A DNA stretch of 64,000 nucleotides from Cupriavidus sp. P-10 (GTDB taxonomy: Bacteria; Pseudomonadota; Gammaproteobacteria; Burkholderiales; Burkholderiaceae): contig NZ_AP025172.1 in the NCBI RefSeq assembly GCF_003402535.2, positions 744,001-808,000 on the forward strand, given 5' to 3'. Numbering within the stretch: position 1 is the stretch's first letter; each line of letters begins with the position of its first letter. The notes below the pieces were generated by a model that ran no database searches, had not been told where the DNA came from, and saw nothing but the letters and a program-made list of their open reading frames with translations. Both the position numbers and the translations under genes were made by a program. Shown in pieces: positions 1 to 64,000 of this stretch.

Positions 1-354
1 GTGACGAATCAGCTCGATCTCTTTGAAGAGAGCCGCGATGTCATGCTTCGCAACGACGTGCTCACAGCGCTTGAGCAACGCAATGCCGCCGGCGGGCGTG
101 AAGCACTGCGGCGCCTGGACGCGCAATATCCAGACGACGCGCTTGTGCCGACCCTTGAGACACTTGTCTGTGTGCTGGAGGCCATCGACCGTCCGCGTCT
201 AAGTCGCGAAATCAAAGGCAGGCGCCGCCGGTGCTGGTCTGCACGCTGCCCTTTCCAGTCTGCAACGTCAGCCAGCGCTGTCTGTGCTGGCGCTTCCGGC
301 TCGGCCAGCTCGGGACCCATCACTGGGTTCTTGCGCCCTACCGTGCGGTCCTAG
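1..354 (+). pseudogene. 5' fragment of a conserved hypothetical gene
   Basis: The frame is open from base 1 (GTG), so the true start may lie outside the window. About the first 60 residues look like real protein, with an acidic, Leu-rich start (NQLDLFEESRDVMLRND) that resembles the N-terminus of a Burkholderiales hypothetical protein. After about residue 62 the translation becomes Arg/Cys/Ser-rich, as expected when the frame has been lost near base 190. I read it as the 5' part of a broken gene. Its function is unknown. Confidence 0.4.
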
Positions 355-428
355 CCTGAGAAATTGACTAGTCAGCGTTCGTGCTTCCGGATGATCTCCA
401 ACTGCTCATCGATGCGTCATACGGGTTG

Positions 429-690
429 GCGGTGGCGACGACTTAGGTGCACCGAATTGGGCCGCAAAAGACGACCTGTGGCGGTGGCGACGACTACGGT
501 GCAACGAATTGGGCCGCAAAAGGCACCCTGCATCAAAGAGGCATGCCATCGATCGGTCGATGCCAAGCCTCATTTGCTCTTCTACTGAAGTCACAAGGTT
601 CTTGGGGGCCAAAATTACGTCTTGCGGCCCAATCGGTTACACCCTCAGGCCATTCCGCATAACTGGATTGTCGGGCCGCAAAAAGAGCAG
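429..690. repeat. 52-bp tandem repeat plus inverted and partial copies
   Basis: Bases 429-480 and 481-532 are two near-identical 52-bp units. Both contain GAATTGGGCCGCAAAAG and begin GCGGTGGCGACGACT. An inverted copy of the core (CTTGCGGCCCAATCGGTTAC) lies at 621-640, and a fourth partial copy (TCGGGCCGCAAAAAGAGC) at about 671-688. No gene is visible between them. They could be remnants of mobile-element ends or recombinase binding sites. The family is not identified. Confidence 0.6.
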
Positions 691-1107
691 ACCCAATACT
701 CGCCTCTCCAACGCCTGGTTTGTGCCGTATTCCGGTTTGCCGCGAATGCCTCTGGTGGGTGGTGGGAAGAGCCATCTGGGTCACGAATTGCCCTAGCCAG
801 CTTCCGACACTCGATCCGCGACCGGTGGACCTCCCAACTGGCCGAATTTGAGGGCTGAGCGGGATTCGTCATCGTGGTCGCGACTAGGCAGTCCCCGGTC
901 TACGCAGACTGTGCGTGTCGCATGCAGAGAGCTCCATGCGGCCAGTAAGCGTCGCTGGGCATCCGGTGTAGCATCCGGGACCGTCGTTGTATCGGTGTAT
1001 CGATCAACGTTCTACCTCGCTGGTTGACATGCTCGGCGGCGCAGACCAATTCTCCGAAACTGAAGTGACACGGCGACCGTGTCGATCGGGAACGTACCGC
1101 CGTAAGT
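691..1107. other. Intergenic, no gene seen
   Basis: Open frames here are short, mutually antisense and have no convincing ribosome binding site. Nothing is assigned. Confidence 0.5.
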
Positions 1108-1425
1108 CTATGAACCTGGTTTCGATATCAAGCGCTCATCCTTCCGGATGAAGTCGATCTCTTCGTCAATGATGGCTATCAACTCGGACAGGGATCCGGA
1201 AAACCGTTGACGAACTTTCTGACGCGTTCTGCGCTCGCTGGCCGAACGCACCAGTTCATAGCTGTCGCCAGACTGTTGCGAAAGGCGGATCACTCTGAGC
1301 TCTTTGCTGGGCGGAAGCCGGAGCCAGTAGGAATAGCCGTTCCTTATCCCTCGCTCGGTACGTTCACGAGGAACCAAATTTGGCCGGGCGAGCATGATAT
1401 CGGCATGAATCGCTTCAAATGACAT
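1108..1425 (-). CDS. Small hypothetical protein, 105 aa
   Basis: The frame extends further upstream, but the ATG at 1425 (MSFEAIHADIML) is preferred: it has GGGAG about 8 bases upstream, and the longer form would run through the terminator hairpin of the H-NS gene. The protein is rich in Arg, Glu and Ile, with no signal peptide or membrane segment. Its C-terminal half (LSELIAIIDEEIDFIRKDE) looks helical. It lies directly downstream of the H-NS-like gene on the same strand but behind a strong terminator, so it is probably transcribed separately or by read-through. No family is recognised. Confidence 0.6.
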   Translation of the reverse strand: MSFEAIHADIMLARPNLVPRERTERGIRNGYSYWLRLPPSKELRVIRLSQQSGDSYELVRSASERRTRQKVRQRFSGSLSELIAIIDEEIDFIRKDERLISKPGS

Positions 1426-1433
1426 GGCGATGG

Positions 1434-1465
1434 CTCCCAAAAAAGAAAACCCCTGCATGCAGGGG
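1434..1465 (-). terminator. Rho-independent terminator of the H-NS-like gene
   Basis: A perfect palindrome CCCCTGCATGCAGGGG (1450-1465) is followed, on the minus strand, by TTTTCTTTTTT. It lies 37 bases past the stop of the H-NS-like gene. Confidence 0.85.
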
Positions 1466-1501
1466 CTGGACACTATTCTGTCGGGGCGTGCTGTGCCTGA
1501 T

Positions 1502-1813
1502 TTAGGCCTCTTCCGCAATCAGGAACTTGTTAGGGTTTCTGCCAAGCCAGGACGGCGTACGGCCGCGGCCAGACCAGGTCTTGCCAGTCTTCGGATCCCG
1601 GTATTTCGGGGGCAATCCCGCTTTCGCCTTACCAGCGCCGCTGCCGGCAGGACGGCCACGACGACGTTTGGCAATATCTTCGACAGTCAGCCCATATTCC
1701 GCCATCAGATTCTGAATCTGCTCGATGATAGAGGCGATTTCATTCGCACGTACCTCTTCCAGGTGAGCCTCAAGAGCTGCCTTCTGCGCCATCAATTCTT
1801 TGTAAGTTGCCAT
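1502..1813 (-). CDS. H-NS family nucleoid-associated protein
   Basis: A 103-aa DNA-binding protein that probably silences AT-rich or foreign DNA. The start is the ATG at 1813 (MATYKELMAQ), with GGAAA 6-10 bases upstream. Residues 1-50 form the coiled-coil dimerisation region. This is followed by a basic linker (RRRGRPAGSGAGKAK) and the C-terminal H-NS domain with the conserved pattern KYRDPKTGKTWSGRGRTPSWL. This is the short beta-proteobacterial form (Bordetella BpH3/Ralstonia type), for which such a length is usual. Extra copies on plasmids and islands are common. It ends in a strong terminator. Confidence 0.93.
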   Translation of the reverse strand: MATYKELMAQKAALEAHLEEVRANEIASIIEQIQNLMAEYGLTVEDIAKRRRGRPAGSGAGKAKAGLPPKYRDPKTGKTWSGRGRTPSWLGRNPNKFLIAEEA

Positions 1814-2671
1814 CTTCTGATTTCCTTTCCGGTCGAGGGATGCAGATAGAAGGTAGTTTAGAGCCAATTTGCGCGTCGTGGCGAAAAACTCTCGCCTTAT
1901 CGGCCAGTTCAATGGCTCGCTGGGAGCCTCGGAATCAGTACCAAAAGACTCGAGCGAGAAAGACAATGACCGAGTCCCACCATCCCAATCTGAGGCTCCA
2001 TAGGACAAGGGTAGCGAGGACCGCATAATCGGATCGCCGTGGATCAAAGCGCGCAAATCGCTTGCGGGCGCAATCTCCAGGCTTGAATTGGTAAGGATCA
2101 GTTACAGATTCGGGGGGCTGACTGGGATGCTGACGGCAATCGGTTGATCAAAAGGATTCCGACCGAATAATTGAGACTACCTCTGTCGAACAATCCTCCA
2201 CAGTCTTGGTCGGAAGTTCGCAGAAACGGGTACGCGGCAGCCTTCGACGGATGGCAAACCTCACGAGTTCGGCAGTTTTCGGCGTTGTTCCTGTCGTCGT
2301 CCGACACGCGGCGCGACGGCAAGACTGAAAAACTTGTAGTGCAGTTGTGCGCAACGTGAGCGGCTAACTTCGCTCTGCTGTGACACCCCAGTGCCAGCAT
2401 GTCTTGAAAACGTCGCGACGTCCTTCGAGCCACCCCGACGCAGCCGCCAGCCGGGCGGCCCTCCCAATCGGCGCTTTGACTCTTCCGCTGCCCCGCAGCA
2501 TTTTTCTCACTTGCTTCCTGCGACTGAAGGGTTTACCTTAAACGTTCGGTGTAGCGCTTCCGGCGCGTCCTTGCACCAACATCATCCAATTGCGGTTCCC
2601 ATCTCCTTCGTGGAGCACGGTACACAGATCAGCCGTCGCAGTTCCCTTTTGACCCGATCAAGGAGACCGAC
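1814..2671. other. Intergenic, no supported gene
   Basis: About 860 bases with only overlapping short frames on both strands (for example 2098-2433 minus) that have no recognisable family or ribosome binding site. The promoter of the H-NS-like gene and that of the gene at 2672 must lie here, but I cannot place them confidently. Confidence 0.5.
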
Positions 2672-2869
2672 ATGCTAAGTCCGCATGAAATCGCAGCACT
2701 GCTGCTGCTTGGCGATGCACCGGACATTGACGACCTCGATCCCGAGCAATTGGACGCCTTGTTGGAACACAAGTTGGTGACGATCGAACAGGGTCATGAC
2801 AGCGGCGCCCATCCGCGCCTGACAAGCCGGGGACATTCCATGCGCGACGCAGTACGCCGCATTCGCTAG
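2672..2869 (+). CDS. Small acidic hypothetical protein, 65 aa
   Basis: Begins MLSPHEIAALLLLGDAP at an ATG preceded by AAGGAGACCGAC, a strong ribosome binding site. The N-terminal two thirds is acidic and Leu-rich (DIDDLDPEQLDALLEHKLV) and looks like a short helical, winged-helix-like fold. The C-terminus is basic. Small proteins of this pattern occur widely in Burkholderiales, but I know of no function. There is no signal peptide or membrane segment, and it has no operon partner nearby. Confidence 0.7.
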   Translation: MLSPHEIAALLLLGDAPDIDDLDPEQLDALLEHKLVTIEQGHDSGAHPRLTSRGHSMRDAVRRIR

Positions 2870-3154
2870 GCGTCAATCTGAGAGGAGAGCCGCCGAACCC
2901 AACGGCCGAAGCAGTCTCCTCTCCTGTCGGTGTGGCATCGCTTCACTTCTCCATTTCACTGAAATCACGCGCATGGCGGTTCAACGCGCTGCTACCGAAA
3001 GCGCATTGTCACGGTGTCTTCACAGCAGCATCGAAAGCCTGTAGCGTCCGCGCAGAGACTCTGGCTTTCTGCAACACGCTCTTCATTCAACATCTGCGTA
3101 TTTGGGGTTGATGGATCTCATCGTCGCTGACGCATTCGTTCGTTTGGAGTCCCC

Positions 3155-4385
3155 ATGCTCTATCAGATTTTTGACTATCAGCGGACCCTGATGAAAGCGT
3201 GGGCGGATGAATCTGCCCGAGCCTTGGTCAGCCCGCTTAGTCCACTTGCATATCTTCCTGCGGCAGGGAACTTTGCCGCCTGCTGGGAAAATCTTTATCG
3301 TCTGAGCACGGCCTGCGAAGAACCCACGTTTGGCATCACAACCATCCTTCGTGACGGCCGAGTCGTTCCCGTGGTCGAGCAAATCGTCTCGGAAAGCCCA
3401 TTCTGCCGCCTGCGGCGGTTTGAAGCTACCCCAGCGGTTGGGCATGACGATAGCCAGCAAGCGATTCCCGCAGTCCTCGTCTGTGCGCCTCTTGCCGGCC
3501 ATCACGCCGTCATGCTTCGCGAAGTGGTGCAATCATTGCTGCAAGAGCACATTGTCTACGTCACTGACTGGAGCAATGCGCGCAACGTTCCGGTGGCCGA
3601 TGGCGCATTTCATTTGGACGATTATGTGGTTCACGCTCAGCGCTTTATCCATCAGATCGGCGTGTCACCGCTGCATGTGCTTGCCGTCTGCCAGGCCACG
3701 GTGCCGGCTTTGGGCGCCATTGCACTGTTGGCAAGCCGCGATGAGACGACCCCCAAGCAGTCTGACGCTCATCGGCGGTCCGATCGACGCACGTCGCAGC
3801 CCCACCGCAATTGGGCGCCTCGCCTCGAGCCACTCTATCCAGTGGTTTCGACGCAATCTGGTTCACCCAGTGCCGCATCCCTATGCAGGTGCTGGACGTC
3901 AGGTTTGTCCGAGTTTTGTGCAACTCTCCGGTCTTGCCGCTGCGCAGTCCTCACCGCTGTGGGGCCTATGTGAGGGGTACTGGGCGAATCTTGCTCGTGG
4001 CGATGCCGAGCGTACCAACGTACATTGGCAAGCATTGCTGGACTACAGCGCGGTGCTCGACATGGCCGCTGAGTTCTATCTCGACACGATCCGGACCGTG
4101 TTTCAGGAGTTTCAGATCGCCTTTGGCGCCTGGCACGTGCGAGGCCAGGCCGTGCGCCCCCAGGACATCCGTTCCACAGCGTTGCTCACCATCGAAGGCG
4201 AGCGCGACGACATATCCGGCCGCGGGCAGACCCACGCCGCGCATGACCTGTGCCGAGGCCTATCCTCGCGCGACAAGCGACTCGTCACGATTGACGACTG
4301 CACTCACTACGACTTGTTCCGTGGACCTGTCTGGCGTAATGAAGTCTTCCCCAGGATTTCCGCTATGCTACGAGACGACAGGTAG
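3155..4385 (+). pseudogene. phaZ: Intracellular polyhydroxybutyrate depolymerase, frameshifted
   Basis: This family degrades intracellular polyhydroxybutyrate granules through a Cys-based thiolysis/hydrolysis site. The first frame (3155 to about 3755) gives the typical start MLYQIFDYQRTLMKAW, the segment YVTDWSNARNVPV, and the box VCQATVPALGAIA with the likely catalytic Cys at about residue 179. Homology then moves one frame at about 3755-3765 (after LLASRDETT) and continues as LTLIGGPIDARRSPTA to the end at 4385, including DISGRGQTHAAHDLC and DDCTHYDLFRGPVWRN. One extra base near 3760 explains the shift. Everything else matches full-length PhaZ (about 400 aa), so this is either a recent pseudogene or a sequencing error. 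Confidence 0.88.
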
Positions 4386-4479
4386 GCAGCGTGCTCTAGT
4401 GGCCGGCGCTCGTCCAGCGCCAGCCCGGCACATGCATCGGCTGCTCATCCTCATCGAGTAGTAACAGTACGTGCAAACC

Positions 4480-4567
4480 TGGTGTGCCGGGTGGGATTCG
4501 AACCCACGGTGGGATATCTCCGGCGGATTATGAGTCCGCTGCCTGCAACCAACACGGCGTCCGGCCC
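4480..4567 (-). tRNA. tRNA-like gene, anticodon CAU, class-II variable arm
   Basis: Read on the minus strand. Acceptor GGGCCGG pairs with CCGGCAC except for one G-A mismatch. The D arm is GCC/GGC around a loop containing GGTT. The anticodon stem GCGGA/TCCGC encloses the loop CTCATAA, giving anticodon CAU. A 15-nt variable region can form GGA-GATA-TCC. The T arm is GTGGG-TTCGAAT-CCCAC, followed by discriminator A and an encoded CCA. The total is 88 nt. A long variable arm is typical of tRNA-Leu/Ser/Tyr, whereas CAU normally belongs to Met or Ile2 tRNAs with short arms. The usual U8 and A14 are not present. It may be a functional unusual tRNA or a decaying or element-borne copy. Confidence 0.6.
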
Positions 4568-4813
4568 TGTAACGACGCGCGAGATTCTACCCTGATGTTC
4601 GCACAACATGCCATTTCCGCTTCTCGCGTGTTGGCGGTGAACGTGCATTCCGTTCAAATACAGAACAATCAAAGCATCCCGTGCGCCGGCTTCGGCCGGA
4701 GAGGCATCGAAATAGAATTGTGTGCCAGATTCAAACCGCGCCTGTCGTTGATCGATGCAGGCACCCTCGCTACGATAGGCGGGGATGGCCTGCTGCCTCT
4801 GCCTTGTGCGGCA

Positions 4814-5311
4814 TCAGCGGATCTTGTCAAAGCCAGCAGCCGCCCACCGGGCGGCGCTGTCGCGCGTCAGGCGAAAGTCGGGCTGTACCTTGACGGTCGC
4901 GATCACATCGCCGAAGGCATCCACCGCCGTCAGCGTACCGAACGGCTCGAAATCATCTGGCGTCACGACGAGCTTGACGGTCACGGTTCCGGATTCGGTC
5001 TCGAAGCTGGTCTGCTTGTTGAGCTGGGCGTGCAGTTGCTGCTCATGCCGCCGGATGACTTCCGCGGCAGTCTTGACCAGTGTCTGGTGGGCCGTAGCGT
5101 CGAGCGGCTTCGGATCGACCTTGTTTCGACCCATGGTCCAGGGACCGACAAGCGCCGGCTCGGCGCTGCCATCTCGGAACATCTCAACGGCCCAGCCGTC
5201 GCCATCCTCGTTCTTGATAACCCGGGCAGTCCAGCCCTTGTCTCGCCAAAGCCGGGGCTCGTGGATTGCAGAGGCCTCGTGCTCCAAAAGAGAGTCGTCG
5301 CTGTGGTGCAT
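4814..5311 (-). CDS. Conserved hypothetical protein of Burkholderiales, 165 aa
   Basis: The start is taken at ATG 5311 (MHHSDDSLLEHEASAIHEP), where conserved sequence appears to begin. The upstream extension is Ser/Arg-rich and unlikely to be coding. The core (RLWRDKGWTARVIKNED, then WAVEMFRDGSAEPALVGPW) matches a cytoplasmic hypothetical family I have seen repeatedly in Ralstonia and Cupriavidus. The C-terminal part looks beta-rich. There is no signal peptide. The gene lies between the tRNA-like gene and the histone H1-like gene on the same strand. Function unknown. Confidence 0.75.
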   Translation of the reverse strand: MHHSDDSLLEHEASAIHEPRLWRDKGWTARVIKNEDGDGWAVEMFRDGSAEPALVGPWTMGRNKVDPKPLDATAHQTLVKTAAEVIRRHEQQLHAQLNKQTSFETESGTVTVKLVVTPDDFEPFGTLTAVDAFGDVIATVKVQPDFRLTRDSAARWAAAGFDKIR

Positions 5312-5516
5312 AAATTTCGTCGCACTGGTCGAGGAGGCAATATTCCATGCCTCATCCACCATGACCCAGGCGGAAAAAACGGTTGATCGATGCCGGCTCC
5401 GAATTGCTGAGCTAAGGGCTCGATGCACGGTTCTGCCGAGGAGGCTGGGCGCAAGCTGTGCGCCCAGCTTCGGTCATCGACCGGTCGGCGATGTGCCGTA
5501 CCGGCCGAGGCCAAGA

Positions 5517-5975
5517 TCACACCGAAACTTCGGGTGTCGCCACGGTCGGAACCACTGTCTTTGCGGGAGTCCGCTTCTTCGTCACGGCTTTCACTGCGGC
5601 CTTCTTCGGCGCAGCTTTTGCAGGGGCTTTGCTACCGGTCACAGCCTTTTTCGGGGCCGCCTTCGTGGCGGTTGCTTTGCCAGTGGCCTTCTTGGCGCCC
5701 GCAGTCTTTGCCTTCTTCGCCGCCAGCTTGTCCTTTGCGGCTTGCTTCTCGAAGCGAAGCGCGGACCTTGCGGCTTCCACCGCCTGCGCAACTTCGCGCT
5801 TTGCCGCCTCAATGGCCTTCTTGGTGTCGGCGCGCAGCTTCAGCAGGCTCTTTTTCGCTGCCTGAGCCTCACGTGCGAGCACGCTGGCCTTTTTCGTTGG
5901 CACGGCCACCTTCTTGGCGGCAGACTTGTTCTTCGAGACTGCACTGACCTTCGTTGCTTTCGTTGCAGCGACCAT
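5517..5975 (-). CDS. Histone H1-like Lys/Ala-rich DNA-binding protein
   Basis: A 152-aa, very basic protein. The N-terminal half contains a helical stretch (AREAQAAKKSLLKLRADTKK through EVAQAVEAARSAL). The C-terminal half is low-complexity KAAPKKA/AKKATGKA repeat, as in bacterial histone H1-like proteins (HctB/BpH1 type). It most likely binds DNA non-specifically in the nucleoid. It starts at ATG 5975 (MVAATKATKVSAVSK). It may act with the H-NS-like protein of this window, but nothing in the sequence shows coregulation. Confidence 0.85.
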   Translation of the reverse strand: MVAATKATKVSAVSKNKSAAKKVAVPTKKASVLAREAQAAKKSLLKLRADTKKAIEAAKREVAQAVEAARSALRFEKQAAKDKLAAKKAKTAGAKKATGKATATKAAPKKAVTGSKAPAKAAPKKAAVKAVTKKRTPAKTVVPTVATPEVSV

Positions 5976-6262
5976 TATGGATTACCCGTTGGTTGTGAAG
6001 CGCGGAGTATAACCGTACGTGTGCCTGCCTAATAGACGTCTATCTCTTCGTTGTCGTGCGACGGACTCGGCCGGCGCAGCCAAGGGCAGCCGAGATGCCC
6101 CCCTCTGCCGCGCGTAGCCGCCTGTCTCCGGACGCTCGAGGTCGGCTCCGCTGAGGCAACTGCTATTCGACCTCGTCAGTCGCCTTCAAAGCGTTTCGGC
6201 CATTCGGGACACCTCCACTATTTTGTTTTTCGCCGCGACGGTCGCCATCGACATCCCATCTC

Positions 6263-6625
6263 GTGGGACTGAGGTTTTGGTACCCTTTCACGGAAGGCCG
6301 TATTTCTTTTGGCAAACTTCGGCAGTTCGCGGGAGACCGTCTCAAAGTTGAAGGTTGGTCAGCTGGCGGCGAAGCCGGGAGCGAATTTGATCAGGTTGTC
6401 CTACAGCAGATGAAAAGACAGTTCACAAGATATGTGCAACGCAGCGGACAGGCATACCCCGGACGGTTGGTCGAGCCGATGATTCGGTCGGTCCAGAGGC
6501 AATCGAAGATTCGCCCAGTCCAACCTAGGCGGGAGGGCCTGCTGAGTGATTTCGCAGCCGCTTCCGTTGAAAACCTGCAGCTTCAGCGCCTGCTGCAACA
6601 GTACGATTGGAAGGGGCACCTGTGA
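6263..6625 (+). CDS. Hypothetical ORF translationally coupled to the SNF2 gene
   Basis: A 120-aa basic frame whose stop codon overlaps the GTG start of the SNF2 gene as GTGA, the usual arrangement for coupled genes. The C-terminal half (QMKRQFTRYVQRSGQAY, then LLSDFAAASVENLQLQRLL) looks protein-like and helical. The first 45 residues are less convincing, so translation may start at the ATG at 6410. I recognise no domain. It could be a truncated gene or a small partner of the helicase. Confidence 0.4.
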   Translation: MGLRFWYPFTEGRISFGKLRQFAGDRLKVEGWSAGGEAGSEFDQVVLQQMKRQFTRYVQRSGQAYPGRLVEPMIRSVQRQSKIRPVQPRREGLLSDFAAASVENLQLQRLLQQYDWKGHL

Positions 6626-9300
6626 CTGCTCCCGACATTCTTGTGCCACACCTGACGCCCGGCGGGCACCTACTTGCAGTGCCGGAGGACGCCGCGCCAA
6701 TCTTGGCAGATGAAACGCGACGGCGGCTTGGGAGTTCTTTTGCGCTTGGCGCGGGACATGGCCTGCTGCACCTGGGAACGGCCGAAATCGGCCGCATTTT
6801 GCCCCCTGCATGGGCCTGGTGGCGTGATTTTGCGGCGCGCTATGTCACTGCTTTGTGCGCCACGCCCGAAGGCGGCGAGATCGCGGTCGCAACGCCTGCT
6901 GCCAAGGATTTCGATGCCATGATTGGCGATGCACCGCCGATGACGGGCGGCGAGTATCTGACGCCAGATGTGCTGGGCACGTTGTGGGGCGAGATCGATG
7001 CTGCCTTGTACCAGGAACTGGCGACCGCAAACGTCTCGCTTCAGGATTTCCTCAAGCTGCGTCACCCGGCCTGGAATCTCGTCGGCCGCGTGCATTTCAA
7101 CCTTGCTGAGAATCGCAAGGACCCGGAGTCACCGTTCGCCTTTCTTGCGACTTACACCTCGCGTCTGTCGGCCCATGGTAAAGCGCAACATCAGCCACTG
7201 TCGCAGGCCCTGGCGGAATTCTCGGGGGTCAGGAGCAAGGCGCAGCTCCTGTCATTACTGCTGCCGGTGCAGCGCGCCGCGGAACACTGCGATTGGCTTC
7301 GCGAAATGGTGGATACCGGCGAGATATATCATCCGCTGCGCTGGACGCCGCTCGATGCCCATCGCCTGCTCTCGGACCTGTCCAAACTCGAAGCTGCCGG
7401 GATTGTCGTACGCATGCCAGGCGTCTGGCAGGCGGGCCGCCCTGCTCGTCCCGTTGTGAAAGCCAGCGTCGGAGCACGGCCGCCCTCGCTCTTGGGCAAA
7501 GACGCGTTGCTGGACTTTAGCATGGAGGTTTCGCTCGATGGCGAGTGTCTCAGCGCCACCGAGGTCAGGAATCTGCTCAAAGGCGCCGACGGCTTGCAGC
7601 TCATCCGTGGTCGCTGGGTCGAGGTGGACAAGAAAAAGCTCAGTCGCCTCATGAAGCGATTCGAGGCCATGGAAAAGGCGGCGCGAAGCGGTCTGCCTCT
7701 TAATGAGGCTCTACGCCTTCTGGCGGGGGTTTCGCTCGACGACAGTGCCGACCCCGCTGACCGCGACTGGTCGCAGCTTGTTGCAGGACCCTGGCTGGCC
7801 GACACCCTGCAGGAGTTGCGTCAGCCGGAGGGGTTGGCGCAGATCAGCCCGGGACCGGAACTGAAGGCCACCCTGCGGCCCTACCAACAGGCTGGCGTGC
7901 GGTGGTTGTACCTGCTCACCCGGCTCGGTTTGGGCGCTTGCCTGGCGGATGATATGGGCCTGGGCAAGACCATGCAGGTACTCTCGCTTCTCCTCGTGCT
8001 GAAGCGAGAAAGTGCCGAGGCGCGGCCCAGTCTGCTGGTCGCCCCTGCATCGCTGCTGGCCAACTGGGCGGCAGAGGCTGAGCGCTTTGCCCCCGGCTTG
8101 CGCCTACTGATTGCCCACCCGTCGGTCATGCCGGCGGCCGAATTGCGTGCGCTGGACCCGGCGCGACTTGCGGACATCGATCTCGTCATCACCAGCTTTG
8201 GCTCGCTTCTTCGCCAGCCGGTACTGGCGGCCTTCCAATGGCGCGTTGCCATTGTCGACGAAGCACAGGCGATAAAAAATCCGGGCGCCAAGCAAACGCG
8301 ACAGGTCAAGCAGCTCCAGGCACAATCGCGCATTGCGCTGACCGGCACTCCTGTGGAAAACCGCCTGTCCGATCTGTGGTCCATATTCGATTTCACCCAC
8401 CCCGGCTTACTGGGATCAGACAAAGTCTTTGCCGACTTTACCAGGCGGCTGGCGAAGGCCGAGCACTTCGGTCCGCTGCGAACGCTCGTGCGGCCCTACA
8501 TCCTGCGCCGTCTGAAGACCGACAAGCGGATCATCGACGATCTTCCGGACAAGACCGAGCTCAAGGCCTGGTGCCACTTGAGCCCGAGCCAGGCGGCACT
8601 GTATCAGCGTGCGGTGAAGGAGTTGGCGGCCGCGCTTGAAGATGCCGAAGGCATCGGTCGCAAGGGGGTCGTGCTGAGCTACCTGATGCGCTTCAAACAG
8701 ATCTGCAACCATCCGTCGCAGTGGTTGGGCGACGCCGCCTGGAAGGCGGAAGACAGCGGCAAGTTCGCCCGCCTGCGCCAACTGGCCGAAGTCATTGCCG
8801 CCAAACAGGAAAAGGTGCTGGTATTCACCCAGTTCCGCGAGACCACTGAGCCGCTGGCGGCTTTTCTTGGTTCGGTCTTTGGCCGCGAAGGTCTGGTGCT
8901 TCATGGCGGCACCCCGGTAGCCAAGCGCCGCGAACTGGTGAAGCGATTCCAGGAAGATGAGCTGACCCCCTTCTTTGTGCTCTCACTCAAGGCCGGTGGG
9001 GCAGGTCTGAACCTTACCGCCGCGTCGCATGTGATCCATTACGACCGCTGGTGGAACCCGGCCGTGGAAAACCAGGCAACTGATCGTGCATTTCGTATCG
9101 GCCAGCGGAGGAACGTCCTGGTGCATAAGTTTATCTGCCGTGGCACGATCGAGGACCGTATCGACCAGTTGATTGAAGCGAAGCAGCAATTGGTGAAGGA
9201 TGTGTTGGAAGGCGGCGCAGAACTCCTGCTTACCGAGATGAGCAATCGTGAATTGCTCGATCTCGTGAAGCTCGACGTTTATGCCGCGCAAGAAAACTGA
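6622..9300 (+). CDS. SNF2-family helicase/ATPase
   Basis: A cytoplasmic superfamily 2 DNA translocase of 893 aa, starting at GTG 6622 (MTAPDILVPHLTPGGHLL after conversion) with GGAAGGGG upstream. A TTG start 15 bases earlier is possible. Residues 1 to about 400 are a poorly conserved N-terminal region typical of bacterial SNF2 proteins. Motif I is DDMGLGKT (about 444), motif II is DEAQ (about 546), motif III is LTGTPVENRLSDLW. The second RecA domain carries VFTQFRE, SLKAGGAGLNLT and QATDRAFRIGQ. It is followed after 18 bases by a SWIM-domain gene, a common bacterial pairing that implies a shared job in transcription recycling or DNA remodelling. The exact substrate is unknown. Confidence 0.95.
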   Translation: MTAPDILVPHLTPGGHLLAVPEDAAPILADETRRRLGSSFALGAGHGLLHLGTAEIGRILPPAWAWWRDFAARYVTALCATPEGGEIAVATPAAKDFDAMIGDAPPMTGGEYLTPDVLGTLWGEIDAALYQELATANVSLQDFLKLRHPAWNLVGRVHFNLAENRKDPESPFAFLATYTSRLSAHGKAQHQPLSQALAEFSGVRSKAQLLSLLLPVQRAAEHCDWLREMVDTGEIYHPLRWTPLDAHRLLSDLSKLEAAGIVVRMPGVWQAGRPARPVVKASVGARPPSLLGKDALLDFSMEVSLDGECLSATEVRNLLKGADGLQLIRGRWVEVDKKKLSRLMKRFEAMEKAARSGLPLNEALRLLAGVSLDDSADPADRDWSQLVAGPWLADTLQELRQPEGLAQISPGPELKATLRPYQQAGVRWLYLLTRLGLGACLADDMGLGKTMQVLSLLLVLKRESAEARPSLLVAPASLLANWAAEAERFAPGLRLLIAHPSVMPAAELRALDPARLADIDLVITSFGSLLRQPVLAAFQWRVAIVDEAQAIKNPGAKQTRQVKQLQAQSRIALTGTPVENRLSDLWSIFDFTHPGLLGSDKVFADFTRRLAKAEHFGPLRTLVRPYILRRLKTDKRIIDDLPDKTELKAWCHLSPSQAALYQRAVKELAAALEDAEGIGRKGVVLSYLMRFKQICNHPSQWLGDAAWKAEDSGKFARLRQLAEVIAAKQEKVLVFTQFRETTEPLAAFLGSVFGREGLVLHGGTPVAKRRELVKRFQEDELTPFFVLSLKAGGAGLNLTAASHVIHYDRWWNPAVENQATDRAFRIGQRRNVLVHKFICRGTIEDRIDQLIEAKQQLVKDVLEGGAELLLTEMSNRELLDLVKLDVYAAQEN

Positions 9301-9318
9301 TCGTCAATAGGAACCGGA

Positions 9319-10341
9319 ATGGGTTATGGGTACGGGGGATGGAAGCCCTATGTCTCAGTCGCCGAGCGCAGAAAAAAGGCTGAACGAGCCGCCGAGAAGG
9401 CGAAGAAGGCTGGTTTGGTGCTGTCGCCAATCGCCTCATACCGCGGTGCCATCGCCAAGACCTTCTGGGGCAAGGCCTGGTGCGACAATCTGGAAAGCTA
9501 CAGCGACTATGCCAGCCGCCTGCCGCGCGGCCGTACCTATGTGCGCAACGGTTCTGTGATTGACCTTCAGATTACGGCAGGCGAAGTCCGCGCGCAGGTA
9601 ATGGGTTCGAGTCTGTACACGGTCGCTGTGACCGTGACGGCGTGTCCCGCAAGGCAATGGCGAGCGATCGGCGCCGATTGCGCGGGGTCGATCGATTCGA
9701 TCGTGGAACTCTTGCAGGGCAAGCTCTCGACAGCCGTGATGGAGCGCATCTGCAAACCTCGCAGCGGTCTTTTCCCAGTGCCGGAAGAAATCAGGTTCAG
9801 TTGCAGTTGTCCAGACTGGGCGTCAATGTGCAAGCACGTTGCTGCCGTACTTTACGGCGTCGGCGCGCGGTTCGACCAACAGCCGGAATTGCTCTTCGCC
9901 CTGCGCCGCGTCGATGCCAATGATCTCGTCAGGCAGGCCGGCGCTGGCCTGCCCAAATCGACAAAACGACCCGCCAGCAGCAAGGTGCTCGACGACGCCA
10001 TGGTGGCCGATTTGTTTGGCATCGAGATGGCCGACGCTAACCCACCGCCGACGCCTGCTGTCGGACGTAACAAGCCACCGGCAGGTAAGGTGACAGCGAA
10101 GAAGGCGACCAAGTCGGCCGTCTCGACAACCCGTAAGCCACCTGCGAATGCGAAGACTGCGGAGGACAATAAGTCGGTAACAAAGAAGTCATCAGTCAAG
10201 GCATCCGCAGGGCCACGCAAATCGGCATCTGGCAACGTTGTTGCCGGTAAAGCAGACGTGGCGTCCCCGCCTACAACCCCGAACGAGGCTGCAACAAGGA
10301 AGCGCGCCAGTACGCGACCGGTGAAGGGGACGTCCCGCTAA
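9319..10341 (+). CDS. SWIM zinc-finger protein with Lys/Ala-rich tail
   Basis: A 340-aa protein. Residues 1-150 contain the region usually found ahead of SWIM domains (YRGAIAKTFWGKAWCDNLES). The zinc finger follows the CxCx(n)CxH pattern in FSCSCPDWASMCKHVAAVLY (about 154-173). After residue about 230 the protein becomes a basic, low-complexity tail (KVTAKKATKSAVS and similar) that resembles the histone H1-like protein at 5.5 kb. It probably binds DNA together with the SNF2 ATPase encoded 18 bases upstream. The two almost certainly form an operon. Confidence 0.92.
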   Translation: MGYGYGGWKPYVSVAERRKKAERAAEKAKKAGLVLSPIASYRGAIAKTFWGKAWCDNLESYSDYASRLPRGRTYVRNGSVIDLQITAGEVRAQVMGSSLYTVAVTVTACPARQWRAIGADCAGSIDSIVELLQGKLSTAVMERICKPRSGLFPVPEEIRFSCSCPDWASMCKHVAAVLYGVGARFDQQPELLFALRRVDANDLVRQAGAGLPKSTKRPASSKVLDDAMVADLFGIEMADANPPPTPAVGRNKPPAGKVTAKKATKSAVSTTRKPPANAKTAEDNKSVTKKSSVKASAGPRKSASGNVVAGKADVASPPTTPNEAATRKRASTRPVKGTSR

Positions 10342-10600
10342 ACTCCGATTCCATCTCGCATGGAAGCCGTCGTGATGTTCCGGGAAATTGTCCTGGCTAG
10401 AGGATGTGCGGTGTACGCTAGTTCTGCGTCTTGCGGGAAGGCGATCTGCTTTCAGCAGTCGGTGGATGACCATGGCGCTGCGCCTTCGCGCCGCGATGAG
10501 CGCTGCAGTACCATCATGCATCGGCCCTTGATGAAGCCGATGTCCGGCTGTCGCCGAATATCGCTGGGCCGTTCAACTCGCAACCTATGGGAGTCCAGAC

Positions 10601-11029
10601 ATGGTCGCAGTCAAACACGACGAACTTTCCATGGCATTCGACTTCGTTAGTTGCGCGGCGCCGATGGAGCACAACGCGTATGTCTCACTCGATACGGGCA
10701 AAGTCTATTGGACTTCTGATTACAACGACACCTTCGACGAGGAGGTTCCTGACGACCTTGAAACCTCGGACCGCTACCTTGCGATACCGCATAAGAACGA
10801 GCTCGGTCTTGGACGAAGTCTCGCCCTCCAATTTGTTGCACAGGAGTTGCCTGAGTGTTGCGACCAGGTGGAAGAATTCTTCCGACGACGAGGCGCTTAC
10901 GCGCGCTTCAAGGACTTGCTGGAGCGCAAAGGCATTCTCGAGCTCTGGTATTCGTTTGAAGCCGACTCGGCCGAAAGAGCGCTGAGGCAATGGTGTGCCG
11001 AAAGCGGGCTGGAGATGCTGGAGTCGTAG
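10601..11029 (+). CDS. UPF0158 family protein
   Basis: A 142-aa cytoplasmic protein matching the UPF0158 pattern: HNAYVSLDTGKVYWTSDYND early, YLAIPHKNELGLGR in the middle, FFRRRGAYARFKDLLERKG and a C-terminal ERALRQWCAESGLEM. The length fits the family. The ATG at 10601 is used, with GGGAG upstream. Family function is unknown. The gene stands alone, 260 bases after the SWIM gene. Confidence 0.88.
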   Translation: MVAVKHDELSMAFDFVSCAAPMEHNAYVSLDTGKVYWTSDYNDTFDEEVPDDLETSDRYLAIPHKNELGLGRSLALQFVAQELPECCDQVEEFFRRRGAYARFKDLLERKGILELWYSFEADSAERALRQWCAESGLEMLES

Positions 11030-11281
11030 CGCCGGATAGTCATGCCGCAATGTCCGGCCGGCCTCTGGCAATTCAGGCACCGCCGACAGACAAATTGCCT
11101 GGCCGATCGGCCACATACTGACGCTGGCCCACGGCGACGAGCCTAGCCGTCGCGGGGCCATCGTTACAAGCCAATAGTTTCATGATCAGGAAACTATGAA
11201 TCAGGCGCTGTCGCCTGCCAGGCCTGCAGTTTCGATCCCCTGCCCTCTGCGGAGCGATATGCAAGAGCCTTCGTAAGGGTT

Positions 11282-11321
11282 TATACTGACACCCGTCTCC
11301 TCCCTTCTCCTAAAGGGATTC
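11282..11321 (+). promoter_or_regulatory. Possible promoter and short transcript ahead of a terminator
   Basis: A TATACT -10-like box (11282-11287) lies just ahead of a pyrimidine-rich stretch CTCCTCCCTTCTCC (11297-11310) that could pair with Shine-Dalgarno sequences. This leads directly into a perfect terminator. No ORF fits, and the -35 region is weak. It could be a small RNA of about 55-65 nt. Confidence 0.3.
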
Positions 11322-11350
11322 ATGCCCGCCCGAGCAGCGGGCATTCTTTT
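11322..11350 (+). terminator. Strong Rho-independent terminator
   Basis: An 8-bp perfect stem ATGCCCGC/GCGGGCAT (11322-11329, 11337-11344) with a 7-nt loop is followed by TCTTTT. No coding gene ends immediately upstream, since the UPF0158 stop is 290 bases away. That suggests an RNA gene. Confidence 0.8.
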
Positions 11351-11389
11351 GCCTGTGCTCCTGGTCGACTAATCGGAAGTTCTGCGAAG

Positions 11390-11629
11390 TCAGGACTCTC
11401 TGCAACGAGCGCGTGGCCGCTCGTCAACCTCTGCGTCCGACCTGTGCCGGTTCTGCAGACGTTCGTGCATCGTCTCGCAGCGTATCAACATCATTGTCGC
11501 GGGCTCCTCGTCTGCGTCGGCAGCCTCGGCGGCGATGCGCAGATATACTTGGCGGGAGATGATGGCGACGATCACGATAACGGCGCCCACACCGAAGGCG
11601 CGGGCCACAAACGGAAGGTATCGTGCCAT
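11390..11629 (-). CDS. Possible small membrane protein
   Basis: From ATG 11629 (MARYLPFVARAFGVGAVIV) the frame encodes about 79 aa. One hydrophobic segment (residues about 7-27) is followed by an acidic then basic soluble tail. The ribosome binding site is weak and no family is recognised. An ATG two codons earlier is also possible. It could equally be a chance frame, but the clear single transmembrane segment makes it worth listing. Confidence 0.35.
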   Translation of the reverse strand: MARYLPFVARAFGVGAVIVIVAIISRQVYLRIAAEAADADEEPATMMLIRCETMHERLQNRHRSDAEVDERPRARCRES

Positions 11630-11849
11630 CGACATCGCAACGGGTAGTAACAAGGTGATTTCGTGAAGCCTACATGAAGATGTCGAAGGACGGTCTACGC
11701 CGTTGCAGGATTGACACCACCCCCGTTTCGCCTTCACCGGGCGATGGCGTCTTGTGTAACCCATCACTGGGCCTGATGCGCATGCCAAAGACGATCGAGC
11801 CCCTATCGAAGGACAGCTACTGGGCCTCACCCCACGCGCCGTTTCCGCT

Positions 11850-12023
11850 GGACGGCCGAACGGCCATGATGAGGTCTTCCCTGGCGCTCACTGCGTCAGC
11901 GACGGCAAATGGGTTACCTTTTATAAGAACGGGGAAGAGGTCTGGGCGTGCAACGCCATGTATGCCGCCGCCCATTTCAACTTTGCTGCCGTAGGGAGTG
12001 CCTGCGCGTCGGTGGCCGACTGA
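11850..12023 (+). pseudogene. C-terminal protein fragment, repeated at 55.9 kb
   Basis: One frame reads HDEVFPGAHCVSDGKWVTFY and then NGEEVWACNAMYAAAHFNF up to the stop at 12021-12023. Immediately upstream a different frame reads LLGLTPRRFRWTAERP, so the gene appears frameshifted near 11862. The last part (WACNAMYAAAHFNFAAV) is closely matched at 55.87-55.93 kb. The parent family is unidentified. Confidence 0.5.
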
Positions 12024-12667
12024 GGTACTGACCTTGCCCCGTTTGATGAATCTCTTAGCCGAGGGAATCATGCCGCCAGCTGATGCTGGGCTGCGAACCA
12101 CGAGGCCGGACGTTGAGCATTGCCTGAACCAAGGTTCCTCCGATCCTCGGACAGGTTACTTGCCATGTCTCGGTGCACTGGGCCGATCGCCAGGAAGCCT
12201 AATCCGAGCTTTACCACAATACAAAAAGGCACCCTACGGCTAGTACTGTCGGCAGCAAGGCAATCCATAAATACTTCAAGAGCTTTGCCCTTCTTCCGCG
12301 AAGACAGATTGCCCGTTCTGACCTGCGGAATTCGCCCAGGCCGTCGGTGTAAAGCTTCTCCCAACGCATTTCCATTAACAACCTCCCTTATCCACAAGCT
12401 CAATCTTAAAGGTAGCGTTTGACTTTGCAATAGCAGAAGGTATGAGGCTGGCCAATCAGCGAGCTAAACCCTACGGCTGATGACGCGTTTCGAGTTCGCG
12501 CGTATGCTTTCCTGCGAGGATGGACTCACCGCAATTCAGACATCGTATCGTGGTGAACGGAAAGTCCTTGCCGATGGATTGATTGTTACGGCGTGCAGAC
12601 ATGTGTGGTCTGTTTATCCATCGTGGTGTTGGCAGAGGAAGCACGGGTACCCACCCGAGGAGGCAAC
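12024..12667. other. Intergenic, no supported gene
   Basis: About 640 bases with only short overlapping frames and no recognised family. Confidence 0.4.
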
Positions 12668-12871
12668 ATGCATTGGACTACGAAGGTCAATGCGGCAGAC
12701 TCTGCAACGAGTCCCTCTTGCATGTTGTCTGGAGATCCACCGGATGCGATGCTGTTCCGGGTCGTGGTCAACGGGCGAGGCACCTACTACGGCTTCTTCC
12801 CGCACGTCTGCGATGCCATTTCGGATGCGCTGGACCATGGCGCGTTCAGTGTTGCAGTGATAAGAGCCTAG
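12668..12871 (+). CDS. Small hypothetical protein, 67 aa
   Basis: The ATG at 12668 (MHWTTKVNAADSATS) is chosen because GAGGAGG lies 4-10 bases upstream. A longer frame exists but lacks such a site. The C-terminal two thirds (LFRVVVNGRGTYYGFFPHVC, DAISDALDHGAFSVAVIRA) has the look of a compact alpha/beta domain seen in small Burkholderiales hypotheticals. No signal peptide. Function unknown. It may be co-transcribed with the gene 42 bases downstream. Confidence 0.6.
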   Translation: MHWTTKVNAADSATSPSCMLSGDPPDAMLFRVVVNGRGTYYGFFPHVCDAISDALDHGAFSVAVIRA

Positions 12872-12912
12872 CCGGAGGCGCGGCCCTCCGTTGCACATGC
12901 GATAGCCTGTGT

Positions 12913-13197
12913 ATGGGCACTGTAACAGCCGTTCCATGCCTGCTGTGTACCACACTGGCGCGACGCTGGCGGGATCGAAAAGATCCCCTACATAGCGGCC
13001 GCGTCTACCGCTGCGCAGCATGTGGTGGGCGATTCGCGGTTGCCGGCGATGCCTTGGCCGCCATCGAGCAAGGGCAATGGGATGCCGCTGATCTGCAATC
13101 TGCTGTTAGGCAGCGCATTGCTGCCGGTGCATTGCCACGCATTGAAAGCGACGGGGGCAGATCAATCGTGGTGGCCGTAGGCCGCCAGGCTACCTGA
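12913..13197 (+). CDS. Small zinc-ribbon-like protein, 94 aa
   Basis: From ATG 12913 (MGTVTAVPCLLCTTLARRW) the protein carries two CxxC pairs (CLLC and CAAC, about 25 residues apart), which could bind zinc. A helical segment (AIEQGQWDAADLQSAVRQRI) and a basic C-terminus follow. The ribosome binding site is weak. No named family is recognised. It follows the gene at 12668 on the same strand. Confidence 0.5.
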   Translation: MGTVTAVPCLLCTTLARRWRDRKDPLHSGRVYRCAACGGRFAVAGDALAAIEQGQWDAADLQSAVRQRIAAGALPRIESDGGRSIVVAVGRQAT

Positions 13198-13380
13198 TAC
13201 CTGTCAGCGCTGATTCCCATCTGGAGTGCTTGCATTGATGCAGCTGCAGGGGGCGGGCGAACAGCAGGCAGCCTGAGGCTGAATATACCCCGCACTCTGC
13301 TGGGTATGACCGTCAACACCTTTCCACAAGAATTTTCTCGCGTCGCGAGTTTGACCCTCCGCGGCCGTCGCCTTACCCAT

Positions 13381-13402
13381 GCCCGACAATGCGGGCTTTT
13401 TT
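13381..13402 (+). terminator. Likely Rho-independent terminator
   Basis: A GC-only stem GCCCG/CGGGC with a 6-nt loop (ACAATG) is followed directly by six T residues. It lies about 180 bases after the zinc-ribbon-like gene. Confidence 0.6.
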
Positions 13403-13963
13403 CCCTGGCATCGTCGCGGGGGCTACCGTTGCCGCGGTCCGGGGACCAGCGGCAACTCGTGCCTCCCGGTGAGTGCGCTCCTGTCTCGCTGGCGACTCAA
13501 GTCGCCGCACTCCCTCCCCCGCTTGCCATAGCAGACCGGTGATCTACACTTGCGCGCACAAGGTGCAGAGCCAAGCACTGGCAAGGACGGAGAGAGGCAT
13601 CACCAACGCGCAGTCCGGTACCAACATCCTTGAAGGAACCTTAGTTGTCATCAATCGCCTTTGAGATGGCGCTCGTCCATCTCGCCCCGCCGTTATCGAC
13701 GTCATGTGCTCTGTGCTCTGGAACCGGCCGTTCGTCACCAGCGAGGCCAAATGCCTGTATCGAGGCGGAGGTTTCGCCGGTGCGCCACGCTGCGGCTGCC
13801 CCTTCAATGATGAAGGCCCGCCCACGGTCGGCGATGCCGCAGACCGGTAATGAGACATAGCCCCAATCATGTCTAAACTCCGGTATTGCGTGACGAAAAC
13901 CGCGAGGACCCCGTCAGACTGCCGCCGGCTCCTGTGTCGCGCTGTATGTAGCGCCTGACCGCG
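13403..13963. other. Intergenic, no supported gene
   Basis: About 560 bases. Short frames overlap on both strands and none has a family match I can name. It lies downstream of the RES toxin gene, which reads toward it. Confidence 0.45.
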
Positions 13964-14626
13964 CTAGGCGTTCGACGTCCAATCGTCGTCGCTTGGCGCT
14001 AGGCCAATTTGATTGGCCGTCAGATAGGGGCCCAACTCGGGAAAGTCGAACAGCGGAGTTGGGGTACTTGCTGGTACCAGCTGGGCACGGTCATCGAAGA
14101 TCGCGACGCTGGGCTCGCCCGCCAGGCGCGACTGAAAATACAAGCCATCGATCCGAGGAAATGCCGCATGCAATGCCGAACTCCACAGGTTCGGGCCAAG
14201 GTAGTCGGTGACCGAAAACACTCGAGCGTCCATGCCAAGGGCGGTCAGCACACCGGTAAGATCAGCGAGTACGAGAGGCCGGCGATCGGTCAAGGCGAGC
14301 CTGCAAACGCATCGGCTGCTCAGTTCATGCTCATCGAGCATTAGCGGCAGACGTTGTCCCTGGAAACGCTCCCGAATGACTGCTTCGGCCATGCACGCGG
14401 CAAAGCTGGGAGCTGCATAGAGGACGCCGAACTCGCCGCCTGCCGCATCGAACCGGTAATGGGTTACGCCCGGCGCGCGGCGATTGTAGTAAATAGGGTC
14501 CAGATGCGCGCGATGGATCCGCCAGAGCGCTATTTTCTCGAGATCGAGTGTCTTTGTGGCAAGCCGTCGGTCAGCCAAGTCGGCCGGCGGCAGCGGGCAA
14601 CCCAATTCTTCTGCGCTAAAGGTCAT
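13964..14626 (-). CDS. RES-domain toxin (NAD+-degrading type)
   Basis: RES-domain toxins of Xre/RES modules deplete or modify NAD+ (NAD+ phosphorylase or ADP-ribosyltransferase-like). The start is ATG 14626 (MTFSAEELGCPLPP), overlapping the antitoxin stop as ATGA. The domain shows the family hallmarks: an Arg in LWRIHRAHLDPIYYN, HYRFDAAGGEFGVLYAAPS, a Glu in CMAEAVIRERF, and the later segment DYLGPNLWSSALHAAFPRID with the family Ser. At 220 aa it is full length. The antitoxin is directly upstream, so the pair is a type II toxin-antitoxin operon. Confidence 0.9.
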   Translation of the reverse strand: MTFSAEELGCPLPPADLADRRLATKTLDLEKIALWRIHRAHLDPIYYNRRAPGVTHYRFDAAGGEFGVLYAAPSFAACMAEAVIRERFQGQRLPLMLDEHELSSRCVCRLALTDRRPLVLADLTGVLTALGMDARVFSVTDYLGPNLWSSALHAAFPRIDGLYFQSRLAGEPSVAIFDDRAQLVPASTPTPLFDFPELGPYLTANQIGLAPSDDDWTSNA

Positions 14627-15381
14627 GCGGCGCCCTGCTCGTCGCGGTACCGCGCGTCGACGAGCCGCACAACGGCGTCTATCGGGGCCACTGCGTCGGC
14701 GATCCAATCCGCCGGCGTGCGCCCCTCTAGGCTTTCTTGCGGGCGATGCAGAAAGTTATGGATGACCCAACTGCTCGCTCCCGCCGCCACGAACGGTGCA
14801 AGCACAGCGGCCAGCCGCTCGGAATCGACGTGGAACTGCCACGACGGATAGCGAAACCCTCGCTCGCGACCCGGCAGCACGAGCGCGTAGAGCCGCCCCC
14901 CCTGCCGGTCCTGGTTGATGGCGCGGTCCGAACGACCCGCATAAAGCGCGGCGTCCTTAAGAGACAGGTTTTCCGGCTGCTCCCACTCCCGTGCGGCTGC
15001 CAGTCGACCACGTTCACGCGCCGCCTGCAGCGGATCGGTATGTGCAGCCTCGCCCGCATGTGCCACAGGCTCTCCGGCAGCAACAGAACGACGTTCGCGG
15101 AAAGGACGATTCGGCTTCGCAAAGATCCGAACGATCCTGCCAAGTGCAGCATCCAATTCGTGCTGGACCTCGACAGACAATGCGACCTCACGCGACGCGT
15201 CGTTGACGAGAGCCACAGCGGTCTCAACTAGCTCACTGGGCGTGGCGTGTTGCGACTCACGTGCTGCTGCGGAGGATGTCGCCCGCCGAGCGCGGACCCG
15301 GCTAATCGGAATCTGGGATTCGAATCGGACAGGGCCGGCGGCGAAACGCGCGCGAAGAGAAATACGGCGGGGGATGGTCAT
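14623..15381 (-). CDS. Xre/MbcA/ParS-type antitoxin
   Basis: A 252-aa protein upstream of and coupled to the RES toxin gene. The C-terminal third (SSWVIHNFLHRPQESLEGRT, PADWIADAVAPIDAVVRLVD) matches the toxin-binding domain of the MbcA/ParS/Xre antitoxins, here in an Arg-rich longer variant. The middle contains a helix-turn-helix-like segment (LSLKDAALYAGRSDRAINQD). The N-terminal 100 residues are not typical and may add a DNA-binding or regulatory part. It starts at ATG 15381. Copies of a TTCATGA motif overlap and precede the start and could be its autoregulatory operator. Confidence 0.82.
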   Translation of the reverse strand: MTIPRRISLRARFAAGPVRFESQIPISRVRARRATSSAAARESQHATPSELVETAVALVNDASREVALSVEVQHELDAALGRIVRIFAKPNRPFRERRSVAAGEPVAHAGEAAHTDPLQAARERGRLAAAREWEQPENLSLKDAALYAGRSDRAINQDRQGGRLYALVLPGRERGFRYPSWQFHVDSERLAAVLAPFVAAGASSWVIHNFLHRPQESLEGRTPADWIADAVAPIDAVVRLVDARYRDEQGAA

Positions 15382-15411
15382 GAACCCATTTTAGTTCATG
15401 AAGTTCATGAC
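15376..15411. promoter_or_regulatory. Candidate operator of the Xre/RES operon
   Basis: Three spaced copies of a palindromic core occur within 36 bases: GGTCATGAAC (15376-15385, over the start codon), AGTTCATGAA (15393-15402) and AGTTCATGAC (15402-15411). The position and symmetry fit binding by the antitoxin. Not proven. Confidence 0.45.
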
Positions 15412-15826
15412 GCCAACCGACTCTGCAGCCATGCGTGAGTCGTCCGCCCAATAAGTGCATAAATAAGCACATAATGTATTGGGCCCGCGCGAACATCCAG
15501 CAGTAGGCTCTCCTTCCCTGTGTGACTCGGCCAGTGCGCATCCAAGCGGGGACAAACTTTCCTACAGTTCGCGCAGCGCGTAACCTTGCGCGGTCCTACA
15601 CGATGCCCATTCTCGCGCGCGCCGAGATTCGGAATAGCCAGTTCCGCCAACTGCCTGCGACAAGGCAACGTTATCGTGCGCTATCGCCCCTCCCAGCGAT
15701 GCCAGCGCTTCATGTGCAAACCGGTCCGACGCGCCGCGGGTCATTGAGATTCGCCGAGATAGCGGAAGCGCAACGGCGGTAGCCGGCAGTCAGGAAAAGA
15801 CAGTGAACGACCTGCGGATTCAATGT
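15412..15826. other. Intergenic, no supported gene
   Basis: About 415 bases between divergently placed genes. A plus-strand frame near 15.65-15.73 kb has two Cys and many Arg residues, but no domain can be named. Confidence 0.4.
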
Positions 15827-16960
15827 TCACTTCGGGCAGGGATGCTCGCTGTCGGCTGGAACCGCACAACTTTGTCGTTGGGCATCTTCGAAGACGGCCG
15901 TACACGATGTTCCATTCTTGAAGCCATGGCCAGAATACCACGGCATTACGTGGGGACGTTTGGGTTCCGCTTCCGCATCGGCACGAAGGTTCAAAGCAAG
16001 ATCGAACATCGAATGTTCCGATATCGCATTGGGTGAAGCTTCATAGCCAAACCGAACTTCCTGGATGTGGCGGTCCGGGGCGAAGAAGAGCTTATGAATG
16101 AAGCGCAGATGCGTCAAAATTTCATACGACTCGTAGAACCGATAGATTCTGGCTTCGGCGCCAAGCTCCTGTAGGCAGGAGCAAGCAGATACAACGCGGC
16201 CGCGATTATCGGTGTCAGTATGGGCGGTGACGGGGCTCGAGTCGAACGCGTATGCTTGATCGATGTATTCGGGTAGCGCATAAAGGATATGTTGTGCCAA
16301 TCCTCCCCCTAGCGAATGCCCCGCTGAGCTAAACCGGATGTCGGTTCCGTCAGTCGGACGACCTGGTCCAACTCTAAAGTATTCAATGACTCTTCGGGCT
16401 ATGTCTTCTGCCCGGCCATACTGATTTTCTTTCGTGAACCAACGAGTGACCCAATATAGGTTTCCGTAGACCCAATCGTCAGTGCTATCGTTGTCGGTGC
16501 CTCTGAAGGCAATGACGACGTCAAGCTTCCCACCAGCCTTTCGGGACCAGACATGGTAGGAGAAGCCGAGGTCGTCCTGACAGAAGCCAGCTGGCGAGAT
16601 TGCCTCATCGATTTGCCAGCGAGCGCCACCGCGGGTACTCGCTTCAAGTGCGTTTCGTAGCTTTTCTAGCGCCACAGGCGAAAGCTTTTTTTTCTTGGTA
16701 GAACAAGACTCAGCTTCTTCGTACGCAAGTGCGGCCATTGCTGCATAGGGCGCAAACCTAGCTGCGCCCGCACGACCGTCCTCCAGCTTCATTCTCACCT
16801 GAGAGGAGCGGATACGTGGCACATCCTCACCAAGAACTTTGCCGCCCGGCTCAACGCAATCGTCGACGCTCAAATGTGTGCACCCTACGCACAGAAACAA
16901 GCTGCCGAGCTGCATCGCGCTTTTCATCCGCTTGCCAAATCGAAAACGCCAATTGGCCAT
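15827..16960 (-). CDS. Lipase class 3-like lipoprotein
   Basis: A probable secreted or outer-membrane esterase/lipase. The start is ATG 16960 (MANWRFRFGKRMKSAM), with GGAG six bases upstream. A lipoprotein signal ends in the lipobox LCVGC. The alpha/beta-hydrolase core has YHVWSRKAGGKLDVVIAFRG, typical of the class 3 oxyanion strand, and the nucleophile elbow GHSLGGGLAQ. Candidate catalytic Asp and His are in AYAFDSSPVTAHTD and near the C-terminus. About 377 aa, so full length. The Lys run TKKKKL near residue 90 comes from a run of A/T bases. Neighbours give no pathway. Confidence 0.88.
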   Translation of the reverse strand: MANWRFRFGKRMKSAMQLGSLFLCVGCTHLSVDDCVEPGGKVLGEDVPRIRSSQVRMKLEDGRAGAARFAPYAAMAALAYEEAESCSTKKKKLSPVALEKLRNALEASTRGGARWQIDEAISPAGFCQDDLGFSYHVWSRKAGGKLDVVIAFRGTDNDSTDDWVYGNLYWVTRWFTKENQYGRAEDIARRVIEYFRVGPGRPTDGTDIRFSSAGHSLGGGLAQHILYALPEYIDQAYAFDSSPVTAHTDTDNRGRVVSACSCLQELGAEARIYRFYESYEILTHLRFIHKLFFAPDRHIQEVRFGYEASPNAISEHSMFDLALNLRADAEAEPKRPHVMPWYSGHGFKNGTSCTAVFEDAQRQSCAVPADSEHPCPK

Positions 16961-17290
16961 CTGCAGCTCCAGCAAGCAAAAGCAATTGCCATCGGGAAGT
17001 GATCATAACTATCGTGCAAAAAATATCGGTCCTCAACCGCGGCAAGGAGCAAACAGCCTTTTGCCTGTTGAGCGCACAACTCGGCGATGTAGCTTAGCGG
17101 CTCTGTACCCTGCGGGAGCTGGATGGACACCCCACTTCGGTTGGGTGTTTACGTGGCAATTTTTGATCCCGGTCAACCTCCGCTTGCTATAGATTGTTAA
17201 GACATTTAGAACGACCGGTTCCGCTTAGCAGGACCGGCAATAAGTGCCTTTTTCGTATCAGCAGCTGGCGTAGGCACAAAGCCGCCGCCG
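16961..17290. other. Intergenic region between divergent genes
   Basis: 330 bases carrying the promoters of the lipase gene (minus) and the GGDEF/EAL gene (plus), plus a UUCG hairpin at 17127-17150. No gene. Confidence 0.5.
17127..17150 (+). terminator. Hairpin with UUCG tetraloop, terminator-like
   Basis: ACACCCCA-C[TTCG]G-TTGGGTGT followed by TT. The stem has one mismatch and a stable UUCG loop. It would stop transcription entering from upstream before the GGDEF/EAL gene. No gene directly feeds it, so its target is unclear. Confidence 0.45.
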
Positions 17291-20200
17291 TTGCATCCGG
17301 GGGAAACAATCTTGCGCCAGTTGCTTGCGCGCATGCGGGGAACGCTTGGTCGCCTTGGGTCGCGGACCATCACGGCGGGCACGGTTCTGCTTGGTGTGCT
17401 GACGACGGCCGTCGTCTATGCGTTCTGCACAGATCTGCTGGAGAAGGACGTCCGGCTTCGTTTTGAGAACGATGCGGGCGACGTCGTCCAGCAGATCGAT
17501 ACACGGATCCGGCTCTATACGGATGTGCTGGTCACGATGCAGGCACTTTTTGGTGCCAGCGACCATGTTTCGCGCAGTGAGTTTCGAGATTTTGTCAGTG
17601 GCTTGAACCTGCCGCAGCGCTACCCAGGGTTCCAGACCCTCAACTACGCGCCTTATGTGCCGGCGTCCGAGATCGACGCCTTTGTCGCCCGGCAGCGCAG
17701 CGATCCGATCCTGCGCGAAGCGGGCGTGACGTTCCACATCCGCCCGCCCGGCCAGCGGCCAGGACACTTCGTACTGACCTACGTCGAGCCACTGGACATT
17801 AACGTCGCGTCGATCGGCATCGACATGGGGGCTGAACCTCGCCGTCTCGCGGCGCTGGAGCGAGCGCGCGATACCGGGCAATCAGTGAGCAGCGGCCGTC
17901 TGATTTTCAGCGAAGCCAAAAACCCCCATGTAGGCATCGCCCTGCGCCTGCCGGTGTACCGCAAAGTGCCGAACCTGGACTCAGTGGAAGCACGCCGCGC
18001 CGCTTATGTTGGTTCGGTCGGTGCAGGCATTCGCGTAGCTGATTTGCTGAAGGACCTGGTCAGCAATGAGAACCTGCGCTGGGTCAGGTTCCGTGTTTAC
18101 GATGCTGGGGACTTTGCGGCGCCGGCCGCTGCTCCATCAGCTACCAACCTCCTCTATGACAGCCAGACCGGGATGCCAAAGCCTGGCCTTGGCCGCGCCG
18201 TCGAGCAGTCTGCTGCCGAGACAGCCGCGGAGGGGCAAGCGGAACCGATCGCTCGCCCGCATGACTTGATCAAGAACGTGGACCGGAACTTCGGCGGACG
18301 TCGGTGGGTGATCGCATTCGCTGCCGACCCACGCGCGCTTGGTGGTCCGCAGCGCTACTTGCGGATGCTTGTGATAGTTTCAGGCGGGGTCATCAGCGTG
18401 CTCCTAGGCTGGCTGGCCTATGCCTTGTCCAGTTCGCGAGCACGCGCCGTCGCGGTGGCCGACCAAATGACGCACAGCTTGCGCGAGAGCCAGGTAGCGC
18501 TCGCCGAGGCGCAGCAGATTGCCCAACTGGGCGACTGGCGCATTGACTTTGGCAAAGGGAGCGCCCATTTTTCGCGGGAAATGGCGCGCTTGCTTGCTTG
18601 GCGCGGCCACAAGCCGACCCCGAACACACTCTTCCAGGCGATCGAGACCAGCCATCGTACGGTGCTGCGCGAGAGGATGGAAGCCGCTTTGCTTGACGGA
18701 CAGCCGTTCGAGTTCGAATGCCCCTATCGTTCACAACGGGGACGGCGGGGTTGGTTGCACCTCATTTGCCACGCGCCTGGCGCTGCGACGAAAGGTACCG
18801 CCTTGCGCGGTACCGCACAGGACATCAGCCAGCGTAAGTCAGCCGAGCAAGCTCGCGCTCAGGAGCATCAAATTACCCTGCACCTTGCCACGGCCAACAG
18901 TGAAGTCGAAGTACTGGAGGACATCGTTCACACGCTGCTTGAGGGTATGGAGTGGGAGGCTGGGGCGTTTTGGCCAAGCGACAACAACGAGGGGTCGAAG
19001 CTGCCTCAGGTGTGCCTGAGCCGCGTTAAGGCGTTCGACCCGTGGCTCGCTGCGCGGCCCGTTCGCCCAACGGCTGCTTCGGCTCTGCAGGCGCCGGAAT
19101 GGTATGCGGGGCTTCATGACGTTGCGCGGCATTCGCAAGCCGGCTGGCTCGCTACAGGCGGGATCCGTACGGTTTTCGCTTTTCCTCTGAGCAGGGGGCA
19201 CGTGACACTTGGCGTCGTTGAGCTCTATTCCCGGACCAAGCGCAGCCCCGATGTGCACGCGCTGGCGATGGCCAGTGGCATTGCCAGCCAGACTGGGCAC
19301 TTCCTACTGAGGCGCCAGGCTGAGGAGAATCTGCGTTTTATTGCCAACCACGATGCCCTCACTGGGCTACCCAATAGGCTGATGTTCAGGGAGGAGTTCG
19401 ATAAGTCGCTGACACGTGCCCGCGCCGCCGGGCAGTCCCTCCATGTGATTTTTGTCGACCTGGATGAATTCAAGGTCGTTAATGACACGATCGGGCACAA
19501 CGCCGGTGACACGGTGCTGCGCGAAATAGCCGACCGGCTTCGCGAAGGCTTGCCCGATGTAGAGTTGATCACTCGCTTCGGTGGCGATGAATTTGTCGTG
19601 CTGCTGGACCCAAAGGGCGACTCGACGGTTCTCGGCCGGACCATCGCCAACATTCAGGCTGTGATGGCGCCCGGTTTTCTCGTCAATGATTCCGAAATGC
19701 GCATGACCGCAAGCATCGGTATCAGTTCATTCCCCCAGGACGGCGACGACTGGCAGACACTGCTCAAGCATGCCGACCTGGCCATGTACGGGGCCAAGCA
19801 GCTTGGCAAGAACGGCTATCAGTTCTACTGCAGCGGCATGAGCACCTCGTTGCAGCGGCGTATCGATATGGAATCGCACCTGCACCGCGCGCTCGAGCAG
19901 GACGAATTTGTGCTCTATTACCAGCCACGCATAGCGCTCGCAACGGAAAGCTGCACCGCGATCGAAGCACTGATTCGGTGGCGCCACCCCGAGCTTGGTT
20001 TAGTCATGCCCGCAGATTTCATTCCCTTCGCTGAGGAAAGCGGCGCGATTGTCGAAATCGGCGCATGGGCATTGCGCGAAGCCTGCCGCCAGAACGCTGC
20101 ATGGCGCGCCCAGGGGCTACCGCCGGTGCGGGTTTCGGTCAATCTATCGGCGCGTCAGTTTGCCGACAAGTCGCTTCGGCTTACCATCATCGACGCCTTG

Positions 20201-20671
20201 CGTCAGGCAGGCCTGCCCGGCAACTCACTGGAACTGGAATTGACGGAAAGCATGGTCATGCGCGATGCCGAACAGGCGTCAAACTGGTTGTCGCGACTGA
20301 AGCGTACGGGCGTGCGGCTGGCAATCGACGACTTCGGTACCGGTTATTCCTCGCTCGCCTACCTGAGCCGTTTCCCGATCGATACGGTCAAGATCGATCG
20401 CAGCTTCGTTCGGTATGTACCGGAAAGCCGCAGCGACACGCAGATCACCAGCGCCGTGATTGGCCTCGGTCACCGGCTCGGCCTAGAAGTCGTCGCCGAA
20501 GGTGTTGAGAACGAGGCGCAGCTCGATTTCCTGCGTCGCGAGGGCTGCGACGAAGTACAGGGCTACTACTTCAGCCATCCGTTGCCGCCGGCGAAGATCA
20601 CTGCCTTCCTCGCCAGCTGCATGGAAAATGGCCCCGCTTTTGAGCGCGGTCAGCAACCGATGCGCGCGTAA
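17291..20671 (+). CDS. Membrane CHASE-PAS-GGDEF-EAL cyclic-di-GMP protein
   Basis: A large sensor that makes and/or degrades c-di-GMP. A TTG at 17291 gives 1126 aa. The ATG at 17333 is an equally good start. Domains in order: transmembrane helix (about 26-46), periplasmic CHASE domain (about 70-290, RYPGFQTLNYAPYV), second helix (about 356-378), PAS (about 403-515), a GAF-like region (about 525-680), GGDEF with intact RFGGDEF (about 763-768), and EAL with intact EALIRW, LELTES, IDDFGTGYSSL and EGVENEAQL. Both catalytic motifs look complete, so dual activity is possible. A PilZ protein encoded 1 kb downstream could be its receptor. Confidence 0.95.
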   Translation: MHPGETILRQLLARMRGTLGRLGSRTITAGTVLLGVLTTAVVYAFCTDLLEKDVRLRFENDAGDVVQQIDTRIRLYTDVLVTMQALFGASDHVSRSEFRDFVSGLNLPQRYPGFQTLNYAPYVPASEIDAFVARQRSDPILREAGVTFHIRPPGQRPGHFVLTYVEPLDINVASIGIDMGAEPRRLAALERARDTGQSVSSGRLIFSEAKNPHVGIALRLPVYRKVPNLDSVEARRAAYVGSVGAGIRVADLLKDLVSNENLRWVRFRVYDAGDFAAPAAAPSATNLLYDSQTGMPKPGLGRAVEQSAAETAAEGQAEPIARPHDLIKNVDRNFGGRRWVIAFAADPRALGGPQRYLRMLVIVSGGVISVLLGWLAYALSSSRARAVAVADQMTHSLRESQVALAEAQQIAQLGDWRIDFGKGSAHFSREMARLLAWRGHKPTPNTLFQAIETSHRTVLRERMEAALLDGQPFEFECPYRSQRGRRGWLHLICHAPGAATKGTALRGTAQDISQRKSAEQARAQEHQITLHLATANSEVEVLEDIVHTLLEGMEWEAGAFWPSDNNEGSKLPQVCLSRVKAFDPWLAARPVRPTAASALQAPEWYAGLHDVARHSQAGWLATGGIRTVFAFPLSRGHVTLGVVELYSRTKRSPDVHALAMASGIASQTGHFLLRRQAEENLRFIANHDALTGLPNRLMFREEFDKSLTRARAAGQSLHVIFVDLDEFKVVNDTIGHNAGDTVLREIADRLREGLPDVELITRFGGDEFVVLLDPKGDSTVLGRTIANIQAVMAPGFLVNDSEMRMTASIGISSFPQDGDDWQTLLKHADLAMYGAKQLGKNGYQFYCSGMSTSLQRRIDMESHLHRALEQDEFVLYYQPRIALATESCTAIEALIRWRHPELGLVMPADFIPFAEESGAIVEIGAWALREACRQNAAWRAQGLPPVRVSVNLSARQFADKSLRLTIIDALRQAGLPGNSLELELTESMVMRDAEQASNWLSRLKRTGVRLAIDDFGTGYSSLAYLSRFPIDTVKIDRSFVRYVPESRSDTQITSAVIGLGHRLGLEVVAEGVENEAQLDFLRREGCDEVQGYYFSHPLPPAKITAFLASCMENGPAFERGQQPMRA

Positions 20672-20745
20672 CTACGTCAGTCAAGCGTGTGTTGTGCAGA
20701 TTTCAGGCAGTCAAAAATCAGCCAAAAAAAAGAGGGAGCTGAATC

Positions 20746-21354
20746 ATGCAAGACCGTACCGTGCAATCCATGTGGGAAGCCATCGACACGCTCAATTTTT
20801 CGAGGATGAAGGCTAAGCTGCTGCATCAGCAGCATCGTGACTGGACGATGGAATCCTTGGAGGAGGCCGAGGGCGGCTACCGTCAGTTTCTGAAGCTGGC
20901 CGCGAAGTATCCGGAAACGCCGGCGGTGCCCAGCGAATTGGTCGATGCGTTCTGGCATGCCCATATCCTGGATACCAGGCGCTATGCCGATGACTGCGTC
21001 CGCATCTTCGGATACATCCTGCATCACGATCCCTATGTTGGTATTGATGGCCCGGAAGACGAGGCTCGTCTGATGGCAATGGCAGCGACCAGCGATGCGC
21101 TGAACATGCGCGAGTTCGGCAGCCCTCTCACCTCCTCGGCTTACTGCGCTCGCGCCGCGACGGACAACGCCGCGTATTGTGCGCGCATGGCCAAGGAGAC
21201 GAATGCCGCGTACTGCGCGCGCATGGCCGAACGGCAGGATGCCGCCTACTGTGCAAGGCTAGCGGGGACTGACGATCTCGTCTCTCAAGGTCGCGCGCTC
21301 GCCCCCCGGCCGGCCTATTGCGCGCTAACATCGCCTCGGACTGTGGCTTGCTGA
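20746..21354 (+). CDS. GRDP-like protein with C-terminal Ala-Tyr-Cys repeats
   Basis: A 202-aa protein with a good site (AGGGAG) before ATG 20746. Residues 1-110 resemble the glycine-rich-domain-protein (GRDP-like) fold, with ELVDAFWHAHILDTRRYADD and a following HH pair that could bind metal. The C-terminus carries four adjacent units of 11-12 residues, each built on AYCAR (SAYCARAATDN, AAYCARMAKETN, AAYCARMAERQD, AAYCARLAGTDD), then PAYCALTS near residue 189 and a final Cys. No signal peptide is present. The regular Tyr-Cys spacing suggests metal binding or a post-translationally modified repeat, as in multi-core RiPP precursors. No modifying enzyme is adjacent. The function is unknown. Confidence 0.85.
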   Translation: MQDRTVQSMWEAIDTLNFSRMKAKLLHQQHRDWTMESLEEAEGGYRQFLKLAAKYPETPAVPSELVDAFWHAHILDTRRYADDCVRIFGYILHHDPYVGIDGPEDEARLMAMAATSDALNMREFGSPLTSSAYCARAATDNAAYCARMAKETNAAYCARMAERQDAAYCARLAGTDDLVSQGRALAPRPAYCALTSPRTVAC

Positions 21355-21625
21355 AGGCTGGTCTATCGTTGGTTGCCCATGCTGGGTCCGCAGTCCTCCA
21401 TAGGCCGCGGTGGCCGCAGTGGAGATGAAGTGCGGCTGGCATGGGCCCGTGTATGATGACGCACGGGCAACTCCCTGCCGTCTCCCAGATGGCAAGGAAC
21501 GAAGTTTCACCGTAATCGGCTTTTGACCCAAAGTACTTTAAGCCGGCTTTAAGAACCTTGAATCGCGCCGCAGGAACCTGGCTGTTCCGCAGTCGGCCAT
21601 TATTTCCATGTGGGAAGAAGTAGCA

Positions 21626-22330
21626 ATGAGGCGAAGCGCCGATCCGGAATCAACGCTCGCCTCCCTAGTTAGTCTCGTGCTCCAGGATCTCGCTTGGCTC
21701 AGTTGTGAGGTGACAATACGCGTACACGGTGGCTACGCTATTACCACGAAGCTGCTGAAGGTTGACCCGGCGAACAGAACGTTTGTCTTCGATGGCTGCC
21801 GCACCGATGCAGAGCGCGAAGTTTTGCTTGCCTCGGGGCAACTCGATTTCTCCACCATATTGCGAGGCGCAGAGACTGCTTTTTTGGTAGAAGATCCGCA
21901 GGTCATTAATTTTCAGGGTAGACAAGCGTTGGCAGCTGCCTTCCCGCTGCGAATCCGCTGTGCTGAACGTCGGCGGCATCCCCGTGCACCTGTGCCGGCT
22001 TCTTTGCGGTTTATCTGCGACCTGCCACTTCAGAACGGTGAGCGGTTGAGACTGGAAATTGGGGACGTGTCACAATCCGGCCTCGGTCTGCGAGCGCAAG
22101 AAAGCGACATCCGTCGGTTACCAATCGGCACGGTAGTGAGAGGCTGCAAGCTGGAACTTGGTCAGCAGCGCTTGCAAGATCTTACGCTCCAGGTAGCTGG
22201 ATGCGGCTTGCAGTGGCAGGGTCGAAGTGTGATGCACATACTCGGCTGCGCCTTTGTCTCGCTCCCACTTCATCAGCAGACCGTCTTACAGCGACTGGTC
22301 TACCAAATCGAACGCGCACGCCGGGCATGA
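21626..22330 (+). CDS. YcgR-like PilZ-domain c-di-GMP receptor
   Basis: A cytoplasmic c-di-GMP effector of about 234 aa with the two-domain build of flagellar brake proteins: an N-terminal YcgR domain (residues about 10-110) and a C-terminal PilZ domain. The c-di-GMP signature is present as RRRHPRAPV followed by DVSQSGLGLR. The ATG at 21626 is chosen because GGGAAGAAG lies just upstream; an ATG at 21608 is also in frame. It lies near the GGDEF/EAL gene on the same strand. Its output could be motility, pili or surface structures; nothing here identifies the target. Confidence 0.88.
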   Translation: MRRSADPESTLASLVSLVLQDLAWLSCEVTIRVHGGYAITTKLLKVDPANRTFVFDGCRTDAEREVLLASGQLDFSTILRGAETAFLVEDPQVINFQGRQALAAAFPLRIRCAERRRHPRAPVPASLRFICDLPLQNGERLRLEIGDVSQSGLGLRAQESDIRRLPIGTVVRGCKLELGQQRLQDLTLQVAGCGLQWQGRSVMHILGCAFVSLPLHQQTVLQRLVYQIERARRA

Positions 22331-22506
22331 TGTTGAGCGCTGCCTTCGCAAAAGCGGGTCAACCTCACACCGCTTGAAGCTGAATTGCTCGCAAGAGCTT
22401 ATTCAAATTGCTCATTTAGATCAGTGATCCGGTTCGCCATGGTGTCGGGAAACGCCTGAGGGATCAACGACTCTTCTCGGCAACGCTCCGCCGCAGAGAA
22501 ACGGTA

Positions 22507-23121
22507 ATGAGCCTTCTGGCAGCTGCCGTTCTCGCCGCCTTTGCAGCACCCGCCTTCGCAAACAACAGCGCCGTCACCACGGTGCAAGCCGGTGACAACA
22601 ACCTTGCCAGTATCGATCAGTCCGCCTCCGATGGCTCCGCGGTGACGGTGATCCAGACCGGCAGCAACAACACCGCCGGCACCCCGCCGGCACGATCACG
22701 CAGACGTCTACCTACAGCGCCATCAACGTCAACCAGCTTGGCGATGGCAACGTGGTGGGCGCCAGCTCGCAGAACGGGTACGCCAATACCGCCAACGTCG
22801 GCCAGGTCGGCACCTACGGGCAGAATGCCTCGTTCGTGCAAAACGGCCAGGCCAACCAGACTGCCATCAGCCAGACGTTCGAACTGTCGGGTGGCCAGCA
22901 GGCAAGGACCGAACAGTACGGCAACAGCAACACGGCGGCCATCGGCCAGGCGTACGGCCAGTATGAGTTTGCCAATATCATCCAGGCCAGCAGCAACAAC
23001 ACGGCCGCGATCAACCAGCTGGGCAATTACGGCCAGGGCGCGGAGATTGCCCAATCCGTCGGCGACTACAACACCGCCGGGATCGCGCAGACGGGCAACC
23101 AGGGCACTACCGCTGGCATCG
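22507..23121 (+). pseudogene. Curlin (CsgA/CsgB-like) gene, frameshifted and 3' truncated
   Basis: The first frame gives a signal peptide (MSLLAAAVLAAFAAPAFA) and curlin-type repeats (NNSAVTTVQAGDNNLASIDQ). Near 22680 the reading shifts to another frame that continues AGTITQTSTYSAINVNQLGD, then further Gly/Asn/Gln repeats (NTANVGQVGTYGQNASFVQN, NNTAAINQLGNYGQGAEIAQ) up to about 23120. There it runs into kinase-type sequence in a different frame. Intact curlins are secreted amyloid subunits. This copy cannot give a full protein unless the shift is a sequencing error, and its 3' end is lost. Confidence 0.8.
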
Positions 23122-23122
23122 C

Positions 23123-25252
23123 GGCGATACCTCGGCCTACCTGGTCAACCCCAGCGGCCCTCCCGTCAGCAACCTCCAGCGCCTTGCACGACCAGAAGTT
23201 TTCCTGGCCATCAGCGAGGCAATCCGGCAGGTGCGTCAGGAAGGTATTGCCGTACGCAAGACCGGGTTGCGGCTCGGCAGCGCTGGCGGATCCACCGTTG
23301 CGCGCCTCGAAGTGCATCCCGTCCAGACCACCGGCGTTGATGGTCGCTGGTTCCTGGTCTTCTTCGAGAGCACGGAAGTACCCGAGGACGACGTGGCAGC
23401 GGGCAGGCGGTCGACAATCAGCACGCTACTGTTGCAGACGTTGAGGCAACGGCTGGGGCGCAAGGCTGCCGCCAATGGGGCCGACGCCAGAGATGAGGAG
23501 ATCGCACGGCTGAACGCCGAACTGAGCGCGATGCGCGTGCGGATTCGAACCATGCTCGAAGAACATGAAAGCGCGCGCGAAGAGCTTAAGTCCAGCGAAG
23601 AAGAGCTGCTCTCGAGCAACGAGGAATTCCAGAGCACCAACGAAGAACTGGAAACGGCCAAGGAGGAACTCCAGTCGCTGAACGAGGAACTGTCGACCAC
23701 CAACGACGAGTTGCGCTATCGCAATCACGAACTCAAGACCCTGCACGGCGAGGTTGTCCGCGCACGTGACTATGCCGACGCGATCATCGAAACCATGTCC
23801 GAGCCGTTGCTCGTGTTGGAAGCCAACCTGCGGGTGACGCGGGCCAATCGCGCCTTCTACCACACCTTTCACACCATCGCCGACGATACCATCGGCACAC
23901 TCCTTTACGCGCTGGGTAACGGACAGTGGAATATCCCCAGCCTGCGCGAGCTGCTCGAAAAGTTGCTGCCCGAGCGGACTGTCATTCGGGATTTCGAGCT
24001 CACGCATGATTTTCCAGACATTGGGACGCGCACAATGCGCGTGAACGCCGCACGCGTCCGCGGGCGCGCGCATGAGCTGATCCTGCTGACCATTGAAGAC
24101 ATTACCCAGTATCAGCTCGCGGTGGACCGACTCGAGACGGCCGATCACCAGAAGGACGAGTTTCTCGCCATGCTGGCCCACGAACTGCGCAATCCGCTGG
24201 CGGCAATCGGCAATGGTCTCGAGATCTGGGGGCGTGAGAATGTTGACCCGCAGACACAACAGCGGGCGCGGGCGGCGGCCAGGCGCCAACTGGATCACGA
24301 GATCGGCCTGGTTGATGATCTGCTGGATGTATCGCGCATCAGGCACGGCATCATCAAGCTCAATCCAAAGCCCCTCGATCTGGCCGAGATTGTGCAACAC
24401 GTCGTCGACACCATGCGCGCGGAAATCGACGTGCATCAGCACCAACTGGTACTTTCCTTGCCCGCGTCGTTGGCTCTGGTGATCGAAGGCGATTCCATAC
24501 GGATCGAGCAGATCGTGGCCAATTTGCTGGGCAACGCCATCAAGTACACGCCACCTCGCGGACGCATTGCAGTCTCGGTCGTACGCGATGGCGACGACGC
24601 GGTGCTGACGGTTGCCGACAACGGCATCGGCATGACAGCGGACTTCTTGCCGACCGTCTTTACCATCTTCGTGCAGGGCGACAGCTCGCTGGACCGCAAG
24701 TCCGCGGGTCTCGGACTGGGTCTGGCACTGGTGCACCAACTGGTTGAATTGCATCACGGGACTGTGCAGGCTTCGAGCGGCGGTCCGGGCCGGGGCAGCA
24801 CGTTCGTGGTACGGTTTCCCGCGCTATCGCATGCAATCACGCAACAAGACGCCACCAAGGATGTGGAAGCCGTCCCCCAAGCCGCTCCGAAGCGGATCCT
24901 CGTGGTGGACGACAACGCCGATGCAGCCGAGAGCACAGCGATGGTCCTCAGGCTCGACGGGCACGAGGTGAAGATCGCGAGCGATGGTCCGTCCGCCTTG
25001 CAAAGCGCGGCGGAATTTCATCCGGAGGTCATACTGCTCGATATCGGGCTGCCGGCCATGGACGGCCACGAAGTCGCCCGGCGACTGCGCGCGATGCCCG
25101 ACTTTGCCGATACCCTGCTGATCGCGTTGAGCGGATACGCCGGGGAAGAACATCTTGGCCGTGCAAGACAGGCAGGTTTTGACCACCACTTGGTCAAGCC
25201 TGCGGCCCTTGCCCAGTTGAATCGGTTGATCGCGTCCAAACATCGACGATGA
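23123..25252 (+). pseudogene. 3' part of CheB/CheR-PAS hybrid histidine kinase
   Basis: Homology begins at about 23123 (GDTSAYLVNPSGPP), part-way through a CheB-CheR-PAS-kinase fusion, so the CheB and CheR domains are missing. An internal GTG at 23231 could start a 673-aa protein. It has a long coiled coil (SSEEELLSSNEEFQSTNEEL), a PAS domain (about 175-295), HisKA with phospho-His in LAMLAHELRNPLAAI (about 316), HATPase with NLLGNAIKYTPP and DNGIGM, and a receiver domain with Asp in ILLDIGLPAMDGHE (about 603). The kinase part looks intact and might still work, but its usual sensory and chemotaxis inputs are gone. Confidence 0.85.
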
Positions 25253-25409
25253 TTCGTCGCCTTAAAGGCGTGTCTTTCGTACGGGGTGTGGCCGCCCCGC
25301 TGGCGCGTCATGGCGTATCGTCAGTTTCGGAATCGTCGAATCGGTCTCGGATGGCTCGGTCCAGTTCTTGCAGGTGGAACATCACTTCCTCCCATCCTCG
25401 GTATCTATC

Positions 25410-27332
25410 ATGCCCGCCCGAGCGCCACCTCCAGTTCCCGCGCTGGCCACACGGCCGGACCTCTATCTTCGCCTGGTGGACACCGTTTCGGACTATGCGA
25501 TCTTTGCCCTGGACCCGGGGGGCTTTGTCGCGAGTTGGAACCGCGGGGCGATGCGCATCAAAGGTTATGCTGCCGATGAAATATTGGGACGGCACTTCTC
25601 CCTTTTTTATACGCCGGATGCGATTGCTTCGGACTGGCCTAGCAAGGAACTCGAGCTTGCCGCTGAGCACGGAAGCCTGGAAGACGAAGGATGGCGAGTG
25701 CGAAAGGACAAGAGCCGATTCTGGGCGAACGTCGTTATCACCGCCCTGCGAGACGACGATGGCGCACTAATAGGATTCGCCAAAGTTACGCGAGACCTTA
25801 CCCAGAAAAGGCTCGACGCAGAAGCGCTGCGCCACAGCGAAGAAACCTTTCGGCTGCTGGTGCAATCAGTCAAGGGCTACGCCATCTACATGCTCGACCC
25901 CTCGGGCAACGTCGTCAGTTGGAACGACGGTGCCGAACGCATCAACCACTATACCGCTACACAGATCATCGGCGAGAATTTTTCAACGCTTTATACCGCG
26001 GACGACAGAGCTGCAAACAAACCGCAACGGTTCCTGGAGGCCGCCACACGCATGGGAACCGTCCATGAGGAAGGCTGGCGCCTACGGAAGGACGGATCGT
26101 TGTTCTGGGCGACCGTGACACTCTCGTCTGTCTATGACGCACGCGGTGACCTTAAGGGATTTGCCCAGGTGACATGCGACATGACTGACCGTCGAAAACT
26201 GGAAGAGCTTGAAGCTTCGGCACACCGAATGAACCAGTTTCTGGCCACGTTGGCTCATGAGCTTAGAAACCCTCTGGCACCGATAAGAACCGCGACAAAC
26301 GTGCTCGAACGGATGCCCGCTCACGAAGCCCTAGTCCAGCAGAACGTCGCAATTTTATCGAGGCAAGTGAGTCATATGACTCGCCTTGTGGACGATCTAC
26401 TTGACATTGGCCGAATCGCTGCCGGAAAGATGGAATTGCGGAGAGAGTTGGTCGCTGTGGATGAAATCATAAGCCTGAGCATCGAAGCGGCGGAGCCCTT
26501 CCTTCATGCCAAAGCCCAACGTCTGCTCCTCCAAAAGGACACAGCGACGACTCACATCCTGGCCGACCTGACACGATTGGCGCAAGTTTTACAAAATATC
26601 CTTCAGAACGCCTCGAAGTTTTCACCCCCCTCCTCTACCGTATTTTTGCGAGTACGGGAGCAGGACCGAACCTTGGTCATTGAAGTGGAAGATGAGGGTT
26701 GCGGTATTGGGCGCACGTCGCTGGACAACATTTTCAACCTCTTTGTCCAGGAACAACAGCCGGGAATGACCTCCACCGGTGGCTTGGGTATCGGCCTGTC
26801 CCTAAGCAGGTATATCGTTGAAATGCACGGAGGTGCAATTTCTGCTGCCAGCAGCGGTGCCAGCCAGGGCAGCACATTCACCATACGGATACCGATAGCC
26901 GCCGATCTACCGAACAAACCGATCCGAGTGCAGGAAGTCGATTGTCAGCACGAATATTGGAAGCTCCTGATTGTCGACGACAATCAGGACGCTGCAGAAA
27001 GCCTGCGACTCCTGCTCGAGATGCTCGGTCACGAGGTCAAAGTGGCCAATACCGGAGAGTGTGCCCTGCGATGCGTCGCTTCGTTCGTCCCGGATTTCGC
27101 ACTGCTCGACCTTGCAATGCCGGACATGAACGGTTTCGAACTCATTGCGAGGTTGCGGAAACTTCCGCAGTTGGCGAAAACGCGCTACGTGGCGTTGACA
27201 GGCTTTGGTCAGGCCGATATGCGCACGAGAACCGTACAAACTGGCTTTCATTGCCATCTGGTCAAACCAATCGACATCGATACGCTAACGAATTGCTTGG
27301 CTGAAAACCATCCGGGTGCGAACTCCCGCTGA
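25410..27332 (+). CDS. PAS-PAS hybrid sensor histidine kinase
   Basis: A cytoplasmic hybrid kinase of 640 aa from ATG 25410 (MPARAPPPVPALATRPD). A TTG 42 bases upstream is an alternative, and neither has a strong ribosome binding site. Domains: PAS 1 (about 18-130, with FVASWNRGAMRIKGYAADEI), PAS 2 (about 145-260, VVSWNDGAERINHYTATQII), HisKA with the phospho-His in LATLAHELRNPLAPI, HATPase with NILQNASKFSPP and EDEGCGIG, and a C-terminal receiver with Asp in FALLDLAMPDMNG. No membrane segment. It follows the truncated kinase by about 160 bases; both may be parts of one signalling block. Confidence 0.93.
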   Translation: MPARAPPPVPALATRPDLYLRLVDTVSDYAIFALDPGGFVASWNRGAMRIKGYAADEILGRHFSLFYTPDAIASDWPSKELELAAEHGSLEDEGWRVRKDKSRFWANVVITALRDDDGALIGFAKVTRDLTQKRLDAEALRHSEETFRLLVQSVKGYAIYMLDPSGNVVSWNDGAERINHYTATQIIGENFSTLYTADDRAANKPQRFLEAATRMGTVHEEGWRLRKDGSLFWATVTLSSVYDARGDLKGFAQVTCDMTDRRKLEELEASAHRMNQFLATLAHELRNPLAPIRTATNVLERMPAHEALVQQNVAILSRQVSHMTRLVDDLLDIGRIAAGKMELRRELVAVDEIISLSIEAAEPFLHAKAQRLLLQKDTATTHILADLTRLAQVLQNILQNASKFSPPSSTVFLRVREQDRTLVIEVEDEGCGIGRTSLDNIFNLFVQEQQPGMTSTGGLGIGLSLSRYIVEMHGGAISAASSGASQGSTFTIRIPIAADLPNKPIRVQEVDCQHEYWKLLIVDDNQDAAESLRLLLEMLGHEVKVANTGECALRCVASFVPDFALLDLAMPDMNGFELIARLRKLPQLAKTRYVALTGFGQADMRTRTVQTGFHCHLVKPIDIDTLTNCLAENHPGANSR

Positions 27333-27713
27333 CAAGGATGGCTGTAGGATAGGTGCGATTTTCTATCTTTGCGGAGGGGGTGCCGTATGAGGCTTGCCAT
27401 CAGCGTGCTGCCTAGCACGCCAACCAAAAGGGCTGTCCACTGTCGCGAGATTGAGATTTGGAGGCCCGATGTCCACCCCGCGCCACGCGAACGCCCCAGT
27501 TCTCTGGGGCCAATGGTCGCCCCTGACTTTCACCACTGGCTAGGTGAGTCCGATCTTTGGGTGCGAGCGAACCACACATTGCTTCAATGTATCGCTTGGC
27601 ACCCGAACTTGAGTGAAGGCGTTTCCCCAACGGCTGGGGATGTCTCAGATGGGTCGTCAAGAGACGACCGAATAAACACAGAGACGCATTGCGCCTGACG
27701 CACTGGTCGCCTA
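27333..27713. other. Intergenic, no supported gene
   Basis: About 380 bases downstream of the hybrid kinase. Only short frames, none recognised. Confidence 0.45.
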
Positions 27714-28700
27714 GTCGGTCTCTCCGATTTGAACTCGTCCATCTTGAGATCGACCACGATGAAACAGCGAAGTTTCAGGTGATAGAAGAGCAGATCGCAA
27801 AAACGGGCTGATTGTCGAATACGCGCTGAGAGAGTCCACGAAGCCCATAGGCGTTGCGGAATATGTCAGATGAACTTTTACCTTTCCGTTGCTGACGAGC
27901 AGCTCCGTCAAGCATCGGATGGCCCAACAATTGGCCTCATTCTCTGTAAGAGCCTTCAGAAGAGCCAGCAGGCTTCGTTCCAACTCCCGCTCGTGTGCCG
28001 TCGCGCCCAGTGTCAAGAAGTCGAACTGATAGGGATCCTTCAGTAGTTGCTGCGCCAGTTCGGATTGCTGCGCGGGGTGCTTGGAAAATTCGACAAAGCT
28101 GCTCCCTGCCGTTCGTGGAGCCGCGTCTCGATCTGGTGAACGAGTACATTACGGCTCCAGCCATGCTCGACAGCCGCTCGGGCATACCAGGCGCGGGTCT
28201 CCGCGTCGCTCAACATCTCAAGGCGCTTGAGGTTGTGACCCACGGCAATTGTGCAACAGCTTGTTGCACAATTGCTTCGTCCGGCCAAGCCTCGGCCTTC
28301 CAGTTGGGAAGCGGGGCCAAGCCTCGTTGCCAAAGCCTCGCTGCGATTGTATGCCGGCAAGACCGTCGGCGAATGCCGAGTCCTGGACCCCGACGCTCAG
28401 ATGGTACTGACTTCCAACAAAGGCGAAGCCCACGCCGAGCTCCACCAAAAAGTCCGTCCGCCTGACAGAGACCCTTCCAGACAGTCTTCTCGGCATCTTG
28501 CCGACGGCACAGCAATTGGAGTCTTCGCTAGAAGATGAGGCGTAGCGGCGGCGCTTGTCGCATGTACATCAGATTGCGCGGCGAGAAACCTGCCATGTCC
28601 GGGAACGCCTGGCGGAGGTCTATGGCCAGTCGATCAACCACTTTTTTGCCCCACCCTGATTCGGTCGGCGCAATAGTCAGGGGCATTATGCCGCCAGACA
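27714..28700. pseudogene. Scrambled DUF1016/YhcG-type nuclease gene
   Basis: Pieces of one DUF1016 (PDDEXK-type) protein are all present but out of order. Minus strand: N-terminus GWGKKVVDRLAIDLRQAFPD (about 28545-28690), then FLVELGVGFAFVGSQYHLSV (about 28390-28465), then AEAWPDEAIVQQAVAQLPW and RAWYARAAVEHGWSRNVLVH through ATAHERELERSLLALLKA (about 27950-28310, with one frameshift). Plus strand: MNFYLSVADEQLRQASDGPT (27869-27955) and IVEYALRESTKPIGVAEYV (27812-27868). Minus strand again: LLFYHLKLRCFIVVDLKMDE (about 27722-27800). In an intact gene the order would be N-terminus, AEAWPDE block, FLVELG, LLFYH, MNFYL, IVEYAL. The gene is dead. Confidence 0.8.
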
Positions 28701-29226
28701 ACCGGCACCGACCGACCACCGATCGCACGCGACCTGACAGGGAGCCGCGCGGCAATGGCGTCGAACTAGGTTCGCCGCGGTCAATTCCCCTCGCACTTGC
28801 TTTGGTAGTCCGCTGGTGGCGTACAAGATCAGCATATCCCGAATGATTGCGAGCCAGCACACAACGCCGAGAATAAAGAAGATAGCGGTCATGATAGGGG
28901 CGCCGCATAGCAACTATGCGCCGCGCCTTAACGATCGCGCATTACGGCAATCCGGGCTTCGCATAACGTGCCAGCCGCTTGACAATTGGTGCCACGGTGT
29001 GCGGACAAGCGCATTCCGCGAACCGTGTGCGCGTGGTCGGGCGAGCGCCGCCGTTGCCTTTCTCATCCCTCCCCCTTGTCTACGATGAAAGTTCCCCGTG
29101 ACAGGACAGGGCACCTCTGGTGCGCCTGCTGAAATTCGGTGCGGTATGGTGAGGTAGGGATATGCGTAATCTTGCGCGGACCTGCGGCTATGCGATGGAT
29201 TCCGGGGAGTTCGCTAGTCTGGTCCT
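28701..29226. other. Intergenic, no supported gene
   Basis: About 525 bases. A minus-strand frame at 28686-28913 begins with a hydrophobic stretch but has no recognised family. Confidence 0.4.
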
Positions 29227-29400
29227 TTGATCGTCGCTCCTAACTGGAAAGGGGCCCGCGATGGCTTGGTGGTCGGCGACCGCCGCCCCGGGGCCGAGCG
29301 GCCCCCGCCCGCGCATGCGCTGAGCATTGAGGAGCGCGAACGCATTCTGGCCGTTGCACGCCGAAATACAGCGTTTGGCTGCATGAATGAGGCGACATCT
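29227..29400 (+). pseudogene. IS3-family transposase (orfB) remnant
   Basis: The frame contains RRPGAERPPPAHALSIEERE and RILAVARRNTAFG. This is the linker typically found near the start of IS3-family OrfB proteins, ahead of the integrase core. Nothing of the catalytic domain follows. It is a short relic. Confidence 0.45.
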
Positions 29401-29609
29401 ACCTTGACGCGCGCCGCGGTCTCCATGTCGTGCGCGTTTCAGGCCCTTTTGGCCGCACCCGAAAGAGGCGGCGTCATCGTTCCACTTCCCAGGCTCGGGC
29501 AGGCGGGATCACGTCATGTCGCGCGCCCCTCAGGAGCGCCGTTTTGCTGCGGCGCCGGGTGACGCTCACGCTCTGGCGGTAGAGCATGGCCAGCGTCAAC
29601 GACACGTCA

Positions 29610-30070
29610 TTATGACCGCATCCGCTTTAGCTCATCGATGCGGCGATGATAGCTTCGAAGTAGACAAGCCTTATCACCACACACATTGCGTGAATTGCGA
29701 AGCCATGCTCGTTGATCCGCTCGTAACCGACTCTTGTCAGACGATAACTTTATCTTTTGATAATATATTTCTGTCAACGTTCTATCAATTCGAGCAAGTT
29801 CCGCATCCCCGCAAACAAGCTGCGTTTGAATAGATATTAGCTTGCTGCAATCAAGACTTCTCATCAACGCGAGCTTCGTCTCGTATTGAATTTCTAGTAG
29901 CCCTGGCTTGCAGAGCCCTTGCAGCGACTTACAAGCGACGTCGCGCTCGACCCATGCCATGTCTCGCGCACCATATTGCTTGACGAAATGATTGATACTT
30001 GCGTGGCTGACCCCTCTTTGCATTGCGTTTGCCGCGATTATTTCGTTGCAAAGCGAGTCATCGGTATAGG
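29610..30070 (-). pseudogene. ClpP-like/LprI-like exported protein, 3' half (IS-disrupted)
   Basis: This is the C-terminal half of a gene split by the IS4-family element. It reads in from the target-site duplication as TDDSLCNEIIAANAMQRGVS and ends at 29610. Its last 70 residues (CGDAELARIDRTLTEIYYQ, LRADQRAWLRNSRNVC, ACLLRSYHRRIDELKR) match the DUF1311/LprI fold, including the paired Cys residues of that family. The 5' half is at 31543-32011. Removing the element and one copy of the 9-bp repeat restores one frame across GRTYTDDSLCNEII. Confidence 0.85.
30062..30070. repeat. Target-site duplication, left copy
   Basis: CGGTATAGG directly abuts the left end of the IS4-family element and is repeated exactly at 31543-31551. 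Confidence 0.9.
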
Positions 30071-31542
30071 CATTTCCTTATACAGAAGTCATGACTCTTC
30101 CCGCAGTGCTTGAATGGTGAGCGCGGCGTCCATGGTTCGCTGCATGCCGATCCAGATCGTCTTAGCGCCGGGCTCGCCATCGCTCTTGCGCCCGAGGAAC
30201 CCACCCAGGGAAGCAACCAACCGAATCATCTGATTTAGTGTGACTGGTGTCTTCGGGCGGGCCTTCTTGGCGAGCACGTATGCCCCCCGAATCTCGTCGG
30301 CGTCGAAGAACAGGGACGCATCCAGATCCGGGCAGGTTCTGCCCAACCGCATCAAGCGGGCAATGCGCCACGCCACCACCATGTACAGCGCCAAGGCCCG
30401 CTCCACACGGTCCATATGCGAGAGCTGTAGCGCTTCGACCTTGCAGCCGGTCTTCAGGACATGGAAGAACATCTCCACTTCCCATCGGGCTCGGTACCAG
30501 TCGACGAGCTCGATGACAGCATCGGCGTCCTGCGCTTCTCGGTTCGTCAACAGCCGCCAAACCACTGGCTTGACGCCTGCGGGAGCTCCGATCTCCCTGG
30601 CCTCTATACAGGTGAGCGCAGGGCCATCCAAACCGGGCAGTCTCATGCGTTTTGCGCGTAGCTCCTGTTTGACCTCGCGCGCCTTCTGGCCTGCACGCCC
30701 TGGCAAGATGAAGGTGATTTCCCCGAGTACCGGGCTGGCGTCGACGCTATCCCACAACTTACCGCCCTCAGCAAGATTGCGGTTGTGTTGGCTGCGGATC
30801 AGCCAGTCGGCCGGTTGGCCAAGTTCCTGGGCGCGCGCCATCAACTCGGCAATATCACCCTCGCGGTCCGTCACATACACCAGCCGTGTCTGGGGCAATA
30901 GCGCGGCTTGCTCCGCAACGCGTTCATACCCTTCAGTCCAGCGTACGCTTTCCTTGATCCCGCCGCGGTTGCCGTCGGCGTCCTTTGGTTCCCGAGCCCA
31001 CATCCAGGCATCGATCACCCCCAGCGGTTCACGGTCAGGCGTCACCGCGTAGGTCGGGTGCAAAAACATGCCCCGCTGGGCTTCGTAGCTCAGCGGCCCC
31101 AGCCCCTCCATTTCCTGGCCATTGAAGTTTAGCTCGGTCGTATCAGCGATGCACAGCACCACCGGAAACTGCGCGACTCTTTCCGCCGTGCGCACCCAAT
31201 GCGGCTGCATCACGTCCCGCCAATCGATCTGCTCATTGCCGAGAAACCGATACGCCGCAATGGTTTGCGACCAGTCATCGCACGCACCGGGAATGCTCGC
31301 CGTAGGCAGGGCCGAAAACCGCTTGAGCAATTCCTTGGCCCGCCGATCCCGCCGCGGATCGCCAAGATCCAGACTCTCAAATTCCTCGTCCACCCATGCC
31401 CCCGACTCGTTGCTCATTGCTGCTCAAAATCCGAGAGTAAACGCGAGTCTGGCGAAGTTAACAACCCCTTACCTCGAAATTTCCGCGGCCTGAGGCTCCG
31501 TGCCCCGCTGCCGGGACGGTCCTACTTCTGTATAAGGGGATG
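30071..31542 (-). mobile_element. Complete IS4-family insertion sequence, 1472 bp
   Basis: The ends are 19-bp inverted repeats (CATTTCCTTATACAGAAGT on the left; CATCCCCTTATACAGAAGT when the right end is reversed), and the element is flanked by a 9-bp direct repeat. It carries one transposase gene and no passengers. The 9-bp duplication and the transposase type place it near the IS50 group of the IS4 family. Both ends and the transposase look intact, so it is probably still active or recent. Confidence 0.93.
30089..31417 (-). CDS. IS4-family transposase
   Basis: A 442-aa DDE transposase similar to the Tn5/IS50 group. The N-terminal DNA-binding region (LDLGDPRRDRRAKELLKRFS, then AAYRFLGNEQIDW) is typical of that group. 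Catalytic residues: Asp in LCIADTTELNFNG, Asp in VYVTDREGDIAEL, and Glu in the YREK box YRARWEVEMFFHVLK. Start MSNESGAWVDEEF at 31417. It acts on its own element's 19-bp ends. Confidence 0.95.
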   Translation of the reverse strand: MSNESGAWVDEEFESLDLGDPRRDRRAKELLKRFSALPTASIPGACDDWSQTIAAYRFLGNEQIDWRDVMQPHWVRTAERVAQFPVVLCIADTTELNFNGQEMEGLGPLSYEAQRGMFLHPTYAVTPDREPLGVIDAWMWAREPKDADGNRGGIKESVRWTEGYERVAEQAALLPQTRLVYVTDREGDIAELMARAQELGQPADWLIRSQHNRNLAEGGKLWDSVDASPVLGEITFILPGRAGQKAREVKQELRAKRMRLPGLDGPALTCIEAREIGAPAGVKPVVWRLLTNREAQDADAVIELVDWYRARWEVEMFFHVLKTGCKVEALQLSHMDRVERALALYMVVAWRIARLMRLGRTCPDLDASLFFDADEIRGAYVLAKKARPKTPVTLNQMIRLVASLGGFLGRKSDGEPGAKTIWIGMQRTMDAALTIQALREES

Positions 31543-31551
31543 CGGTATAGG
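31543..31551. repeat. Target-site duplication, right copy
   Basis: CGGTATAGG, identical to 30062-30070. Confidence 0.9.
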
Positions 31552-32011
31552 TTCGTCCTTCGCGCCGATAGCAACTGTGAAAGCCGAGCAGCCCAGTACC
31601 AACAAAACTTCGGCGTTCCCCGGAGGCGAACAGGATAGAAGCGCAAGCAGACGCGCACCTGCCATTATCCGGAACTATTGTATAGACACGTACTTCATCC
31701 ATCGCATCGACGACTCGGAAAGCAGCCTCGACATTTCCTCCCGGACTATTTAAAACAAGGGTGACAAGTCCTTCGTCATCACGGTCAGCCATTTTGGCGA
31801 GCGCGAGAAGCTTATCTGCATCGCCATTCTGAATTCTTCCCTCCCCGATAATCATTTTCAGCTTAAGTTGGGGTTGGTAGTAGATCTTGAAGTCCATCCC
31901 CGGCACCAAACCGGGAAACATAAGCACAGCGACACAGAGCCAGGCAAGCATCCGGTGGATCAGGTTTTGCGCCACCGCGATCCTGGCTGCTAGGTGCGGA
32001 GTGCTGCGCAT
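31543..32011 (-). pseudogene. ClpP-like/LprI-like exported protein, 5' half (IS-disrupted)
   Basis: The 5' half of the interrupted gene starts at ATG 32011 with a signal peptide ending near MLAWLCVAVLMFPGLVPG. It continues with a ClpP/crotonase-like exported domain: VTLVLNSPGGNVEAAFRVVD, and CASACASILFASGERRSFV with the family's Ser-Ala-Cys turn. The frame reaches the 9-bp duplication at 31543-31551 in GRTYT. A second member of this exported ClpP-like family lies at 51250-51990, without the LprI tail. Confidence 0.85.
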
Positions 32012-32107
32012 ACACTTTCCCTCGGAATGTCAGACTGCTTGAGAACATCTCGACAGCTCGCAACTGGCAATTGCGCGAGTCCGGGCACGGCCGTATGGCG
32101 CCGTTTG

Positions 32108-32365
32108 TCAGCCGGGGGGAACCGGCGTTGCCTTTGGCAGCCGGCCACTGCCGATCAGAACGATAAGATCGTCGACGCGTGCTTCGGCCAAGGCAAAGGC
32201 ATCCGCTTCCTCCATCGATGGCCGTCCCGCACGAAAGACTGACTGCTGCATTCCCACCAACGTGTGTTGACGGACAAGCACGAAACCCTGGTGCTTGCCG
32301 TTGCTCAGTGGCTGCGTATAAGCCTTGAACTCATAGTAGCCGGCGCGCCTGTGACCTTCCATCAT
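32108..32365 (-). CDS. Small conserved hypothetical protein, 85 aa
   Basis: From ATG 32365 (MMEGHRRAGYYEFKAYTQPL) the protein reads SNGKHQGFVLVRQHTLVGMQ, then FRAGRPSMEEADAFALAEARV. The beta-strand-rich start and helical end match a small Burkholderiales hypothetical pattern I have seen but cannot name. No ribosome binding site is obvious, and an ATG at 32428 is also in frame. No signal peptide. Confidence 0.5.
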   Translation of the reverse strand: MMEGHRRAGYYEFKAYTQPLSNGKHQGFVLVRQHTLVGMQQSVFRAGRPSMEEADAFALAEARVDDLIVLIGSGRLPKATPVPPG

Positions 32366-32428
32366 GGGATTCGTCCTGCTGGCGTCAATAGAGTCCGCCA
32401 GCACGCGGGGCGAACTTCGGCTCAGCAT

Positions 32429-33321
32429 TCTTCCTGGGATTGATCAATAGCCTGGTATCGCCCCCCAGACAGGATGGTGACGAGGCAGGTTGCTGCCCGG
32501 TGCTGCCTGCGTCCGTCGTAAGCTTGGACGTTAGCATACTGTAGCCAGGTGAGGGCCTTTCTCGGAGTAATCAGTTGCTGCGCACCTTAGAACAGCTCGC
32601 CGTGCGAGTTGCCGTTACTTGCCCCCAGCAGCAACGTCACGTGGACAGTTGTTCTGGCCGATCCTAATATTCCGGCTAGACAAGTCATCCGCCGGCGCCC
32701 CACCGCTGTCTTGTCAGAAGAAATGTAGCGGCGTCATCGCCCTCGGGCCAGCCGCTCCATGTATTTCTTCCCAGCACATGGAACGATGCTGCCCCGCAGC
32801 AACTGGGCAGCGAGGAGCCGAGAATGCACAAAGCTCACCCCGCGAGGCGGATGTCTGCGCTCACAGGCCGACTGGCCTCTCCCTACTTCCACCAGATTGA
32901 CCGAAGCGAATCGAGTGTGCACCCAGCCAGCGAGTCAGTGCCTCGAAATTTAGGCACGAGTGCGCCTCAGACCGATCGGAATTTCTCCGATACCGCTCCG
33001 AGAAAGTATCGGATCCTTTGGTAACGGGGCTGCGGGGTTCAACACCACGTCTCCGACAAACCAGTTCACAACGTGGAGAGTTCAGCTCGGAAGACACGCA
33101 CCGAGCATTAGCATTGTCGGATGACGAACTGTTCGGTTTCGCTGAGCAGTCGTCGCCACAGCGCCCTCACGGTGCAGTCCCGTGTCTTTCCTGCCGCAGC
33201 ACATTGGTTCGAGCAATTGGTTCAAATTTTGACTACATTTGTTGTCCGACCTGATGGGTGGTGCAGTTCAGGAAGTTATGCGTCGGTAACGTGAGCAAGT
33301 GTCACGAAGAAGAGGGGCGCT
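32429..33321. other. Intergenic, no supported gene
   Basis: About 890 bases with only short overlapping frames on both strands. No family, repeat or RNA gene is recognised. Confidence 0.4.
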
Positions 33322-33657
33322 ATGAGGGCACAGGACCAGGACCAGGTTGTCGCGAGCATTTCGCTCAAGACCGGCTTCCCTGTCGAAGTTGCGAAGGAAT
33401 GCTACCTCGCGGCGCTGCTAGAACTCAGCGCGGATGCACGAGTTCATATTTACCTATCCTTATTTGCCGCAAAGCGCGCAGTTGCGATGCTTCGCCAAGA
33501 AAGTTTCGAGTGGAAGAATCAAAGCTCGCCCGATCCAGAGGCCACGCGGATCGACTCCCGGGTGGCACCGGCGGCCGCACCTGACGATGGCGTAAGCTTC
33601 CCGCCGCGCAAGCAACCTCATGCAAATATTGCACCGCAGGCTTTCATCGGCTATTGA
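33322..33657 (+). CDS. DUF3562-like small protein, 111 aa
   Basis: ATG 33322 is preceded by AAGAAGAGGGGCG. Residues 8-60 (VVASISLKTGFPVEVAKECY, LAALLELSADARVHIYLSLF, AAKRAVAMLRQ) fit the DUF3562 pattern of a short three-helix domain found in Burkholderiales. The remaining 50 residues are Pro/Ala-rich and disordered. Function unknown. The next possible gene starts 12 bases after its stop. Confidence 0.6.
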   Translation: MRAQDQDQVVASISLKTGFPVEVAKECYLAALLELSADARVHIYLSLFAAKRAVAMLRQESFEWKNQSSPDPEATRIDSRVAPAAAPDDGVSFPPRKQPHANIAPQAFIGY

Positions 33658-33668
33658 GGACTGGCTCG

Positions 33669-34019
33669 ATGTCCCTTGGCCACGCGTCCCGGACCTTCAC
33701 CGAGTCAAGGGGCATCCAGGGATACGCGAAGTCGCTATTAGAAACAGTGCCGCCTCAACGGCAGCAGCCAGCCATCAAGCGACATCCGCGCAGAAGACCG
33801 CGCGGACGCTTGACGCGCGCCGCCACTGACGTGGGATCGTCGGCCACTCACGAACCATTGCCACCCTTTGAGGAATGGCTTGCGCATGGGAACTTGTTCT
33901 CGACGACACTCATTCGTGCCATCATCGGCTGCGGGCAAGGGATGCTTTCTTTTGTCGGAGGAGGCTTCTTCAGTCTGGCTCTCTACGAGCATGCGAAAGC
34001 GGCGTTGTGCGACAACTGA
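33669..34019 (+). CDS. Possible small membrane protein
   Basis: A 116-aa frame from ATG 33669 (MSLGHASRTFTESRG) has a basic, low-complexity N-terminal half and one hydrophobic segment (LIRAIIGCGQGMLSFVGGGF) near the C-terminus. It has no clear ribosome binding site and no family. It lies between two better-supported genes on the same strand, which is the main reason to list it. Confidence 0.35.
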   Translation: MSLGHASRTFTESRGIQGYAKSLLETVPPQRQQPAIKRHPRRRPRGRLTRAATDVGSSATHEPLPPFEEWLAHGNLFSTTLIRAIIGCGQGMLSFVGGGFFSLALYEHAKAALCDN

Positions 34020-34052
34020 CCGCCGTTTCTACCCAGCACGGAGGAGGTGAAA

Positions 34053-34322
34053 ATGGTCGAATCTAGAAATGGACTTTGGAGGCGGACGGGCGCAATGCTG
34101 GCCGCAGCCGGACTCCTGGCGCTATCGGGGGCTGCCCTGGCCACCAACCAGTCGCAACAGCGCCAACAAGGCAGGGACGCAAACCAGGCTGCCAAACAGG
34201 AAGCGCGCGGAGGCAAGGTCGACTGCCGGGCGGCAAACCAGAAGAGCAACTCCCAGTGCCGGCAAGACAAGCGCGACACGAAACAGGAGGGCCGCCAGGA
34301 AAAACGGGACATCAAATACTAG
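34053..34322 (+). CDS. Small exported Gln/Lys-rich protein
   Basis: ATG 34053 is preceded by GGAGGAGG. The product (89 aa) has a clear signal peptide (RTGAMLAAAGLLALSGAALA), and its mature part is nearly all polar: Gln/Asn/Lys/Arg with two Cys residues (KVDCRAANQKSNSQCRQDKR). It is probably periplasmic and disordered. Small proteins of this kind occur in Cupriavidus and relatives, with no known role. A terminator follows about 100 bases downstream. Confidence 0.75.
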   Translation: MVESRNGLWRRTGAMLAAAGLLALSGAALATNQSQQRQQGRDANQAAKQEARGGKVDCRAANQKSNSQCRQDKRDTKQEGRQEKRDIKY

Positions 34323-34424
34323 CGCGGCCGATGCTGGCCGACGAAACGATGCTTCGTGCGGCCGCTTTCTGGCGCGGCCTGTTCATGCGCAACCGGCCAA
34401 CTACGGCCACTCGACTGCGCTCTC

Positions 34425-34453
34425 AAGCCGACATTCGACTGTCGGCTTCTTTC
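34425..34453 (+). terminator. Rho-independent terminator
   Basis: A perfect 9-bp stem AAGCCGACA/TGTCGGCTT with a 6-nt loop is followed by a CT-rich tail (CTTTCT). It lies downstream of the exported Gln/Lys-rich protein gene. Confidence 0.75.
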
Positions 34454-34757
34454 TGAAAGTGCTGCTTGGTCGCACAGACACTCAAGCGGCGGCCCCGGCT
34501 AGACAACTGCCCTTCGTACATCAAATCACACTCGTCGCGTCATGCGCCATTGCAGCTCACGCATACTGGATCCGGAAGCCGATCCTCAAGCCCCTGCCTT
34601 CTGAGGATTGGACCCCGCAGGAGTAAACTCTCCCAGAACGTGCTCAGCGCCCCGTCAGCCGAATGGAAAGATACGCGTCGATGTTGACGCCAATTCAGGG
34701 TAACGAGGCAATGGCCTTGCAGGTGAAAGGCCAACCCACTGTAGGGAGGGCGAAATC

Positions 34758-36033
34758 ATGAGGCAGTTATTCGCTGCGATGGTGTCACTTGCGGGCGTCG
34801 CCGACGCTCAGCCGAACCTCAAGTCCACCGTCCTCAGCCTAATTGCGGCTTTCATGCTTGTCTTGCAAGGGTGCGCGACTGCGCCGGCACGCCTGCCGGC
34901 CGTTCCCCGCGACCTGACAACAAAAGCTGAAATACCCGGCATGCCCGGGGTACGCTACGTCGCAGGGATCGATTCTCCACAACTCACCCAAGCAGCTTTT
35001 GAATCACTTAGGCGGGAACAGGATTACCGCGCACGGGAGGGGCACAAAGGGCCCATGCCTGCAGCGGTGCGCCGCGATTTCGGGTGGCGGTGACAATGGT
35101 GCGTTTGCTGCCGGCCTTCTGAATGCATGGACGGAGACTGGGACACGACCGGTGTTCAAACTCGTCACCGGCATAAGTACTGGTGCGCTGATCGCGCCCT
35201 TCGCCTTTCTCGGGCCGAAGTATGATGCGACGCTGAAGGAGGTCTATACGACCCTTTCCCCAAAGGACGTTATGAAACCGCGCAGCTTTCTTGGGGGCGT
35301 GTTAAGCGACGGGATGGCCGATAACGCGCCACTGCTAAGGCTGACACGAAAATCGGTGACCGAGGACCTGCTCAAGGAGATTGCCGCCGAGTACGCCAAA
35401 GGCCGCATGCTTTTGGTGGCCACTGCTGACCTCGATGCGCGCCGCGGGATTATCTGGGACATGGGCAAGATCGCGAGCTATGGCGGGCCCAACGCATTGG
35501 ACCTGTTTGTGAAGGTTATGGTCGCCTCCGCCTCGATTCCAGGCGGCTTTCTGCCGATGATGATTGATGTGGAAGTCGGCGGCAAGCACTACCAGGAGAT
35601 GCACGTTGATGGCGGTATCGTCGCGCAGGTATTTGCCTACCCGGCGGTGATCCGCGTCAAGGAGGACGCGGCTTCAGTTGGCGTTAGCCGCGAGCGCACG
35701 CTCTATGTGATTCGCAACGCCCGACTCGACACGGAATGGGCGCAAGTCGAGCGCTCCACGATGAGCATTGCCGCTCGCGCGGTCTCCTCACTGATCCAAA
35801 GCCAGGGCATTGGTGACCTCTATCGTATCTACGCCACGACGCAGCGCGATGGCGTTGATTTCAACCTAGGCTTCATCCCAGCGAGTTTCAACGCACCACA
35901 CAAGGAGGAGTTCGACAACGAATACATGCGTGCCCTCTATGACACCGGTTATCAAATGGCGTTGAAGGGCTACCCGTGGGTTAAGGCACCCCCTGGATTC
36001 ACATTGCCGAGCGCCGCCGCAGCGGCAAAATAG
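34758..36033 (+). pseudogene. Patatin-like phospholipase lipoprotein, frameshifted
   Basis: A patatin-family lipid acyl hydrolase anchored by a lipobox (VLQGC). ATG 34758 is preceded by GTAGGGAGGGCG. The first frame covers the signal and the leader (LTTKAEIPGMPGVRYVAGID) to about 35068. The catalytic part continues in another frame: oxyanion loop AISGGGDNGAF, nucleophile elbow GISTG, and catalytic Asp in HVDGG. The C-terminus is complete at 36033. A single base missing or added near 35070 breaks the frame exactly ahead of the GGGD loop, so this is a pseudogene or a sequencing error. Confidence 0.88.
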
Positions 36034-36642
36034 CGTGCGCAGCCGCGATCCTGCCGAATATCAGAGACGACTACAGCCTTCCACGCGAGGACGGCGATCG
36101 TCTCTTCATTCCGTGCGCCACTATGACTGCCATGGCGGACTGCTCCCGGAGCCCGCCGACCTGCTTGCGTCCGTGCGAACCTTCTGCACTGTCGTCCTGA
36201 CACGTTTCCGGTAGCGCTGCCATTCGTGCTGGCAGACGTTCGCCAGGCGCAACTCATCTCGTGCCTGCTGACCCTCGCCATGCTGTTCGTCGCCGGATGG
36301 CCGCTAGGACCGCTATGCGAGAATCGACGCCTCGGTTACTGGCTTGGGCATGACGGCCGCTGTGGGGGCGCTGACCGCGGCCGTCATTGCGCTGGGTGGC
36401 TGAGATGCGAGCCGCGCTTCACCGTGCGCTGACCAAGGAGAAATTTCGTGTTAAACGCCATTCGAGTCGAGATGGCGTCCTCCGCTGTATCGCTTCTCGG
36501 AGGCAATGGTAGTGCACCAGGGAATCCAGCGATGACTCTGCCAGATCGTCGGGGTGGGTGTACTAGGCTAATCGATCAGCCTCGACATCGCCGGTCTTCC
36601 CTGAGTTTGCCCACGCCATCAGCATTGACCACTTGGCGGTTC
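36034..36642. other. Intergenic, no supported gene
   Basis: About 610 bases between the patatin gene and the BrnA-like remnant. No supported frame. Confidence 0.4.
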
Positions 36643-36872
36643 TCACGAATTCTCTCGGTCTGGGCTGAGACGACTGCCGGGGTTCCCGGCTAGCTCGGCC
36701 GGCGCATGGGTGCGTAGCCAATGGGCCAACGCCGCATTGATGCGTTGCTGCCAGCCTGGGCCTGATGCCTGGAACGCAGCCAGGATTTCGGGTTGAATGC
36801 GCAGCGACAGCGCGACCTTGCGCGGCGCCTTTTGCGCGCCACGGACGAATTCGAGTCGACTGTTTGCGCCAT
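36643..36872 (-). pseudogene. BrnA-like antitoxin, frame broken
   Basis: ATG 36872 with AGGAGGAAG upstream opens a frame that changes after about 8 codons. The homologous part lies in a neighbouring frame: APRKVALSLRIQPEILAAFQ and SGPGWQQRINAALAHWLRTH, the BrnA ribbon-helix-helix pattern. No BrnT-like toxin gene is visible upstream. It is probably an orphan, decayed antitoxin. Confidence 0.55.
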
Positions 36873-36977
36873 GATGCTTCCTCCTGCATGTGGCGACGCG
36901 ATTCAGTTTTTGCAGAACGCCAACTTGCCAGTCAGCGTGGTTTCGAATTCCCTGGCCATCTAAACGATCACGGACGG

Positions 36978-37080
36978 CAAGCACAACGTTATCGAACCAT
37001 ATTGCCGCGCCCTGGCAACGCTGGCGTCACGTGGATAGCGAGTCCGGAGGGGGCGCAGCGGCAGCAGCCGGCCAGTTTGA
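36978..37080 (+). repeat. Dispersed repeat, copy A
   Basis: Begins GCACAACGTTATCG (36981), continues with ATTGCCGCGCCCTGG and CGCTGGCGTCACGTG, and ends in GAGTCCGGAGGGGGCGCAGC with GGCAGCAGCCGGCC. Related copies are at 42.76, 48.30 and 56.02 kb. Confidence 0.6.
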
Positions 37081-37145
37081 GTCGCCCGAGGGAGCGACCG
37101 CAAATGGCCGGGCCGGTTCAGAAGCAGCGCTTGGACGCCCCCAGG

Positions 37146-38870
37146 CTACTGAAACACTTCGGTGTAGGACAATATCCCGCGTCCAATTCCACCTGCGACG
37201 AGGACCCTGCCGTCTGCCAGCAATGTTGCCGTGTGTTGCTCGCGCATTTGCTCAAGACTGCCGACTTGGGACCAGCTTCCAGTCGTGGGGTCGTACACTT
37301 CACTCGCGAATAAGTCACTGGATTCGATACCGCCAGCTACCAGCACTCGACCGTCGGCCAGGAGCGTGGCGGTATGGAAGTCACGTGCCTGTCGCAAGCT
37401 GCCTGTCGTTGACCACGTACCCGTCGCGGGATCGTAGAGTTCAGCGGTTGCGAGCGCGTGCGTGCCATCGAATCCCCCGACGGCGAGCACCCTGCCGTCG
37501 GCGAGTTGCACGACGGCGTAGGCATCGCGGGCCTGGTTCATGCTGCCGGTTGGGGACCAGGTTCCCGTCGCAGGATCGTACAGCTCAGCCGAAGCCAGCG
37601 CGACGCCACCGGGTGCCTCGCCGCCGGCTACCAGGACCCTGCCGTCAGGCAACAGCGTCGCTGTGTGTTGCTCGCGTGCCCGGGTGAGACTGCCGGTCTG
37701 CGTCCAGGTGCCTGTAGCCGGGTCGTAGAGTTCGGCGGAAGCCAGTCCTCCTTGACTGCTGCCCTGACTCTCGCCGCCTGCCACCAGCACACGGCCATCG
37801 CGCAACAGCGTGGCGGTATGACTATCACGCTGCTGATCCATGCTGCCGGTCTGCGACCATCTACCGGTGGCCGGGTCGTAAAGTTCGGCCGAGTTGAGCG
37901 CGTTACCTCCACCGGTGGCGAATCCCCCCACCACCAGGACCCTGCCGTCTGGCAGAAGCGTGGCGGAGTGCGCTTGCCGGCTCCGCGCAAGGCTGTCGGT
38001 TCGTGTCCAACCTTTCGTGGACGGGTCGAACAACTCGGAAGAAGACAGCGCCTGTTTCCTGTTCCCACCCGCCACCAGGACTCGCCCGTCGGGCAATTGC
38101 GTGGCCGTATGCCGGGAGCGCCCTTGGTTCATGGCATCGGCGGGTTGCCACCCCCCGACCTGCGCTGCGGCCACCGTGATGGTGAACTGCGTGGTTACCC
38201 TGCCGGCACTATTGCTAGCGGTAACGAAAAACGTCGTCTGGGCCTGCTCGACAGTCGGCGTGCCGCTGATGACCCCGGTCTGCGTATTGAGGCTCAATCC
38301 TGCCGGCAAGGCGGGGGATACTGAAAACTGGGTGGCTTCGCCACCGGAGTACACAGGCTCGTTGTATGTGATCGGCACGCCGACAATATATTCGGGTAGC
38401 GGATCCACATAGACTAGGCCAACCGGCGGCACGGCCACCGCAGCCACTTCGATGGTCAGCAGGGCCTGGACGCTGTCCACGCTGTTGGCACCCGTCACCG
38501 TATAGACCGCCGGTGTGGTTACTGCCGTGGGGATGCCAGAAATGACGCCGGTCTGCGGGTCAATGGCAAGGCCCGCGGGCAGTGCCGGTGACACGCTGTA
38601 ATGCGTGATCTCACCCCCCGTGCTGATCGGCGTGTTGGGCGTGATCGGGGCATTGGTCGGGTAAATGACCGACCGATCCAGATAGTCCAGGCCGTCTGGC
38701 GCGATGGGCGCGTCCTTGACCTCGATTTCGACCCGGGTGGTGGTGCTGCCCGCGGCGTTACTCGCGGTGACGGTGTAGACCGTGGCATGGCTGATCCCGG
38801 TAGGCGTGCCGCTGATCGTACAGTTCTGCGGATCGAGGCTCAGGCCTTGGGGAAGCGGCGGAGACACCGT
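37146..38870 (-). pseudogene. Ig-like/Kelch beta-propeller surface protein, 5' truncated
   Basis: The preserved part is about 575 aa. It starts inside a putative Ig (He_PIG) domain ([20 protein letters not shown]), followed by two more such domains ([20 protein letters not shown] and [20 protein letters not shown]). Seven Kelch repeats follow, each of the type [28 protein letters not shown], enough for one seven-bladed propeller. The signal peptide and any upstream domains are missing: at about 38870 the homology stops and a permease fragment begins on the other strand. It was probably a secreted or surface binding protein. An internal ATG at 38867 keeps the frame open, but export is unlikely. 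Confidence 0.85.
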
Positions 38871-38873
38871 GAG

Positions 38874-39563
38874 GCAGATTTTTCAAGTCTCGGCAATGAG
38901 CCGTGGCTCGCAGTAATCCGGCCACTCGCTTTTGGCATGCCAGTCTTCGATCCAATTTCGATTGTGCTGATGTGCGTCGCCATGCTGGTGATCCTGACCG
39001 AAGTCACTGCGGATTTCTTTGCGGTGGGCGAGATGGTGGACAAGGAGATCGATGACAAAGCAATCGCGCGTGGACTGCGTGCGGATGGGCTGTCGACGGT
39101 CATCGGCGGCTTGCTGAACACCTTTCCCTATTGTGCCTACAACGCCAACGTGGGCCTTGTCGCGATGTCGGGCGTGCGTAGTCGGTGGGTGGTGGCGACG
39201 ACGGGCGTGCTGCTGCTTGGCCTAGGACTCTTTCCAAAGCTGGCCGCACTCTTCGCCTCCATGCCGCTCGCAGTACTTGGCGGGGCTGGCCTGGTGATGT
39301 TCAGCATGATCGCAACGACGGGCTTGCGGATTCTCTCCAAGGTCGATCTCGCCAACGGCAACAACACCATCGTCATCGCCGCAAGCCTCGGAGTCGGCCT
39401 GATTACCGTTGCCGTCCCTGGTTTCTACGAGCAGGTCGATGGGACGCTGAGGATATTCCTGCACAGCGGTATTACCACGGGATGTCTTACAGCCATCGTG
39501 CTAAACGCACTGTTCAATCGAAAATCAAGAAAAAGCGCGGAGCAAGCTGCCTTGGTGATCTGA
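38874..39563 (+). pseudogene. NCS2 nucleobase permease, C-terminal half
   Basis: About 229 residues of a uracil/xanthine/urate symporter of the NCS2 family, from [20 protein letters not shown] through the conserved segment DPISIVLMCVAMLVILTEV to the last membrane helices. The first half of the transporter is missing: it is cut off at 38871-38873 against the Kelch gene. Several hydrophobic helices remain (VVATTGVLLLGLGLFPKLAA, VLGGAGLVMFSMIATTGLRI). A LysR gene starts 26 bases after the stop and may have regulated it. Confidence 0.82.
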
Positions 39564-39588
39564 CAAATAGAGCCCGGCGTTAAACGAT

Positions 39589-40563
39589 ATGAAGCACTCA
39601 AGCGATCAACTGGACGGCTTCCTGCTCCGCTTGCTGGTGGCTGTCATGGAAGAAAAGAGCGTATCCCGTGCCGCCGGGCGTCTAAATCTTCCACAATCCA
39701 CGGTGAGCGCCGGACTGTCCAGGCTACGAAACATCTTCGAGGATCCGCTGTTCGTCCGCGGGCGAAACAGCATGGTTCCGACTGAACGGATGGTCTCGCT
39801 CTATGACCGCATGCGCGGCGCGCTGGAAGAGCTGGACGGCCTTTGCGTGCCCCCGACGGAGTCGGGACCTGCAGAAATCAATCGAACGTTTCATTTGGGG
39901 TCATTGGATTATGTAAGTTCGCGCTTCATCCCGACCGTCATCGCTCGAATCCTGCGGAGCATGCCGAGTGCGTCGGTCGAGGTGCATTCGCTGACAATGG
40001 ATTTCGATTACCTGGAAGCGCTCGAGAATGGTGCACTGGACCTCGTTGTCGGAAACTGGGGATCGCCTCCGGAGCATCTGCATCTGCTACCGCTGTTTGA
40101 AGATGAGATTGTGTGCCTGATGCGTCAGGGCCACCCCGTCCTGAGACGGTCAGATTTCAGCCAGGCTGACTACCTCGCCTGCGACCATCTTGGTTTGCTG
40201 CCATTCAACGTCAATCAGCTTGGCGTGATCGACGCATATTTGGCTCAACTGGGACTGCGTCGTCACGTCAAGGTAGTCCTTCCTTACTTCAATAACGTAC
40301 CGGACCTGCTGACACAGTCGGATCTGATCTTCACCACCAGTCGGCGCTTCGCGGAAGCGCATGCGGCGGCGCTGCCGCTGACGGTCGTGCCCGCGCCGCT
40401 GCCCTTCCCGCCAATGCGCTTCTATCTGCTGTGGCATGACCGAACCCATCGGTCGATCGCGTGCCGGCTGCTCAGGGAAGCCGTCGCGGAAGCCATCACC
40501 GGATTTCACCGGACTCAAAGTGGATCGAGTCGTGCCGCGGCTGCGGCGCCAACGCCCCCCTAA
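39589..40563 (+). CDS. LysR-family transcriptional regulator
   Basis: A 324-aa regulator. The N-terminal helix-turn-helix is FLLRLLVAVMEEKSVSRAAG, then LNLPQSTVSAGLSRLRNIFE. The substrate-binding domain (about 95-305) resembles the NodD/PcpR-type group (FHLGSLDYVSSRFIPTVIAR, DLVVGNWGSPPEHLHLLPLF). The gene lies directly downstream of the permease remnant and 15 bases upstream of the porin gene, so it may control uptake of an aromatic or nucleobase compound. The effector is unknown. Confidence 0.93.
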   Translation: MKHSSDQLDGFLLRLLVAVMEEKSVSRAAGRLNLPQSTVSAGLSRLRNIFEDPLFVRGRNSMVPTERMVSLYDRMRGALEELDGLCVPPTESGPAEINRTFHLGSLDYVSSRFIPTVIARILRSMPSASVEVHSLTMDFDYLEALENGALDLVVGNWGSPPEHLHLLPLFEDEIVCLMRQGHPVLRRSDFSQADYLACDHLGLLPFNVNQLGVIDAYLAQLGLRRHVKVVLPYFNNVPDLLTQSDLIFTTSRRFAEAHAAALPLTVVPAPLPFPPMRFYLLWHDRTHRSIACRLLREAVAEAITGFHRTQSGSSRAAAAAPTPP

Positions 40564-40578
40564 ATAATCGGAGACAAA

Positions 40579-41601
40579 ATGCGAAGGACCCAATATGCCG
40601 CTGCGGCGGCAGGGGCGCTTGCGTTCCAAATTTTTGGAGCTCATGCCCAAAGTGCCGTGACCTTGTATGGACTGACTGACGTTTTCCTGGGCTCAGTGAA
40701 GAACAGCGGTGCACCGGCACGTACCTCGGTGCTCAATAACGGCGGCATGACGACGTCCTATTTTGGCTTGCGGGGCCGTGAGGATCTCGGTGCCGGTATG
40801 GGAGCATTCTTTGCCTTGGAGAGCTATCTCCGAATGGACTCTGGGTCTTCTGGCCGCTTTACCGGCGATCCGCTGTTTGCTCGTGGTGCTTATGTCGGGT
40901 TAGACGGCGACTTCGGCAAGATCGCACTGGGTCGAAACGCAAATCCATATTTCGTTTCGACGTTGAGCTTCAATGCATTTCGCGACTCCTTTACGTTCTC
41001 GCCGATGATGTTGCATACGTTCATTGCGTCGGGCCTGGGCAAGCCTTCGATCCAGGGCGACACCGCATGGAGCAACTCTGTGTTGTACACAACCCCATCG
41101 TGGGGCGGGCTCACGGGCAATGTCATATACGCACTCGGCGAGTCGCCGGGACATTCCGGACAGGGTAGCTATGGCGCCAACATTACGTACGCCGGCGGGA
41201 AATTCAGCGCCACACTGGCGGCCCAGTATGTCGCCATCGCTCCCTTGTTCAACAACGGCGCAACGACACAGAAGGCAATTCAAGCTGGCATCTCGTATGA
41301 CTTCGTCGTGACCAAGCTGTTTGCCCAGTATCAATACGCGAACAGCAACAACACGCTTCGGGATAACACCTATTCGCTCGGCGCTTCGACGCCGGTCGGG
41401 GCGGGGAATGTCTTGATCGCGTGGGCGCACACGGCCCGTAGCTTTACCGGGACGGAATCACAACGAAGGAACACAGCTTCGGTCGGCTACGACTATTTTC
41501 TCTCCAAGCGCACAGACGTCTACATCAACTACATGTACGATAAGGTAAGCGGATTGGCCACTGGCAATAGCTTCGGCTTGGGGATCCGTCACAGGTTCTG
41601 A
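40579..41601 (+). CDS. Beta-proteobacterial general porin
   Basis: A trimeric outer-membrane porin of 340 aa. ATG 40579 has ATCGGAGAC upstream. The signal peptide ends AAAGALAFQIFGAHAQ. The mature N-terminus (SAVTLYGLTDVFLGSVKNSG) and the alternating beta-strand pattern are those of Gram-negative porin family 4. The typical PEFGGR-like loop is represented by the region around GKIALGRNANPYFV. The protein ends GLGIRHRF, with the C-terminal Phe needed for BAM-dependent insertion. A strong terminator follows. Confidence 0.95.
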   Translation: MRRTQYAAAAAGALAFQIFGAHAQSAVTLYGLTDVFLGSVKNSGAPARTSVLNNGGMTTSYFGLRGREDLGAGMGAFFALESYLRMDSGSSGRFTGDPLFARGAYVGLDGDFGKIALGRNANPYFVSTLSFNAFRDSFTFSPMMLHTFIASGLGKPSIQGDTAWSNSVLYTTPSWGGLTGNVIYALGESPGHSGQGSYGANITYAGGKFSATLAAQYVAIAPLFNNGATTQKAIQAGISYDFVVTKLFAQYQYANSNNTLRDNTYSLGASTPVGAGNVLIAWAHTARSFTGTESQRRNTASVGYDYFLSKRTDVYINYMYDKVSGLATGNSFGLGIRHRF

Positions 41602-41610
41602 TTGTGTGCT

Positions 41611-41640
41611 GGCGGGCGCCCGATCGGCGCCCGCCCTTCC
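41611..41640 (+). terminator. Terminator after the porin gene
   Basis: A perfect 10-bp GC-rich stem GGCGGGCGCC/GGCGCCCGCC with loop CGATC, followed by CTTCC. The T tract is weak, but the hairpin is very stable and sits 10 bases after the stop. Confidence 0.7.
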
Positions 41641-41757
41641 CCCATTCAACATGACCAGCCCATAACTATCAAAATTTCTCTGATCGGGCGTTATGTTCAA
41701 ATAACCGCGTCTGGGCCGGTCCTCCGTTGGGACCATCTGCCAAAGCGCAACTGAACT

Positions 41758-42069
41758 TTATGAATGAGCCGGCTCGCCGTGCATAGGACGGACGGCCAAA
41801 CGCATTCCCATCGCTTTGAGGATCGCCGAGAGATTGCTCAGTACGGGATTCCCAGTCGGGGACAGCGTCCGATAGAGTTGGGTCGGATTCAAGTGAGCCT
41901 GCTGAGCTACGGCCTGGACACCGCCGAACGCCTTGGTCAGCTGGCGAAGCGTAATCATCAGTTCGGCTTGATCACCATCCTCGAGAATGGCGTTGAGTGT
42001 CTCCAGGGCAAAGGCCGGATCCTCGCGGAACATTTCGGCCATCGCGTCATCATGGTGTCGATCTTTCAT
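41758..42069 (-). CDS. HigA-like antitoxin, helix-turn-helix
   Basis: A 103-aa antitoxin. ATG 42069 (MKDRHHDDAMAEMF) overlaps the toxin stop as TAATG, the usual coupling. The helix-turn-helix is ITLRQLTKAFGGVQAVAQQA, HLNPTQLYRTLSPTGNPVLS, as in the addiction-module antidote family next to RelE/HigB-like toxins. It probably binds the palindrome upstream of the toxin gene and represses the operon. Confidence 0.88.
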   Translation of the reverse strand: MKDRHHDDAMAEMFREDPAFALETLNAILEDGDQAELMITLRQLTKAFGGVQAVAQQAHLNPTQLYRTLSPTGNPVLSNLSAILKAMGMRLAVRPMHGEPAHS

Positions 42070-42392
42070 TAGTTGGCCCTCCGTTGCCAGTCTTGCCAAT
42101 ACGCGCAAGCACGGTCAATATCAGCGCTCTGCGTGCGCTTATCACCGCCGCACAACAGCAGAACGATCTGCCCTTTTGCGATGCCGTAGTACACGCGATA
42201 GCCAGCACCCACGTCGACACGCAACTCCCAGACGCCATCCCGGCAAAACTTGTGATCGCCAAAGTTGCCCTGCTCGGCTCGGTTCAAGCGGCGAACGACG
42301 GAGACCTTGGCGGTGCTGTCTTTCAAGCCACGTAGCCATTCGTCGAAGATGTCACGCTGATCCGGAGTCAGGTAGTGTCGAATCTCATACAT
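42069..42392 (-). CDS. RelE/HigB-like toxin (addiction-module killer)
   Basis: A 107-aa toxin of the phage-derived Gp49/HigB group: YEIRHYLTPDQRDIFDEWLR, VVRRLNRAEQGNFGDHKFCR, WELRVDVGAGYRVYYGIAKG, IVLLLCGGDKRTQ. Members act as ribosome-dependent or related mRNA endonucleases. Toxin-first gene order and 1-base overlap with the antitoxin are typical of higBA-type operons. A complete 11-bp inverted repeat lies immediately upstream. Confidence 0.9.
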   Translation of the reverse strand: MYEIRHYLTPDQRDIFDEWLRGLKDSTAKVSVVRRLNRAEQGNFGDHKFCRDGVWELRVDVGAGYRVYYGIAKGQIVLLLCGGDKRTQSADIDRACAYWQDWQRRAN

Positions 42393-42393
42393 A

Positions 42394-42423
42394 ACCTATT
42401 TTCGTCTATAAACGAAAATAGGT
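42394..42423. promoter_or_regulatory. Operator palindrome of the toxin-antitoxin operon
   Basis: ACCTATTTTCG and CGAAAATAGGT form a perfect 11-bp inverted repeat separated by TCTATAAA. It begins 2 bases upstream of the toxin start codon and is AT-rich compared with the surroundings. It is most likely the antitoxin binding site overlapping the promoter. Confidence 0.8.
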
Positions 42424-42755
42424 CAAGGCCGCTCGTTGCCTGCCGCAATACCTGCAAGGAACTGTGCCATGGTGCTTTTACTTCACAATGGATGACCACA
42501 GACTGCCTTGTCCCTATTCTCGACGGGATGGGGCGCCTTCACGAATGCGCCGAGCCAGCCTGCGGCGGGCATTGCCGAAACTGGGCGAGGGCTGCAGCTG
42601 CACCATACTGCCCCAGTTGCTGTAAGCCCTCGGCCGCTGCGGCGAGCGGCGGGTATCCCAGGGTCGGGTTCCAGGTCTGCCACAGCAAAAGAAGAGGCGA
42701 CGCGCCGCACCCTGGGAGGAGAATTTGGTGAGTCGGGGTTGACACACAGAGTGAT

Positions 42756-42800
42756 AAGCACAACGTTATGAACCTTATCGCCGCGCCTTGGCCTAGTATG
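42756..42800 (+). repeat. Dispersed repeat, copy B (short)
   Basis: AAGCACAACGTTATGAACCT followed by TATCGCCGCGCCTTGGCC. It matches the first 45 bases of copies A and D with small changes. Confidence 0.55.
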
Positions 42801-42805
42801 GGCCG

Positions 42806-42832
42806 ACCGCCTTCCGGCTGACGGAAGGCGGT
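42806..42832. repeat. GC-rich palindrome
   Basis: ACCGCCTTCCG/CGGAAGGCGGT with a 5-nt loop (GCTGA). Perfect 11-bp stem with no T tract. REP-like or attenuator-like. Confidence 0.6.
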
Positions 42833-42989
42833 TGCCGGCTGCTACGGACGGTGGCCCACGACTTAAATTAGACCTCCCGCGGGCTGTACTGCCCCGATAA
42901 CGGGCCCTCACACCTGAGCGCGCAGCCTGGATTGGAGATGACCCGTTTTTTCGGACAGCACCTATCTTGAACCAAAGGAGGTGCTCACC

Positions 42990-43304
42990 ATGGCTAAACA
43001 TCACATGCCGTATGCCGCGGCCTTCCGGCAGCAAATGGTTGACCTGGTCCATGCAGGTCGTCGACCGGAGGATCTGGCCAAGGAGTTCGAGCCCACGGCT
43101 CAGACCATCTACGGCTGGGTCGCCCAGGCCGAACGTGACGCAGGCACACGTCATGACGGCCTGACCAGTGCCGAGCACCAGGAACTCACGCGGCTACGCC
43201 GTGAGAACCGGCAGCTCAAAATGGAGAGGGAGATACTGGCAAAAGCCGCGGCCTGGTTCGCCCGGGAGACCGACTCGCTGCCCGACAAGGGTACGAATTC
43301 ATGA
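42990..43304 (+). CDS. IS3-family OrfA
   Basis: A 104-aa helix-turn-helix and leucine-zipper protein (MVDLVHAGRRPEDLAKEFEP, TAQTIYGWVAQAERDAG, LRRENRQLKMEREILAKAAA). ATG 42990 has AGGAGG 11-16 bases upstream. Its stop overlaps the OrfB start as ATGA, unlike IS3 elements that use -1 frameshifting. It belongs to the IS element interrupted by the serine recombinase cassette. Confidence 0.9.
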   Translation: MAKHHMPYAAAFRQQMVDLVHAGRRPEDLAKEFEPTAQTIYGWVAQAERDAGTRHDGLTSAEHQELTRLRRENRQLKMEREILAKAAAWFARETDSLPDKGTNS

Positions 43305-43735
43305 AGGCGAACCAGGCTCGCTATCCGTTGTCCACCATGGCTCGGCTGCTTAAGGTCTCGCGCAGTGGCTTCCATGTGTGGAACGGGCGCTGCCCCAGCC
43401 CTCGTGTCGTGCGCGACAAGCTGCTGCTGGTGCAGATCCGCGATATTCACTCCCGCTCCTATGGCACCTATGGCGTGCCCCGCATACACGCAGCGCTGCT
43501 GCGTCAGGGGATCCGGGTGGGGCGCAAGCGCGTGGCCAGACTGATGCGTGAGGCCGGGCTGCGCGGGGCATGCCGGCCTCACTTCATCTGCACGACGCGC
43601 CGCGCAGCGTGGGCCAGACCCGCTGCCGATCTGGTGCAGCGGCACTTCCGTGCCGAGGCCCCCAACCAGTTGTGGGTTGCCGATGCGACCTACATTCCGA
43701 CCGCAGCGGGCTTCTTCTATCTCACAGTGGTGTTG
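43301..43735 (+). pseudogene. IS3-family OrfB, 5' part (interrupted)
   Basis: About 145 residues of OrfB, from MKANQARYPLSTMARLLKVS through the HTH_21 region (SYGTYGVPRIHAALLRQGIR) to the start of the integrase core (LWVADATYIPTAAGFFYLTV) with the first catalytic Asp. Homology ends at VVL (about 43732), where the recombinase cassette begins. The remaining frame (RGRQRDLHR) is foreign. The 3' end of an OrfB appears at 46258-46345. Confidence 0.85.
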
Positions 43736-45728
43736 CGAGGTCGGCAACGCGATCTGCACCGAGGGAATGACGATTGAAGATCCACGGTCCATTGGGTAGG
43801 GGATGCTCCGCTGCGACTTCGCCGCGTTCGACCGCAAGCCTGAGCGTCTTGGGACTGATACCAATGAAGGCCGCAGCCTCGGTCAGATTCATCCATCCTT
43901 CGGCGGTCCGCTGCTCGCTTGAATAGACGGTAATCCGATGGTGACTACGCAGCGCGGTGACTCGTTCCTGTGTCCAGTAATTGCCGCGTCCGGTTCGCAG
44001 GTCATTGCGATTGAGTATGCTGGCGATCAGCAAATCGGGACAGATCCTGGCAAGTGAGCGTACGGCATCAACTGCTTCGCGGGAAGTATGAGAGGCGTTC
44101 TGTCCGCGGCGTCGCCGTGGCACCCGAACCTCGGTATGAACGCCGCCCTTCCAGTGGATCACAAGCACGATCTCGTTCGTTGCATTGTCCACATCGACGA
44201 CCACTTCGTGGATCAACGTTCGTACAATGCGCTTCCTCAGGCGGGCATCGGAGTCTGGCCATATGGACTCCAGCGCTGTAGCAAGGTCGGCAAACTCCTC
44301 TGGCTTGGCTGGGAGGATCTGGCCGGATGCGCTTACCTGTTGCTCGATGCGCGATTGCAGTTCCTTGACTCTCAACAGGGCATCATTCCAGCGTCGCTCC
44401 AACTCGTCGGCGACCAGTCGATTCTCGGGGTCGGTAGCGTCATACTGCTTCTGCGCCCGCTGCGCGGCATAGCGGGCCGCCTGCAGATCTCGCTGCAGCG
44501 CAGCCAGCACCTCATCTTGTTTCCGGGTCTCTTCTTCGCGAGCCACGATAGCTGCCTCGATTGCTGCAGGTTGAACGACCTGAAGGATCGCCTGTGCAAC
44601 GGCCGCATCGATGCGTGTGCCACCGAATGCGATACAGCGGGGCTGTCCTTTGTCCAGCCAGGCGCGATGACAGGAGTAGCGCAAGGCGTCATGCTGCTGG
44701 CCCGTGTAGTGTAGCGTGAGCTTGCTCGCGCAGCGACGGCACCGCAGCAGCCCTGCCAACAAGGCCTCCCCGTTCTTGGGCGCACCAGCATGTCCGGCCA
44801 TCCGCACGTTGGCACTGATCGCGCGCTGGATTCGTTCGAACTCGTCCCAGGCAACATACCCATCATGAGCTTCGGGAATCAGAGCCAGCCATTGATCTCG
44901 CGGCTTGCGGCGATCACGCTTGCGTGGTTCTCCGTCTTCATAATGAATCGTGCATTCCGTTTTGCCGTAGGCATATGCGCCGCCGTAAATCGGATTGGTC
45001 AGGATCTGGTAGACCGTGCCGTAGCTGGGTCGCTTCCAGTGGATTTCTCCGCGCGGTGTGCACGCCGGAAGCTGCAGCCCGTGCTCAAGGAACCATAGCA
45101 GTGTCTGGCGTACCGAACCGATCGCACCGAACTGGCGGAACACCGACCGAATGGCCTCCTGCACACGGAGGTCTGGATCCTTCTCCAAGCGCTGGTCTTC
45201 GGTCTTACGGTAACCAACCGGCGCTGCTACGATGAGCTCACCTCGCTTGGCCTTCTCCCGCCGTGCTTCCAGCGACCGCTGACGCAGCAGGTCCAACTCG
45301 TATTCGTTGAGGCTACCCTTTAGCCCAAGCAGCAAGCGATCGTTGCTCTGTCGCGGGGCGTAAACAGTTTCCTGATCGACCAGCACAGTGTCGACGACTC
45401 GGCAGACTTCAACCAGTTGCTGCCACTCGCGACTGTTGCGTGCGAATCGCGACACCTCGCGCGCGGCAACTGCGCCGACGCGGCCAAGGCAAACCTCTGC
45501 CACCATGCGTTCGAATCCCGTACGCGTCTGTGTTCCAGACGCAGAGCGACCGAGATCCTCATCAATAACCTCGACCTCATGCCAGCCTAACTGGTGCAGA
45601 CGATCCTGCATCGCATACTGCAGCTTCTGGCTTTCCAGGTTGTGGTTGACCTGGTACGCCGACGACTGACGGACGTACAGCACGGCTTTGCGCGCCAGAT
45701 GCTGCGCTCTGATCTTGTCACTCATCAT
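43722..45728 (-). CDS. Large serine recombinase
   Basis: A 668-aa site-specific recombinase, cutting DNA through the Ser in AVLYVRQSSAYQVNHNL. The resolvase catalytic domain (residues about 10-150) includes DEDLGRSASGTQTRTGF and VAAREVSRFARNSREW. The recombinase domain (about 170-290) and a zinc beta-ribbon (LLRCRRCASKLTLHY, then RYSCHRAWLDKGQPRC) follow, then a coiled coil (about 400-470). A C-terminal excisionase-like helix-turn-helix (MNLTEAAAFIGISPKTLRLA) closes the protein. The last codons and the TGA use bases of the interrupted IS3 gene, which shows that the cassette end lies at about 43733. Confidence 0.93.
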   Translation of the reverse strand: MMSDKIRAQHLARKAVLYVRQSSAYQVNHNLESQKLQYAMQDRLHQLGWHEVEVIDEDLGRSASGTQTRTGFERMVAEVCLGRVGAVAAREVSRFARNSREWQQLVEVCRVVDTVLVDQETVYAPRQSNDRLLLGLKGSLNEYELDLLRQRSLEARREKAKRGELIVAAPVGYRKTEDQRLEKDPDLRVQEAIRSVFRQFGAIGSVRQTLLWFLEHGLQLPACTPRGEIHWKRPSYGTVYQILTNPIYGGAYAYGKTECTIHYEDGEPRKRDRRKPRDQWLALIPEAHDGYVAWDEFERIQRAISANVRMAGHAGAPKNGEALLAGLLRCRRCASKLTLHYTGQQHDALRYSCHRAWLDKGQPRCIAFGGTRIDAAVAQAILQVVQPAAIEAAIVAREEETRKQDEVLAALQRDLQAARYAAQRAQKQYDATDPENRLVADELERRWNDALLRVKELQSRIEQQVSASGQILPAKPEEFADLATALESIWPDSDARLRKRIVRTLIHEVVVDVDNATNEIVLVIHWKGGVHTEVRVPRRRRGQNASHTSREAVDAVRSLARICPDLLIASILNRNDLRTGRGNYWTQERVTALRSHHRITVYSSEQRTAEGWMNLTEAAAFIGISPKTLRLAVERGEVAAEHPLPNGPWIFNRHSLGADRVADLATPL

Positions 45729-45909
45729 CGGCCTCCAGCTCGTGCGCGGTGGCGAGCAGCCCCCGTCGGTGTTGCCGCAGCAGTTGCGCCAGCAAGCGGA
45801 TTGTCTGCTGTCGTACCTCCAGCGGCAGGGTTGCCCACTGGGGCGTCTTTGGACAAGGATGGAACAGGTCGAGTTGATTGCCCGGTAGCGGGCTCGTCAC
45901 GCGTCGCAT
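45718..45909 (-). CDS. Small protein of the serine-recombinase cassette
   Basis: ATG 45909 (MRRVTSPLPGNQLDLFHP) has GGAGG 6-10 bases upstream. The 63-aa product is helical (PLEVRQQTIRLLAQLLRQHR) and its stop overlaps the recombinase start. It also overlaps, in another frame, the 3' part of the DUF5372-type gene. Such a three-gene order recurs in this type of cassette as I know it. The role is unknown; it may help target choice or regulation. Confidence 0.7.
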   Translation of the reverse strand: MRRVTSPLPGNQLDLFHPCPKTPQWATLPLEVRQQTIRLLAQLLRQHRRGLLATAHELEADDE

Positions 45910-46258
45910 CAGCACCTCCTGCATGGGACAAAGGATGGTGCTGCGCTTGTACCATACCCGCTTGCACGGCAAGCGAGCTATCGGCCAGCAAGCGTTTCAA
46001 CTCTCGGAGCGCTTCACAGTTGACGACGGGGGACGCTGCAGAGGTGAGGTGACTACAAACTATCGGATCGAACATCCACTGGGGCACCTCCAGCACGCGC
46101 GCCGACTCGAGCGAGTTCAGCGCACAGCGCAGAACGATCTCCCCGTTCTTCGTGACGGTGTTGAAAATCAACACCCTGCGACCATACCAGGGGTGCCAGC
46201 GATACAGAACTTCCCTTGAGTTGGTAATGTGGGCGTTGTGTTGTCTTGTACAACCCAC
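45725..46258 (-). CDS. DUF5372-like protein of the recombinase cassette
   Basis: GTG 46258 starts a 177-aa frame. Its first 70 residues (TNSREVLYRWHPWYGRRVLI, IVLRCALNSLESARVLEVPQ, WMFDPIVC) match the DUF5372 pattern of a small beta-barrel-like domain. The rest is low-complexity and overlaps the small helical gene. Its true end could be earlier in function though not in sequence. First gene of the recombinase cassette. No enzyme motif. Confidence 0.65.
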   Translation of the reverse strand: MGCTRQHNAHITNSREVLYRWHPWYGRRVLIFNTVTKNGEIVLRCALNSLESARVLEVPQWMFDPIVCSHLTSAASPVVNCEALRELKRLLADSSLAVQAGMVQAQHHPLSHAGGADATRDEPATGQSTRPVPSLSKDAPVGNPAAGGTTADNPLAGATAAATPTGAARHRARAGGR

Positions 46259-46345
46259 ATCGCCTGCACAGTGCGCTCGGATATCGCTCCCCGCAGGAAT
46301 TTGAACAGCTACCGCCCGGGATCAGGCATCCGTCGCTACACCGGG
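46258..46345 (+). pseudogene. IS3-family OrfB, 3' end remnant
   Basis: The plus strand reads LHSALGYRSPQEFEQLPPG, the typical C-terminus of IS3-family OrfB. With the 5' part at 43301-43735 it brackets the recombinase cassette, but about 100 residues of the integrase core, including the later catalytic Asp and Glu, are missing. Insertion was therefore accompanied by a deletion, or two different IS copies are involved. Confidence 0.65.
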
Positions 46346-46427
46346 CCTACACTGCCCCATCACAAGGAGACAACCCATCGAACTAAGATTCCAATGCAAA
46401 TCTGTTCGATAAAACGGGGTAACCCCA

Positions 46428-46742
46428 GATGCCGCCGAGCGCCAGCGGTCCAACTTCAATGCGGGGGCGATCGGCGGTTCGGTGTTTACGCCGATGAACA
46501 CCAGCTATCGCAACAGCGATTTCCGGCCGACCGCCGGCGCTTCGTTCCGCATGGTGCTGGACGTCGGCAACTGGGATACGTCGCGCGTGGTCAACACGCC
46601 GGGGCAGTCGGGCAACTCGGCCAGCTCGCATTACCGTGACCTGGCGCCGTAATGTGCAAAGGGCGAGTACTCCCCGCTGCTCTACACGCGCAAGGCAGTG
46701 GAGAAGGAGAGCCGTGAGCGGCTCGAACTGGTGCCGCAGTAA
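46428..46742 (+). pseudogene. Penicillin acylase, C-terminal fragment
   Basis: The frame reads FTPMNTSYRNSDFRPTAGAS, FRMVLDVGNWDTSRVVNTPG, QSGNSASSHYRDLAP, then a TAA stop (46650-46652), then continues CAKGEYSPLLYTRKAVE to a final stop. This is the extreme C-terminus of the penicillin acylase (Ntn hydrolase) beta chain. The catalytic part is missing and an internal stop is present, so it is a dead relic. Confidence 0.75.
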
Positions 46743-46791
46743 GGTGGCACCGCCGGCACCGCCGCATGCGTTTCCGGCAAGTGGCAACGGG

Positions 46792-47409
46792 TCATCCCAC
46801 GTACCAGAGAATACTGACGAACTGGCACGCACTGCCCGCCAGCACAAACAGATGCCAGATGCCGTGGAAGTGCCGCACCTTCTCGTCAAAGAGAAAGAAG
46901 CCGATACCCACGGTGTAGAGCGCGCCGCCCGCCACCAGCCACCACAAGCCCGGCACCGGCAGCGCGGCCGTCAGCGGCCCAGTGGCAATCAGGACAAGCC
47001 AGCCCATCACTACGTAGATCAGCAGCGAGAAAACGCGCGTGCGGCGACCGATCCAGAGTTCCTGCGCAATGCCGATGGCGGCCAGCGCCCAGTTGATCCC
47101 AAACAGCGTCCAGCCCCAGGGACCGCGCAGCGTGACCAGCGCAAACGGTGTGTAGCTGCCGGCGATCAGAAGGTAGATGGCGCAATGATCCAGCCGCTGG
47201 AAGATGTCTTTGGCCGGGCCGCGCAGGCTGTGGTACAGCGTCGAGATCGTGTAAAGGAGGACCAGTGTGGTGCCGTAGACCACGGAGCTGACCACTTTCC
47301 ACGCGTCGTGGTGCAGCGCCGAGGATGTCACCAGCACCGCCATGCCGGCGGCGGCGAGGATGGCCCCGGCCAGGTGGCTATAGCCATTGAAACGTTCTCC
47401 GCGATACAT
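46792..47409 (-). CDS. trhA: Hemolysin III / PAQR-type membrane protein
   Basis: A 205-aa inner-membrane protein with seven predicted helices. It has the family hallmarks: a His/Asp-rich motif with TISTLYHSLRGPAKDIFQRL followed by DHCAIYLLIAGSYTPFAL, and a C-terminal HFHGIWHLFVLAGS whose His residues bind a metal in the PAQR superfamily. Members affect membrane fluidity. The start MYRGERFNGYSHL is the usual family N-terminus. It stands alone. Confidence 0.92.
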   Translation of the reverse strand: MYRGERFNGYSHLAGAILAAAGMAVLVTSSALHHDAWKVVSSVVYGTTLVLLYTISTLYHSLRGPAKDIFQRLDHCAIYLLIAGSYTPFALVTLRGPWGWTLFGINWALAAIGIAQELWIGRRTRVFSLLIYVVMGWLVLIATGPLTAALPVPGLWWLVAGGALYTVGIGFFLFDEKVRHFHGIWHLFVLAGSACQFVSILWYVG

Positions 47410-48659
47410 GCGCTGATCTCCGGAAAAGCTCGGTTGGCGCGCATTCGGGCGAATGCAAAGGCCCTATTCTGGCACGCGTGATCGGGTTCCGTTGCTTTGT
47501 CCTTTCTTGCTCCATGGCTTCATGATTGCTGCGCAGCAAAGCCCCGGGCATATCCGTGCAGAACCATTCGGCCTTGCGAGGACGGCGTCGTCGCCGTACC
47601 TCCGCTCGCTCATCGACAAGAAGTTCACGCCCTAGCGGTCGATCTCACCCTTGGGGAAACTATCCGGCTTCTATGAATCGCCCGACAACTGGGAGAAAAT
47701 TGGCGTGCCGTTGGACCGTGGCGTGGTAATTCGTGAACCTACACCGAGTCCGAGAATCCGAAACGAACTCATGCACTTCGATCCCGACGGCATAACCTCC
47801 CAACGATCATGAAAATCTGTTCGCCTTCGTCCAGTTTCCCCACGACATCCGACGGTTGAGAAGGCAAGCCTGATCGCCAAGCAAATCTCAGGCAATCTAC
47901 CCAAGGCGAACAAGGGAAGCCGGCCGCCTATCGCAGCACCATGGGCCGCGTGGCCCTTCCCATAGCGCGTATAAGCGCCGTAGTGTCATGGTTCCCTCGA
48001 GCGCCATGTCGGCACGTGGCCAACGGTCGTTCCGGAGCGTTGATCTGTTGTTCAAGGGTGATCGACGAACGTCGGCGAAGGGATAGAACTGGGCTTCGAC
48101 GAATGTCCATTTGGATTCGGAATTAGCCATTCATTTCGCGACGGCCCGATTGACCGCTGGGGTGGCTAGAGACAACAGGCGTAAGTTCGAGATCGTGAAA
48201 CTATTAGGGGACTTCCATTCGTCGCTGTCACCTGCGAAGTCCAGCCTCCATCCCCTCCCCTTGGATCGCCTACCTTTGCACCATCCTCCGCAGATAACGG
48301 CGCGTTATCGGGCCTTATTGCCGCGCCCTGGAACGCTGGCGTCACGTGAATCCTGTCCACGCGCCTGCGAATCTGGAGGGAGCGCAGCGGCAGTAGTCGA
48401 CCGGATGTGTCGTTGGTCGGCATGATCACTCTGTCAATCGAATGTCGGCTCCAGCCACGCCAACGGACTGCCATTCCGGAAACCTTGCCACTTGTCGCCA
48501 TTGAGCGTGTATCGGGATCGGTCATCGAGACCTGGCCATCTGGCAGCGTCTTGAGCCTTCCTTTATCCGCTCAACGCTATACATCTGCTGACGCATGCGC
48601 GATCTTCTCGCGCAGTCGAGTCGTCTTGGCCGATGTGATTCCCGCACAAAAAGTTTTGC
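47410..48659. other. Intergenic with repeat copy C
   Basis: About 1.25 kb without a supported gene. Short frames overlap on both strands. Copy C of the dispersed repeat lies at 48303-48405. Confidence 0.45.
48303..48405 (+). repeat. Dispersed repeat, copy C
   Basis: GTTATCGGGCCTTATTGCCG is followed by CGCCCTGGAACGCTGGCGTC and, after an 11-base insertion relative to copy A, GGAGGGAGCGCAGCGGCAG. It is closest to copy A. Confidence 0.6.
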
Positions 48660-48959
48660 TTACTTTTTGGCGGAGTGCGGCGTGTCCTTGCCTTCTGCGA
48701 GAAGGGTGTCAACAATGTGAATTCCGTCATTCATAGCCGCCCGCTCAGCGTCGCCGAGCGACCCCCAGTGCTCGCCGGTGACAGGATAGACGCGTCCCAA
48801 TTCGGAACACGGCGTGCAGTTTTCGACACAAATAACAACAGCGGCACTGTACGTCCGGGCCGGACGGCCCTCACAAAGTTTCCGAGACGCTTCGTACCGA
48901 TAAACGACGGGATAAATGTCGTACCCCTTGTAGTTGACACAGTCCACGACTAACTCCAT
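48660..48959 (-). CDS. DUF6566-like small protein, 99 aa
   Basis: From ATG 48959 (MELVVDCVNYKGYDIYPVVY) the protein shows a beta-rich start, RYEASRKLCEGRPARTYSAA, VVICVENCTPCSELGRVYPV, and ends SLGDAERAAMNDGIHIVDTL. This resembles small Burkholderiales proteins annotated as DUF6566. The ribosome binding site is weak. Function unknown; cytoplasmic. Confidence 0.55.
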   Translation of the reverse strand: MELVVDCVNYKGYDIYPVVYRYEASRKLCEGRPARTYSAAVVICVENCTPCSELGRVYPVTGEHWGSLGDAERAAMNDGIHIVDTLLAEGKDTPHSAKK

Positions 48960-49052
48960 AGGGGCGGGCGTCCACTCTACACCCAATGCGCTCGCCGCCC
49001 TCATTTTCGGCAGTCAAAGCGCGCCTTCCAATGCCATGTGGAGGATCAAGTA

Positions 49053-49984
49053 TCACGTCAAGCGCTGCTGGACGAGAAAGCGGCAATGCGATGGCCTTCT
49101 CCGGAGAGGAGCGCGGTCACCGAAACCGAGCTGGGCAAACCGTACGGTATCCCCGCCGTCCGACAGGAAGGTGACCGGCTGACTGGGTTGCACACCCTCA
49201 CGAAGAAGGAAATTCCACATACGATCGGCCAGCCGGTCGGCGCTCCAGCTTGTGCACGTAGGTAAAACTATGCCCGCCATCCTGATCCCGCAGGGACTTC
49301 CCGACAATCACTTCAAACCAGCCGTCCTGGCGGCGCCGGTGTCCAGCCCGCCGAAGGAAGCCGCCGTCAATGCCAACCGCGCGGACCGGACTGGGCTCGG
49401 GGATCTCGGGCGAGCGGACGCTCGCCTCCACCTCCGCCTGCTGCCGCACGTCGGTTGCCTGCTCCGCTTCCAGCCGGCGACCGACCTTGGTGACCTGGCG
49501 CCGGATCGAGCTGGCTGCCAGGATCGAGCGGCAATACTTCCTGCAGGACGTTGACGGTCAGACCATACGACATCAACGCTGCAAACTTCACCTCGAGATA
49601 CTGCAGTTCTGGACTGACCCGCTTAGGCAAGCAGTTAGCGACCGGACTGAAGCTAGGGGCGTCGCCTTGGCACTGCCGGCAGGGGTACAGCCTCGGACTG
49701 TCAATCGACAGCCGTCCGAACGCGCTACGGAAAACCAAGTGACGGTGGCCCTTGCAAGCCAGCTGCGCCCCGCACGTGGGACAAACGCTGGTCCGGGCAA
49801 CTGCCTCGGCAACCTGTGCCGTGACCATCGTGCGCTGCAGCCGGCCCAGCAATGATTTCGCCTCCTCCAGATGCAGCCCCAGCGAGCCCACATCAAGGCC
49901 ATCTCTCTCGAACTGGGCTATCTCGGTGACGGTGGCTGGCGCGCCTCCATCGTCCTGCACGACGAGTTGCAAGCTGATACGCAT
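49053..49984 (-). pseudogene. ISKra4-family transposase, frameshifted and truncated
   Basis: The N-terminal part from ATG 49984 (MRISLQLVVQDDGGAPATVT) contains a zinc-binding segment (VCPTCGAQLACKGHRHL, LYPCRQCQGDAP) and LSYGLTVNVLQEVLPLD-like sequence. Homology changes frame near 49450 into SPVRAVGIDGGFLRRAGHRR and again near 49250 into DRMWNFLLREGVQPSQPVTF, then stops. At least two frameshifts and a missing 3' end make it non-functional. Confidence 0.8.
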
Positions 49985-50020
49985 GGCCGCCCTCCTTCCT
50001 TGGACGCTGCGGCGACCAGT

Positions 50021-50629
50021 CTACCCCTCGAGCTCTCGCAGCCGATCATTGACGATCCGACGATCAAAGCGACGATCCAGCCAAATCAGCCACCCATCGA
50101 CCTCGTCGCGCAGGTCTTCCAGCACGATTGGCCCTTCGCGCAGTGACTCGATCCAATCGACGAACTCATATTCACTGTGTTCGTCCCTGGCCTCCAGATC
50201 CCTCTCGATTCCGCCAATGTCCTCGGGCGGGCATGGCCCGCAACCCGCCACGCAACGCGGCAACTGGCCAGGTCGCTGCCGCAGCATACGCCGCTCCAGG
50301 CGTATCTCGTGGCGCCACCACGCGTTGAAGTCATACACATAGACGAAGCCTTCGTGTTCTCGGAGATGAAACGCGGTCAGCGGCAGTTCGCTGGCGACTG
50401 CGCAGAACTGCAAGACGCCCTCCTGAGCCTCGCCGTAACGCCTGCCACGAATACTGAACGTGTGCAGATGTTCGTCGGCCCAGCCAATGACGACCTGGAT
50501 GACATGGTGCAATCGCCCGAGCGTAAAGTGCTCGGGAACGAGGACGCGTCGCCAAACCGGCGGGCTCAGGCCGCGCAGAGCAATTCGAAGTTGAAGGACG
50601 GAGATCGCCGGTCCAGGATCGGGAGCCAT
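50021..50629 (-). CDS. pRiA4b ORF-3 family protein
   Basis: A 202-aa protein typical of the passenger gene in ISKra4-type elements: LQLRIALRGLSPPVWRRVLV, PEHFTLGRLHHVIQVVIGWA, HLHTFSIRGRRYG, then HEGFVYVYDFNAWWRHEIRL and CVAGCGPCPPEDIGG. Function in transposition is unknown. It lies directly upstream of the broken transposase and appears intact. Confidence 0.88.
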   Translation of the reverse strand: MAPDPGPAISVLQLRIALRGLSPPVWRRVLVPEHFTLGRLHHVIQVVIGWADEHLHTFSIRGRRYGEAQEGVLQFCAVASELPLTAFHLREHEGFVYVYDFNAWWRHEIRLERRMLRQRPGQLPRCVAGCGPCPPEDIGGIERDLEARDEHSEYEFVDWIESLREGPIVLEDLRDEVDGWLIWLDRRFDRRIVNDRLRELEG

Positions 50630-50686
50630 GCGCGCATTGTAGGTGCCTCATTGGCCTCTTAGTAGCGGTCCGGCCGTCAGCCCCCG

Positions 50687-51111
50687 TCTTGGCGCGCTCT
50701 CCAACTTCAGCAGCCGCGACACCGAGTGCGTCGCGGTCTCGTCGCGCAACATGCGATGTGTGGCGAGCTTGGAAGCGGGTGACACCACCCGCGCCACCAG
50801 CAGTGCCATCACCACCGAGCGCAGCGCGGCCGGTGCCGAGGCAAACCACTGCTCGGCGCCGCAGGCGCGCGCCGCGCCAAGCACGGCGGCCACGTGTCCG
50901 TGTTGCAGGCTGCGCTCGATCACGAAGGCCTCATCGGCGGCCGACACCGCGACGCCACCGCGTAGCAGCACCTTCAAGCCTTCAATGACCTCGGCGGGCA
51001 GCGACGAGAGAATTGGCGAGGGTGCGCTTCTTGACCGTGTTGCCGTCGCGATAGGACTCGCGCAGCAGGACGGCGGGGGGCGAGTTGCGGTTGGGGACGT
51101 GTTCGATGTAC
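50687..51111 (-). pseudogene. IS1634-family transposase, 5' fragment
   Basis: From ATG 51111 the frame reads MYIEHVPNRNSPPAVLLRES and then YRDGNTVKKRTLAN. After one extra base near 51010 it continues in another frame as LSSLPAEVIEGLKVLLRGGV, HGHVAAVLGAARACGAEQWF and RMLRDETATHSVSRLLKLES. It is then cut off by the ISKra4 end. The catalytic DDE part is absent. Confidence 0.85.
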
Positions 51112-51249
51112 ATGAACACTTATTCAAGCAAAAATCCGCCGAAACGCATTAGAAAAACACTAATTTACATGGCTACATAATAGGCGCAAAAAATGACCAA
51201 AGCCCAGCGCCGACGCGGGTTCCGGCCATTCGAGAAGCCAAAGCTCGGA

Positions 51250-51990
51250 CTAGTTATCAACGTTAATGACATTCAGGTCGATCATCTCGGGCCTAGATAG
51301 GTAATTCATCTCTGAAGCCTTTGACTTGGTTCCAAGGTCGACGATCCTGGGAGAGCCTCCCATCTCTAGCACGTATGCGCCCCAATTGGCGGCTTCCCGC
51401 GCGGCCGACTGCTCGATTCGCTGAATGACAGCCTTAATCGCTTCTCTATCGGGCTGTCCGGGTGTTGTGCCGTAAGCGTGGAGGATTCGCGCGAGCGTCC
51501 GATCAACCGCTTCGTCGCTACTGACCGACGTAGCCATATGGATGCCGTAGCGACCGCCTTCATCCACCCGCCGGGCGATCCCTCCCATGAAGATGTCGGC
51601 ACACGAGCTTGCGCAACGAGCACCTTTCGGTATCCGCGTTGACAAGCCCGCACGCCGGATGGCTCTTCCCATCGCAAGGCCTTCAATCACCAGGCCACCA
51701 CGAGAGTCCAGCAGGACCTCACTCACGGGCTGCGATTGGCGTAGCACGCGCTCGAAGCGTGCGGCGTCGCCCTCGGCAATCGCCCGTCCTCTGGGAAAGT
51801 CTGCCGATGCCGGTTCATCCCGAACGAGAAGCACCCTCCGACCTTGATACTGGATCAACTCCACTGAAACTGCTTGTGCGGCGGGAATGCTAAGAAGCAT
51901 TGTCACCAAACATGCAGCTACCCATCTCCCGAAGGTGTGAATGGCTTCATTTTGGTTAGGCGACACGAGTGCGAGTTCCATTGCTATCAC
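51250..51990 (-). CDS. Exported ClpP-like protein (COG3904 type)
   Basis: A 246-aa protein with a signal peptide (VAACLVTMLLSIPAAQA) and a ClpP/crotonase-like periplasmic domain: VSEVLLDSRGGLVIEGLAMG, then RCASSCADIFMGGIARRVDE. It has the same Ser-rich turn as the IS-disrupted protein at 31.5-32.0 kb but lacks that protein's LprI tail. An ATG at 51981 is an alternative start. The start overlaps the stop of the upstream lipoprotein gene by about 35 bases, so the two are probably co-expressed. Peptidase activity is not established. Confidence 0.75.
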   Translation of the reverse strand: MIAMELALVSPNQNEAIHTFGRWVAACLVTMLLSIPAAQAVSVELIQYQGRRVLLVRDEPASADFPRGRAIAEGDAARFERVLRQSQPVSEVLLDSRGGLVIEGLAMGRAIRRAGLSTRIPKGARCASSCADIFMGGIARRVDEGGRYGIHMATSVSSDEAVDRTLARILHAYGTTPGQPDREAIKAVIQRIEQSAAREAANWGAYVLEMGGSPRIVDLGTKSKASEMNYLSRPEMIDLNVINVDN

Positions 51991-52642
51991 GACAGTAGGT
52001 GGCGACTTGTTTTGTTTCCTTCCCGGCGATGTACGCTACCTCGCGGACACTCTCACAATCGGTACGACCGGCAACCTGGGTCGGACCTATCGCCTGCGAG
52101 GATCCCTGGGCCTTTCCGTTCCAGGTGACCGTCGGCGCTGGCGTTGCCGTGACGTCGCGTTGTGCTGCTGCCCGCGCCTCGGCAGCGCGTTGTTCCGACT
52201 GCGCGCGGGCCGCCGCTGTTTGGGCGGCCGCGAGATCAGCACGACGCTGCGCCTCGATTTCCGCGTTTCGCTTCGCCAGTGCCTGCTGAACCGCGGCGTC
52301 GCGCTCTGCCATGGCGCGGCGGGAGGCCTCTTCAGCGCGCTGTCGATCTGCCTCGTCTAGCTTCGCGCCGATCGCAGAGCCGGCGAACAGGCCGACTCCC
52401 GCCCCGATGGCGCCGCCAATCGCGGCTCGTGTCGCCTTATTGCTGCTCTTGCTTCCAGTCGTTGCGCCGATGGCCGCACCGGTCACTGCACCGAGGGTCG
52501 CGCCGAGCGTGGCGCCGGTCTGCTGATTGGTCGCACAGCCCGAAGCCAATAGAACCCCAAGGGCTAGCGCACCCGCGCTTGCAAAAAACGACAATGGCCG
52601 CTGGCTCGCGGTCAAGGATTGCACTTCACGCGCGCTATCCAT
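51956..52642 (-). CDS. Glycine-zipper lipoprotein with coiled coil
   Basis: ATG 52642 (MDSAREVQSLTASQRPLSFF) has GGAGGA 5-10 bases upstream. A lipoprotein signal ends in the lipobox LASGC. A glycine-zipper segment follows (GATLGATLGAVTGAAIGATT, GGAIGAGVGLFAGSAIGAKL), then an Ala/Arg/Glu/Gln-rich coiled coil and a short C-terminal domain with two Cys residues (TDCESVREVAYIAGKETKQV). It probably sits in the outer membrane. The frame extends further upstream, but that part is not convincing. Confidence 0.85.
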   Translation of the reverse strand: MDSAREVQSLTASQRPLSFFASAGALALGVLLASGCATNQQTGATLGATLGAVTGAAIGATTGSKSSNKATRAAIGGAIGAGVGLFAGSAIGAKLDEADRQRAEEASRRAMAERDAAVQQALAKRNAEIEAQRRADLAAAQTAAARAQSEQRAAEARAAAQRDVTATPAPTVTWNGKAQGSSQAIGPTQVAGRTDCESVREVAYIAGKETKQVATYCRDSNGTRTRVA

Positions 52643-52858
52643 ACTTTCCTCCATCGTCACTGCCAGTCGTACGGGCGCGCTGTCGCGGAGCCCGCGTTTT
52701 TTGTTCTTGCTGGTCAGGGCGTGGCCATCGGTCGCGGGCCCGGATTCGAGTGCCGCCCCAGGGTTGGGCTCGCTGTTGTTCCATACCACGCTCTCCCGCG
52801 AGGCCTGCATTACAGGCTCTCGACTCCCCCGGGATCGTACGCATCGCACATAGGTACG

Positions 52859-52886
52859 CAAAAGGGCACGGCTTATAGCCGTGCCC
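52859..52886 (-). terminator. Strong hairpin, minus-strand terminator
   Basis: GGGCACGGC/GCCGTGCCC form a perfect 9-bp stem with loop TTATA (52864-52886), followed on the minus strand by TTTTGC. It would end transcription coming from the 53.3-53.5 kb gene. Confidence 0.7.
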
Positions 52887-53289
52887 GCGATTTTAGACAT
52901 GCGCCTTAGGAAGAGGTAAAGCCAACGGGTTGGGCGACATTCAACCTGATGGTCAAAACATGTCTTAAGACTAGGAGTTGTGGGGCCCTAGTGCAAGTCT
53001 CAGACATCAGACAAAGCCCTCGATTGGCCTGAAGGATCTTCGCTCTCGCCGCGTGGCGCACGGCATAACCATCCCACTTCGACCCCAGCCGAGGCTTTCC
53101 AATCGGCGCAACGCCGGATAGGGGCAGCCGTGCCACCGCTTTGGAAGCGGTTCCTAAGCGCAAGTCGCCCAGACTCGCCCAAATGAATGCTGGACCGTTG
53201 AGGTCCTCGTCCGGCCTTCCGGCCCCGACGGTCGGAGCGTCACAGTGCGACGCTAGTAAGCCGTATAGCCACAAGCAGGAAGGCTCTCG
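52887..53289. other. Intergenic, no supported gene
   Basis: About 400 bases between the hairpin and the small gene at 53290. No family or signal recognised. Confidence 0.4.
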
Positions 53290-53538
53290 TCAGGGCCTTG
53301 CATCGTTAAGCCGTTGGCGAATCTGCCAGGCTAGCATGTCCACCGAGCGCGTGGCTGGAGCGAAACGAAAGCGACCTGGGGCGACCCACTGCCCCAGGCG
53401 CATCCATCCGTCGGGGAATATACAGACGTGCAGGTCATTGTTAATGACTACCACACCAGCTAAACCGGGATGGGTTGTTACTCCGTGGCATCGAATGCCG
53501 AGGCGCTCCAGATGACGTCGCACGGCACTTGCTCGCAT
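53290..53538 (-). CDS. Small hypothetical protein, 82 aa
   Basis: From ATG 53538 (MRASAVRRHLERLGIRCHGV) the product reads LAGVVVINNDLHVCIFPDGW, then MRLGQWVAPGRFRFAPATRS. The alternating hydrophobic strands suggest a small folded domain. GGGG lies upstream of the start. No family is recognised and there is no signal peptide. Confidence 0.5.
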   Translation of the reverse strand: MRASAVRRHLERLGIRCHGVTTHPGLAGVVVINNDLHVCIFPDGWMRLGQWVAPGRFRFAPATRSVDMLAWQIRQRLNDARP

Positions 53539-53801
53539 GGCGGCTTACCCCGGTTGGACCGCCATTTTGCGGCGAACTCTAGGACGCGTCAGTTCGCGTG
53601 CGCACCGACAAGGTTTGTGCCAAGCGCAAAGCGCCAAAGCGCTCCCGTCCGCTGATCAGTCCGTGGACCGACAAGCGGCGGCTCCTCAGTCAATCCCTAT
53701 TGTGATCTGCGTCGCAGCACTGACTTCCCTCCGATCACGGTTCTGATGCCGTAAGACGGCCAAGGCGCGAACGGCCGTTGAAAAAGAGACAGAAAGCCAA
53801 G
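53539..53801. other. Intergenic, no gene seen
   Basis: About 260 bases without a supported frame, ending at the hsp20 terminator. Confidence 0.4.
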
Positions 53802-53824
53802 ACGGCGGCACCGTTCGCCGCCGT
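53802..53824 (-). terminator. Terminator-like hairpin of the hsp20 operon
   Basis: ACGGCGGC/GCCGCCGT form a perfect 8-bp stem with a 7-nt loop, 18 bases after the second hsp20 stop. The minus-strand tail is CTTGGCTTTC, so termination may be partial. Confidence 0.5.
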
Positions 53825-53842
53825 TACCTGGCAATTGAGCGG

Positions 53843-54262
53843 TCAGCCGACCGAGACTTGGATCCGCTGCGGTTGGGCTTCTTCGCGCCGCGGGATGGTC
53901 ACCTTCAGCACGCCATCCTGCAGGTTAGCTTCAATGCGGGCTGCATCCAGATCCGGACTGAGCGCGAAGCTCCGCGCATAACGTGGCTGCCGGATCTCTG
54001 CATGTTGTACGCGCAATCCGGCCGGGGTCGGCAACAGGGCTTCGCCTTCGATGCGCAGGTTGGCGTCGTGGACGTTGACCTCCAGCTTCTCGCGCGGCAC
54101 GCCTGGCAGGTCGGCCCACAGCGTAACGCCGGCGGAGGTCTCGTAGATGTCGACCGCCGGCACCAGCGTCGGTGCCTGCATGTCTTCGCGGCGCTGGGCA
54201 ACGGAGCCCTGCCTGCCTTGGGGGTTTTGATCGCGCTGGGCGACGGGGTTCGATCCGTTCAT
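53843..54262 (-). CDS. Hsp20/alpha-crystallin small heat-shock protein (second)
   Basis: A 139-aa ATP-independent holdase chaperone. Residues about 1-35 are a polar N-terminal arm (Gln/Arg-rich). The alpha-crystallin domain follows: PAVDIYETSAGVTLWADLPG, VPREKLEVNVHDANLRIEGE, RSFALSPDLDAARIEANLQD and GVLKVTIPRRE. A C-terminal IQV motif can dock oligomers. It lies 15 bases after the first hsp20 gene, so both are in one operon. Pairs like this are common on Cupriavidus stress islands. Confidence 0.93.
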   Translation of the reverse strand: MNGSNPVAQRDQNPQGRQGSVAQRREDMQAPTLVPAVDIYETSAGVTLWADLPGVPREKLEVNVHDANLRIEGEALLPTPAGLRVQHAEIRQPRYARSFALSPDLDAARIEANLQDGVLKVTIPRREEAQPQRIQVSVG

Positions 54263-54277
54263 GGCTTGCTCCTGATC

Positions 54278-54718
54278 TCAGCTGACAGTTATGGCACGCG
54301 GGCGCGACGCTTCGCGCTTGCCCACGCTGATCGAAAGGCAGCCGTTAACGTAACGCGCTTCCACCTTGTCCGGGTCGGCCGCCTGTGGCAGCTCAATCAC
54401 GCGGCGGAATTTGCCCGCGAAGCGCTCCTGCGCGTAGGGCCGCGCCTCGGTGTCGCCCTCGGGCTGTACCGGGGCTCGCTCGCCGCTGATAGTCAGTAGG
54501 CCCTTGTCGATCGATACATCGAACTGGTCCGCCTTTAGGCCCGGCGCGAACAGCACGATCTCGATCGAGTCGTCAGTGATGCCCAGGTTGAGCGGGGGAT
54601 ACGCCCCCAATCGCCCGGACCGCAAGCTCGAAGGAAATCCGCCGAACAGGTTCGCCATCTCCCGTTGCAGCCGGTCCAACTCACTGAACGGGTCAGTCGT
54701 GAAAAAGAAGTCACTCAT
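54278..54718 (-). CDS. Hsp20/alpha-crystallin small heat-shock protein (first)
   Basis: ATG 54718 (MSDFFFTTDPFSELDRLQRE) has AAGGAGGA upstream. Of 146 residues, the first 40 form the N-terminal arm with Phe/Leu contacts (MANLFGGFPSSL). The alpha-crystallin domain then shows PPLNLGITDDSIEIVLFAPG, LKADQFDVSIDKGLLTISGE and FRRVIELPQAADPDKVEARY with VNGCLSISVGK. An ITV motif stands at the C-terminus. It is a holdase for unfolded proteins and the first gene of the two-gene operon. No CIRCE or ROSE-like element is evident. Confidence 0.94.
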   Translation of the reverse strand: MSDFFFTTDPFSELDRLQREMANLFGGFPSSLRSGRLGAYPPLNLGITDDSIEIVLFAPGLKADQFDVSIDKGLLTISGERAPVQPEGDTEARPYAQERFAGKFRRVIELPQAADPDKVEARYVNGCLSISVGKREASRPRAITVS

Positions 54719-55040
54719 GGTCAGATCCTCCTTCTTTGCAGCGGGAAAAGTGAAGGCGTACGTGCCTGCCACCACCGCTGGCCTATCTAATCAATAGGAA
54801 CACGCCGCGTCGCGTTGTCGCGACGACTGGGTAACCTCTAATTAGTGTTGGGCCAGGAAGATTTCAAGAGTCTTGAGCCGCATGCGCTGCGACTCATCAT
54901 CGCCGCACTTCCGCTATCTGGCACTGCCCGAGCGATGCCGAATTCATGAATGAGGTCGCGCCAGCGCGACAGAAGGAAATTGGGGCTGGAAGCCTGGCGC
55001 AGAGCAAGGCTGATCCGGCCCCACGGCATCGGTTTGTGAA
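54719..55040. other. Upstream of hsp20 operon, no gene seen
   Basis: About 320 bases holding the hsp20 promoter region. A minus-strand frame from 54838 is not convincing. A PhaZ- or transposase-like identity was looked for and not found. Confidence 0.4.
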
Positions 55041-55226
55041 TCAGCTCTTTACGGGGGCGCTTGCACCTCTGCACTGGCATTGCGGCCCACAGGCGCATCC
55101 AACTCCGCACTGACATTGTGGCCCGCAGGCGCACGCATTATGCTCGGCAGTTGTCTGGCATCCGCAGACGCAGCCGGCGCCGGGGCAAGCAGCGCATTCG
55201 CATGTGGATTGGGTAGTGGTATTCAT
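55041..55226 (-). CDS. Metallothionein-like Cys-rich protein
   Basis: A 61-aa protein with 15 Cys residues, nearly all in CxC or CxxC-type spacing: CECAACPGAGCVCGC, CACGPQCQCGVGC and CACGPQCQC. The tandem ACGPQCQC unit appears twice. ATG 55226 has AGAAAGGA upstream. It resembles bacterial metallothioneins, which sequester Zn, Cd or Cu, but the spacing differs from the SmtA pattern, so it may be a separate type. A truncated AraC regulator lies just upstream on the same strand. Confidence 0.85.
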   Translation of the reverse strand: MNTTTQSTCECAACPGAGCVCGCQTTAEHNACACGPQCQCGVGCACGPQCQCRGASAPVKS

Positions 55227-55310
55227 GGCGATGGTCCTTTCTGTTGGAAACGAGACGCCAGTGTGCGACCACTGATTACGGACAGATTGAACGAAACGGC
55301 TAAATTTCGC

Positions 55311-55979
55311 CTAGACGCGCTGAACGCTAATGCCGCCGGCCAGCACGCCGACCATACGCTTAAATGTGCGGGACAAATGAGCGGAGTCCGCGAAGCCCCC
55401 GGCATGTGAAGCTTCGGTCAAGTTGTTGCCGGCAGCATATGACGCGATGGCAAGTTCGAGACGCAGCCAGAGTACGTAAGGCCGGAACCGGATGCCTGTT
55501 TCCTGTAGGAACAAATGGCGGAAGCGCTCGGGAGAGAGATGGACGGCATCCGCGATCTCGGGCATCGTGACCGCCTCGCCGATCCGTTCGCGCAGCACTT
55601 CAATGGCGCGCTCGATCCGCTTTTCGAGCTGCTTGGACGGCAAGGCCTGGTCCAAGGTAAGCCTTGCGATCACTGCGCGAGCGAGGGCGCTGAGGTCTCC
55701 GTCAGTGGCGTTTGCGTCATAGGCGGCGGCGATCGCCGCCGCCTGATCGGCGAAGGTGTCAGGGGCCAGCGATGCGATCCCTGTACTGAAGCGTTCCCTC
55801 AGAATCCGTCCTTCGCGCGATTCGGGTTCGGTGAAAATGAGCGCAACGAGCTCGCTGCGTGAGGTATGGGCCTGCAACGCCGTGTATGCCGCTGCCCATT
55901 TCGACTTTGCCCCCGTTCCGAGCGCCTGAACGTCGACAGCCGCCTGAGGTGCCGACGCGCCGCCGCTACCACGACGCAC
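55311..55979 (-). pseudogene. AraC-family regulator, N-terminus replaced
   Basis: Residues from about 38 onward look like a genuine AraC-family protein: RSELVALIFTEPESREGRIL, and the two helix-turn-helix motifs in AVTMPEIADAVHLSPERFRH and NLTEASHAGGFADSAHLSRT. The first 37 residues are antisense to a sequence shared with 11.9-12.0 kb (plus strand WACNAVYAAAHFDF), so the original N-terminus was lost at about 55865. The DNA-binding half may still be made from an internal start. It could control the adjacent metallothionein-like gene, but nothing proves it. Confidence 0.7.
55866..55935 (+). repeat. Segment shared with 11.95-12.02 kb
   Basis: TGCAACGCCGTGTATGCCGC and CCATTTCGACTTTG match TGCAACGCCATGTATGCCGC and CCATTTCAACTTTG at 11.95 kb. 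Both read as WACNA(V/M)YAAAHF(D/N)F on the plus strand. Confidence 0.7.
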
Positions 55980-56537
55980 TGCGCGTTCAGCAGTTTCAGT
56001 TCTGGCGACGGCGCTATAAGCACAACGTTATCGTTCGCTATCGCCAGGCCCTGGCCGGGCCGGCGTCAGTGCATTTTGGCCCCCCCCCCCAGCCGCTCAC
56101 CTTTGCTTGCGAGTCCGGCAGGGAAAGCGACAGCAGCAGCCAGACTCGGCCGTTCCTTGATGCGCAGGTGGCCGACTGCTTTGGCCGAGGGAGAGCTGAT
56201 TGCCAGCCTCCCCCTGGATGACCGCTCCTCGCACCTCACCGGCCGGAGAGGGCTGGATGAGAAGAAGTTGAGTGGCAAAGCCGCCCCATCCTGATCAGGC
56301 CGAGCGCTCGTGTAGCTCGTTCTTATTGATGCTTTCGCGCAGGCTCATGGTGATCAATCCTCGATCGTTCATGGCGCGCTCCGGTTCCGGCTCAGGCGCT
56401 ACCAGTATAGAGAGTCGGTCATCTGATCCTGGATCCACCCGATCGCCTCCGCCCGCTCATTGGTGGCTGTCATTGCTGTCGTTGCTATCGCTTCCGTCAT
56501 CCGGATTCAGGGTTCTAGTTGGCGCCCCCTGCTTATT
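55936..56537. other. Intergenic with repeat copy D
   Basis: About 600 bases between the AraC fragment and the IS3-family element, holding repeat copy D and a 9-C tract near 56088. No gene supported. Confidence 0.5.
56018..56160 (+). repeat. Dispersed repeat, copy D
   Basis: AAGCACAACGTTATCGTTCG, then CTATCGCCAGGCCCTGGCC, and about 100 bases later GCGAGTCCGGCAGGGAAAGC with GACAGCAGCAGCC. In frame it reads RRRYKHNVIVRYRQALAG, preceded by YHDALRVQQFQFW, which looks like part of a protein. Confidence 0.55.
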
Positions 56538-56545
56538 TGTAGTGG

Positions 56546-57723
<1,178 letters not shown>

Positions 57724-57877
57724 CTATCTTTTTTCCTCGTCGATTCCGGATTGTCCTCCTATCGACCTGTCCGAGGAAATTAGACCACCACAATTGTCCT
57801 GCTGTTCGCCATTGCGATAGCGCCCCTTCCACCACTTCGCCGAAGCTCGAAACTCCAAATTCTTCAAGGCAATCAAT

Positions 57878-58384
57878 TCAGAGGAGAACAGGCTTGTCGC
57901 TTAGCTCGTTGAGTTTGTTAGGCTGACAAGGAAAATGCTGCTCCAGATGCTGGCTGATGGCCTGGATGCCGGTAATGACACCGCGTCGATACTGTCTGCC
58001 TCGGAACGATGCTTCCATTGCTCTGCAGATGGTATCCCATTCGGGATCGCCGACCTTCGCATGGATGCCACGGTCGGCAACAATTTCGACGCTCCGGTCT
58101 GCTAGCAACAGGTAAATCAGGACGCCATTGTTGTGTTCCGTATCCCAGACGCGCGTCTGCGAGAAGACCTCAAGAGCGCGCTCACGTGCCGACAACCCCT
58201 GGAAAAGGCTCGCCAGACTCAGTGCGCCCTCCACAACAAAGCAAAGCTGCCCGATATGGTTGGTTTCGCTCGTTGCAATGGCTTGTTCGACGGTCGTCAG
58301 TACATCCTGTGGGAAGGCACGCCCGACCCGCCAGTGCGTCATCAGCAGATGCCTTGCGATTCGCTTGACGTTTTCCATCACCAT
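57878..58384 (-). CDS. TPM-domain protein without signal peptide
   Basis: A 168-aa protein of the TPM family: VEQAIATSETNHIGQLCFVV, RALEVFSQTRVWDTEHNNGV, LIYLLLADRSVEIVADRGIH and EWDTICRAMEASFRGRQYRR. The family includes a lumenal phosphatase domain whose bacterial role is unclear. It starts at ATG 58384, overlapping the preceding gene by 7 bases; ATG 58378 is also possible. It forms an operon with the membrane TPM protein and the broken lemA. Confidence 0.88.
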   Translation of the reverse strand: MVMENVKRIARHLLMTHWRVGRAFPQDVLTTVEQAIATSETNHIGQLCFVVEGALSLASLFQGLSARERALEVFSQTRVWDTEHNNGVLIYLLLADRSVEIVADRGIHAKVGDPEWDTICRAMEASFRGRQYRRGVITGIQAISQHLEQHFPCQPNKLNELSDKPVLL

Positions 58385-59223
58385 TTGCCCGAGGCGCCAC
58401 CGCCGCCAAATCCACCGCCACCACCGCCGTACCCTCCCCGTCCGGACCCGCTACCGAAACCGCCACGACCGCCAATGCCTCTCCAGCCCATATGTGATCC
58501 GCCGAACAGGGTAAAGACGAGCGCGATAGCGCCTGCCATAATCCCGACTGCAAGGGCACCAGATAACAACCAACCGATGATGCCGACTGCGCCGCCAGCG
58601 GCCACGGCCCCCGGGCCTCGACCCAGGAACGAGCGCAGTAGCCCGCCTAGTACCACCGTGAGCACAAGAATGACCGGCATGAGTTGGCGCACGGGGTCGC
58701 GCTCACCTCTTTCTCGCCGTGGAGGTGGCAAGGGCTCCCCATTGACAACACCCATTATGCGTTCTACACCGACTGTCACACCGGCATAGAAATCGCCTTG
58801 CCTGAATCGAGGAACGATGTCGTCGCTGATGATGCGTTTGCTCATGGCATCGGTCAGGACGCCTTCGAGACCGTAGCCGACCTCGATACGCATCGCTCGG
58901 TCGTCCTTCGCGATGATGAGCAGGGCTCCGTCATCCGCTCCTTTGCGCCCAAGTTTCCATTTCTCAGCCACGCGGATGGAGTATTGCTCAATGGCTTCGG
59001 GCTGCGTGGTGGGGACCAAGAGAACAGCAACCTGACTGCCTTTTTCGGCTTCAAAGGCCTGCAGCCTCTGCTCCAGCGCCGCTCGCTGCTCGCTGGTGAG
59101 AGTGCCGGTCAGGTCAGTCACACGTGCTGTCAGCGAAGGAACGGCGACATCCGCAGTGGCCCCCACAGATACACAGGCCAGAAGGATAAGAAGCAACCCT
59201 CTTACGGACAAATGCCACTTCAC
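58378..59223 (-). CDS. YgcG-type TPM-domain membrane protein
   Basis: A 281-aa protein with a signal peptide (GLLLILLACVSVGATA), a periplasmic TPM domain (residues about 30-160: RVTDLTGTLTSEQRAALEQR, KWKLGRKGADDGALLIIAKD, RAMRIEVGYGLEGVLTDAMS), two membrane helices (about 185-250) and a Gly-rich tail (GRGGFGSGSGRGGYGG). This is the standard YgcG layout. Its start overlaps the lemA stop as ATGA. LemA plus two TPM proteins is the usual operon, thought to act in envelope maintenance. Confidence 0.92.
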   Translation of the reverse strand: MKWHLSVRGLLLILLACVSVGATADVAVPSLTARVTDLTGTLTSEQRAALEQRLQAFEAEKGSQVAVLLVPTTQPEAIEQYSIRVAEKWKLGRKGADDGALLIIAKDDRAMRIEVGYGLEGVLTDAMSKRIISDDIVPRFRQGDFYAGVTVGVERIMGVVNGEPLPPPRRERGERDPVRQLMPVILVLTVVLGGLLRSFLGRGPGAVAAGGAVGIIGWLLSGALAVGIMAGAIALVFTLFGGSHMGWRGIGGRGGFGSGSGRGGYGGGGGGFGGGGASGKW

Positions 59224-59660
59224 TTGGCACTCCCAGGCGCGCTTGCCGGCGCGGCACCGAATTCAACTCTTGGCGGCTTGGCAATAGTCGATTCGCTAGC
59301 TACCGTGAAATTTGGCTTCTCCTTGTAACCAAGGGCCATTGCTGTCAGGTTTGAGGGAAACGACCGAACAGTTACGTTGTAAGCCTGCACCGATTGAATA
59401 TATCGATTTCTCGCGACAGCTATCCGATTCTCTGTGCCCTCTAGTTGGGACTGGAGGTCCCTGAATCCCGCGTCGGCTTTCAGTTGGGGGGAGCGGTTTT
59501 GAAAGCTGTGACGGAGGCGCGAGTGCGTGTTGGTGCCATCCAGGTCACTCCCGAGACTCTGAACGATCCGAAGGCAGTTGCCCAATTCCAGGCCGCTCAG
59601 CAGCAGTTGTCGGGGACCTTGCTAGGCTCCTGGTGGTCTCTTAGAACTATCCACACCCTG
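59220..59660. pseudogene. lemA: LemA gene with inverted middle, N-terminus missing
   Basis: The C-terminal half is on the minus strand (about 59480 to 59220): SPQLKADAGFRDLQSQLEGT, ENRIAVARNRYIQSVQAYNV and so on. The preceding part of the same protein lies on the plus strand at 59503-59650: AVTEARVRVGAIQVTPETLN, DPKAVAQFQAAQQQLSGT and, one frame over, RLLVVS-stop-NYP. In an intact gene NYP would join QLKADA. The N-terminal signal and first helix were not found. The gene was broken by an inversion with one breakpoint near 59490. Confidence 0.82.
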
Positions 59661-59663
59661 TGA

Positions 59664-60033
59664 GGCTGACTGCGATCAACGACGTAAAAAGCCAACCATA
59701 CTTTGCACACAAGACACCTCCGTTCTGATGCAGCCTCCAAACGGCAGCCGTACAGCCTAATAACTCGCCTCAAAGCCAGCCCGAAAATGCCGCACCGCCG
59801 TCGAAGTTCGGTTCGCCATTTATCGTAGGCGGCGTCGACGGCCACTCTCTTGATTTGCCTCAAGGCCGACGGGGTCGGGCGCTGCAAATCGGCGTGCGCG
59901 CTCTCGCTTAGCCTTCCGTTCACGTGCACCAATGAGCATAAATTCGAGATTTTCGCCGAAAGCAAGTGCTTGGCAGCTTGTTCGAAATCGATGCCTAGAA
60001 TGTCTGCATGCCGACCGCATGCAGGAGGTTGTG
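59664..60033. other. Intergenic, promoter region of the SAM synthetase gene
   Basis: About 370 bases. A 160-aa minus-strand frame crosses it but has no family and overlaps the plus-strand gene. No gene is assigned. Confidence 0.45.
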
Positions 60034-61218
60034 ATGCCCGCCACGGAAAAAATTGCGTTGGCCATTGCCAGCGTGCCATCGCGGTCGAGAGAGCAAACCG
60101 AGATGTGCGAGCACAAAGGCATCGGACATCCGGACAGCCTCTGTGACGGGGCTGTCGAAGCTGCAGCTCGCGCGTTGTGTCGTGCCTACCTTGAGGCCTA
60201 TGGAGCAGTCCAGCACTTCAATCTAGACAAGGCGCTGCTTATCGGCGGAGTGAGCGCACCAAAGTTTGGCGGGGGAAAAGTGCTGCGCCCAATGCGATTG
60301 TTGGTGTCCGGCCCGGTTACTGAACTTCCGTCGGCCAACGCCGAGCAAGTTGTCGAGCAAGCTATTCGGGAGTACCTGGCAACGTGCTTGGGTGGTGTCG
60401 GCAATGACATACGCATTGAGCCAATTTTGCGACCGTCAGCTCCAAACCTCCGGCGGGTGACTGAGTCCGCGTCTCTTCCCCTGTCTAATGACACATCCTT
60501 TGGCGTTGGCTATGCGCCACACTCCTCGCTTGAAAGAGCGGTGCTCTTGGCTGCACACCTTCTGCGCTCGCTCGCCAATAGCAGAAAGTTTGAGGCAGCG
60601 GGACTCGATTACAAGGTGATGGGGAGTCGCCTGGACGAGCATCAGCGCCTCACCATTGCACTGGCGTTTGTGGATCGATGCGTGCGCGGCGTCCCTGAGT
60701 ATTTCACGCACAAGGAGGAGATTGGGTCGCATCTAGCCGCGCACATCGGCATTGAGTCTGAGATTGTCATCAATACTCTGGATAATCGAGATGCTGTCGA
60801 CGAAAGCGGGATTTACCTGACCGTCACCGGCTTAAGCGCTGAGCATGGGGATGACGGCCAGGTCGGACGTGGGAACCGAGTCAACGGCCTGATAACACCC
60901 TATCGGCCAATGTCTCTGGAGGCGGCAGCGGGAAAGAACCCGGCGTCACATGTCGGCAAGCTCTACAACGTGCTCGCCCACCGGTTGGCCGCGCAGATCC
61001 ATGCAAGCATTGATGGCGCGGATGAAGTTGTCGTCCGGCTTCTCTCTGGAATTGGACGTCCCATCGACCAGCCCCAACTGGTTGCCGTCGATATCGTGGC
61101 CGAGCATACCCTTTCCCCCGCTCAGGAGCACCAGATTCGTGAACTCGCCACGCAACGGCTTGCCGAGCTCCCTGCCTTGGTCGATGAGCTAGTCCACGGC
61201 ACGGTAACGGTCTTCTAG
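60034..61218 (+). CDS. Archaeal-type S-adenosylmethionine synthetase
   Basis: Makes S-adenosylmethionine from ATP and methionine. A 394-aa protein of the archaeal-type family (PF01941), unrelated in sequence to ordinary MetK. Start ATG 60034 has AGGAGG 6-11 bases upstream. Signatures: EHKGIGHPDSLCDGAVEA near residue 25-45, GGKVLRPMRLLVSGPV, LPLSNDTSFGVGYAPHSSLE and DYKVMGSRLDEHQRL. Archaeal-type MATs are sporadic in bacteria and usually on mobile or metal-resistance regions; here a copper ATPase gene follows after 246 bases. It is most likely an acquired second SAM synthetase. Confidence 0.9.
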   Translation: MPATEKIALAIASVPSRSREQTEMCEHKGIGHPDSLCDGAVEAAARALCRAYLEAYGAVQHFNLDKALLIGGVSAPKFGGGKVLRPMRLLVSGPVTELPSANAEQVVEQAIREYLATCLGGVGNDIRIEPILRPSAPNLRRVTESASLPLSNDTSFGVGYAPHSSLERAVLLAAHLLRSLANSRKFEAAGLDYKVMGSRLDEHQRLTIALAFVDRCVRGVPEYFTHKEEIGSHLAAHIGIESEIVINTLDNRDAVDESGIYLTVTGLSAEHGDDGQVGRGNRVNGLITPYRPMSLEAAAGKNPASHVGKLYNVLAHRLAAQIHASIDGADEVVVRLLSGIGRPIDQPQLVAVDIVAEHTLSPAQEHQIRELATQRLAELPALVDELVHGTVTVF

Positions 61219-61367
61219 GTCCCCGATCTCGGGCCGCAGGAAGCTACGCGGCGCCTCGCCAGATTCACCGCTGGCCAGCAACATGCGCTCACCTAGCGGC
61301 TGCGTGTGCCGTTCTAAGTTCATTCCAAAGCCGACGCCCACAGCGCCGTTAGCGGGCTGTGGAGTAC

Positions 61368-61381
61368 TTGACTTACATCAA
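61368..61381. promoter_or_regulatory. FNR/Anr-type site upstream of the copper ATPase
   Basis: TTGACTTACATCAA matches the consensus TTGAT-N4-ATCAA at nine of ten positions. It lies 84 bases before the ATPase start codon, consistent with oxygen-responsive activation. Not proven. Confidence 0.5.
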
Positions 61382-61464
61382 GGAGCAAATCGCTTGGTCG
61401 CGCACCATAACAAGAGAAATTGCCAGCTGCAGGTCCTCCTAATCGCCCCAAATGAGAGGATGGA

Positions 61465-63939
61465 ATGCCGACCAGGTCTGCTACCCCATTTGCCGGGAAT
61501 AACGGAGCTACCGACGCCCAGACAGTCCCAATGACGACCGAGGACCCGGTTGCCTCCACGCAACTCGTACGTGACCCCGTTTGTGGCATGGAGATTCCTC
61601 CACAGGAGGCCACTGCCAGCACGGAAGTTGACCAGAGGCGGTATTGGTTCTGCTCTCCGCACTGTGAACGGGCCTTCCTCGCCAACCCGGCGAAATATAT
61701 CCCTCATCCCGTTGATGCACGCAGTTCATCCGAACCCTCGGGTAGTGCTAAGTCACCGGTCAGCACTCCTACACCTACGGCGGCAACGTCCGCGCTTGCG
61801 TCCAGCGCCGCCAAGCAACTCGCCAAGGACCCCATCTGTGGAATGATGGTGGACAAGGCTACGGCCCTGTCTGCCGAGCGTGGCAACCGCAAGTATTATT
61901 TCTGCAGCGAAAGCTGCCTTCGGACCTTCGAGTCGCCAGAGAGCGAGTTGAAAGCCATGAAGACGCGCGTGACGATTGCCCTCACGGGCGTCCTCGCGCT
62001 GGCGGTGCTGCGGGCCGGAGCTTTCCTGGCGTTGGCGGCTGGCGCAACCCTCCTGACATGGGCGCCAATTCCGGCCTTGCCGTGGTTCACCTGGGGGATG
62101 TGGCTATTTCTCCTCGTCACGCCAGTGCAGTTCGTTGGCGGCTGGAGCTTCTACAAGGGGGCGTGGAACGCCGTCCAAACGCGCAACATCAACATGGACT
62201 TTCTCATCGCCCTGGGGACGTCCGTCGCGTACTTCTATAGCGTGGTAGTTCTGTTCTTCCCGACCTGGCTGCCGGTAGAGGTTGAGGAGCGGGATGTCTA
62301 CTTCGAGGTGTCGGCAGTAATCATTGCCTTCGTGCTACTGGGCAAGTACATGGAGGAAATTATCAAGAAGAAATCGTCGGCCGCAGTACGGCGATTGCTC
62401 GACCTACGCCCCGCCCTCGCGCATGTACTGCGTGATGGGAAGGAAGTGGAAATCCCGGCGGAGAGCATCATGGTGGGCGAAGCGGTCGTCGTGCGCCCGG
62501 GGGAAAAGATTCCTACCGACGGCAAGATTATCGAGGGTGAGACCAGCGTTGACGAATCGATGCTGACCGGTGAGTCAATGCCCGTTGAGAAGAAACCAGG
62601 TACGGCAGTCATCGGCGGCACCCTCAATCGCAGCGGGGCCTTCACCTTCCAGGCCACAAAAATCGGCGCCGACACCGCGCTGGCGCAGATAATCAGGATG
62701 GTCGAGGACGCTCAGGCCAGTACTGCGCAGATTCAGCGGATTGCCGACCAGGTCACCGGATACTTTGTGCCGGCCGTTGTCTCGGTGGCCGTGCTGGCGC
62801 TGGTTGGATGGTCGGTAGCAGGTCACTTCCCCCATGGGCTCCTCGCGTTTGTGGCGGTGCTGATCATTTCGTGTCCGTGCGCTCTAGGTGTTGCAACACC
62901 GGCAGCACTGATGGTCGGTGTCGGCAAGGGCGCAGACAATGGCATTCTGATTCGCGGCGGCGAGGTGCTTGAGCGCGCCGAAAAGCTCACGACGGTCGTC
63001 TTTGACAAGACAGGAACGATTACACGCGGAGAGCCCACCGTCACTGATGTCATCTCGCTGTCGAACCATGAGGAATCAACGCTATTGACCTTGGCTGCTG
63101 CCGTCGAGAGTGGGTCAGAGCATCCGCTGGGCGAAGCCATCGTCCGCGCCGCGCAACATCGCGGCCTGACCATCCCGAAAGCCAACAGTATCGTGGCCCT
63201 GTCAGGCATGGGTATTCAAGGTCAGGTCGACGGTCAGCAGGCCTGGCTAGGCAATCGGCGCCTATTTGCGCGTCAAGGCATCCCGACTGACGCGGCCGAA
63301 CCCCTACTGAGGAAGCTCGAAGCCGATGGCAAAACGGCCATGCTGGTCGGCGCGGGTACACAACTGCTCGGCCTGGTGGCTGTGGCCGACACAGTGAAAC
63401 CCGAAGCGACCGAGGCGGTCGAGGCATTGAAGGCGCGCGCCATCAAGGTTGTGATGCTGAGCGGTGATAACCGTCGTACCGCCGAGGCAATCGGCCGGCA
63501 GGTTGGTATTGAGCACATCATTGCCGAGGTGATGCCAGAAGACAAAGTCGAGACTATTCACGCCTTGCAAGAACAAGGTGAGGTCGTGGCCATGGTGGGA
63601 GACGGCGTCAATGACGCACCGGCGCTTGCTGCAGCGGACATCGGCATTGCCATCGGGTCCGGCTCGGACGTCGCTAAGGAGACTGGCAGCATCATTCTCA
63701 TCCGCGATGACGTGCGTGATGTGGTCGCCTCCATCCAACTGTCACGGGCGACGATGCGCAAAATCAAGCAGAACCTCTTCTGGGCTTTCATTTACAACAC
63801 CATCGGCATCCCGGTGGCAGCCCTCGGACTCCTTAATCCCATCCTGGCGGCCGCAGCGATGGCGTTGTCGTCATTGAGTGTAGTTGCCAACTCGGCGCTC
63901 CTCAAACGTGAACGGCTTGGCTCCGGCGTTGCCGGCTAG
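61465..63939 (+). CDS. YHS-domain copper-type P1B ATPase
   Basis: An 824-aa inner-membrane pump, most likely exporting Cu(I) from the cytoplasm. It starts at ATG 61465 with GAGGATGG upstream. Two YHS metal-binding domains come first (RDPVCGM at 36-42 and KDPICGM at 121-127, each with a later Cys pair WFCSPHC and YFCSESC). The P-type core follows: TGES loop, membrane CPC in [14 protein letters not shown] (about 468), DKTGT phosphorylation site (about 514), [15 protein letters not shown], and the last helices [12 protein letters not shown] and [15 protein letters not shown], diagnostic of P1B-1 copper pumps. No N-terminal HMA domain. This fits the CopF-like type of Cupriavidus. Confidence 0.93.
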
Positions 63940-63947
63940 GAGGCGAG

Positions 63948-64000
63948 ATGAAACACGCACTGGCATGGACATGCGCTGCACTCGCGACGCTGCTCGCGGC
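63948..64000 (+). CDS. Start of an exported protein gene (cut by window end)
   Basis: ATG 63948 follows AGGAGGCGAG and lies 8 bases after the ATPase stop. The 17 visible residues (MKHALAWTCAALATLLA) look like a signal peptide. It is probably co-transcribed with the copper ATPase and may encode a periplasmic metal-related protein. The rest lies outside the window. Confidence 0.7.
   Translation, partial: MKHALAWTCAALATLLA

Follow-up and report, generated by a model that had tools for sequence, protein, structure and literature searches.

A small gene of Cupriavidus sp. P-10, at positions 20746 to 21354 of the 64,000-nucleotide stretch of DNA analysed here (the window), encodes a GRDP-like domain followed by a tail of short repeated cores, and lies directly downstream of a gene for a CHASE-GGDEF-EAL sensor. 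This same-strand neighbour is conserved across genera, and the association points to an undescribed signalling partner of the CHASE sensor. In the family the core is A-[Y/W/F/M/L]-[C/S]; judging by the relatives compared, neither Tyr nor Cys is essential to it and, as a rule, one version of the core fills the entire array. The features concerned are as follows.

17291..20671, + strand: CHASE-GGDEF-EAL transmembrane sensor and c-di-GMP enzyme; the longest ORF starts at a TTG and gives 1126 aa
20672..20745, + strand: 74-bp gap from the end of the partner gene to the ATG of the array gene, read directly
20746..21354, + strand: GRDP-like protein with AYC tail, 202 aa, ATG start, read directly
20746..21120, + strand: GRDP-like all-helical domain, residues 1-125 (78-row alignment; AF2 pLDDT 85-98 over residues 1-130)
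21121..21351, + strand: tail carrying the cores, of low confidence and probably flexible (AF2 block pLDDT 37-49 past residue 130)
21139..21147, + strand: AYC core 1, residues 132-134
21172..21180, + strand: AYC core 2, residues 143-145
21208..21216, + strand: AYC core 3, residues 155-157
21244..21252, + strand: AYC core 4, residues 167-169
21313..21321, + strand: AYC core 5, residues 190-192
21608-22330: YcgR-like PilZN-PilZ protein (c-di-GMP effector, by Pfam), 253 bp downstream of the array gene

The open reading frame, read directly, contains the five AYC cores and the terminal Cys that had been described in a sequence-only reading of this DNA. The spacings between the cores are 11, 12, 12 and 23 residues, and a ribosome-binding-like stretch (AAGAGGGAG, 20730-20738) ends seven bases 5' of the ATG. 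When the 82-residue tail was shuffled 200,000 times no shuffle contained more than three AYC, compared to the five observed, and the tail is therefore not a product of chance. The core codons are mixed (Tyr c-t-c-c-t, Cys c-t-c-t-c over the five cores) and the linkers have diverged. On these grounds a recent DNA duplication in the window was rejected, as the sequence-only reading had concluded from its mixture of TGC and TGT; near-identical units do exist in some relatives, eg L077 and L080. Over eight residues per core, the mean unit-to-unit identity is 0.66 for amino acids and 0.60 for DNA, a difference that fits selection on the protein motif. The array gene has one match at E 0.001 in its own genome (9.08 Mb).

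The N-terminal domain is predicted by AF2 to be helical, with confidence, to about residue 125. Its 78-row alignment has 17 invariant columns, which include W70, H71, H73, D76, T77 and Y80 as well as D83, C84, H94, P96 and G99. PF07173 (GRDP-like) matches the window protein at E 6e-4 with 21.0 bits, below the curated cut-off of 22.7, and the label GRDP-like that had been given to it is thus fair but weak. One relative exceeds that cut-off (L004, 24.2), three fall below it (L005, L069 and L102), and two show no match (L080 and L092). NCBIfam gave no match to the window protein up to E 10, so a TIGR04222 domain is not present. PF27765.1 is precomputed by the protein database on the 120 relatives listed of 149, P0001 among them. 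No relative of the array protein was found in the PDB by sequence or by Foldseek, and we know of no molecular function assigned to the GRDP-like domain.

Relatives are numerous. The first search gave 149 and a profile search 4378, with 120 of each among the matches listed, and another search gave 587 matches, of which 120 are among those listed; the nearest named relatives among the matches listed are from Cupriavidus. A scan with one genome per species yielded 77 loci, in Cupriavidus, Trinickia, Paraburkholderia, Noviherbaspirillum, Herbaspirillum, Variovorax, Aquabacterium, Undibacterium and others, with Acinetobacter, Moritella and MAGs as outgroups. Of 145 genomes searched for a second family, 40 were positive at E 1e-15. 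With the window's domain as sole query, some match was obtained in 44 of 300 genomes sampled from the order, and among those translated many are distant proteins lacking such tails. Members of the family have from 0 to 22 units, spaced 7 to 26 residues apart and mostly 11-13. Taken together, the shuffles, the identities and the family searches uphold the AYC repeat as real, apparently selected, widespread and variable in number. Literature searches of open PMC papers found none describing an AYC-type array, in agreement with the earlier remark that the tail was not recognised as described.

Some members depart from the usual layout. Two copies of the array gene are on Cupriavidus plasmids (p2 and pSym; L039 and L040); the pSym copy ends just before the first Cys, and upstream of it the partner is represented by an EAL piece only. 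P0123 and P0125 each have two GRDP-like domains with a short Cys-rich segment after each domain, and in one of these two proteins a Cys-rich segment contains CWH motifs. Many relatives have a conserved RP.L-type ending after the repeats (LNTSLRPRLALAA, LGKGRPTLE, FYSERPRLKPAA). It occurs in arrays from outside Cupriavidus, eg L067, L069, L079, L179 and P0128, and some of these proteins end in ALAA, which we take to be a resemblance to the tmRNA tag.

The dominant core was determined for 339 sequences (262 proteins and 77 loci). It is YC in 215, WC in 23, MC in 23, YS in 13, LC in 11, FC in 8 and FS in one; 34 sequences with fewer than three cores were left unclassified, and the remaining 11 fall in single or misread core classes. 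The label VA, given to eight sequences, reflects a shortcoming of the pattern, and the tails of P0134 and P0164, which are among them, are Met-Cys arrays. The residue before the Cys was tallied for 1821 tail Cys in 242 sequences: it is Tyr in 81%, Trp in 9%, Met in 3.5% and Phe in 2%, and the position ahead of it is Ala in 90%. Counted over the 311 proteins with three or more cores, the rest being dropped, 2447 of 2503 Cys in Cys-type tails come directly after Y, F, W, M, L or V. Aromatic residues are mostly confined to the core, with 1834 of 1904 in YC tails and 175 of 183 in WC tails placed there; those of F arrays are likewise almost only in the core, and M and L arrays have no core aromatics. 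The 14 Ser-type proteins (13 YS with 8-13 units, one FS with 5 units) contain no Cys at all from the first core onward, and in four of them a single Cys remains, placed after the domain and before the array.

On a tree of the N-terminal domain the core type changes at least 17 times, with two changes between Cys and Ser. The tree is a quick IQ-TREE run on 96 dereplicated rows and 126 columns, and 45 of its 93 inner branches are open. The two Ser groups each have a starred branch, the stars being less reliable here given the few columns and long branches, of which the method itself warns. Mixed arrays are rare: there are two among the 242 sequences (P0081 and P0165), and in the second family AYS and AFS are combined in L180 and L181 and AWC alternates with SYS in L183. 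In the last of these (L183:6382-7422), AWCDAV units alternate with SYSARPV-like units, ie Cys and Ser cores are found in one protein. The Tyr-Cys pair had been called invariant, which does not hold for the family: entire arrays have Phe, Trp, Met or Leu in the Tyr position, and two groups have Ser at every core Cys. The sequence-only reading had itself named, as evidence against its idea, homologues whose tails vary freely and lose Tyr or Cys. The loss is found, but as an exchange that runs across the whole array, which comes close to that case. The array is thus a natural experiment in which a short motif has been rewritten array-wide many times (Y, W, F, M or L; C or S).

The partner gene, directly upstream in the window, had been overlooked by the sequence-only reading. 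Its product contains, by Pfam, CHASE (residues 91-280, E 1.1e-45), GGDEF (685-841, E 2.9e-42) and EAL (864-1097, E 1.9e-76) domains, with a weak GAF_2 match between CHASE and GGDEF (E 3e-5, under its cut-off). Repeat number and neighbours were tabulated across the family, a check which that reading had suggested, with neighbouring genes called by a home-made ORF caller and grouped by blastp clustering. In the 78 loci (the window and the 77 others), a CHASE gene is present within 7.5 kb at 58 of the 63 with at least two cores compared to 2 of the 15 with fewer (Fisher 3.5e-9, which overstates the case because the loci are related and those lacking an array are mostly from distant lineages, ie array presence and CHASE linkage are both confounded with phylogeny). 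At 45 of the 78 the CHASE-GGDEF-EAL gene precedes the array gene on the same strand, with a gap, measured to the start of the match, of 100 bp or less in 44 of the 45. All 44 upstream proteins longer than 900 aa with a GGDEF motif also have an ExLxRW-type EAL motif.

The output domain of the partner differs between lineages. Six kinases of the first set have CHASE plus HisKA_3 by Pfam, and a CHASE-HisKA_3 kinase lies beside L064 (Noviherbaspirillum), L070 (Herbaspirillum), L073, L076 and L096. At other Noviherbaspirillum loci the neighbour is similar by blastp, and in blastp clustering the downstream gene of the Trinickia loci groups similarly; one Paraburkholderia locus (L050) has both a CHASE-GGDEF-EAL and a CHASE kinase neighbour. 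In the second family a CHASE kinase adjoins the array gene in 19 of the 20 loci fetched, the exception being L170. The idea that c-di-GMP is a constant of array loci was dropped, as the neighbour in these other lineages is a CHASE kinase having neither GGDEF nor EAL. Array loci with no CHASE neighbour are L078, L079, L091, L098 and L104; the neighbours of L078 and L091 are GGDEF proteins that match dCache_1 only weakly, and the contig of L079 begins 1.7 kb upstream of the array gene. Conversely, CHASE genes accompany two loci not counted as arrays: L046, which has a single core, and L100, which is truncated at the end of its contig. At L179, L185 and L186 there are tandem array-gene paralogs beside one CHASE kinase, sometimes of different core types; one paralog of L186 is AYC and the other AFC.

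Sixty genomes of the genus (59 and the strain's own) were compared using strong matches only, at E <1e-60 for the array gene and E <1e-40 for the CHASE region. Both genes were present in 17, the CHASE gene only in two, the array gene only in none, and neither in 41 (Fisher 4.4e-13, inflated in the same way by relatedness). All 17 array-positive genomes are thus also CHASE-positive, which argues that the pair is gained or lost together. Of the two genomes with CHASE only, G346 is incomplete (78%), and G330 has fragments of both genes side by side. Weak matches to the GRDP domain occur in G312 (E 6.9e-17) and G336 (E 1.3e-7), and neither has a strong CHASE ortholog. To our knowledge, most CHASE sensors of bacteria lack a known ligand. 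A small gene that travels with CHASE sensors of any output domain offers a handle on such ligands and on the GRDP domain.

Other genes lie near the pair in the window. The PilZN-PilZ gene downstream was considered as a conserved partner and rejected, since the downstream genes of the relatives differ in size and cluster. Two hybrid histidine kinases follow further on. Curlin-like repeats after an apparent signal peptide are encoded at 22507-23140, where the start is in one frame and most of the repeats in another; this is suggestive of either a sequencing error or a disrupted curli-subunit gene. On the - strand, at 15827-16975, there is a lipoprotein-like ORF containing GHSLGG, which is presumably a serine-hydrolase-type motif; it has no Pfam match at E 0.001.

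We tentatively favour the view that the array protein is a cytoplasmic partner of the CHASE sensor with a multivalent binding tail, a reading which we rate as possible and somewhat short of an even chance. The folded part would be the helical GRDP-like domain with its conserved His, Cys and Asp, and the tail would be a flexible array in which variable spacers separate A-[bulky hydrophobic]-[Cys or Ser] motifs. A sticker-and-spacer layout would follow from the core aromatics of Y, W and F arrays, the flexibility being suggested by the low pLDDT. We infer that such a tail would act as a multivalent binding element read by one specific, co-evolving partner, for which the candidates are the cytoplasmic part of the sensor, the protein's GRDP domain or further copies of the tail. 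In the strain's own genome the pair with CHASE-GGDEF-EAL would tune c-di-GMP to an outside ligand; in other lineages the array module would serve a CHASE histidine kinase. The array-wide switch of core type, made at least 17 times on the tree, fits a specific partner better than general-purpose chemistry. None of the 78 array-family proteins has a hydrophobic N-terminal segment of the kind expected of an export signal, which we count in favour of an accessory protein (one, L042, has a hydrophobic stretch elsewhere). The CHASE linkage, the core alphabet and the uniformity of the arrays are together accounted for with the fewest extra steps by multivalent motifs. The genomic association is silent on what the array protein does, the arrays could be kept uniform by unequal crossing-over alone, and an enzyme would be an equally good reading of the conserved His, Cys and Asp residues in the GRDP domain. 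The array loci that have no CHASE neighbour, L170 of the second family included, and the weak GRDP-domain matches in G312 and G336 also weigh against an accessory protein of the CHASE sensor.

A reading in which the protein is a multi-core ligand precursor, with units that are processed, perhaps modified at Cys/Ser, exported and sensed by the adjacent CHASE receptor, is elegant on all three facts. One short core recurs many times in the protein, separated by variable spacers; within a protein the cores are usually identical, and they differ between lineages as signal types do; and the adjacent gene encodes a receptor whose ligand-binding domain is extracytoplasmic (the 58 of 63 and 19 of 20 loci given above). 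The exchange of Cys for Ser would also suit enzymes that act on both residues. There is, however, no sign of export or processing: all 78 proteins lack the hydrophobic N-terminus, the uniform core is only 3-4 residues long, and no recurring transporter, exporter, protease or modifying enzyme was noticed in the neighbour clusters, most of which are unannotated. The strain's own genome, moreover, has no match to MNIO/DUF692 (PF05114) or to YcaO (PF02624). We consider such a precursor unlikely. Slightly more doubtful still is its fuller form, a self-signalling pair in which the A-hydrophobic-[Cys/Ser] units would become the ligand of the adjacent CHASE receptor, processed or modified perhaps with help from the protein's own His/Cys/Asp-rich GRDP domain; were it true, this would be a self-signalling system of a new kind, with the core type (Y, W, F, M or L; C or S) as a lineage-specific signal type. 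We rate as improbable a RiPP-like scaffold whose modifying enzyme would lie elsewhere in the genome and whose purpose would have nothing to do with the CHASE gene. Such a scaffold would draw on the homologous domains fused to TIGR04222 proteins with Gly-Cys tails (L026 and L027), a class which one paper proposes to be partly MNIO-modified (PMC12452194), and on the finding of MNIO in 32 and YcaO in 29 of the 41 GRDP-positive genomes tested (of 57; 16 of 17 from the genus and 25 of 40 from the second family). Among the 25 second-family genomes, 15 have an MNIO gene on the contig of the array gene at a distance of 47-93 kb, and a sixteenth has one at 17 kb, the closest of all those compared; this pattern may be a gene order shared by related genomes and of little meaning. 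The second-family MNIO gene is in a long frame of about 530-800 aa, eg in G056, G269, G298, G399 and G472. Five of the 41 genomes (G000, G307, G326, G344 and G352, the strain's own included) have neither enzyme, which implies that neither is required. The earlier statement that no modifying enzyme is adjacent is right for the neighbours scanned in the window, and the RiPP idea put forward with it gains nothing from the strain's genome, whose two SPASM matches (C1:1552328 and C3:944582) are both away from the array locus; modification in trans by a SPASM enzyme is possible.

Equally little weight is given to a metal-binding or thiol-redox module, in which the Cys would bind metal or form reversible disulfides and report to the sensor. 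The regular Cys spacing, the concentration of Cys in the core position (the 2447 of 2503 above) and the short Cys-rich tails of outgroup relatives would suit such a module. Two groups, however, swap every core Cys for Ser and yet keep the arrays, and members of them keep the neighbour, with GGDEF-EAL upstream of L069 and L079 and a CHASE kinase beside the AYS arrays of L179-L182. At approximately one per 11-13 residues, the Cys are also sparse compared to metallothionein, in which their density is higher. That both Tyr and Cys can be replaced across whole arrays argues against a metal site, a thiol-redox module and a Tyr-Cys crosslink alike; all three had been offered by the sequence-only reading, and as shared functions of the family they were dropped on the Ser-type and non-Tyr arrays. 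A structural array, with units stacked as beta-strands in a solenoid or amyloid-like form so that like residues form ladders and change together, seems to us no less improbable. AF2 places a regular strand on each core of the 22-unit Paraburkholderia protein (block pLDDT about 51-75) and weak strands on the cores of the window protein. The tail of the latter has pLDDT below 50, however, and AF2 is reported to predict false beta-solenoids for repeats (PMC11795689). A solenoid also wants a constant period, and the spacing is constant within one residue in only 109 of the 283 arrays with five or more units.

The tentatively preferred reading, of a cytoplasmic partner with a multivalent tail, can be set beside several known systems. 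The plant GRDP proteins (GRDP-like/DUF1399, PF07173; AtGRDP1 and AtGRDP2) have an N-terminal domain related to that of the window protein, and AtGRDP2 is described as having a C-terminal glycine-rich region with interspersed cysteines (PMC4299439). The plant protein differs in its glycine-rich tail and in having an RNP-like motif, whereas the tail of the window protein is built of A-hydrophobic-[C/S] cores and its gene is CHASE-linked. Among distant homologues, Cys-bearing tails take the form of short Cys-rich ends in Acinetobacter and Moritella and of Gly-Cys ends in apparent membrane proteins, two of which (L026 and L027, putative MNIO substrates) have TIGR04222 together with the homologous domain and repeated C-terminal Cys. 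The window protein, in contrast, has no TIGR04222 domain, no membrane-type hydrophobic stretch and no Gly-Cys tail. The combination of a GRDP-like domain with a low-complexity tail that bears Cys may therefore be a general design, of which the A-hydrophobic-[C/S] array with CHASE is a variant. Multi-copy precursors such as yeast alpha-factor and multi-core RiPPs are comparable in that a short core is repeated several times between variable spacers and a receptor gene is nearby; they differ from the array protein, in which no export signal was found and the core is only 3-4 residues. The architecture of the window's sensor resembles that of Azospirillum CdgD (CHASE-PAS-GGDEF-EAL), and the CdgD paper makes no mention of anything downstream, of an operon, of a hypothetical protein or of a Gly-rich one (PMC7804937). 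It is the pairing of a CHASE sensor with an array protein that is new.
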